A stretch of DNA of 24,670 nt. Source: a virus. How positions within the stretch are numbered: position 1 is the first letter of the stretch; every line of letters starts with the position of its first letter. The notes under the pieces were generated by a model that worked only from the letters and a program-made list of their open reading frames with translations, was not told the origin of the DNA and searched no databases. The stretch lies in IMG/VR virus record IMGVR_UViG_3300010938_000131, positions 1-24,670 of that record. One strand, 5' to 3'. Shown in pieces: positions 1 through 24,670 of this stretch. Both the position numbers and the translations under genes were made by a program.

Positions 1-55
1 CCAAGGCATTGCAAGATGCTTCTGCTGGAGCGGTGATTGTTGTCATAGACCAAGA
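1..55. repeat. Left copy of 55-bp terminal overlap
   Basis: These 55 bases are identical to the last 55 of the window. An open reading frame entering at the right end continues in phase from here, so the molecule was circular or circularly permuted. An overlap of exactly 55 bases equals a common de Bruijn k-mer length, so I read it as an assembly overlap and not as a biological terminal repeat. Confidence 0.95.
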
Positions 56-191
56 TGAGATACAAGCCCAAGCCGAAGCCGTAAGTGTGACTAAAGACCA
101 TGTATCTCTCTATGCAACAAAGACCTTGAAGGTAAAAGACATTGTGATTTCTGGCAAAGACGTGCATGTATCTGGCGTTGAAAAGCAGTAG
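1..191 (+). CDS. C-terminal part of exported small protein that spans the circular join
   Basis: This is the end of a gene whose ATG lies at 24351. Joining 24351-24670 to 56-191 gives one uninterrupted 151-residue protein. The N-terminal part carries a signal peptide and is described in the entry at 24351. The part encoded here is rich in Val, Lys and Asp with no cysteine, ends in VSGVEKQ, and has alternating hydrophobic residues as in a beta-rich soluble domain. No family is recognised. The next gene starts 50 bases downstream on the same strand. Confidence 0.85.
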   Translation, partial: KALQDASAGAVIVVIDQDEIQAQAEAVSVTKDHVSLYATKTLKVKDIVISGKDVHVSGVEKQ

Positions 192-241
192 ATAAATAAT
201 CAGTCAAATGTAATGGCCTGCATTGCAGGTAAGGAGAAAAC

Positions 242-961
242 ATGAAAGAAACCATCACAATCGCAGTGCCCACCCTTGACGGACGACCTGAGTTAGATTT
301 CACAACCTCTGTGACTCAGGCTATGCTTACCTCCAAATATACATCACCACGCATACGATATGGTGTGGGTGATAGTCTGGTAGAGAGAGCAAGGCAAAAC
401 CTATTGCGAGACTGGTATTACGATACCACAGACCGTATTATTGTTTGGCTTGATAGCGACATTGGATTTCACGGCCAACAGAACTTTTTGGACTTGATGT
501 ACGAAGATTTGCGACTCGCTGATGTGGATTTTGTGGGCGGGCTTTATGCTTGCAAGGGGCCGCAAACTCAGTGCTCGTCAGTGATAGAATCACCACGGGT
601 TACGCATGAGAGCAACAAATACATGGTGGCAATGCGGTGGCTCTCTACTGGGTGCTGGGCGATAACAAGAGATAGTGTGACACAAATGATTGAAACATTT
701 CCAGAACTGGAGTACGAGACAGACATACATCGCAAACTTGCCCACGCATTGTTTTTGCCTATGCTCTACGAGGTGCGAGACAATCCTGACGACGTGTGGC
801 AAAAACTACTCAGTGAGGACTGGGCATTTTGCGAGCGATGGAAACGAGCAAATCCTGGGAAAAAGATATGGGCAGACACGCGGATAATCACCGTACATTG
901 GGGCAAATATCCTTTCCGTCTGCCCACGTCTGATTCTGAGCCTAAGCCGTCTTGCGAGTGA
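242..961 (+). CDS. GT-A-type glycosyltransferase, phage family
   Basis: A 239-residue protein probably transferring a sugar from a nucleotide-sugar donor. It starts with a strand and loop typical of GT-A folds (ITIAVPTLDGRP, residues 5-16) and has a helix with RARQNLLRDW (49-58). The metal-binding DxD motif, DSD, lies at residues 71-73 inside IIVWLDSDIGF. GGLYACK (99-105), SEDWAFCERW (191-200) and a terminal TVHWG (217-221) complete the pattern of phage-encoded glycosyltransferases with an acidic catalytic box and a late metal-ligand histidine. The start has AAGGAG six bases upstream, just after a small CCTGC/GCAGG hairpin at 217-229. It is the last gene of the rightward unit and its 3' end overlaps the convergent primase gene by 20 bases. 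The acceptor is unknown: virion protein, cell-surface glycan or DNA are all possible. Confidence 0.75.
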   Translation: MKETITIAVPTLDGRPELDFTTSVTQAMLTSKYTSPRIRYGVGDSLVERARQNLLRDWYYDTTDRIIVWLDSDIGFHGQQNFLDLMYEDLRLADVDFVGGLYACKGPQTQCSSVIESPRVTHESNKYMVAMRWLSTGCWAITRDSVTQMIETFPELEYETDIHRKLAHALFLPMLYEVRDNPDDVWQKLLSEDWAFCERWKRANPGKKIWADTRIITVHWGKYPFRLPTSDSEPKPSCE

Positions 962-3209
962 TGTGATAGACTCTTTGATGCCCATGCTTATAGCTTGATT
1001 GCAATAAGTAGCCATCAGGTATGGGTCCTGACGCCAATATGCGTCCCACGGCCACTGAACTCACGGTTTGGTGTAGGCGATTTGACACTAATTCAGCGAT
1101 TTTCGCGGGTGTGCCCTCCACGCTTCCATGCTGGTCAACGTGCTCGATGATTTCCTGGATTATCGGGGACTGGTCTATTGCCGCCTCTTTACGCTTAGAC
1201 GACATCGCTTGCAACGCCTTTAGCATATCTAATCCTGCAATCTGCCCGAACGCAAGAGCAGCCTCATACCACGCAGGATGCCTCACGGCTTCGGGGTATA
1301 TAGGCCACGCAAGCATACGCAACATATGATGCCACACGGTTGCTATCCACGATAGCACAGCATCGCGCTTTTCTCGGACTTCAGCCAGCAATACATCATC
1401 AGAGATATTAAGCGTGCGCCTCTGTACACAGACCATTATCATTCGGTCTGTAACCGCCGCGTCCCTCAAGTAAGCAGGCGAGACCGATGTTAATAGCATC
1501 CACGCACGCGGTCGAAAACTAATCAGTACATCATTGGTGTACAGCTTCCTACGTTTAACTTCGCCGCCTGTTGTGGCCGATGCGATTGAGTCCGGCAGCC
1601 ACGGAATTGAGCTGTCCGCGTTGTCAAAAACACAGACACCGCCCCTATTAAGCATCATCCAGAATTCATTTTCATCTTGATACTTTATCGCCATTGGTTG
1701 CGACGGAAGCCCCCACAACTCAGCGATTGCACGAGCGGTTAAGGTTTTGCCTGAACCCGGCACGCCATAAAGCATGATAGGCGGCTTGCTATCTATGTTA
1801 TGTACCACAAGACTTGCAGCCGCAAGCAGCAGTGCAGTATCACTGTCGTCTTGCGCGGATATTTGCATGGCCCGCAAAGCGCGCGGTGACAGTTGCTGGG
1901 ATGTATCAGATATGTACTGCCATTTCTGGCACACCGCCTCAGATGCAAAATATATCTCGTCTGTGCCGTTAGGCAACACATCAATACCTGAGTCCGTAAT
2001 GCGCACCATCTCATCAGGGCCGCATGAAATATACACTGCTGACGGCTTGTAATTATTTCCCACAACATGCCAGCACCGTGCGGGGCGAATAGGATTACGC
2101 ATTGCAGACCGCATCACGCGGTCATGTATTTGGGACCATCCCGTGTCCGACGGAGCATATCCCCACATATCAGCCCACACACGCATTGCGGTAATATCAT
2201 CTTGATTCACGCGACGCAGGATATGCTCGTGATTAAGTACATAATACATCGCGGTCTGGTCATCGGCATCCACACCTAGTATGCCCAGCTTGCCCATTGC
2301 ATCTGTAATCACCGATGCTATGGCGTCGTATTTGGTTGATAGGTCATCATCGCCAGTGCGGATGGCAAATATGTCTGATTTTGCCGTTGCAAGGACGTCA
2401 TCAGGATTGGCAGAGCTAAGGCGCGAGATAGCATCTTGAATTAGTGTATTAACATCAGCTCCCGTTGCGCCCGCTGCAACCCAGTCGGACACGTCCTTGA
2501 CGGGTGTGCCGTTGTGTGTTTCAGGCAGTTGTGCAATTGTTGCGTGAGCTCCAACAGACCTGAGCGCACGCTGCACCGCGTTGGCATACTGCATACCTGG
2601 CTCATCGGCATCGGGAATAATTACCACCGTTGCATCCGCGAGCGGGGCAACAACGTCACGGTCTATTTTTTGCTTTGCCCCGCCCGCCGTGGTGGTGCTT
2701 ACAAACCCTAACGACTCCAGCGTGTGCACGTCTTTTTCACCTTCAACCCAGATTATGGGTTTACCCTCAGCTACAGCTTGAGCGATTTTGGGTAAGCGAT
2801 ATAGCACACGTTGCACGCCTTTTGTACTCCATGTCCACGTGCCTGGCTTTGCACCTGGCTTGCGTTGCCGAAAAGATTTTGGCTCGTACCTGATAACCTG
2901 ATATATTAATTCGCCGGTCGCAGTCGTGTAATCGTATGTTGCCACGATACGGCCCTTAGCCTCATCAGCATCGTCTGTTGCTCCGCGCAAGTCTAGGTCA
3001 GACCAGCGCAGGCCAGCGGCTGACAGGATTGTTTCTGGGTCGCAGCCCGCGTGGCAGTGCACTAGGATTTTGTCCTGCTCCACCTTGAGCGATAGTGACG
3101 GATTGCGGTCTTCGTGTGCCGGACATCGGGCACTGTACTGGTCGTCACCAACCTTAGAGACACGCTCTAGTGCGTGTAGTACCTTTTGTATTTTGTCTTG
3201 TTTTGTCAT
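942..3209 (-). CDS. Primase-helicase: zinc finger, TOPRIM, AAA ATPase
   Basis: A 755-residue replication protein that probably makes primers and unwinds DNA at the phage origin. Domains in order are a CHC2-like zinc finger (C29, H32, C52, C56 in RCPAHEDRNPS and HCHAGC), a TOPRIM domain with VEGEKD (155-160) and IIPDADEPG (197-205), a linker, then a P-loop ATPase. The ATPase has Walker A GVPGSGKT (482-489), Walker B VCVFDNAD (525-532) and a candidate arginine finger in TDRM (587-590). The C-terminal 60 residues look like a small DNA-binding helical domain. I chose the ATG at 3209 because it has GGAGGT at ideal spacing and begins just before the zinc finger, as is usual. The frame stays open upstream to an ATG at 3380 and a GTG at 3410, so a form 57-67 residues longer is possible. 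It follows the sigma-like gene in a two-gene leftward unit. The TOPRIM-ATPase fusion is common in phages and satellites. Confidence 0.9.
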   Translation of the reverse strand: MTKQDKIQKVLHALERVSKVGDDQYSARCPAHEDRNPSLSLKVEQDKILVHCHAGCDPETILSAAGLRWSDLDLRGATDDADEAKGRIVATYDYTTATGELIYQVIRYEPKSFRQRKPGAKPGTWTWSTKGVQRVLYRLPKIAQAVAEGKPIIWVEGEKDVHTLESLGFVSTTTAGGAKQKIDRDVVAPLADATVVIIPDADEPGMQYANAVQRALRSVGAHATIAQLPETHNGTPVKDVSDWVAAGATGADVNTLIQDAISRLSSANPDDVLATAKSDIFAIRTGDDDLSTKYDAIASVITDAMGKLGILGVDADDQTAMYYVLNHEHILRRVNQDDITAMRVWADMWGYAPSDTGWSQIHDRVMRSAMRNPIRPARCWHVVGNNYKPSAVYISCGPDEMVRITDSGIDVLPNGTDEIYFASEAVCQKWQYISDTSQQLSPRALRAMQISAQDDSDTALLLAAASLVVHNIDSKPPIMLYGVPGSGKTLTARAIAELWGLPSQPMAIKYQDENEFWMMLNRGGVCVFDNADSSIPWLPDSIASATTGGEVKRRKLYTNDVLISFRPRAWMLLTSVSPAYLRDAAVTDRMIMVCVQRRTLNISDDVLLAEVREKRDAVLSWIATVWHHMLRMLAWPIYPEAVRHPAWYEAALAFGQIAGLDMLKALQAMSSKRKEAAIDQSPIIQEIIEHVDQHGSVEGTPAKIAELVSNRLHQTVSSVAVGRILASGPIPDGYLLQSSYKHGHQRVYHITRKTA

Positions 3210-3384
3210 TTTCTTACCTCCAATTTGTGTTCTCTTGGTTGTACTCTTGATTGTACTCTGGATTTGCCTATTGTTGCCATTAGGATGCCCATTATCGCCC
3301 ATCGAATGCCCATTAGAATTGCCTGGTAAATTTGCCTGCTGTTGCCTGCTGCCATCATTAATAGTTATTTCCGCTATCATATCA
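3210..3384 (-). other. Open, Asn/Gly-rich in-frame stretch before the primase start
   Basis: These 175 bases lie between the sigma-like stop codon and the preferred primase ATG. They contain no stop in the primase frame. If translated from ATG 3380 (GAGGA about ten bases upstream, four bases after the preceding stop), they would add a low-complexity segment with QQQANLPG and repeated NGH/NGN motifs, then a basic Ser/Thr-rich part. At the DNA level ATGGGC-like and GGCAA motifs recur. It could be a disordered N-terminal arm, a spacer, or a leader carrying the strong internal ribosome-binding site. Confidence 0.5.
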
Positions 3385-3756
3385 TCACAATCCTCGCTGC
3401 TCCAACTCACGATATATGTCGTAGGAGTAATCTACCAGCAAATCAGGGTCAAGGTCATCTATGCGCACACACCTGGGCGGCTTGCGCGCCCAGCGTCCGC
3501 TGATTTGCTTGCACTGCATTAGTGCTGATTTATGCGCGGCCCCCAATAACCTGCGCCATAGATATGTTATGAGCTTCGAGCGGTTGGGGTCGTAATCCTG
3601 TAAAGCATCCATGCCAGCGGCCACAGTTGCCGATAGCGTCTCCTCGTAGTCCACGTGACGCGGGTAATGCACTATCACTCGACGCACGATTATGTTTGCC
3701 AGCCTCTTGATTTCTTTTTCGTCTCTGCCCATTTTTATTTCCGTTCGATTCCTCAT
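3385..3756 (-). CDS. Small sigma-70 region 2-like protein
   Basis: A 123-residue protein. Residues about 39-80 (DYEETLSATVAAGMDALQ, then DYDPNRSKLITYLWRRLLGA) match the pattern of sigma-70 region 2, where a DL.QEG..GL..A...FDP.RG..F.TYA pattern binds core RNA polymerase and the -10 element. No region 4 follows, and the rest is a basic then acidic tail. The start at 3756 has AGGAGG eight bases upstream; an alternative ATG at 3732 lacks this. It is the first gene of the leftward unit, behind a candidate promoter at 3846-3874. It may redirect host RNA polymerase to phage promoters, for example the recurring AATAACTATAATT element, or it may be a region-2-derived helical protein without sigma activity. 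Fold recognition is moderately confident; function is inferred. Confidence 0.7.
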   Translation of the reverse strand: MRNRTEIKMGRDEKEIKRLANIIVRRVIVHYPRHVDYEETLSATVAAGMDALQDYDPNRSKLITYLWRRLLGAAHKSALMQCKQISGRWARKPPRCVRIDDLDPDLLVDYSYDIYRELEQRGL

Positions 3757-3845
3757 TTTTTCTGTCCTCCTATTTTACCACGTGCGGGGCGTGGTTTGAA
3801 AAAAACATACAACTCTCTAACCTTAGGACAAAATATCAAAAAATT

Positions 3846-3874
3846 ATTACACCCATTTTTGGCCTTTAGAGCAA
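3846..3874 (-). promoter_or_regulatory. Candidate leftward promoter for sigma-like/primase unit
   Basis: On the minus strand TTGCTC (3874-3869) and TGTAAT (3851-3846) are separated by 17 bases. The -10 matches consensus at five of six positions, the -35 at three. Transcription would start near 3839, about 80 bases ahead of the sigma-like start codon. It faces away from the rightward promoter at 3945-3974. Confidence 0.4.
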
Positions 3875-3961
3875 CAATTTTTGCGTTGTAAATCGTTGAA
3901 AAACAATCAGTTGCAACAAATCAACATCGTTGAGTGAAAAAAGATTGAAAACAAATTGTTG
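3871..3961. promoter_or_regulatory. Operator-like region between divergent promoters
   Basis: CAACAATTT (3872-3880), overlapping the leftward -35, is repeated inverted as AAATTGTTG (3953-3961) inside the spacer of the rightward promoter. Between them lie the perfect palindrome GTTGCAAC (3910-3917) and a direct repeat ATCGTTGA (3892-3899 and 3926-3933). This density of GTTG/CAAC half-sites between two diverging promoters looks like binding sites for a regulator acting on both. No repressor gene was recognised in the genome. Confidence 0.45.
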
Positions 3962-3974
3962 GGCTGGGTATAAC
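3945..3974 (+). promoter_or_regulatory. Strong sigma-70-like rightward promoter
   Basis: TTGAAA (3945-3950) and TATAAC (3969-3974) each match the bacterial consensus at five of six positions with an 18-base spacer. The predicted start is near 3981. Nothing with a convincing start codon follows closely. The first recognisable element downstream is the CRISPR-repeat-like hairpin at 4083, in the orientation this promoter would transcribe. Confidence 0.6.
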
Positions 3975-4082
3975 TATGTATGGAGAGCGCAATTGGATTT
4001 TTGGGTTGCTTTGGCAATGTAGTAGTGTAATACTGGCTGGGGCGAGCAAAAATAGCCCAAATCTCGCAAGCAGTAAACGCCA

Positions 4083-4113
4083 GTCGTGCCCGCAGGGGCG
4101 CGGGGATTGAAAC
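4083..4113 (+). CRISPR. Solitary type I-C-like CRISPR repeat, no array and no cas genes
   Basis: The 31-base unit begins GTCG, as type I-C repeats do. It forms a seven-base-pair stem between CGTGCCC (4085-4091) and GGGCGCG (4096-4102), with one G-U pair and the loop GCAG, and ends with GGGATTGAAAC (4103-4113). Known type I-C repeats of about 32 bases have the same plan: GTCG, a GC-rich stem of the CGCCCC type, then TGGATTGAAAC. No second copy lies at array spacing on either side and no cas gene is present. It is therefore not a working array. A decoy for Cas5/Cas7 or a remnant of a mini-array are the main readings. Confidence 0.7.
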
Positions 4114-4164
4114 AAAATCGTAGTAGCAAAAAAAGTAAAAAGCGAAAGGAGTAGTAAGTATAAT

Positions 4165-4332
4165 ATGATGCCTGTTGTGGGCTGGGCAGGGGTTCCTCCG
4201 GTTTGTGTCCTTCTTCTCCTCTGCCTGGCCCCTCTTTTTGCTCCTAACGGTGCCACAAAGAATCCTGGCTACTCCTTATTAAGGCCACCGCCTGCCCACG
4301 ACGATGGCCGTGGAATCGTTAGAAAGAGCTAA
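4165..4332 (+). CDS. Possible small exported or membrane protein
   Basis: An open frame of 55 residues starting with two ATG codons (4165, 4168). Residues 13-26 (VCVLLLLCLAPLFA) form a hydrophobic segment that could be a signal peptide or one membrane span, followed by a Pro/Gly-rich polar tail ending GIVRKS. AAAGGAG lies 13 bases upstream, rather far for a ribosome-binding site. A perfect TATAAT (4159-4164) directly precedes the ATG but has no -35. The coding frame overlaps a good hairpin/T-tract terminator (4179-4239), so either the gene or the terminator may be accidental. No family is recognised. Confidence 0.3.
   Translation: MMPVVGWAGVPPVCVLLLLCLAPLFAPNGATKNPGYSLLRPPPAHDDGRGIVRKS
4179..4239 (+). 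terminator. Candidate Rho-independent terminator after CRISPR-like RNA
   Basis: Bases 4179-4192 can pair with 4218-4231 in a continuous 14-bp, GC-rich stem with three G-U pairs, around a 25-base loop. CCTCTTTTTG follows, with five T at 4235-4239. The long loop and short T tract make it moderate, not strong. Confidence 0.45.
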
Positions 4333-4369
4333 GGCTATCCTCTATACCCCTCACGACCTACGGTCAATC

Positions 4370-4391
4370 CTAGGGCACCCTAGACGTTTTT
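4370..4391 (+). terminator. Weak terminator-like hairpin
   Basis: CTAGGG and CCCTAG (4370-4383) face each other around CA, allowing a five-pair stem with loop GCAC, followed by ACG and TTTTT (4387-4391). It lies 38 bases after the end of the small frame at 4165-4332. The stem is short. Confidence 0.3.
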
Positions 4392-4433
4392 CCTCTTTTG
4401 CCCTCATGGGCAAGACATGGGACAGCCCTAAAA

Positions 4434-4474
4434 GTGTCTCATAGGTGTCTCAAAAGTGTCTCATAAGTGTCTCA
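4434..4474 (+). repeat. Four tandem GTGTCTCA iterons, 11-bp period
   Basis: GTGTCTCA starts at 4434, 4445, 4456 and 4467, exactly 11 bases apart, within units close to AAGTGTCTCAT. The spacing puts each copy on the same face of the helix, as expected for cooperative protein binding. The same core TGTCTCA returns four times at 5027-5085. Confidence 0.85.
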
Positions 4475-4597
4475 TTTTCTTCTATGCACAAGGCGTTGAG
4501 CAGAAAAGGTATTTGCGTAAGTTGTTATATTGCAACAGGTTGTGAAAAGTCGCGTTTCGTAAGTCATTGGAAATCAACAAGTTATGACTTCACGTAA

Positions 4598-4641
4598 AGG
4601 ATTTGTCAAGATTTTGTCAAGGATTTGTAAAGATTTTCAAA
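4598..4641 (+). repeat. Four tandem AGGATTTGTCA-type iterons, 11-bp period
   Basis: Units at 4598 (AGGATTTGTCA), 4609 (AGATTTTGTCA), 4620 (AGGATTTGTAA) and 4631 (AGATTTTCAAA) repeat every 11 bases with decay toward the right. A reverse-complement copy of the core, TTGACAAAT, is at 4733-4741. This is a different family from the GTGTCTCA repeats but has the same period. Confidence 0.8.
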
Positions 4642-4734
4642 CTGCGTCATTTTTACGCATGGGAATCTATCCCCCATCCCCAATCTATCCCCACTTTTTA
4701 TCCCCCAAAAAATGCCAAAAACATTAGAAAACTT

Positions 4735-4746
4735 GACAAATTTGTC
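4735..4746. promoter_or_regulatory. 12-bp perfect palindrome
   Basis: GACAAATTTGTC is fully self-complementary and contains TTTGTC, the core of the 4598-4641 repeats, on both strands. A perfect -35-like TTGACA (4733-4738) overlaps it, but no -10 lies at the right distance. Confidence 0.4.
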
Positions 4747-4810
4747 CCCTTGGGGATGGAGGGGATAGTAATCTTCCTACTTTTAAGTGGAAACAACGAT
4801 GAGAAAGAAG

Positions 4811-4840
4811 AGAGAAAAAAATTAAATTATATATAAAAGG
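4811..4840. other. AT-rich stretch, candidate unwinding element
   Basis: Bases 4811-4840 consist almost only of A and T around ATTAAATTATATATAAAA, flanked by purine-rich sequence and by the hairpin GGGAGA/TCTCCC (4845-4858). It sits between repeat families and is the lowest-stability stretch of the region. Confidence 0.4.
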
Positions 4841-5025
4841 TTAAGGGAGAAATCTCCCCTCCCCCCCCAGACTGTAAGTTATTGATTACCAACGACTTAT
4901 AGCGATTTAAGGCGGGGATACTTGGGGAGTGGGGATATATCCCCCAGGTCGTTTTCTTATTTTTGCCCTTCAATGTTTTCAGTTTTGCGAATCTGAGTTA
5001 CAGAAATTAAGCGAATTTTGTGAAA

Positions 5026-5085
5026 GTGTCTCAAATCAAGAAAAAATCTGTCTCAAATCAACAAAAATCTGTCTCAAATGTCTCA
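5026..5085 (+). repeat. Second TGTCTCA cluster, about 21-bp spacing
   Basis: TGTCTCA is found at 5027-5033, 5049-5055, 5070-5076 and 5079-5085. The first three are 22 and 21 bases apart, two helical turns, inside longer units of the form TGTCTCAAATCAA followed by A-rich sequence and ATC. It repeats the core of the 4434-4474 array about 590 bases away. Confidence 0.8.
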
Positions 5086-5189
5086 TTTGGAGAATCGGCC
5101 TAAACCTGGCATACCACCTGCTATTATCATGGCGTAGGCTAGCAGGTGACCAGCCAAAAAAAGAAAAAAGAAAGGCAGTACGAGAAAGG

Positions 5190-5195
5190 TATAAT
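5190..5195 (+). promoter_or_regulatory. Perfect -10 element before the early right unit
   Basis: TATAAT with no recognisable -35: the upstream 25 bases are nearly all purines. Transcription from it would start at about 5202, so the mRNA would begin with the hairpin at 5203-5223. Lack of a -35 suggests an activator or a modified polymerase. Confidence 0.4.
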
Positions 5196-5202
5196 GGGGC
5201 AA

Positions 5203-5223
5203 AGGCCAGTAAAGGGCTGGCCT
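5203..5223 (+). promoter_or_regulatory. AGGCCAG/CTGGCCT hairpin before gene at 5244
   Basis: A perfect seven-pair stem, AGGCCAG (5203-5209) and CTGGCCT (5217-5223), with a seven-base loop, 20 bases ahead of the start codon. The same stem precedes the next gene at 5836-5854. It is followed by A residues, not T, so it is not a terminator for either strand. It is probably a 5'-leader structure or a protein-binding site. Confidence 0.55.
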
Positions 5224-5243
5224 AAAAAAAGAGAAGAGGAAAA

Positions 5244-5798
5244 ATGAACGACACTATCAACAGCACTATCAATGACACCAGCACTTGCAATATAAATAAG
5301 CGATGTGCCCTCTGCGCAGCAGCCAGAGACATCTTTAATCCCGTCGTGGAGGTGGGCGGGAAATGGGTAATCATAACCTCGGTATGTGGCGGCGGCGCAC
5401 CGTTGCTTAGTTGGCACGGCAAGGCGGAGGATATAATCCACCTATGTAATCAGATATCCTTGCTAGATATACGAGAGGTGGAGGTAGGTTACGTGGCCAA
5501 TCTCAGATTTATGGGCGTTTGGGAAAACTTTTGGCCTCCGTATATCTATAATATTGAGACTTCGATTTCAATTAATCCTGAGCGGCCCATGATAGATGTT
5601 AAGCGGGAGTATCTTACCAATCTAGGTGTCCCTGCCAATATCGTGGATGGCCTAGCACCTAAGATGTCGGTAATAGAGTGCGCGGATGTGCAGCGGTCTA
5701 CGGTGGAGAGTTTGGCCGGTGCGCCCTTGGAAGAATACGTCAAAAAACTAGCTTACATCGGGTTGGGTCCCTGCAACGACCCCATGAGGGGTTGGTGA
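5244..5798 (+). CDS. Unknown early protein with Cys-rich N-terminus
   Basis: A 184-residue protein of unknown function. The first 19 residues are a low-complexity Asn/Thr/Ile stretch with the repeat NDTINST/NDT. A CALCAAARD motif (residues 22-30), with further Cys at 16, 48 and 68, could bind a metal. GGKWVIITSVCGGGAP follows, then a mixed alpha/beta body with EVGYVANLRFMGVWENFW near the middle. No membrane segment is seen. AGAGGA lies six bases before the ATG. It is the first gene after the origin and CRISPR-like RNA and forms a short unit with the gene at 5898, ended by the terminator at 6225-6291. Position suggests early expression, so host take-over, counter-defence or replication control are possible, but the sequence does not decide. 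Confidence 0.7.
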   Translation: MNDTINSTINDTSTCNINKRCALCAAARDIFNPVVEVGGKWVIITSVCGGGAPLLSWHGKAEDIIHLCNQISLLDIREVEVGYVANLRFMGVWENFWPPYIYNIETSISINPERPMIDVKREYLTNLGVPANIVDGLAPKMSVIECADVQRSTVESLAGAPLEEYVKKLAYIGLGPCNDPMRGW

Positions 5799-5835
5799 CT
5801 GGATTTTTGCCCCGCTCAGGCAACGTATAGGTGTA

Positions 5836-5854
5836 AGGCCAGATAGGCTGGCCT
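5836..5854 (+). promoter_or_regulatory. Second AGGCCAG/CTGGCCT hairpin, before gene at 5898
   Basis: The stem of 5203-5223 recurs exactly: AGGCCAG (5836-5842) and CTGGCCT (5848-5854), here around a five-base loop. GTATA lies just upstream in both cases. Two AAAGGCCAAA copies follow at about 5860-5879. The conserved stem with different loops and flanks points to selection on structure. Confidence 0.55.
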
Positions 5855-5897
5855 GAAATAAAGGCCAAAAAGGCCAAAACAAAGAGGAGGACGAAAA

Positions 5898-6203
5898 ATG
5901 GACGAAAAGCAGGAAAAACAGCAGGAAAAACAGCAGGAAGAGCCCATACTGTCTGAAAGAGATGCCGAGCGTTATTATGACTGGGCCCCATGTCAGATAC
6001 GATACGGCACGTGGCCGAACGGTATGAAGGTAGGGGAAAAAACCAATGCAGTGGCAAAGGCTGCTATTGAGTTGGAGGATAAGATATTTCAAAACGCGGC
6101 CCAACAGATAGCAGATATATTTACGCATCAGATGCACTGCCCCACTAAGGCTAAAGCAATAATGCCAGTTTTGCGGCAGGCGTTTCCCATAAGGTGGGCA
6201 TAG
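5898..6203 (+). CDS. Unknown small acidic/helical protein
   Basis: A 101-residue protein of unknown function. Residues 3-16 are a charged repeat (EKQEKQQEKQQEE), probably helical. A central YYDWAPCQIRYGTW is followed by helices with KAAIELEDKIF and a cysteine at 81 in HQMHCPTKAKA. No signal peptide or membrane span. GAGGAGG lies eight bases upstream of the ATG. It is second in the early unit, 99 bases after the 5244 gene, with its own copy of the AGGCCAG hairpin. Being small, acidic and early, it has the general look of a phage host-interaction protein, but no family is recognised. Confidence 0.7.
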   Translation: MDEKQEKQQEKQQEEPILSERDAERYYDWAPCQIRYGTWPNGMKVGEKTNAVAKAAIELEDKIFQNAAQQIADIFTHQMHCPTKAKAIMPVLRQAFPIRWA

Positions 6204-6224
6204 GCATAGATTATAGACCACACG

Positions 6225-6291
6225 GCCCTAGGATTGGCGCGGTTACAGGCCCAACGCGGCCCCAGCCAGTCCTAGGGCTTGTTGTTTTTTT
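6225..6291 (+). terminator. Strong Rho-independent terminator of the early right unit
   Basis: Bases 6225-6238 pair with 6265-6278 in a continuous 14-bp stem with a single G-U pair (GCCCTAGGA opposite TCCTAGGGC, plus TTGGC opposite GCCAG). TTGTTG and seven T (6285-6291) follow. It lies 22 bases after the stop of the 5898 gene and separates the early unit from late genes. Confidence 0.85.
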
Positions 6292-6300
6292 GACCTTTTT

Positions 6301-6369
6301 AGAAATTCTCGCAAAAAACTGAAAAGTTCTATGGCTGGTAGAAATTCTCACAAAAAACTGAAAAATTCT
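6301..6369 (+). repeat. Pair of 30-bp direct repeats upstream of late region
   Basis: Bases 6301-6330 and 6340-6369 match at 28 of 30 positions, with a nine-base spacer (39-base period). Each begins with the small palindrome AGAAATTCT and ends with a related AAAAGTTCT or AAAAATTCT. They sit between the early terminator and the late leader element, where an activator or repressor of late transcription would bind. Confidence 0.75.
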
Positions 6370-6371
6370 GG

Positions 6372-6409
6372 TGTTACAGAAATAAGTGGGAATAACTATA
6401 ATTGGAGGG
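6372..6409 (+). promoter_or_regulatory. Late promoter/leader element, copy 1
   Basis: GTTACAG..AA is followed by AAGTGGGAATAACTATAATT (6384-6403) and GGAGGG (6404-6409), directly ahead of the gene at 6414. It includes a perfect TATAAT (6397-6402). GTTACA lies 18 bases upstream as a possible -35 (four of six). A near-copy is at 8109-8146 and shorter relatives are at 15966 and 21930. Since a start from this -10 would fall at the ribosome-binding site, the conserved part may act in the mRNA leader instead. Confidence 0.55.
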
Positions 6410-6413
6410 CTAT

Positions 6414-6629
6414 ATGGACAACATAGAGCACGTGAAATACTATCTACGCAAGGCCATGCGTACCGTCTGCAAGCCATGCAGAGATAGATACATAGCATCG
6501 GTGCTACAGGTTGCAGAGCAACTAGACCTTGACGAAGTCACGCAGCTGACGCCTGAAGAAATAGACACAATCCAGCAATGGATTAAAGAGACCACAAAAC
6601 ATGCCGAGAAAACCCAAACAGCCACCTAA
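6414..6629 (+). CDS. Small helical protein of late operon, unknown
   Basis: A 71-residue, mostly helical protein. A CKPC motif (residues 19-22) in an early basic segment could bind metal or form a disulphide. Then follow an acidic stretch (LDLDEVTQLTPEEIDTIQQW) and a polar tail. I chose ATG 6414, which has GGAGGG just upstream, over an in-frame TTG at 6402. It is the first gene after the late leader element, and its end overlaps the next gene by 29 bases. Its place ahead of the terminase genes would fit a packaging accessory protein, but no family is recognised. Confidence 0.65.
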   Translation: MDNIEHVKYYLRKAMRTVCKPCRDRYIASVLQVAEQLDLDEVTQLTPEEIDTIQQWIKETTKHAEKTQTAT

Positions 6630-6822
6630 ACAGCCACCTAAACAGTCTCAAACAGCCAACGACATGCTGACAGAGGTTGAGGCTATCCTGCAGTCTATCT
6701 TGTCGGACCCTGAGGCACGAGACGCCGACAAAATCGCTGCGTCAACGGCCCTGGTCCGCATCCGTGCAGCAAGAGATGAGGGATTACTAGGGCGTTATGA
6801 GTTGGTTTTGAAATTAATGTAA
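6601..6822 (+). CDS. Possible small terminase subunit or packaging accessory
   Basis: A 73-residue protein. A basic Pro/Lys/Gln N-terminus (PRKPKQPPKQPPKQ), made by a 12-base tandem repeat, precedes a helical body with DPEARDADKIAASTALVRIRAA. That motif resembles the helical, oligomerising part of short terminase small subunits, where DxKIxAxxxLxR patterns are common. It is shorter than usual TerS and lacks a clear helix-turn-helix. It lies five bases upstream of the large terminase, the usual position of terS, and overlaps the preceding gene by 29 bases. The TerS call rests mostly on context. Confidence 0.5.
   Translation: MPRKPKQPPKQPPKQSQTANDMLTEVEAILQSILSDPEARDADKIAASTALVRIRAARDEGLLGRYELVLKLM
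6619..6642 (+). repeat. 12-bp tandem duplication in overlapping genes
   Basis: CAGCCACCTAAA occurs twice in a row and a third partial copy follows. In one frame it encodes PPKQ repeats and in the other it supplies the TAA stop (6627-6629) of the preceding gene. Confidence 0.7.
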
Positions 6823-6827
6823 CAAAA

Positions 6828-8099
6828 ATGCCTGCAACAAAGCCAGTCAAGCGCGAAGTAGTCACCCTGCTGCCGCATCAATACGAGCTAATTAATTGTG
6901 ATGCGCCTCAAGTGCTGTATGTGGGTGGCTATGGTAGCGGCAAGACTAGAGGGCTATGTTATGCTGCAACAGCAGCAGTGGCTGGCAGACCCCATGCTAC
7001 AGTGCTATTGGCACGCATGACTTACACGTCCTTACGGCGTTCTACGCTTAGGACTCTTATCGAATCCGACGGCAATGCGCCTCCGGTGCTCCCTCCCCAT
7101 ACATACGAGTACAAAATTGTCGAGCAACGTATAGATATCTATGGGGGCGGTACGATACTGCTGGCAGGCTTGGAGGACATATTAAGACTAAGGGGCTTAA
7201 GCCTATCTGGTGTGTTTGTGGATGAGGCAATAGAAATCCCCGAATCAATCTGGGACGAGCTAAGAGGACGCTTGCGAAATCCCAGTGCAAGGCACAGGCA
7301 AATCGTAGGCTGTACAAATCCGTCATCGCCATCGCATTGGCTGTATAAGCGATTTTATGCACAAAAGCGGCCAGATTGCAAAGTTATCAAAGCTCCCACG
7401 ACCTCAAATCCTTACTTGCCTGAAGACTATGTAGCACAACTTGAAGCTCTCAAGACCACAGACTTGCCATCATACTTGCGTTACGTGCAAGGCGAATGGG
7501 CGGTAAGCTCGGATTTGATTTTTGCTGATTTGCTTGACGGTGATTTGCCTCATCCGCCGGAAAAGCACGAAATGGATAGGTATGTGCTGGGCGTAGATGC
7601 AGGCTGGACTCACCCTACTGCTGCTATACTATTAGGTTGTTACAGCGGTGCATGGTGGGCCGTAGAGGAGTACACAGCCAGCCGCAAGACACACGACGTC
7701 ATAGCTCGTGAGCTACACCAGGCTTACGGTAAGCTACCTGTGACAGTAATTGTTGACCCATCGGCTCCAGCCCTCATGGAGGCCCTACGCATTGCGGGAT
7801 TTCCCGATGTGCAGGGCGGAAACAATGCGGTGGATTACGGCATAGACGTAATCAGGCGCGATATACATCGGCAAGCCTTAGTAGTTACTACTGCTGTGCC
7901 ATCCCTGGTCAATCAGATGATGTCATATCATAGGGATACTGCTGGAAAACCGGCCAAAATAGCTGATGACCTAGTGGATGCTTTTAGGTATGCCGCCGTG
8001 GCCGTAATGGGCGAATCCTCTGTAGTTAACAAAGGTATTTACATCGCGGTTTTGGGCAAAGAGCGTAGAGATTATGACCCAGATGACAAATTTTGGTGA
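6828..8099 (+). CDS. terL: Terminase large subunit
   Basis: A 423-residue packaging motor that drives DNA into the prohead and cuts it. The N-terminal ATPase has Walker A GGYGSGKT (33-40), Walker B VFVDEA (129-134) and the coupling motif GCTNPS (161-166). The C-terminal RNase H-like nuclease has its acidic residues in GVDAGW (D257), VIVDPSA (D310) and DDLVDAFRYA (D381/D384). Length and motifs are normal for the family. It follows the presumed small subunit and precedes portal, the standard order. The start lacks an obvious Shine-Dalgarno sequence and is probably reached by coupling from the gene ending five bases upstream. Packaging type (cos or pac) cannot be read from the sequence. Confidence 0.95.
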   Translation: MPATKPVKREVVTLLPHQYELINCDAPQVLYVGGYGSGKTRGLCYAATAAVAGRPHATVLLARMTYTSLRRSTLRTLIESDGNAPPVLPPHTYEYKIVEQRIDIYGGGTILLAGLEDILRLRGLSLSGVFVDEAIEIPESIWDELRGRLRNPSARHRQIVGCTNPSSPSHWLYKRFYAQKRPDCKVIKAPTTSNPYLPEDYVAQLEALKTTDLPSYLRYVQGEWAVSSDLIFADLLDGDLPHPPEKHEMDRYVLGVDAGWTHPTAAILLGCYSGAWWAVEEYTASRKTHDVIARELHQAYGKLPVTVIVDPSAPALMEALRIAGFPDVQGGNNAVDYGIDVIRRDIHRQALVVTTAVPSLVNQMMSYHRDTAGKPAKIADDLVDAFRYAAVAVMGESSVVNKGIYIAVLGKERRDYDPDDKFW

Positions 8100-8108
8100 T
8101 TTTTTGAT

Positions 8109-8146
8109 GTTACAGGAAACAAGTGGGAATAACTATAATTGAGGGG
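8109..8146 (+). promoter_or_regulatory. Late promoter/leader element, copy 2
   Basis: GTTACAG..AA and the exact 20 bases AAGTGGGAATAACTATAATT (8121-8140) recur here, starting ten bases after the terL stop and ending at the portal ribosome-binding site. TATAAT is at 8134-8139. Compared with copy 1, the segment between GTTACA and TATAAT is one base longer. Such identity between two intergenic sites points to a functional element. Confidence 0.55.
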
Positions 8147-8155
8147 CGGAGATAT

Positions 8156-9304
8156 ATGCTGAAAGAATTGTTGCAAAAAATCGTGCAAAAGGCGGTGCCA
8201 TCTGCTGTTGCCTATACTACTGCTACCACGCCTGAAACTCGCGGTCAGGCGTCGGCTGAAACCATTATGCGTCAATACTGCGTACACTGGGCTGCCATTT
8301 GCGCTGGCAAGGTGTCAGAGGCTACGTCCTCATGGCCTATCACGGCCTATCAATCACGCAACAAAGCCGCCCCTCGTCAATTGCCGCTCACGCATGAGAT
8401 ATATCAAGCCCTGCAAAATCCCAATGCGGCTTACACGATGCCGGAAATCATATACATCGTGTCATGGTATCTGCAGTTTGTGGGCACGGCTTTTGTGCAA
8501 TTCAGGGAAGAGGATGGATATGTGCTGCGACCTTTGCTTGCAACAAGAATTATCCCTGATGTTGATTCCAAGGGCAAACCGAGAGCATACAAATACCGTC
8601 CAAACCTTGAAACACAGGAAATCATACCAGCAGACCAGGTGATACTATTCCGGCAGTGCCCTACGCCAGAGAGCGTATGGGGCACGGGCAAAGCAGAGCG
8701 GGTGCTATCGGCAATAGATAGATACACGTCTTATGACAAGGCTGAAGAGAGATTCAATGCAAATTTCGCAAGGCCCGATTTTGCGGTGATTTACCGAGGC
8801 CGTTACTCCACTCAGGAGATGCAGGCCGTGACAAGTGCCTGGGAGCGTAAGTTCTCCCTGCGAGGCAAATCAGCCGGTGCTCCACTGATTACCACTGGAG
8901 ATGTGGATATAAAAAATCTCTCGCTAAGCCCCAAAGATATGATGTGGCAATGGGGTAGAGAGTGGTCCCGCAAAGAGATAGCTGCTGCCTTTGGCGTGCC
9001 GCTTGCTTTGCTTGATACGGGCGACATAGCCTATGCGACTGCTAGAGCCGCACGGGCGCAAATGGATGCTTATGCCGTCAAGCCCTTGATGACTCTGATT
9101 TGCGAGGCCCTTAATAAGCAATTTATCCAGCCTGTTTTTGGCGATAGCTATTATGTGTGGTATGATGACCCACGGAGTGACGAGAAGGCAGAAATCTACA
9201 ACAATCTTGTTAATCTCGTAGTTAATGGAATACTAACAAAAGACGAAGCAAGACAATTGCTCGGTTATGACCCTATGAGTGGCGATGACAAAAATCAGGA
9301 GTAA
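8156..9304 (+). CDS. Portal protein, HK97 family
   Basis: A 382-residue protein forming the dodecameric ring at one capsid vertex, through which DNA passes. Family signs include an N-terminal helical region, central VWGTGKAERVLSAIDRY and the conserved KEIAAAFGVPLALL near residues 279-292, followed by a helical C-terminus ending in LLGYDPMSGD. I chose ATG 8156 (GGAG four bases upstream, GAGGGG further out) over an in-frame GTG at 8123, because that GTG lies inside the conserved leader element. Slightly short for the family, but with no missing part that I can see. It is followed three bases later by the prohead protease. Confidence 0.93.
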   Translation: MLKELLQKIVQKAVPSAVAYTTATTPETRGQASAETIMRQYCVHWAAICAGKVSEATSSWPITAYQSRNKAAPRQLPLTHEIYQALQNPNAAYTMPEIIYIVSWYLQFVGTAFVQFREEDGYVLRPLLATRIIPDVDSKGKPRAYKYRPNLETQEIIPADQVILFRQCPTPESVWGTGKAERVLSAIDRYTSYDKAEERFNANFARPDFAVIYRGRYSTQEMQAVTSAWERKFSLRGKSAGAPLITTGDVDIKNLSLSPKDMMWQWGREWSRKEIAAAFGVPLALLDTGDIAYATARAARAQMDAYAVKPLMTLICEALNKQFIQPVFGDSYYVWYDDPRSDEKAEIYNNLVNLVVNGILTKDEARQLLGYDPMSGDDKNQE

Positions 9305-9307
9305 ATT

Positions 9308-10201
9308 ATGCCAGACCAAGAAATACAACATATAGTTTCGGGCGAATTGATTTCCAAGTCTGCTGGTGATAACGAAAACAAAACTATATCGGCAATCATC
9401 ACACGTCGTGTTGTGGATAGGGACAGGGAAGTGATAGAGCCAACGGGTATTAAGATTGACAAGTTTCTCGAAAATCCAGTATTGCTTTGGTCTCATGTGA
9501 GACAACAGCCGCCCGTAGGGCGTGTGGAAAACTTGCGACTATCCGAAGATAAGTCGGCTATAGTCGCTGACCTTATTTTTGCCGAAACCCCTGCGGCTTT
9601 AGAAATTGCAAACCTTGTTAAGTCAGGATTTTTGCGGGGCGTATCAATCGGCATCGCCGCAAAAAAAAGAATTGCAAAGGGTACTAAAGAGTATGATGAT
9701 TACATTGCAAAGTATCCGTCAACGGCTGGGGCTGTGTCAATAATTACTGAATCAGAGTTGTGGGAATTGTCGGTGTGCACCATTCCTGCCAATCAGGATG
9801 CTTTGATTTTGCGCGCTCAAAGTGATGCAGAGATGGATATGTACGGCGCAATGGTGGCGTCTATGATTGAGGGCAAGGGGCTGGAGTACAAGCCTTATCC
9901 TCACGAGCATGCCGCAAGGCAATTGCCGCCAGATATTTTTGATAGTTTTCGGCGGGTTAACAATATGTTTGGCGATGGGATTGATGTAATCTTTGGACGG
10001 CTGAAAGAATCCCGCAAATGGGCAATACAGTCTATTCGATTTGATGCGACTAAGTGGACAGTAGAGGCGGCTAAAAAGTGGCTAAAAGACCACGGCTACA
10101 AAGACGATGTCGAGCCAGCCAAGCCGGAAAAATCTGCTGATGTGACAGAAATCAAAGGTGTGGAAATCAAAGGCAAATGGGAGGTAGTGCATGAAAATTA
10201 A
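9308..10201 (+). CDS. HK97-type prohead protease with extra C-terminal domain
   Basis: A 297-residue serine protease (peptidase U35-like) that matures the prohead by cutting capsid N-terminal arms. The catalytic histidine is in LLWSHVRQ (H63) and the serine in RGVSIG (S113), with ELWELSVCTIPANQDA (150-165) typical of the family. The protease ends near residue 170. A further domain (about 198-265) contains PHEHAARQLPP, IDVIFGRLK and KWTVEAAKKWLKDHGY, a module also met in other phage and prophage proteins. A charged tail follows. AGGAG upstream overlaps the portal stop. It overlaps the capsid start by 11 bases. Confidence 0.92.
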   Translation: MPDQEIQHIVSGELISKSAGDNENKTISAIITRRVVDRDREVIEPTGIKIDKFLENPVLLWSHVRQQPPVGRVENLRLSEDKSAIVADLIFAETPAALEIANLVKSGFLRGVSIGIAAKKRIAKGTKEYDDYIAKYPSTAGAVSIITESELWELSVCTIPANQDALILRAQSDAEMDMYGAMVASMIEGKGLEYKPYPHEHAARQLPPDIFDSFRRVNNMFGDGIDVIFGRLKESRKWAIQSIRFDATKWTVEAAKKWLKDHGYKDDVEPAKPEKSADVTEIKGVEIKGKWEVVHEN

Positions 10202-11327
10202 ACTGTTGGCTGATGTGAACAACACGTCGGCGGGTAGTATCGTGATTTGCGATGACAATGTAGGGCAGCAACTGATTGCGGATAAGCAGGCTGTGGAGTA
10301 TGTGGAAAAATCTAACGTGGAGGAAAAAAACATGGAACAGATTAAGGGTAAAGCTGAGGATTCTCTGGGTGTTGCGGTTAAGAAAGTTATTGATGGCGAA
10401 TTGTCTTCGCTTGTTGTCAAGGCTCCGTCTGGAATTAATGAATCAACTGATGCTGATGGCGGCTATCTTGTCACTCAGCCGGTTGCCGACAAACTTTTCG
10501 GCGCGGCTTTTTCTGGTGCTGTGATTTACCCGAAGTGCGCCAAACTGCCGGTGCCTGATAAGGCTAATGGCCTTAAGGTATCATATCTGGCGCACAATAC
10601 GGTCACTCGCACAAGCACTCCAAGGGGCTACTGGCTATCTGAGGGCGGCCAGAAAACTGCGACTAAGTTTACGTTTGGGTCGCACACGCTTAATCTCGGC
10701 AAGTTGGTGTTTTATGTGCCGATGACAGACGAGATTATGGAGGATGCCCCGCTGCTGGAGCAGTATGTAATCTCGCAGGTCAAGGGTCGCATCGGGTGGA
10801 TGCTTGATGATGCAATTCTTAATCTGTCCACGGCCACGTCCGGCATGATGGGCATTTTTGATGCCGGTTCTGTCGCGTTTCTAGCGACTCCGGCTGCGTC
10901 TGCGTCCACGGCTGCGTATCTGGTTAGTCTGTATTCCGGCGTCATGCCGTCACTGCGTGGTAGTGCGGAGTGGTACATGAGCAACGCTCGCTGGCAGACT
11001 CTGATTGCCGCTGTTGGTGCTGGCACCACGGCATCGCCTATGCCTATTGTTGATGTTGCGGGCAAAACTATCCTTGGCCGTCCGGTTAATGTGATGGAAC
11101 AGATGGCCGCAACGGGTAGTGCTGGTGACATACTGTTTGGCGATTTTGCCAACGGCTATGCGGTGCTCGAAAAAGGCGAACTCGAAATCAGCATGTCCAA
11201 GGATGTGCGGTTTGAATATGACGAGACGGTTCTTAGGTTTGTGTTGAGGGTCGCCGGTGCGCCGGTGATTGCCAAGGTCACGTTGCCTGATGGCAGTGTG
11301 GTTGGCGCGTTCTCGACTCATAGCTGA
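10191..11327 (+). CDS. Major capsid protein, HK97 fold, with fused N-terminal module
   Basis: A 378-residue HK97-fold capsid subunit. Residues 1-45 (KIKLLADVNNTSAG, then VGQQLIADKQAVEYV) resemble the free-standing small proteins often found beside phage capsid genes, and here they are in frame with the capsid. An internal ATG at 10332 (residue 48) has its own strong GGAGG eight bases upstream and would give a 331-residue capsid beginning MEQIKGKAED. Residues 48-77 would be a short delta-like arm. The mature body starts around KAPSGINEST, with ADGGYLV (88-94) and the expected P-domain and A-domain sequence to GDFANGYAVLEKGELEI. Both starts look usable. A second capsid-like gene follows 85 bases later. 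Confidence 0.93.
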   Translation: MKIKLLADVNNTSAGSIVICDDNVGQQLIADKQAVEYVEKSNVEEKNMEQIKGKAEDSLGVAVKKVIDGELSSLVVKAPSGINESTDADGGYLVTQPVADKLFGAAFSGAVIYPKCAKLPVPDKANGLKVSYLAHNTVTRTSTPRGYWLSEGGQKTATKFTFGSHTLNLGKLVFYVPMTDEIMEDAPLLEQYVISQVKGRIGWMLDDAILNLSTATSGMMGIFDAGSVAFLATPAASASTAAYLVSLYSGVMPSLRGSAEWYMSNARWQTLIAAVGAGTTASPMPIVDVAGKTILGRPVNVMEQMAATGSAGDILFGDFANGYAVLEKGELEISMSKDVRFEYDETVLRFVLRVAGAPVIAKVTLPDGSVVGAFSTHS

Positions 11328-11348
11328 TAGTACATAACAAAAACTCTC

Positions 11349-11382
11349 GTGTGGGCTTTGGTTTTGATACTGAGGCCCACAC
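11349..11382 (+). promoter_or_regulatory. Hairpin between the two capsid genes
   Basis: GTGTGGGC (11349-11356) and GCCCACAC (11375-11382) form a perfect eight-pair stem with an 18-base loop. No T tract follows, so it is not a normal terminator. It may stabilise the 3' end of the major capsid message or set the ratio of the two capsid products. Confidence 0.55.
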
Positions 11383-11412
11383 ACCTGGGTCAGGAAGCAG
11401 GAGGAAAAAACA

Positions 11413-12372
11413 ATGGAATTCAAGGAAATATGCCAGATTTTGCGCAAAAGCCCGTCGGGCATTAACGAGCTATCGGACTCGCAAGGCGGATACTGTGTAT
11501 CCACCGAGTTGTCCGAGGCTATTACTCAGGACATGATATATGCCTCGCCGCTGGTGTCGAGTGTCAAGATTGCGCCAGCTTCCGGCGGCGTGGTGCAGTT
11601 GCATCGTCTAATTGATGAGAATGGCTACAGGGCTGGAGTATATTGGGTCGGAGAGGGCGACCAAAAGACTCCTGATTACCCCAGATTTTCAGGCAGAGTG
11701 AGCAGGCTGCACAAACTTGTTGCATTAATACCTGTAACAGAAGAAATACTTAATGACAACGAGCGCATGGTGTATGAGTATACCAGGGGCTATCTGGTCG
11801 AGCATTACACCAGAGCACTTGAGTCGGCTATTGTTTCCGGCAACGGAAATTACACCATACACGGCATTGCAAATACCGGCTCGCAGTCCACTGTTACTGT
11901 TACAACGCCTAACCCGCTTACCGCCAATGCGCTGAGGCTTTATGTTGATTCTCTTTCGCCAACAGCCAAAAATGCAGCATGGTTTGTTTCAAAAACTAGA
12001 TATGGCGAGATACTTGACCTGATTGCGTCAGGTGCTTTGCCGGTGGCTGTCTGCAATTATGAGGCTGGGGCATTGTGGCTATATGGCCGTCGAGTATATG
12101 AGCTTGGGTCGCTGGCAAGTCCAGTGGATATTATACTTGGTGATTTTTCGCACTATCTGCTTGCCGTGCGTGGATTGCAAAGCGACCGTATGGAGTCTGC
12201 AATCAAAATCGAAGTCGGACTCAAATACCAGACAGACGAGAAACTGCTAAGATGTGTAATCAGGATGCAGGGTGATGCTACCACAATTACGACCAAGCTG
12301 CCTGATGACCCCGCGCGGGTTGTTGGCAGCTTTGTGGTGCCCTATGTGTCCCATGGAGGTACATCGGTGTGA
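11413..12372 (+). CDS. Second HK97-fold capsid paralogue
   Basis: A 319-residue protein that aligns with the preceding capsid along most of its length. KSPSGINELSDSQGGYCV (12-29) matches KAPSGINESTDADGGYLV, YWVGEGDQKTP matches YWLSEGGQKTA, LVALIPVTEEIL matches LVFYVPMTDEIM, and ILGDFSHYLLAVRG matches ILFGDFANGYAVLEKG. It starts almost at the presumed mature end of the first capsid, with only about 11 residues ahead of the shared motif, so it lacks a delta/scaffold arm. AGGAGG lies eight bases before the ATG. It may be a minor capsid subunit such as a vertex protein, or a co-assembling partner. It overlaps the connector gene by four bases (GTGA). Confidence 0.88.
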   Translation: MEFKEICQILRKSPSGINELSDSQGGYCVSTELSEAITQDMIYASPLVSSVKIAPASGGVVQLHRLIDENGYRAGVYWVGEGDQKTPDYPRFSGRVSRLHKLVALIPVTEEILNDNERMVYEYTRGYLVEHYTRALESAIVSGNGNYTIHGIANTGSQSTVTVTTPNPLTANALRLYVDSLSPTAKNAAWFVSKTRYGEILDLIASGALPVAVCNYEAGALWLYGRRVYELGSLASPVDIILGDFSHYLLAVRGLQSDRMESAIKIEVGLKYQTDEKLLRCVIRMQGDATTITTKLPDDPARVVGSFVVPYVSHGGTSV

Positions 12373-13181
12373 TTATCACCATAGCCGAATATAAAAGTAT
12401 CTATGGCGGCAATCAGCCTGACGCATACTACGAGTCATTGCTATGGGCGGCTCAAGATGCAGTAGAGTGGTATTGCGACCGCAAGTTTGAGGCTGCTGAT
12501 TATGCTGAGCAGGCGCAAGTTTGCGGCTCAAATCGTGTTGCCGTAAAGCAGTATCCTGTCCAGGTCATACAGAGCATTGCCGAAATCAAACAAATCACAC
12601 CAGTAGATACATCGGGCAATGTGTTTTCGATTGCTATAAGCAATCTGGATAGTATTGCCGTGGTGGTTTCAAACGGCAATACCGAGAGTGTGGACATATC
12701 AAACACCAACACAATAGGCGATGTTGTTGACGCCCTTAATGCTGCCGGATATGAGATGACAATAGATGCTGATGACAGAGTATGGCCTAAGGCATATATC
12801 CAGTATCCCACGGCTGGAGCGATTGAATATGCCGCTCCAATCTTAAATATCTCTGCGGCAATAGACATACTAGACATGCCTATACTGTGGCTTGACCGGT
12901 CGTTGTGGGGCAAATATGTCATACGATACAGAGCAGGATATGAGGCCGATGATATGCCCTATGCTCTCAAGCAAATCGTGGCTGATATGGTTAATAGCAT
13001 GATTACCACTATCACCACACAAGGCGGCGGCATACTTACACACGAAAAAATCACAAACTACGAGTACACAATCAGCCCAGACAGGGCAATGAGATTCCGG
13101 CAGCTTGCAGGCACTACTTTTGCCGATGCGTTGGAGAGTTTTCGGCGCAAGCCCTTAATGGGATTGTGGTATGAAACATGA
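12369..13181 (+). CDS. Head-tail connector, gp6-like
   Basis: A 270-residue protein starting at GTG in a GTGA overlap with the capsid paralogue. The N-terminal IAEYKSIYGGNQPDAYYESLL, AVEWYCDRKFE and the C-terminal IRYRAGYEADDMPYALKQIVADMVNSM follow the pattern of HK97 gp6-like adaptors, which form the ring below the portal. A beta-rich middle insert (about residues 75-150, with SIAVVVSNGNTESVDIS) is larger than in typical gp6 proteins of about 100-200 residues. The insert resembles the small adhesion-like domains sometimes placed in connectors. The gene overlaps the next by ATGA. Confidence 0.8.
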   Translation: MIITIAEYKSIYGGNQPDAYYESLLWAAQDAVEWYCDRKFEAADYAEQAQVCGSNRVAVKQYPVQVIQSIAEIKQITPVDTSGNVFSIAISNLDSIAVVVSNGNTESVDISNTNTIGDVVDALNAAGYEMTIDADDRVWPKAYIQYPTAGAIEYAAPILNISAAIDILDMPILWLDRSLWGKYVIRYRAGYEADDMPYALKQIVADMVNSMITTITTQGGGILTHEKITNYEYTISPDRAMRFRQLAGTTFADALESFRRKPLMGLWYET

Positions 13182-13909
13182 ATCCAAAGATAGCCATAGG
13201 TATTGCCACGAGGCCAGAGAGAGAGGCGGGGGCGATAGGTGTTATCAAATCACTAGCCTCTCAAGCTGATGTAATCGTGGCCTGTCTTAATGGCTACAAG
13301 GCTGTGCCAGAGGCTATAGCTCATTTGCCAAATGTCCATGCTATAATACCCCAAAAAGACTATGGAGCAGGCGGAAAGTTTCTGGTTTTCAAAGAGTGCC
13401 CTGGTGCTGAGTATATCCTGACTGTTGATGATGACATATATTACCCGCCAACATATGTCTTTGCTTTGCGGTATGCTTACCAGCTAGTTGCAGGCATGGG
13501 AGGGTGTATAGGCTCGCTTTGGGGCATTATTGTCACTCCACAGGCAGAGCAATTGCCAGCAGATGCAGGTTATGATGATGTAAGGGCTGTGTGTAAGATT
13601 TGTGGCTTTGGTTTTCCAGTTTCCAATCCCACAAGGATACATATACCAGGGACAGGAGTTATGATAGTGGCTCCTGCCTTTGTGCCCTTGCCTTGGCAGA
13701 AAATCATCAAATACAAGATAGGCACTGATTTGGCTGTGGGTGAAATGGCAAAAAAACACAATATCTCCTGCTGGCATTTGAGCTTGCCTTTGGGAGTGAT
13801 AGGCAGTCGTGCTGAGGCTCAGATATTGCCCATACACCAGACTCAAAAATGGCAAGATAGAGTTAGAGATTGTATATTGCGAAACAGACCCTGGGAGCAC
13901 CTATGTTAA
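13178..13909 (+). CDS. GT-A-like glycosyltransferase inside the head-tail operon
   Basis: A 243-residue protein with the outline of a GT-A nucleotide-sugar transferase. An N-terminal strand-loop (IAIGIATRPEREAG, residues 5-18) and helix are followed by ADVIVACLNGY and by the metal site LTVDDDIYYPPTYV (DDD at 84-86), a form common in family-2-like enzymes. GTGVMIVAP and a late acidic segment with TDLAVGEMAKKH may form the acceptor side. It starts in an ATGA overlap with the connector gene, so it is translationally coupled to virion genes. This suggests that the acceptor is a structural protein, though a host glycan is also possible. It differs from the 242-961 enzyme. Confidence 0.75.
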   Translation: MNPKIAIGIATRPEREAGAIGVIKSLASQADVIVACLNGYKAVPEAIAHLPNVHAIIPQKDYGAGGKFLVFKECPGAEYILTVDDDIYYPPTYVFALRYAYQLVAGMGGCIGSLWGIIVTPQAEQLPADAGYDDVRAVCKICGFGFPVSNPTRIHIPGTGVMIVAPAFVPLPWQKIIKYKIGTDLAVGEMAKKHNISCWHLSLPLGVIGSRAEAQILPIHQTQKWQDRVRDCILRNRPWEHLC

Positions 13910-14994
13910 TTGCATCTCCATTGTTGATAATCGCTTCGGACAATCCGCCCTTGCGTGAGATAGAGAGCACTTACCACGCGGACGTATGGTATTATGTGAG
14001 TGCTTTGGATGGCAACACAAGGCCCTTAGAGCAGCTAGAACAAGACCTTAAGACACTGCCTACACAGGCCACTATATGGCTGGATACGGATTTTGTGGGT
14101 GAAGCAAATGTCCTCAGGCTCGTGAGGGCTACATATTTGCCGCCAACGAGCTTGTCACGGCAGCATGTGATATATCTCACTCGATTGCCCGATACAGTCA
14201 AGGCTCAGCTGGATACCATGCCTGCTGTAGGCAGATATGCCCAGTATCGCGTGACAGAATCTAACGGCGTATATTGTATTAAGTGCTGGAGACGCCCTAA
14301 AGAACGCCTGAGACCATATAAGTTGTCGGCAAATAACGCGCAACATATCATGCGCATCATAAGCTCAGAGGCTGTAGGCGAGCTTTGCGCTGATGCTATA
14401 GTGCGCGGGGCTGGATTTGCAGTTGTGCGCATGGGCGATGGCGAAGCGGAATTGTTGCGTGCAAGGGTTACGCCAGGCTATGTGCCGTGGTTTTGGCAAG
14501 ATGCGGGTTGGCGTAGCAAGTACGGCGTAGATGGGATGGATTTGATTGATTGTGCTGAGAGAGTATATGCCGCTGGCATTGGGGCTGATGTTATCGGCAT
14601 CAACTTGCTGGGCTTGTATGACGAGTCATGGGCGGCTTGGCGATATTTGCCGCCTAACAGGCGGTATTGCGACCAGTATGTGCATATCCATATTGCTGCC
14701 ACCGGCACGCTCACAAGGCTTGCAGGGCTTGCCAAAACCGCAATAATCCACAGAGAGGCGGCCAAGCTGGTTCAGGAGTTCTCGCGCAAGTTCCGCGCGC
14801 TCAAGCCGGTGCCCATAGTCTGCAACTCATGGCGCGACCATGACAAGGTTTACGAGCAGGCAAAACAGAGCGGATGTAAGTTGTTTTTGATTTCGGTGGG
14901 AGCTGCTGGAAAAGCGTTAGGGGTCAAAATTGCCAAGGAGCTATCGGCGGTGGTGCTGGATTGCGGCGAGGCTATGGGAGGATGGTATTTGTGA
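13903..14994 (+). CDS. Glycosyltransferase with GT-D-like C-terminal domain
   Basis: A 363-residue, two-part protein. Residues 1-130 form an alpha/beta domain with TIWLDTDFVGEAN (DTD at 61-63), possibly a GT-A-like half. Residues about 145-363 match the GT-D fold (DUF1792 type): GFAVVRMGDGEAELLRA carries the characteristic DGE (179-181), and the end FLISVGAAGKALGVKIAKEL followed by VVLDCGEAMGG is the family's C-terminal signature. I chose ATG 13903 with GGAG five bases upstream; an in-frame TTG at 13870 lies within the previous gene. It overlaps both neighbours by a few bases, so it is a coupled partner of the 13178 enzyme. Together they could build a two-sugar modification. Confidence 0.75.
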   Translation: MLIASPLLIIASDNPPLREIESTYHADVWYYVSALDGNTRPLEQLEQDLKTLPTQATIWLDTDFVGEANVLRLVRATYLPPTSLSRQHVIYLTRLPDTVKAQLDTMPAVGRYAQYRVTESNGVYCIKCWRRPKERLRPYKLSANNAQHIMRIISSEAVGELCADAIVRGAGFAVVRMGDGEAELLRARVTPGYVPWFWQDAGWRSKYGVDGMDLIDCAERVYAAGIGADVIGINLLGLYDESWAAWRYLPPNRRYCDQYVHIHIAATGTLTRLAGLAKTAIIHREAAKLVQEFSRKFRALKPVPIVCNSWRDHDKVYEQAKQSGCKLFLISVGAAGKALGVKIAKELSAVVLDCGEAMGGWYL

Positions 14995-15716
14995 TTGAAC
15001 GATTTTACATGCACACTGCTACGCTACTCAGGCCGCGCGAGGCGTCTGATGCTGCTTATGGCGGCTCAAACATAGTGTGGGATAGTGTTGACACCTTCAG
15101 ATGCTATTACACGCAGCTTAGAGGCGATAAGCAGATAGTCATAGGCCGTACTGCTGTCGAGGCAAGTCATGTGATTTTTACTTTTCCAACGACCGCTATT
15201 GCCGTTTCTGACCGCATTATTGCCCCTGATGACAGCCTGCACGAGATAGTATTTATTCACGATACCGACATAGACCATCATCAAGAGGTCTATATGCGAC
15301 AGATAGTTTCGCCCCAGTCTATCTCGGACATGGCGGCGTCTATCACTGCTCCTGCGTTTACGGCCCTTTGTGTGCACACAATGGATGTTTACACCGTAGC
15401 CATAGGCACTCAAGACGCTTACGGAGCACCGGTCAAAACTACAACCTTGCAGTATTCCAGGTTGCCTGTAAGGCGTTGTCTGTTGGCAGGGCGGAAAGAA
15501 ATCATGGTGGGCAAAACAACGGCAGAGGTGGATGCGGTGATTTTCTCCAATCCTTTGCCGAATTTGCAGAGCAATAGCCTTATTAATTGCCGTAATGAGT
15601 GGTATCAGATAGTGCGCATAGACCCTTGCAGTGGTTTCAAAAATCACTGGGAGATTTGGGTGAAGGCTGTGGTGCAGGAAGATACGGGAGAAAACGGCTA
15701 TGATTCTGGCGGCTGA
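14991..15716 (+). CDS. Head-closure protein with tandem-duplicated domain
   Basis: A 241-residue protein starting at GTG in a GTGA overlap, with GGGAGG nine bases upstream. It contains two copies of a head-closure (gp16/SPP1-like) beta-barrel domain. Copy 1 (about 7-106) has HTATLLRPREASDAAYGG, DKQIVIGRTAVEASHVIF and EIVFIHDTDIDHHQEVYMRQI. Copy 2 (about 129-228) has HTMDVYTVAIGTQDAYGAP, RKEIMVGKTTAEVDAVIF and YQIVRIDPCSGFKNHWEIWV. Single-domain proteins of this family close the head after packaging. The duplication would either halve the number of chains in a ring or give a two-layer connector. It overlaps the next gene by 17 bases. Confidence 0.75.
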   Translation: MIERFYMHTATLLRPREASDAAYGGSNIVWDSVDTFRCYYTQLRGDKQIVIGRTAVEASHVIFTFPTTAIAVSDRIIAPDDSLHEIVFIHDTDIDHHQEVYMRQIVSPQSISDMAASITAPAFTALCVHTMDVYTVAIGTQDAYGAPVKTTTLQYSRLPVRRCLLAGRKEIMVGKTTAEVDAVIFSNPLPNLQSNSLINCRNEWYQIVRIDPCSGFKNHWEIWVKAVVQEDTGENGYDSGG

Positions 15717-16095
15717 AATTATCAAAGCAGTAGTCAGCATGTTAAGAACCGGATTGACCGGCATCAATGTCTGGTATTCGGTCGCCCCAGAGGGGGCTGA
15801 TTACCCATTTGTGACAGTTACTGCAGTGGGTGAATCTGTGACACGTGGCTTTGACATAGACATAAGCAAATTGCTGTTGCAAATCAGCGTTTTTGATAAT
15901 GACTCGTCCCCAGGGACAACGATAGAAATTATGAAATCTATAGAGGGATTGCTTGACCGAGCGGCAATAACTATATCTGGAGGGGGCATGGTGTTGTGCT
16001 CGCTAAAATCTGATAACATAATAAGACATGACACAAAAGATGATTATTGGCATGGGATTGCGACTTACAATGTCACAGCCCAAAAGGATGCGTAA
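15700..16095 (+). CDS. Tail terminator protein (DUF3168/gp17-like)
   Basis: A 131-residue protein that probably caps the tail tube and joins it to the head. VWYSVAPEGADYPFVTVTAV, then DISKLLLQISVFDNDSS and TTIEIMKSIEGLLD follow the family pattern of a short helix, the YPFVTV strand and a long strand-helix pair. Size is normal for the family. It lies between head-closure and gp10-like genes, the expected order. Within the coding region, 15966-15986 contains a copy of the AATAACTATA...GGAGGG element followed by an in-frame ATG at 15988. Confidence 0.8.
   Translation: MILAAEIIKAVVSMLRTGLTGINVWYSVAPEGADYPFVTVTAVGESVTRGFDIDISKLLLQISVFDNDSSPGTTIEIMKSIEGLLDRAAITISGGGMVLCSLKSDNIIRHDTKDDYWHGIATYNVTAQKDA
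15966..15986 (+). promoter_or_regulatory. Intragenic copy of AATAACTATA/GGAGGG element
   Basis: AATAACTATATCTGGAGGGG at 15966-15985 closely resembles the elements at 6391 and 21930, and it too is followed by an ATG (15988). It lies within the tail terminator gene, so it may be chance coding sequence or may promote internal expression. Confidence 0.3.
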
Positions 16096-16383
16096 ATGAT
16101 TGTCTGGAACAGACAAGCGTTGGACGAGTTGCAAACCGAGGCAGCTCAAAAGATTTTAGATGCAGTGGGAGAGCAGGCTGAAATTAGAGCCAAAGCTATT
16201 GTGCCTGTGCGCACCGGCAGACTGCAGAATAGCATACATTACGAGCCGATGATATATGGGCGTGAAGGTTGGCTCATGGCTGATGCTCCTTATGCGGCAT
16301 ATGTGGAATTGGGCACTGCGCGAATGGCGGCGCAACCGTATTTGCGCCCAGCAGTGATGGAAGCAACACAATTGGTAACATAA
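16096..16383 (+). CDS. HK97 gp10-like tail completion protein
   Basis: A 95-residue protein with the family signature: a long N-terminal helix, AIVPVRTGRLQNSI (36-49), DAPYAAYVELGTAR (69-82) and QPYLRPAVMEA near the end. Members occupy the head-tail interface. The ATG follows the preceding stop codon directly (TAAATG). At 95 residues it is shorter than the usual 120-150, mainly by a shortened loop after the RTG motif. Confidence 0.88.
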   Translation: MIVWNRQALDELQTEAAQKILDAVGEQAEIRAKAIVPVRTGRLQNSIHYEPMIYGREGWLMADAPYAAYVELGTARMAAQPYLRPAVMEATQLVT

Positions 16384-16398
16384 CACAGGAGGTTAAAA

Positions 16399-16746
16399 AT
16401 GGCTATTTGCGGGACAAGTTGTAATATCACAGTCAGCGGAAATACATACGAGGCTCATTATTTTACGATTGATACTGCGAGCAATGAGTTTGACGTGCGA
16501 GCCTTCGGCGATGGCGAGTATGGGTCATGGCTCGCGTGCGCCAAAAACGGCACAATCACAGTGCGGACTTACGCCAAGGCTGATGTTGCCCCTGGCGAAG
16601 TTGCAAACATTTCCGCCAACGTGGGAGCTACTACGCTGACGGCATCTAACTGCCCTTGCACTCGTGCCAGTGCCGATGTTGACGCCAAAGGCGTAGTTGA
16701 GTTTGTGTACACCTTCCGGCTCGTTGCGGACATCACAAACTGGTAA
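16399..16746 (+). CDS. Probable tail tube protein
   Basis: A 115-residue, all-beta-looking protein rich in Thr, Ala and Asn: NITVSGNTYEAHYFTID, then NEFDVRAFGDGEYGSW and NGTITVRTYAKADVAPGE. No clear family match, but the small immunoglobulin-like composition, strong AGGAGG seven bases upstream and position between the tail-completion gene and the tail chaperones are those of a tail tube protein. It is shorter than most (130-250). It has five Cys, unusual for a tube subunit, which may form disulphides. Confidence 0.65.
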   Translation: MAICGTSCNITVSGNTYEAHYFTIDTASNEFDVRAFGDGEYGSWLACAKNGTITVRTYAKADVAPGEVANISANVGATTLTASNCPCTRASADVDAKGVVEFVYTFRLVADITNW

Positions 16747-16762
16747 ATAATGGAGGTGCTAT

Positions 16763-17206
16763 ATGTCTGACGTTGCTACGCTTAGCAATGCGCCTAAAAC
16801 GCTTACGCTTGGCGGAAAAACGGTAACTATAATTCCCACTTCGCTGCGAAAAATCATCGGCGAGTTGGGCGCGCAAATACAGGAAAACTACATGTCACAG
16901 GCGTTGCGCACAGTTAAGCAATTGCCCGAAGCTGAGAGGCAATCAGCACTCAAGGGACTGCTTTCGGCCATGCCTGTAGGCACCGAACTAGACTCACAAG
17001 CCCTCGATAGCATCAACACTTTCGGGGGCTTGTTTAGAGTCGTCAAGGCGTCGCTGCAGAACAGCAATATGTCTGACGCAGAGCTGGAGGCATGGTTGCG
17101 TCAGATGCCTGATGAGGACATGGCCACGCTGATGTCTGTGATTATGGGTGCTCCTGTAAACAAGGAAACCGAAACAAAAAAAGCACAAAATCAGGCACAA
17201 GGGTAA
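16763..17206 (+). CDS. Tail assembly chaperone G
   Basis: A 147-residue, largely helical protein. It begins with a small beta segment (KTLTLGGKTVTIIPTSLRKI) and ends in an acidic helix and polar tail. It sits just before the tape measure and has the properties of the G-type chaperone that coats the tape measure during tail assembly. Near its end the A-run at 17176-17182 is a -1 slippery site in phase. Slippage would join residue 140 to the downstream frame, giving a G-T fusion of 235 residues. GGAGGT lies upstream of the ATG. Confidence 0.75.
   Translation: MSDVATLSNAPKTLTLGGKTVTIIPTSLRKIIGELGAQIQENYMSQALRTVKQLPEAERQSALKGLLSAMPVGTELDSQALDSINTFGGLFRVVKASLQNSNMSDAELEAWLRQMPDEDMATLMSVIMGAPVNKETETKKAQNQAQG
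17176..17182 (+). other. Slippery site A AAA AAA for -1 frameshift
   Basis: The zero-frame codons are ACA AAA AAA GCA, so the heptamer A AAA AAA can shift by -1 with re-pairing of both tRNAs. The -1 frame then runs without a stop through 17469. Lambda-type G/GT chaperones use this arrangement. Confidence 0.7.
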
Positions 17207-17469
17207 TTCAGCGGTCGTGGCCTGATATAGTGGCTTATGTAATGCTTACAACTCATAGACCGCTGGAGGAAATACTGGATTTGTCATTGCCTCAATTGAT
17301 GTGCCTGATGAAGTCTCTGGATAGAGAGCAGGAGCGAATGACAACAGGAATGGCAAGCGAGGACAAGGAACGGTACCATGATGTTGTCAATGCGCAAATA
17401 TCTCAGTCTATACAGAGGCGCACGGGCAAGCAGGTGATAACGCCAAAAGAGTTGTTACAGGTTTTGTGA
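17182..17469 (+). CDS. Tail assembly chaperone T domain, reached by -1 frameshift
   Basis: About 95 codons in the -1 frame relative to the G gene. The frame has a GTG at 17230 and an ATG at 17242, but neither has a ribosome-binding site, which favours expression as a G-T fusion. The helical sequence (HRPLEEILDLSLPQLMCLMKSLDREQERM and a basic C-terminus, KQVITPKELLQVL given here in part) resembles T domains that bind the tube protein and tape measure complex. Ends nine bases before the tape measure start. Confidence 0.7.
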   Translation, partial: STKSGTRVIQRSWPDIVAYVMLTTHRPLEEILDLSLPQLMCLMKSLDREQERMTTGMASEDKERYHDVVNAQISQSIQRRTGKQVITPKELLQVL

Positions 17470-17478
17470 GGTAAAATT

Positions 17479-19821
17479 ATGCCAATTGAAGTAGGCAGTG
17501 CGGTAATACCTATACGTGTTGACACGCAGGCATTCGAGACCGATTTGCGGCGCGTGGACACCATCATGCGCACCAGCACGCGCGGTCAGGCGCAACAGTG
17601 GACTGAGATTAATCGCGTCCTTACTGCCACGTCAGCCGTGCTGCGTGGTGTTGCGCGTATTTCTGGCGCTATTGCGGCCCCTACTGGTGTGATGGCATGG
17701 CGTAGCATTGCAGCAGCGCAACGCGATGCTATCGTTGGCGTGTCAAATTATGTTGCCCAGTGGGAGGCGGCAAACAAGGTTTTTGATAGAACTCTTGCCA
17801 AGCTGGGCGCGGTGGCTTTGCAGTCGCAGGTGTTGGGCCGCACAATACCCGAATGGAAACTTGCCGGTGCGGCATGGCTGGAGAGACGCACGCCTGAAGA
17901 CGTTAGTAAAATCCTCAATGTTGGAGCAGTGTCTGCGATAGTATATACTCTTACACGCCTGCTTACGCCTCTTGTCAGCCTTACAAAGGGCGGCGTAGGC
18001 TTTGCAAGGGCCTTTGAGGGCCTTGGAGGCGGCGGTGGTAGGGCAATGGTAGTCCCTATGGCTGCCGCGGCCGCTCCGTGGCCTATGATGCCCTTTGCTC
18101 TGACTTCTCCTGACATTGCTAGTGTCAAACGGGCACTGGCAACGCAACACGGGGCGGAAATGCTTAAAGAATACAAGGCACTTATGGCCTTGCGCGAAAA
18201 GTATCCTGAGTTAGTCCAGATGTCTGCAAAAGAAGCAAACATGGTATTTAACGCATTGGAAAAACAACATTCCACTCTCGGTGATGTGTTGCCAATGTAT
18301 GGGCCACGTAGGCAGAAGATTTGGGACGATATTAAGCGTACAACGGAGAAGCTGGGATATGGTAAGAATCTCGAAGTCCCTGGTGTGATGCTGTGGGCTT
18401 TGTCGGGGCCAAACGCTGATAATGTTGTTAGCTCCGCAATCGCTGGGGCATACTCAGACTTGCACCCCGAACTCAAAGATTTGAAAATTAAAAACGTAGA
18501 AGATTTGCGGAACTATGTCGAACAAGAGAAGATAACAGCAGCAATGCGGCGCAAAATGACGCCCTTGACTCAGAGAGTGCCCATGCTTGCTCCACTGGCT
18601 GGCATAGGACGTATGGGCATGTTGGCGGGTGCTCTGACATCAATAGCAGGCATGGGCGTAATAGGATATGAAGCCCTTTTTGGCAAAGGCGGGCCTGGTT
18701 TCCTCACAGAGGGCGGCAAGCTGGCTGTACCTGCCAGCAACGAGGAGGCCAATAGCCTGGGGCGGGCCTTTAGGGAAGCCACCAGCATGTGGTTTACACG
18801 CCCTACCATCGCTGCCAGAACTTGGATTGAAACCTTGCTTGGCGGCACGTCAGCAGCTGTAAGCAAAGGCATGGGATATGGACGCATGTGGATTACGCCC
18901 GCTGGAAATCTAACCCATGACGAGTTAGAGAGAGCAGTGACGGAGCGTGATATCCGCAAGGCTTTGGCAGGCAATCAAGCTCAAATCGCGCAGTCTTTTT
19001 TGGCATCCACAACTAAGCGCATAGAGCAGCTTACACAGACCGTGATTGGTGGCTTGAGTGGCGAGACTGGGCTGACTTTAGGCGAACTTAAACAAATCCA
19101 GAGCGAGTTGCCTAAACTGCAACGCCAGTGGGTGACGCAAGTGATTGACGCCAATCTGCGGATGTTTCCGATGATAGGTAAATTCCCAGAAATTTTCGGC
19201 GAAACCGAAGCCCCATCAATGCAGCGCGAGTATATCGAGGGAATTATTGGCGATTTGAACAAATCCATATCGCAGGCAATCACAAGTGGCTTGCCGGAAT
19301 CTGAAATCAAGAGGCTTGTCGCCGAGAGAAAGTCGTGGGAAGATTACAGAAAGATGCTGGGGCCTGCGACTATCACACCTGAATTTTTGAAGCTCGAAGC
19401 CAAATATACAGCGCAAGCCCCTATGTTTTTTGCCGACGGCCATTGGCTCAATCCAAGCCAGATGGCCGAAAGAGCAATCAAACAGCAACGCAGAGAGTCC
19501 GCTGAAAACGATTACGTTGTAAGGTATCTGGAAATCTCCGAGCAAGCTAGTTCGCGGACTGCTGAGCTTGCGAGAGGATTTAGCCAGGCCGTTAAGCAGT
19601 CTTTTGCTAGTGGTCTTGGATTTGGCGGGCGTTACATTAATCCGGCGGAAATTATCAGCACAGCGCAATCATACGAAATCCGCAACGCAGAGCGCATGAT
19701 AGATTTGCTTTATCGCCAAACAGAAGTCATGCGCAACATTGCGGAAATTGAGTCCGAGGCTCGTGACGCCCAAGAGCGATTGACGGCAGAGCTTACAGCT
19801 ACGCTATCTGAGGAGGGGTGA
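17479..19821 (+). CDS. Tape measure protein
   Basis: A 780-residue protein that sets tail length and leaves the tail during DNA ejection. It begins with a short beta segment (EVGSAVIPIRVDTQAFE) typical of tape measures, followed by long helical stretches. Two hydrophobic, membrane-active-looking segments lie near residues 150-175 and 372-407 (GRMGMLAGALTSIAGMGVIGY), and a charged coiled-coil C-terminus ends LTATLSEEG. No lysozyme or peptidase motif is seen. At about 0.15 nm per residue it predicts a tail of roughly 115 nm, a siphovirus size. It follows the chaperones directly and its stop overlaps the next ribosome-binding site. Confidence 0.88.
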   Translation: MPIEVGSAVIPIRVDTQAFETDLRRVDTIMRTSTRGQAQQWTEINRVLTATSAVLRGVARISGAIAAPTGVMAWRSIAAAQRDAIVGVSNYVAQWEAANKVFDRTLAKLGAVALQSQVLGRTIPEWKLAGAAWLERRTPEDVSKILNVGAVSAIVYTLTRLLTPLVSLTKGGVGFARAFEGLGGGGGRAMVVPMAAAAAPWPMMPFALTSPDIASVKRALATQHGAEMLKEYKALMALREKYPELVQMSAKEANMVFNALEKQHSTLGDVLPMYGPRRQKIWDDIKRTTEKLGYGKNLEVPGVMLWALSGPNADNVVSSAIAGAYSDLHPELKDLKIKNVEDLRNYVEQEKITAAMRRKMTPLTQRVPMLAPLAGIGRMGMLAGALTSIAGMGVIGYEALFGKGGPGFLTEGGKLAVPASNEEANSLGRAFREATSMWFTRPTIAARTWIETLLGGTSAAVSKGMGYGRMWITPAGNLTHDELERAVTERDIRKALAGNQAQIAQSFLASTTKRIEQLTQTVIGGLSGETGLTLGELKQIQSELPKLQRQWVTQVIDANLRMFPMIGKFPEIFGETEAPSMQREYIEGIIGDLNKSISQAITSGLPESEIKRLVAERKSWEDYRKMLGPATITPEFLKLEAKYTAQAPMFFADGHWLNPSQMAERAIKQQRRESAENDYVVRYLEISEQASSRTAELARGFSQAVKQSFASGLGFGGRYINPAEIISTAQSYEIRNAERMIDLLYRQTEVMRNIAEIESEARDAQERLTAELTATLSEEG

Positions 19822-19823
19822 TT

Positions 19824-20672
19824 ATGACCGATATACCGGTTGTCGAAATCGTCAAGGGCTTTGAGTTTACAATGTCGAAGGACGGCCCCACAGGGCGTAG
19901 ATGCTTTGTGGATGCCTCGGTATTGCCCAACAAAACAGTAGTTTCTTTGCCCAATATCGGTGACAAGTGGTCTGATGAGTACCCTGAATGCAGACTGCGA
20001 GACATCAGGATAACCTACATTGACGATAATGATTTGTGCGGGAAACAGTATGAGTGTAATTACAGCGCAAGGCCGGACGACCAACTTAAGACCAACGATG
20101 ATGGCATGTTTTCGCGGCGAGACGAAAGAGAGCTTGCGACTCAGATAGACACAGGCGCGGAGACGCTTATCATTGAACCCTACGAACTTCCCAAAGATGC
20201 AGCAGACCTGTCGAAATACGCCTCATATCTGTATAAATGGCAGTCTGATGACGCTGATTGCGCACAGCCTATTTACATTTTGATACCAAAGCACACCATA
20301 GTCATTGAGAGGATTATTTCAGACTCAAAACTTGATGAGTTTTTTGCGGTTTCAGCTGAGTGTAGCGGCAAGGTCAACAAAGACAAGTTTTTTGAGCTTG
20401 AACCCGAAACAGTGCTATATCTTGGAGCTTCAATGGTCTCGCAGTGGTCGCCTTTTGGGTTGACCTACAAAAAGCAATGGAAAGCCAAACTGACGTTTAT
20501 TTACAGACCCCTTGGATGGCAATATATTTGGCGCAACGACAAAGCTACTTTTGACAAGCCGCTGCGTAAATCAGAGGGCGAGCCGTCATTGTATCAGACT
20601 ATATCTTTTGAAGAACTCCTAACCGCTGGTGGCGTAGATGTCTCGTTTCCAGATATCGTTGTGGAAAAATGA
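19824..20672 (+). CDS. Distal tail-region protein, unknown
   Basis: A 282-residue protein with no recognised family. It begins with a beta-rich part (VVEIVKGFEFTMSK) containing PTGRRCFVDASVLPNKTVVSLPNIGDKW, and ends with SFEELLTAGGVDVSFPDIVVEK. Mixed alpha/beta, acidic, eight or so scattered cysteines, no signal peptide. The ATG at 19824 has AGGAGGGG seven bases upstream; a GTG at 19818 overlaps that site. Directly after the tape measure one expects the distal tail protein or a baseplate hub, so this is its probable role by position. Confidence 0.7.
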   Translation: MTDIPVVEIVKGFEFTMSKDGPTGRRCFVDASVLPNKTVVSLPNIGDKWSDEYPECRLRDIRITYIDDNDLCGKQYECNYSARPDDQLKTNDDGMFSRRDERELATQIDTGAETLIIEPYELPKDAADLSKYASYLYKWQSDDADCAQPIYILIPKHTIVIERIISDSKLDEFFAVSAECSGKVNKDKFFELEPETVLYLGASMVSQWSPFGLTYKKQWKAKLTFIYRPLGWQYIWRNDKATFDKPLRKSEGEPSLYQTISFEELLTAGGVDVSFPDIVVEK

Positions 20673-21934
20673 ACAGTATAAATCCAACAAGACATAAGTG
20701 GCTGCATCACGGCGGTAAGATAAACAAAATCATTGCTGCCTGCAATAAGTTTCTTAAGATGCAGTTCAGCCAGAATGATTTTATTGTTGATACAAGTTCC
20801 GAGCAAGTCACTACAGTATCGTTACGCAAATCATTTCCGCGTGTGATTGTTGAGCCTTTTACGATTCTTAAAGTAGCCAACAGCGGAACTTATGACTACA
20901 AGTGTGTTGCGGGCACCGTGCAATTGTTTCTGGGTGACAAAACAAGCGAGAAGAAACTTTGGTGCGACTCATGCGGCGGTGAAGCACAAAACAATTACGA
21001 TTACTCGCTGCTGGATACCAATAATCCGCATATCTATCTCGTGGTAGATGTTGATGCCGCAAATGCAACAATCAGCAATGTACATACTCAGACTCTTGCT
21101 GATGTTTCTAACTTTTATTCCAATGGTTCGTTTTACATTCACTTGGGCGATTTTTATGACAGAGACGGCGAGCTTTGTTTTACCCAAAAAATCACAGGAG
21201 ATATTGAGCTACATGTTGTGTTGCCCGATGGGGCCGAATCCAGCAACATCGAAACAAATTCTCTGGACTACGCAGGGGCATATCTCCAGCTTTACAAGTT
21301 TGCTGATGCGAGCCAAAACACAGCCGTTGTAAAAATAAATGACAAGATACAATATGTGGTAACAAATACTGTGCCGAGTTCGTGTGGATGTGTGGCTGAC
21401 CCTGGTGATTTGTTCGCTGGACTGTCATGCGGAAATCATAAACACGTAATAGATTATGCCGCAAATGCTGGCAATGCGAATTTTGCAAACTCATCGAATT
21501 ACTCAAGCAGCTCAGGCAGTGCCGGTATGGCATGGGCTGTAATTAATATCTCAGACCACCAGCACTCGGAGTTAAGTGGCCTAAATAACGATGACCATCA
21601 GCAGTATTGGCTTGTTAACGACGGCTACACTCGCAACAAGGGTTCGAGCATAGGCAAAACAAATGGAGTCATGGTAATAGACCTGAATTCCCCCGCCCTG
21701 GTGGGCAACTGGAGTTATGATAATATCCAAGGCAATACTGTTACAGCCGCCAATGCCAATGTTGGTAATATCAACGTGGGCCAATTATGCCAGGTCAATC
21801 ATCTGACTGTTTTGGGCAATGTTGTGACAGAGATTGGCAACGGAGCAAACACCGATACCGTTGTGCTTAATCTGGATGGCGGCGGCACAATCAAAGGCAA
21901 ATTTATTCGAGGAATTTTCGTCTTGGCGGAATAA
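20669..21934 (+). CDS. Tail fibre or spike protein
   Basis: A 421-residue protein with features of receptor-binding fibres. The first 20 residues contain TRHKWLHHGGKINKII, a short helix that may dock it to the tail. A CDSCGG motif (99-104) and HKH (257-259) are possible metal sites. DHQHSELSGLNNDDHQQY (296-313) is the HxH-rich motif common in tail fibres, and after it come Gly/Asn/Val-rich beta repeats, ANANVGNINVGQLCQVNHLT among them. ATGA overlap with the gene before. It ends in the next leader element. Confidence 0.8.
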   Translation: MNSINPTRHKWLHHGGKINKIIAACNKFLKMQFSQNDFIVDTSSEQVTTVSLRKSFPRVIVEPFTILKVANSGTYDYKCVAGTVQLFLGDKTSEKKLWCDSCGGEAQNNYDYSLLDTNNPHIYLVVDVDAANATISNVHTQTLADVSNFYSNGSFYIHLGDFYDRDGELCFTQKITGDIELHVVLPDGAESSNIETNSLDYAGAYLQLYKFADASQNTAVVKINDKIQYVVTNTVPSSCGCVADPGDLFAGLSCGNHKHVIDYAANAGNANFANSSNYSSSSGSAGMAWAVINISDHQHSELSGLNNDDHQQYWLVNDGYTRNKGSSIGKTNGVMVIDLNSPALVGNWSYDNIQGNTVTAANANVGNINVGQLCQVNHLTVLGNVVTEIGNGANTDTVVLNLDGGGTIKGKFIRGIFVLAE

Positions 21935-21948
21935 CTATATTAGGAGGG
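21930..21948 (+). promoter_or_regulatory. AATAACTATATT/GGAGGG element before exported-protein module
   Basis: AATAACTATATTAGGAGGG overlaps the stop of the fibre gene and provides the ribosome-binding site for the gene at 21954. TATATT (21936-21941) could act as -10. The arrangement equals the elements at 6391 and 8129. Confidence 0.5.
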
Positions 21949-21953
21949 CCTAA

Positions 21954-23099
21954 ATGAAAAAGATACTGAGTACGCTGGTAGGATTTTATGCGGCCGTTGC
22001 TTTGGCCGTAAATCCTCCTCCGGCAAAAGAAATCACTGTGGATTTCGCAAATCTACAAGCCCCTGGTGTGGTGATATACCGCGGAGCAGAAAACGCCTAC
22101 AGGGCATATCTGCAGCGAGCCAGAGTGCCGCTGAATCTCACCAACACAACAGTATGGGCAAGCTGGGCTACGTCGGCTACTGCCACTGCCTGCAGCACGG
22201 CACAAGTAGAAGTCATCAATGCTACCAGCGGCATTGTGGATATAGTGTGGTCTCCGAGTAATTCAGCCGCAGCTCCAGGGCGTTACATGTGGGAAATCGG
22301 GGTGCAGGGCAGCAATATCCGCGTTGTAGCGCAAGGGCCATGTAATCTTAATGGCTCGCCTTACGCATGGGGCGGGGCGCAGCAAGTGTGGACCACTAAC
22401 GTTGTTTGGGGCACGTTTACGCCGGTCAATTGGCCAATAGGGGAAGGCGGGGCCATGTACTGGTCTGGCTATCCTGCGACTCAGACCGTTGCCATGGGTA
22501 AGCATAGCATCACGGGCTTGGCCGGTACTATAGCTTGTGACGTTGATGCTGATTGGGGCATTGGGTATCTACAAGGCACCAACCCCGCAACGGGACCAAT
22601 ATCGGGCCGCGCATACATGGTGGGATTGCGTGATGACGGCGGCGGCGAGTCTATAGGTGCTTGGGGCATTTATGACGGCCTGCAATTGATTGCCTACACC
22701 AATCGCCTCGAAGCCTATATTGGAGCCGACGAAGTGATGACGCTCACGTCCGATGGGCTGCGAGTATGGGGCAATCCCGTGGTGACAAACGAAACCAGCC
22801 AAGCTGTCTGGACTTATGCGTTGCCGCTGACAAACTGGGGCGTCAAGATGCGTAAGGCGGCATATATCAGCCAGGCTTGGGGCAAAACGGTATCAGGTGT
22901 TGTGACGGCGCAGGTCTATCGCCAGCACTACACCAACGCCTGGCTTAGTGGCGCAACTCTACTTGGCAGCGTGGTGATTGGCACAACCGGCGCAAACCAA
23001 ATTACAGGCTGGGCTGCCGGGCAAGATGAGCTGATAGGCGTCTATTTCAATGGAGGGCAGACTCAGCAATGCGTATTTGGCCTTACATACTCTTACTAG
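21954..23099 (+). CDS. Exported BppU-like protein with signal peptide
   Basis: A 381-residue protein that starts with a typical Sec signal peptide, MKKILSTLVGFYAAVALA, probable cut after residue 18, then VNPPP. Residues about 26-125 (GVVIYRGAENAYRAYLQRAR, then VPLNLTNTTVWASWA, VINATSGIVDIVW and GRYMWEIGV) look like the N-terminal domain of BppU-like baseplate proteins. The remainder is beta-rich with Trp/Gly-rich repeats and may carry a binding domain. A signal peptide on a tail-type protein is unusual: such proteins normally assemble in the cytoplasm. It could be displayed on the infected cell or released. GGAGGG lies six bases before the ATG. It overlaps the next gene by 31 bases. Confidence 0.8.
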   Translation: MKKILSTLVGFYAAVALAVNPPPAKEITVDFANLQAPGVVIYRGAENAYRAYLQRARVPLNLTNTTVWASWATSATATACSTAQVEVINATSGIVDIVWSPSNSAAAPGRYMWEIGVQGSNIRVVAQGPCNLNGSPYAWGGAQQVWTTNVVWGTFTPVNWPIGEGGAMYWSGYPATQTVAMGKHSITGLAGTIACDVDADWGIGYLQGTNPATGPISGRAYMVGLRDDGGGESIGAWGIYDGLQLIAYTNRLEAYIGADEVMTLTSDGLRVWGNPVVTNETSQAVWTYALPLTNWGVKMRKAAYISQAWGKTVSGVVTAQVYRQHYTNAWLSGATLLGSVVIGTTGANQITGWAAGQDELIGVYFNGGQTQQCVFGLTYSY

Positions 23100-24100
23100 T
23101 TTCTCTTGTTGCAACGGCAGAAGAGGTCTGGATTCAGCCTCCTCCGCCTGAGGTGTTGTTTCAGCAGGCTCCTGCCGAAGACATTATTATATGTTTTTCG
23201 GCGGGCAACAGCATATACCGAGCAACATCGTGGGGTGGCTCGTTTTCGAATGTTCAGACGCTGTCAACATCGCCTCGTAGCTATTGCGGCACGCAAATCT
23301 ATGGGGCCACAAACTCCTGGTATGTTGACCAGAGCAGCTATGGGCCGTGGATTTCAACGAATGCTGGCATATCATGGACAAGTAGGATAGTAGGCGGAAA
23401 CTGCAACATCATGGCGTGTGGCGGAGTCTATGGTGAGGTTGTGCTTGTCGGACGAGGGTCAGGCTATCCCATGTTGTCAACCAACTGGGGGCTGAACTGG
23501 AGCACTCTTACGAGCTTGCCTTTTGCTGCATGGCGTGGTGCTTTTGTCTCTACCAATGGTGCTGTGCTTGCACTGTGCGGTGATTCGCAAAATATCTGGC
23601 TATCCTGGGACACTGGCAATACATGGGTCTCTCGCTCTCCTCCTGCTGGCTCTCCCTCATATCATAGGCAAATGTATTGCTCCCAGGATGGCACGAACAT
23701 ATTTATGGGGCATTACAACGGGTACTGCTACATGTCCTATGACGCAGGCCAGACTTGGACGCAAATTGCTGATATGCCTTACGGCCAGTACTACGAGTTC
23801 GGGGCATGGGGTTCGGCAGATTTCAAACATATCTATAGCTTGCAATACGCCAACAGCCCAAACGCAAAACTCTGGCACTCAGAAAACGCAGGTACCAATT
23901 GGACAGCGACATCATGGAGTACAGACGGGCAGTTTTTTATGATGTCATGCTCGCCGGATGGAAAGTATCTCGTCATACGCACGTGTGACGGAAATAAATA
24001 TCTGATTGGCTCCAAAGATTACGGAGCAACACTTGAGGTAATAGAGCCCATTACAAGAGACCGTAGTGGTGTATTTGTGTGGTCTGGGAGGTTGAAATGA
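23069..24100 (+). CDS. Exported Asp-box (BNR-like) beta-propeller protein
   Basis: A 343-residue protein with an N-terminal signal peptide (MRIWPYILLLVSLVATAEE, cut near residue 17). Six clear Asp-box repeats of the S-x-D/N-x-G-x-x-W type lie at 96-104 (STNAGISWT), 137-145 (STNWGLNWS), 179-187 (SWDTGNTWV), 223-231 (SYDAGQTWT), 271-279 (SENAGTNWT) and 315-323 (SKDYGATLE). A degenerate unit is at 52-60 (ATSWGGSFS). Spacing of about 41-48 residues indicates a six- or seven-bladed propeller like sialidase or photosystem-assembly-type folds. Sialidase catalytic residues (arginine triad, Tyr/Glu pair) were not assignable, so binding may be more likely than hydrolysis. The start codon lies within the end of the previous gene, with GGAGGG upstream. 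Confidence 0.8.
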   Translation: MRIWPYILLLVSLVATAEEVWIQPPPPEVLFQQAPAEDIIICFSAGNSIYRATSWGGSFSNVQTLSTSPRSYCGTQIYGATNSWYVDQSSYGPWISTNAGISWTSRIVGGNCNIMACGGVYGEVVLVGRGSGYPMLSTNWGLNWSTLTSLPFAAWRGAFVSTNGAVLALCGDSQNIWLSWDTGNTWVSRSPPAGSPSYHRQMYCSQDGTNIFMGHYNGYCYMSYDAGQTWTQIADMPYGQYYEFGAWGSADFKHIYSLQYANSPNAKLWHSENAGTNWTATSWSTDGQFFMMSCSPDGKYLVIRTCDGNKYLIGSKDYGATLEVIEPITRDRSGVFVWSGRLK

Positions 24101-24354
24101 TAGGGGAAGACAAGGGCAAGTTTAGCTGGGATTCGGCGGTTTCTGTTATCCATTTAATCTGGGTTTTAGGCGGGGCACTGCTGGCAATAGGTATGACATA
24201 CGCCTCGATTTCGCAGCGATTGAGCTTTGTCGAGAACAAAGTGCCGCAAATGGAGCGCGACCACGATTTGTTGATTTCAATCGCCGCCAATGTTGAGTCG
24301 GTTCGACGCGATATTAATGACATCAAATGCACACTGTCAGAGAAACCAAAATGA
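24097..24354 (+). CDS. Single-span coiled-coil protein, possible holin or inner spanin
   Basis: An 85-residue protein with a short polar N-terminus, one transmembrane helix (about 14-36, VSVIHLIWVLGGALLAIGM) and a charged coiled coil (about 38-82, QRLSFVENKVPQMERDHDLL and on to RRDINDIKCTL). An N-terminal anchor followed by a coiled coil is the plan of inner spanins (Rz) and of some holin-like proteins. The following gene encodes an exported protein, as in a spanin pair. The start is in an ATGA overlap with the propeller gene and has GGGAGG five bases upstream; an in-frame GTG at 24079 is less likely. Role in lysis is inferred from topology and order. Confidence 0.6.
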   Translation: MIGEDKGKFSWDSAVSVIHLIWVLGGALLAIGMTYASISQRLSFVENKVPQMERDHDLLISIAANVESVRRDINDIKCTLSEKPK

Positions 24355-24670
24355 GAGCAAGTTGTATAATCTGTTTGTGTTTTGCATTATCTTTGTTTGC
24401 TCAAGACAAGCAAGATATTGGCCTAAGCCCATTGACTGAGGCTAAAGTTAGTTTTGTCAAAGCGCAAATCGTTGATGGGAAAGTGGCTGGCCTTTATCTG
24501 CCCACTGATGCGCAGCGAGACGATTACATGAAGTCCATAGTAACTGTTTCGGCTACTTATGGCACAGACAACTCAACCACCAACTCTCGTTTCGAGGTGC
24601 CCTACAAGACCCTTGCCAAGGCATTGCAAGATGCTTCTGCTGGAGCGGTGATTGTTGTCATAGACCAAGA
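24351..24670 (+). CDS. Exported small protein, N-terminal part (continues at 56-191)
   Basis: The first 107 codons of a 151-residue protein that crosses the circular join. MRASCIICLCFALSLFA is a signal peptide, cut probably before QDKQ. It has three Cys within it but no proper lipobox, so a soluble exported protein is more likely than a lipoprotein. The mature part begins DIGLSPLTEAKVSFVKAQ and holds NSRFEVPYKTLAKALQDA. It starts in an ATGA overlap with the coiled-coil gene. Its place suggests an outer partner of that protein (spanin-like) or another member of the exported module. No family is recognised. Confidence 0.75.
   Translation, partial: MRASCIICLCFALSLFAQDKQDIGLSPLTEAKVSFVKAQIVDGKVAGLYLPTDAQRDDYMKSIVTVSATYGTDNSTTNSRFEVPYKTLAKALQDASAGAVIVVIDQ
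24616..24670. repeat. Right copy of 55-bp terminal overlap
   Basis: Identical to bases 1-55. See the left copy: joining the two gives a circle of about 24,615 bp and restores one intact gene. Confidence 0.95.

Follow-up and report, generated by a model that had tools for sequence, protein, structure and literature searches.

A solitary type I-C-like CRISPR repeat unit in a small phage genome as a candidate RNA anti-CRISPR

Introduction

A total of 2,103 solitary CRISPR repeat units have been reported in viral sequences, and one of type I-C, RacrIC1 of a Bifidobacterium prophage, blocks type I-C immunity and restored infection by a targeted phage in PAO1::IC (PMC10651486). RacrIC1 lies in a Bifidobacterium pseudocatenulatum prophage next to acrIC5, 11 nt after the acr gene (PMC10651486). 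The unit described here is, like RacrIC1, a solitary I-C repeat in non-coding DNA of a phage genome without cas genes. Both have a hairpin and a ATTGAAAC-type tail, the RacrIC1 hairpin being taken from the description in that paper rather than from a comparison of letters. RacrIC1 differs in that it was tested experimentally and adjoins an acr gene, whereas no known acr gene was recognised near the present unit.

In type I-C systems, cleavage of the repeat by Cas5 leaves handles of 11 nt (5') and 21 nt (3'); the enzyme remains on the hairpin after cutting, and the 5' handle is probably bound by a second copy (PMC5965380). RacrIF1, from a Thiocystis violascens prophage, is a repeat mimic that traps Cas proteins in a useless subcomplex, as we propose for the present unit. 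RacrIF1 belongs to type I-F, with cutting by Cas6f and a Cas7f filament; in type I-C, Cas5 both cuts and probably binds the handle, and the trapped complex should therefore differ. Phage CRISPR mini-arrays (reviewed in PMC11656645; contig L002 below) also place a host-type repeat in a virus genome without cas genes. They contain at least two repeats and a spacer, whereas the present unit is one repeat.

Results

We identified the 31 bases GTCGTGCCCGCAGGGGCGCGGGGATTGAAAC at exactly 4083-4113 on the + strand of the window, the whole 24,670-base stretch of DNA that was analysed. The preliminary description of a 31-base unit with a GC-rich stem and a GCAG loop was confirmed: the unit is a stable hairpin followed by an 11-base tail. 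Its parts are as follows.

4083-4113, + strand: solitary type I-C-like CRISPR repeat unit, 31 nt (sequence, fold, array matches, BLAST)
4084-4103, + strand: unit hairpin, arms 4084-4091 and 4096-4103, loop GCAG 4092-4095 (fold, pair probabilities 0.95-1.0)
4103-4113, + strand: predicted 5' handle GGGATTGAAAC (sequence; 11-nt I-C handle, PMC5965380)
4114-4140, + strand: A-rich unpaired stretch 3' of the unit, about 27 bases (folds)

The predicted fold has an energy of −14.9 kcal/mol (z = −3.0) and an 8-pair stem, made up of 7 strong pairs and a U-G pair at the base; a second U-G pair lies at 4087/4100. The seven inner pairs kept a probability of at least 0.95 in 5/5 longer transcripts folded. 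The handle GGGATTGAAAC occurs a single time in the whole virus record. Because the I-C handle is reported as 11 nt (PMC5965380), Cas5 of type I-C would be expected to cut between 4102 and 4103, and the A-rich stretch that follows may offer room for Cas7 loading. With up to 3 mismatches allowed, the type I-C repeat scheme matched the window once and matched 0 of 100 shuffles, and the best partial repeat match within 120 bases on each side of the unit was 16/31. The unit stands alone, as had been described.

We searched 84,980 bacterial and archaeal genomes for I-C-like units with the pattern GTCGNGCCCNNNNGGGCGCGNGGATTGAAAC and found it in 27 stretches, most of which are arrays with a spacing of 65-67 bases. 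The array repeats come from several phyla, and consensus repeats of Xanthomonas, Rhodanobacter, Lysobacteraceae, Pirellulaceae and Cystobacterineae equal the unit at 27/31 bases. Two single array copies, in Burkholderia Leaf177 and in a Spirochaetales MAG, equal it at 28/31. Cas5 of type I-C (TIGR01876, above the curated cut-off) was detected in 9/13 genomes with matching units as compared to 1/14 control genomes. Two of the four matching genomes without TIGR01876 (L013, L016) contain a lone unit only in the stretch read; both are in bacterial MAGs with ordinary chromosomal genes as neighbours and were set aside. A BLAST comparison with the 44 collected repeats gave a top score of 38.2 bits at 4083-4113; scores in the rest of the window and in its reversed form were 24-26 bits. 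Because arrays of I-C genomes match at 27/31 and Cas5 is present in 9/13 of the genomes, the type I-C identity of the unit is well supported, and its sequence kinship to type I-C repeats is real.

The unit and the type I-C arrays share a common plan and a length of 31 nt. Unlike the phage unit, the arrays carry C at position 5 and, in most cases, T at position 21, and their loop bases differ; they also have many copies of the repeat and are accompanied by cas genes. The deviations of the unit fall in the loop, at one stem position kept as G-U and at one position that varies among arrays. With positions 5 and 21 alone left free, the unit was absent from the 84,980 genomes. Since this search was empty and the BLAST score lies under the 41.1 bits used by SRUFinder, the unit is not close in sequence to any array repeat seen.

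The preliminary description had assigned the unit to the type I-C plan and had also read the G-U pair and the GGG before the tail end as changes that may alter Cas5 binding or processing. The first part stood, on the array matches and the Cas5 genes, and the second was not supported. The GGG position is T, C, A and once G in natural arrays, and G in the phage unit L083, indicating natural variation. The G-U pair keeps the stem, and neither feature points to altered Cas5 binding.

We compared the unit with the definition of a solitary repeat unit used by SRUFinder. SRUFinder sets a minimum of 90% identity over 90% or more of a known CRISPR repeat; the unit has 90.3% identity over 31/31 bases to two single array copies (variants in L020 and L030) and 87% to the array consensus repeats. 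The score threshold is a BLAST bit score of at least 41.1 with a database of 17,823 repeats, and the 38.2 bits of the unit, obtained against the 44 repeats collected, are lower, although the full database might contain a closer repeat. SRUFinder also excludes units with another full or partial repeat (>70%) within 100 bp, and none was present here (flank maximum 16/31, one window match at 3 mismatches). The unit lies outside confident ORFs, as the ORFs that cover it (44 aa on the + strand, 111 and 51 aa on the − strand) all have negative codon scores. Its stem and ATTGAAAC tail are those of the arrays in TIGR01876-carrying genomes.

The virus record has a direct terminal repeat of 55 bases (1-55 = 24616-24670), and the record is therefore probably a complete genome of ∼24.6 kb. 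The small phage is circularly permuted or terminally repeated. PHROGs names a terminase, a portal, a protease, two head proteins and connectors. Two adjacent genes (10191-11327 and 11413-12372) both match phrog_10, the major head protein, indicating a duplicated head protein. In agreement with the preliminary description, no cas genes were found among the ten non-structural proteins scanned against PADLOC; the remaining proteins tested are, by PHROGs, mostly those of head, connector and tail. The unit lies in 1.5 kb of DNA devoid of convincing genes; the leftward block on one side encodes a primase-like protein and a 123-aa protein, and the rightward block on the other begins at 5244. No anti-CRISPR family was found for the neighbouring small proteins. 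Non-coding DNA beside the primase contains short direct repeats with an 11-base period (GTGTCTCATAA; GATTTTGTCAAG) at 4429-4477, 4594-4640 and 5041-5090, likely a replication origin. A tandem 31-base repeat (TAGAAATTCTCGCAAAAAACTGAAAAGTTCT) with 39-base spacing occupies 6300-6369, upstream of the gene at 6414.

The following features around the unit bear on its expression.

3965-3990, + strand: fifth copy of the TGGGAATAACTATAATTGGAGGGC-type motif of 26 bases, located 112 bases upstream of the unit
4006-4034, + strand: weak promoter-like site, TTGCTT-17-AATACT; a TG precedes the second box (hand-relaxed scan)
4165-4332, + strand: possible 55-aa ORF, 51 nt after the unit, AAAGGAG ahead of its ATG (ORF and codon scores)
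4179-4239, + strand: 14-pair GC-rich stem, arms 4179-4192 and 4218-4231, then CTCTTTTT (fold)

The 26-base motif occurs throughout the phage, upstream of genes at about 6414, 8150 and 21954 (6387-6412, 8124-8149 and 21926-21951), with a fourth strong copy within a gene at about 15962-15987. The copy at 3965-3990 scores 19.7 bits, a value reached by 0/200 simulated genomes, and it is possibly a promoter or leader element. The motif takes in the ribosome site of genes, yet the 3965 copy has no gene directly after it. The standard sigma-70 promoter scan found none on the + strand near the unit. The 123-aa protein (3385-3756, − strand) weakly matches sigma-70 region 2 / FliA-WhiG in NCBIfam (E 7e-5, below cut-off); the motif may be read by this protein as a phage sigma factor. 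Downstream of the unit, the stem-loop at 4179-4239 (−29.1 kcal/mol, z = −4.1, 0/200 shuffles) was not listed by the terminator scan because its loop of 25 nt is long for a terminator; the hairpin and T-run may nevertheless be the end of a short RNA. Given the motif copy upstream and the strong hairpin with T-run downstream, a short RNA across the unit is plausible. A low codon score and overlap with this strong hairpin make the 55-aa ORF doubtful as a gene.

The exact 31-base unit was absent from IMG/VR, a search of Rfam with the unit gave no match, and BLAST in phage and plasmid records gave partial matches only, mostly genic. We searched for a host with the major head protein in ∼290 genomes of each of four phyla (those of the Thermoguttaceae, Omnitrophota, Spirochaetes and Bacteroidales MAGs), where identity was only 21-33% and no host emerged. 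For two of these phyla, 392 and 393 genomes were searched for the unit with up to 3 mismatches, and none had it. No phage relatives were found via the primase; the terminase yielded five (28-34%), whose loci have no such unit, and the head protein yielded one (40%). None of these searches recovered a close relative of the phage.

Widening the I-C pattern to loops of 4-6 bases gave 35 matching stretches in IMG/VR. About 26 of these are distinct solitary units, the present one included, and the rest are arrays, mini-arrays and contig-end cuts. Unit L083, whose flanks lay outside the flank test, is a further solitary-looking unit and has GGGG as in the present one. Solitary I-C units in the phage contigs L053 (358 and 955), L055, L057, L059, L061, L081 and L082 mostly lie 11-35 bases before a same-strand ribosome site and start codon. 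Contig L002 (IMGVR_UViG_3300028327_000048) has at 567-661 a two-repeat type I-C mini-array with one spacer, between apparent coding regions. A same-strand start codon with a ribosome site at most 100 nt downstream follows 10/26 solitary units (again counting the present one), as compared to 4/26 on the other strand. We set aside a claim of start-codon excess, as 10 versus 4 is too small; the difference may be due to simple co-transcription in compact genomes.

Discussion

We consider it rather likely, from the features of the locus and the published systems, that the unit is a candidate RNA anti-CRISPR, a phage-borne type I-C repeat mimic that would act as an RNA decoy of a kind already described. 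Since RacrIC1, also a solitary I-C unit, inhibits I-C immunity, such a role for the phage unit is reasonable. The unit would be transcribed into a short RNA that starts between about 3985 and 4040, and the hairpin and T-run near 4240 may mark its end. When the infected cell carries a type I-C system, Cas5 would bind the unit hairpin, cut at its 3' base and remain bound. The downstream piece would carry a normal-looking 11-base handle followed by unstructured RNA and could nucleate a Cas5-Cas7 complex that has no useful guide. Each piece would divert Cas proteins from real crRNAs, to the benefit of the phage. One repeat per RNA could thus occupy two copies of Cas5, the first left on the hairpin and the second probably on the handle, and could also seed a Cas7 filament that lacks a useful guide.

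The unit could instead be a functionless leftover, either a repeat of a former phage mini-array or host array DNA acquired by recombination. It differs from the nearest array repeats at three to four positions, mini-arrays of two repeats exist in phages, as in L002, and solitary I-C-like units are also found in bacterial genomes without detected Cas5 of type I-C (L013, L016). Free decay would not be expected to spare the hairpin and the ATTGAAAC tail as these differences do; the stem pairing is fully kept and the flanks contain no second repeat or remnant, and we regard such a fossil as unlikely, though a possibility to be reckoned with. A hairpin arisen by chance or for an unrelated purpose, as part of a replication origin or in transcription control, would suit the region beside the primase, where 11-base tandem repeats and AT-rich stretches give an origin-like appearance. 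The I-C repeat match spans both stem and tail, is seen in none of the shuffles and stands clear of the BLAST background, and this explanation, already unlikely, is in our estimate very improbable. Still less probable is a one-spacer crRNA, formed by the repeat and the next bases, that would turn host Cas proteins on the host itself or on another phage. The unit would provide a proper 5' handle with a stretch of spacer length behind it, but a second repeat is absent, the 37 bases after the unit are A-rich with no match in phage records, and their 26-base core has no exact match in IMG/VR.

The placement of solitary units before genes allows a different role, in which a phage gene would carry the repeat hairpin in its 5' leader and its mRNA would be bound or cut by host I-C Cas5, making output dependent on the presence of type I-C. 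The AAAGGAG and ATG that follow the unit at 51 nt agree with this, as do the start codons that follow 10 of the 26 solitary I-C units on the same strand. That excess is small and compatible with co-transcription, and the 55-aa ORF has the low codon score and hairpin overlap described above; a leader element is accordingly improbable here. We give slightly less credence to a host-sensing switch, in which I-C Cas5 would cut or bind the leader of a phage transcript, tuning the downstream gene to the presence of type I-C while also being titrated. If such a switch existed, the solitary I-C units before genes in other phage contigs would be the same device. Leader placement becomes testable with the survey, which gives the contexts of ∼26 solitary I-C units from IMG/VR contigs, some of them immediately ahead of start codons.

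The RNA anti-CRISPR reading, if the unit is active, would place a further type I-C RNA anti-CRISPR in a small phage that lacks near relatives in the collections. An active unit would also be a natural variant, with U-G pairs, a GGG handle and a length of 31 nt, for probing the tolerance of type I-C Cas5.

Follow-up and report, generated by a model that had tools for sequence, protein, structure and literature searches.

A 24.7 kb phage genome carries two adjacent and intact genes for HK97-fold capsid proteins, MCP1 and MCP2, which are paralogs of each other, and the second of which is nearly free of the N-terminal scaffolding arm. The window, by which we mean the whole stretch of DNA analyzed, is the complete IMG/VR record IMGVR_UViG_3300010938_000131 (positions 1-24,670), and it has a terminal repeat of 55 bp. 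Table 1 places the pair in its gene neighborhood, next to an S78 protease for which both capsid proteins are the presumed substrates. Neither an Rfam scan nor a tRNA scan of the window gave any matches.

Table 1. Features of the head gene region, in window coordinates.
Feature	Coordinates	Strand	Evidence
Terminase large subunit (context)	6828..8099	+	PF04466 1.6e-17; phrog_2 2.8e-43
Portal protein (context)	8123..9304	+	PF04860 3.4e-41
Prohead serine protease (S78)	9308..10201	+	PF04586 9.1e-13; phrog_80 5.2e-24
MCP1, HK97-fold capsid protein with long arm, 378 aa	10191..11327	+	PF05065 1.3e-37; model
MCP1 N-terminal mini-domain, 47 aa	10191..10331	+	weak likeness to small-phage-protein family phrog_2616 / DUF7302
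Candidate second start of MCP1, in frame at ATG codon 48, with internal ribosome site (GGAGG, 8 nt)	10319..10334	+	sequence
MCP1 Lys77, presumed P1 of cleavage site	10419..10421	+	alignment; inferred from HK97 and phi12/Ccm
Hairpin in the MCP1-MCP2 gap (stem of 14 pairs, loop of 6 nt, without a T run)	11349..11382	+	folding
MCP2, HK97-fold capsid paralog with short arm, 319 aa	11413..12372	+	PF05065 1.3e-22; model
MCP2 Lys12, aligned with MCP1 Lys77	11446..11448	+	alignment
Head-tail connector, 4-nt overlap with the MCP2 end	12369..13181	+	phrog_442 9.4e-15; PF05135 0.0053 (under cut-off)

A sequence-only reading of this DNA had proposed a duplicated HK97-fold capsid gene from a series of common motifs. 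Both reading frames are present, and in the alignment PSGINE, GGY, YWxxEGxQKT, PxTxEI and GDF occur in the same order in the two proteins. MCP1 and MCP2 match the Phage_capsid profile PF05065 with 130.1 and 81 bits respectively (cut-off 24.2 bits), and PHROG 10, "major head protein", with E-values of 1.6e-34 and 2.3e-17. Aligned with each other, they are 26% identical over 317 columns (E 4e-25). The AlphaFold2 models have mean pLDDT 75.2 (MCP1) and 78.0 (MCP2), and the structural comparison by which the second fold was to be checked comes out as HK97-like for both: the best match of MCP2 among solved capsids is 9gyi_A (Z 18.1, rmsd 3.4, 247 aligned), and MCP1 matches 6tb9_A5 with Z 18.0 and 8fqk_D with Z 17.4 (rmsd 3.1, 245 aligned). 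The alignment E-value together with the matching predicted folds rules out a chance resemblance. Thus, one phage genome holds a paralogous HK97-fold pair, as in the division of the T4 gp23/gp24 type.

The second protein had also been called armless, which holds for the window, where MCP2 has just 12 residues through the Lys aligned with MCP1 Lys77 (77 residues in MCP1), but such an extreme is found only there and in a few relatives. Across the group, the arms of MCP2 have 11-40 residues, and those of MCP1 77 to about 121. HK97-type self-scaffolding calls for an arm of roughly 80-120 residues and a neighboring S78 protease; MCP1 has both (arm 77; PF04586 9.1e-13), and MCP2, with its arm of 12 residues, does not have the arm, and must therefore rely on the arms of MCP1 or need none. 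In our own reading of the alignment, a Lys stands ahead of the core in 17/17 MCP1 and 13/13 MCP2 sequences, and the S78 protease would cleave both proteins after this Lys.

The tandem is not peculiar to the window. MCP2 is present in all 13 distinct contigs that extend past an MCP1-type gene (one has its N-terminus only), and 4 of these contigs were found through the portal alone. Scanning for the portal family, which is a search without selection on capsids, gives the same split: MCP1-type capsids come with MCP2, and single-type capsids without. In a 52-row tree, the two paralogs stand together, apart from 22 single capsids, with support 100/99, and MCP2 forms one clade (99/94). The MCP1 rows fall into two supported groups, with a single MCP1 clade in 10% of bootstrap trees. 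The tree has no T4-like rows; among the rows it does have, MCP2 groups with MCP1. Its single capsids are our own sample, from which 22 further single-capsid loci were left out because they are near copies, fragmentary or remote (L015, L016, L018, L020, L023, L024, L026-L030, L034-L036, L038, L040-L043, L077, L078 and L080). Because the paralogs group together against the single capsids and MCP2 is one clade, the tree indicates that the duplication is old, and it rules out a recent or lineage-specific one. The same grouping (100/99, in our own sample) does not favor the idea that MCP2 came in by horizontal transfer from a phage with a single capsid gene.

In the relatives, both capsid genes are under purifying selection. 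The pair L005/L011 has pS 0.77, with pN 0.15 for MCP1 and 0.16 for MCP2, and dN/dS for L049/L050 is 0.30 for MCP1 and 0.17 for MCP2. MCP1 is the more alike of the two in 18 of 28 relative pairs, with means of 37.6% vs. 35.0%. That MCP2 evolves in the relatives at about the rate of MCP1 counts against the reading of MCP2 as a minor vertex subunit, since the rate by itself carries no mark of a minor part. In the window, the branch of MCP2 is one of the longest in the tree (1.6), and that of MCP1 measures 0.49.

Between the two genes, folding of positions 11325-11412 gives an MFE of -28.6 (z -3.3 to -3.7). A hairpin with z at or below -3 follows MCP1 in 12 of 15 cases, single capsids in 3 of 17, and MCP2 in 1 of 7; the weak values after MCP1 are those of L049 (-1.2), L071 (-1.8) and L081 (-2.6). 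The hairpin after MCP1 is terminator-like in most phages of the group. The one in the window is missing from the list of a consensus terminator scan and has no T run, so that its function may be to stabilize RNA and not to attenuate transcription. Since the hairpin separates the genes, MCP2 is probably expressed below MCP1. The ribosome site of MCP2 is AGGAGG at a spacing of 8 nt.

MCP1 probably has a second in-frame start, which would shorten its arm (Table 1). The residues upstream of that start form a candidate mini-domain that matches phrog_2616 with E-values of 0.0032 in the window and 7.8e-5 in L005, and DUF7302 with 0.0027, which is under the curated cut-off; in the model, residues 1-40 are a block with pLDDT 78-88. 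Of the 17 distinct MCP1 genes, 12 have a site match of at least 5 bases at the equivalent position; L046 and L049 have 4-base matches only, and the site is absent in L047, L048 and L050. Synonymous redraws of the whole arm give a mean of 12.5 against 15 observed, with 932 of 5000 draws as high, and thus fail to reject chance. The reason for this is that the arm is Lys-Glu-rich. On the other hand, a narrower test rejects chance: Lys-Glu is written as AAGGAG in 6 of 11 cases at ribosome-site distance before an ATG vs. 1 of 40 elsewhere (p 1.6e-4). A tentative extension, which we consider rather unlikely, is a shell built from three products: a long MCP1 with mini-domain and arm, a short MCP1, and MCP2 as vertex and display subunit. 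The long:short ratio would then set the amount of scaffold in a small head, and MCP2 would close the vertices and, in most members, present Ser-linked binding domains there. If so, the long and the short MCP1 would yield an identical mature subunit after cleavage.

Among solved structures, the likeness to HK97 gp5 and to the capsids of GTA, D3 and EcCI2 is one of fold (Z 15.8-18.1); the HK97 arm is also fused and cleaved, and the solved chains of gp5 number 385 residues at full length and 282 when mature, with 103 removed. In these shells, a single capsid protein makes both kinds of capsomer. The two-component encapsulins of Family 2B from Streptomyces lydicus have, by their entry titles, two HK97-fold proteins per shell, with Z 16.1 and 15.6 against MCP2. 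Encapsulins, however, are nanocompartments of cells and have no portal, terminase or protease.

Dedicated vertex subunits are already known in large T4-like phages and in a phage parasite. In T4, by the account in passages of PMC3012670, the related HK97-fold proteins gp23 and gp24 form the hexagonal lattice and the pentamers at eleven vertices, the scaffolding core is separate, and the elongated head measures 120 x 86 nm. The likeness is that of one phage with two related HK97-fold proteins; the difference is that here the scaffold is an arm fused to MCP1, the protease is of the S78 type and the genome has 24.7 kb. Closer to our case is Ccm of SaPIbov5. As described in passages of PMC8569155, Ccm is 24% identical to the phi12 CP, with a shorter N-arm and K or R at P1; it is found only in pentamers and CP only in hexamers, and both have fused delta domains without a separate scaffold. 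By that description, a short-armed capsid homolog stands beside a longer-armed one in both systems, but Ccm is encoded by the parasite and has 87 residues before its mature start, whereas MCP1 and MCP2 are encoded by neighboring genes in the phage's own head operon and the MCP2 arms have 11-40. A third apparent precedent is the cyanophage PaV-LD, for which two major capsid proteins close together, ORF071R and ORF073R, are reported in a passage of PMC10343443. We find that ORF071R matches a head maturation protease (phrog_530, 2.6e-74) and ORF073R a major head protein, and that they are not paralogs (BLASTP E 1.7), so that PaV-LD drops out as a precedent.

The reading we prefer, to which we give an even chance, is a division of labor between the products of an old duplication. 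MCP1, with its 77-residue scaffolding arm, would form the hexamers and drive assembly. MCP2, nearly without an arm and probably expressed at a lower level, would enter in sub-stoichiometric amount and most likely form the pentamers of the eleven vertices that lack the portal. Both proteins would be trimmed by the S78 protease behind the conserved Lys. Most relatives have a Ser-rich tail on MCP2, joined in some to an extra domain, and the head would display it at whatever positions MCP2 occupies. Unequal roles are supported indirectly, because arm length, hairpin and Ser-rich tails differ between the paralogs across the group; we infer the presence of MCP2 in virions, its stoichiometry, its vertex position, the cleavage and the outward display of its tail. 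A phage need not have a dedicated vertex subunit: in T4 bypass mutants (PMC3012670) and in phi12 without Ccm (PMC8569155), as far as these passages describe them, the pentamers too are made of the main capsid protein.

Alternatively, both proteins could be lattice proteins, in mixed hexamers or at fixed non-vertex positions such as a portal-adjacent ring or, in an elongated head, the tube. In the relatives, the conservation of MCP2 is about that of MCP1. When we refit 32 rows from a table in PMC8814770, a 24.6 kb genome comes out at a T of about 4.84, between T=4 and T=7; an unusual or elongated lattice could be accommodated here, although this value decides nothing. With its short arm and the hairpin that follows MCP1, MCP2 looks instead like a minor, non-driving part, and both gp24 and Ccm, as described in part above, sit in pentamers; we find this alternative doubtful. 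It is also possible, if improbable, that the main role of MCP2 is display, with its HK97 fold carrying Ser-rich linkers and binding domains on the shell at any lattice position that admits it. Ser-rich stretches (at least 23 Ser in 40 residues) occur in 12 of 13 MCP2 and none of 17 MCP1 sequences, where the maximum is 8 Ser, and the second MCP2 of L067 has a lectin-like C-terminal domain (Laminin_G_3, 2.8e-14). The sole MCP2 exception, however, is that of the window, tail-less and yet intact, and display alone leaves the consistently shorter MCP2 arm unexplained.

That same tail-less protein, with its long branch and hardly any arm, could be a redundant copy being lost in the lineage of the window, and one of the MCP2 copies in L067 is broken by an in-frame TGA. 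This is very unlikely in our view: the window MCP2 has a full-length frame and a strong ribosome site (AGGAGG at 8 nt), it keeps the Lys and the core motifs, and its fold is predicted with confidence, and in L067 a second, unbroken MCP2 frame lies downstream of the broken copy and extends to the locus end. We give hardly any weight to a role of MCP2 as a size or shape switch, whose incorporation chooses between two head forms, as the passages of PMC8569155 describe for Ccm and phi12. Ccm comes from a phage parasite, and here one head operon holds both genes in every checkable member, so that a second head form is not expected.

We have looked for the tandem elsewhere. Four capsid queries against an annotated phage collection found no known phage with it (one place per record among the matches listed), and a profile of MCP1, applied at E 1e-20, found none in samples of 398 and 132 genomes from two phyla. 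Nor was it found with the MCP1 pair in a species genome collection, where scanning with MCP2 gave three loci with one capsid each by profile. We found no published description of a capsid-paralog tandem in small phages, a weak result given that subscription journals were thinly covered.

We have described a natural tandem of capsid paralogs, one of them nearly scaffold-free, that is kept across a diverse group including a phage of 24.7 kb. The Ser-rich tails on MCP2 but not on MCP1 suggest a natural display of domains from one class of capsomer. If MCP2 is a vertex protein, the pair would be a minimal system for pentamer/hexamer discrimination, a test bed for the need for scaffold arms at the 5-folds, and a case of a capsid duplication turning into a division of labor.

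The sequence-only reading, which had placed two adjacent HK97-fold capsid genes in the window, was right. Both the long-armed capsid protein MCP1 (378 aa) and its short-armed paralog MCP2 (319 aa) match PF05065 and PHROG 10, their mutual alignment has 26% identity (E 4e-25), and MCP2 as a query against the window record finds two places only, MCP1 and itself. AlphaFold2 models, from alignments of 31 (MCP2) and 25 (MCP1) window and locus sequences, have pLDDT 78.0 and pTM 0.77 for MCP2, and 75.2 and 0.69 for MCP1. The structure prediction and superposition proposed as a check match both proteins to solved capsids: by VIA-align, MCP2 to 9gyi_A (Z 18.1, rmsd 3.4, 247 aligned) and MCP1 to HK97 prohead I, 8fqk_D (Z 17.4, rmsd 3.1, 245 aligned). 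The head operon runs terminase, portal, S78 protease, MCP1, MCP2, connector, and the 24,670 bases carry a 55-bp direct repeat at both ends, the pattern expected if the genome is complete and either circularly permuted or end-repeated.

Features of the window and of contigs of related viruses (L-numbers)
Feature	Location	Detail
Weak glycosyltransferase match	window 242-961	Glyco_transf_21 (0.041)
Primase/helicase-like protein	window 942-3410, minus strand	phrog_6088 2.5e-36, CHC2 zinc finger 6.3e-6; strand opposite to virion genes
Three 22-nt tandem copies, 11 nt apart	window 4430-4473	GTGTCTC motif; no clear gene there
Two 31-nt tandem copies	window 6300-6369	no clear gene there
MCP1 mini-domain and in-frame ATG with ribosome-site match	window 10191-10334	MCP1 N-terminus
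Hairpin after MCP1 stop	window 11349-11382	14-pair stem, no T run
Glycosyltransferase-like by eye	window 13178-13909	no profile match
GT-D-like (glycosyltransferase-fold) protein	window 13870-14994	inside head operon; PF22882 2.8e-15
Glycosyltransferase-like look, unmatched frame	L012	between protease and MCP1
GIY-YIG endonuclease gene	L045:5091-5828	directly after MCP1, before MCP2
Intein-like LAGLIDADG segment	L049:1009-3516	terminase large subunit frame; PF14528 2.8e-7, PF05204 1e-6
Second MCP2-type gene	L067:8989-14313	downstream of neck genes
GIY-YIG endonuclease gene	L071:6542-7108	directly after MCP1; occupies all remaining contig DNA
Short frame, weak HNH-like match	L081:10493-11035	between MCP1 and MCP2

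The MCP1-MCP2 pair is conserved. In viral contigs, queries with MCP1, MCP2, their alignments and a capsid-blind portal alignment uncovered 17 distinct MCP1-type genes, the window included and L051-L055, near copies of L050, left out. Thirteen of the 17 contigs reach far enough past MCP1 (the window, L005, L011, L012, L044, L045, L048, L049, L050, L067, L069, L081 and L087), L046, L047, L071 and L072 ending too early, and MCP2 is the next capsid gene in all 13; in L045 it is present as its first residues before the contig end, read by eye from the DNA. The cleanest test of this conservation is the capsid-blind portal scan: capsids matching the MCP1 profile best were accompanied by MCP2 whenever the contig was long enough (L067, L069, L081, L087), and those best matched by the profile of single capsids, from loci with one capsid gene, stood alone (L075-L080, L084, L086; L078 is cut at its end).

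In a 52-row tree, MCP1 and MCP2 group together against 22 single capsids (support 100/99). MCP2 forms one clade of 13 sequences from 12 phages, two of them from L067 (99/94), and the 17 MCP1 split into two groups, with support for each and no clear support for the two combined; an earlier 36-row tree had the same outline, with lower MCP2 support (82/90). The subgroups L049+L050, L005+L011 and L067+L069 are repeated in both paralogs, as expected if the two genes travelled together, and between-phage identities in MCP1 and MCP2 correlate with r 0.87 (28 pairs, 8 phages). In the relatives, purifying selection acts on both genes: L005 and L011 have pS 0.77 in both genes, with pN 0.15 (MCP1) and 0.16 (MCP2), and L049 versus L050 gives dN/dS 0.30 (MCP1) and 0.17 (MCP2), the L050/L054 pair being too close for an estimate. 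The window MCP2 is unusual for its long branch (1.6 vs. 0.49 for MCP1, 52-row tree).

The N-terminal scaffolding arm, counted up to the Lys ahead of a conserved G-x-x-E block, has 77 to about 121 residues in MCP1 and 11 to 40 in MCP2. A Lys precedes the core in 17/17 MCP1 and 13/13 MCP2, partly by eye: the pattern search took an upstream Lys in the MCP1 of L011, L047, L048, L050, L069, L071 and L072 and missed the L069 MCP2, and these were read directly. Because this Lys is kept, the HK97 capsid protein is shortened by 103 residues as it matures (from 385 to 282), and the excerpted text of PMC8569155 has phage phi12 CP and its SaPIbov5 homolog Ccm cleaved after K or R, both MCP1 and MCP2 are likely to be proteolytically cleaved.

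Residues 1-38 of MCP1 are modeled as a small domain (block pLDDT 78-88), with weak matches to two families of small phage proteins: phrog_2616 in five of the six MCP1 tested (E from 7.8e-5 to 8.3e-3; none in L044) and, below its cut-off, DUF7302 in 3 of 8. Between mini-domain and arm, 12 of the 17 MCP1 genes (window, L005, L011, L012, L044, L045, L067, L069, L071, L072, L081, L087) have an in-frame ATG preceded by a ribosome-site match of at least 5 bases. Can this be chance? Among all in-frame ATGs, those with such a match make up 15/37 in arms vs. 6/168 in capsid bodies (p 1e-8). Since the arm is rich in Lys-Glu, synonymous codon redraws fail to reject chance (932/5000 draws reach 15). Lys-Glu is written AAGGAG in 6/11 cases with ribosome-site spacing to a following ATG vs. 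1/40 elsewhere in arms (p 1.6e-4). We regard the candidate internal start in MCP1 as likely, and a dual-start capsid gene as possible in these phages. If true, the window would have a form with a 30-residue arm, the mature subunit unchanged.

Downstream of the MCP1 stop lies a hairpin, and over the 100 nt after MCP1 the hairpin z is ≤ -3 in 12/15 contigs (exceptions L049, -1.2; L071, -1.8; L081, -2.6), compared with 1/7 after MCP2, 1/9 after the protease, and 3/17 after single capsids (Fisher p 0.001 for MCP1 vs. single capsids). An intrinsic-terminator-like T-rich stretch follows the stem in L011, L012, L044, L048, L049, L050, L067, L069, L072 and L087, and in the window MCP2 overlaps the connector gene by 4 nt. 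The simplest reading is that MCP1 would be expressed above MCP2, and MCP2 grouped with the neck genes. In 3/17 contigs an endonuclease gene lies directly after MCP1; homing genes seem to land at this junction.

A C-terminal Ser-rich stretch (23 to 37 Ser in 40 residues) is found in 12/13 MCP2 and 0/17 MCP1, where the maximum is 8 in 40; by this count the window MCP2 has none. The first L067 MCP2 is interrupted by an in-frame TGA, and its tail was counted from the second piece; the second MCP2-type gene of L067 has a Ser-rich linker and a C-terminal Laminin_G_3 (lectin-like) domain (2.8e-14). The L011 and L081 tails end in a Cys-containing segment. Head-closure/tail-terminator proteins of L005, L044, L049, L050, L054 and L067 also have Ser-rich C-terminal parts, followed in some relatives by a small Cys-containing segment; the window has no Ser-rich stretch of this kind. 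It looks as if one display cassette were spread over several virion proteins. With the glycosyltransferase-like frames listed in the table, glycosylation of the virion is a possibility, and the tandem copies at 4430-4473 and 6300-6369 are possibly origin or regulatory sites.

That the two paralogs have different roles in one head we regard as very probable. Among described systems, SaPIbov5 Ccm with phi12 CP comes nearest in anatomy: the excerpted PMC8569155 gives 24% identity, a shorter N-arm for Ccm and no separate scaffold, and its cryo-EM assigns every pentamer to Ccm and every hexamer to CP. The T4 vertex protein gp24 is the other precedent (PMC3012670, in excerpt). By analogy with both, MCP1 would form hexamers and MCP2 would sit at the eleven non-portal vertices, an assignment to which we give an even chance. 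The window genome size predicts T about 4.84 (refit to 32 rows of the table excerpted from PMC8814770), so subunits in hexamers should outnumber those in pentamers by roughly 3- to 7-fold.

Capsid paralogs that divide labour between them are already known. We saw no ancient tandem of this anatomy in a small-phage head operon among the annotated phage records searched, and found no description of such a tandem in the literature searched. What appears to be new here is a natural, ancient capsid tandem, long-armed MCP1 followed by short-armed MCP2, in the head operon of small phages.
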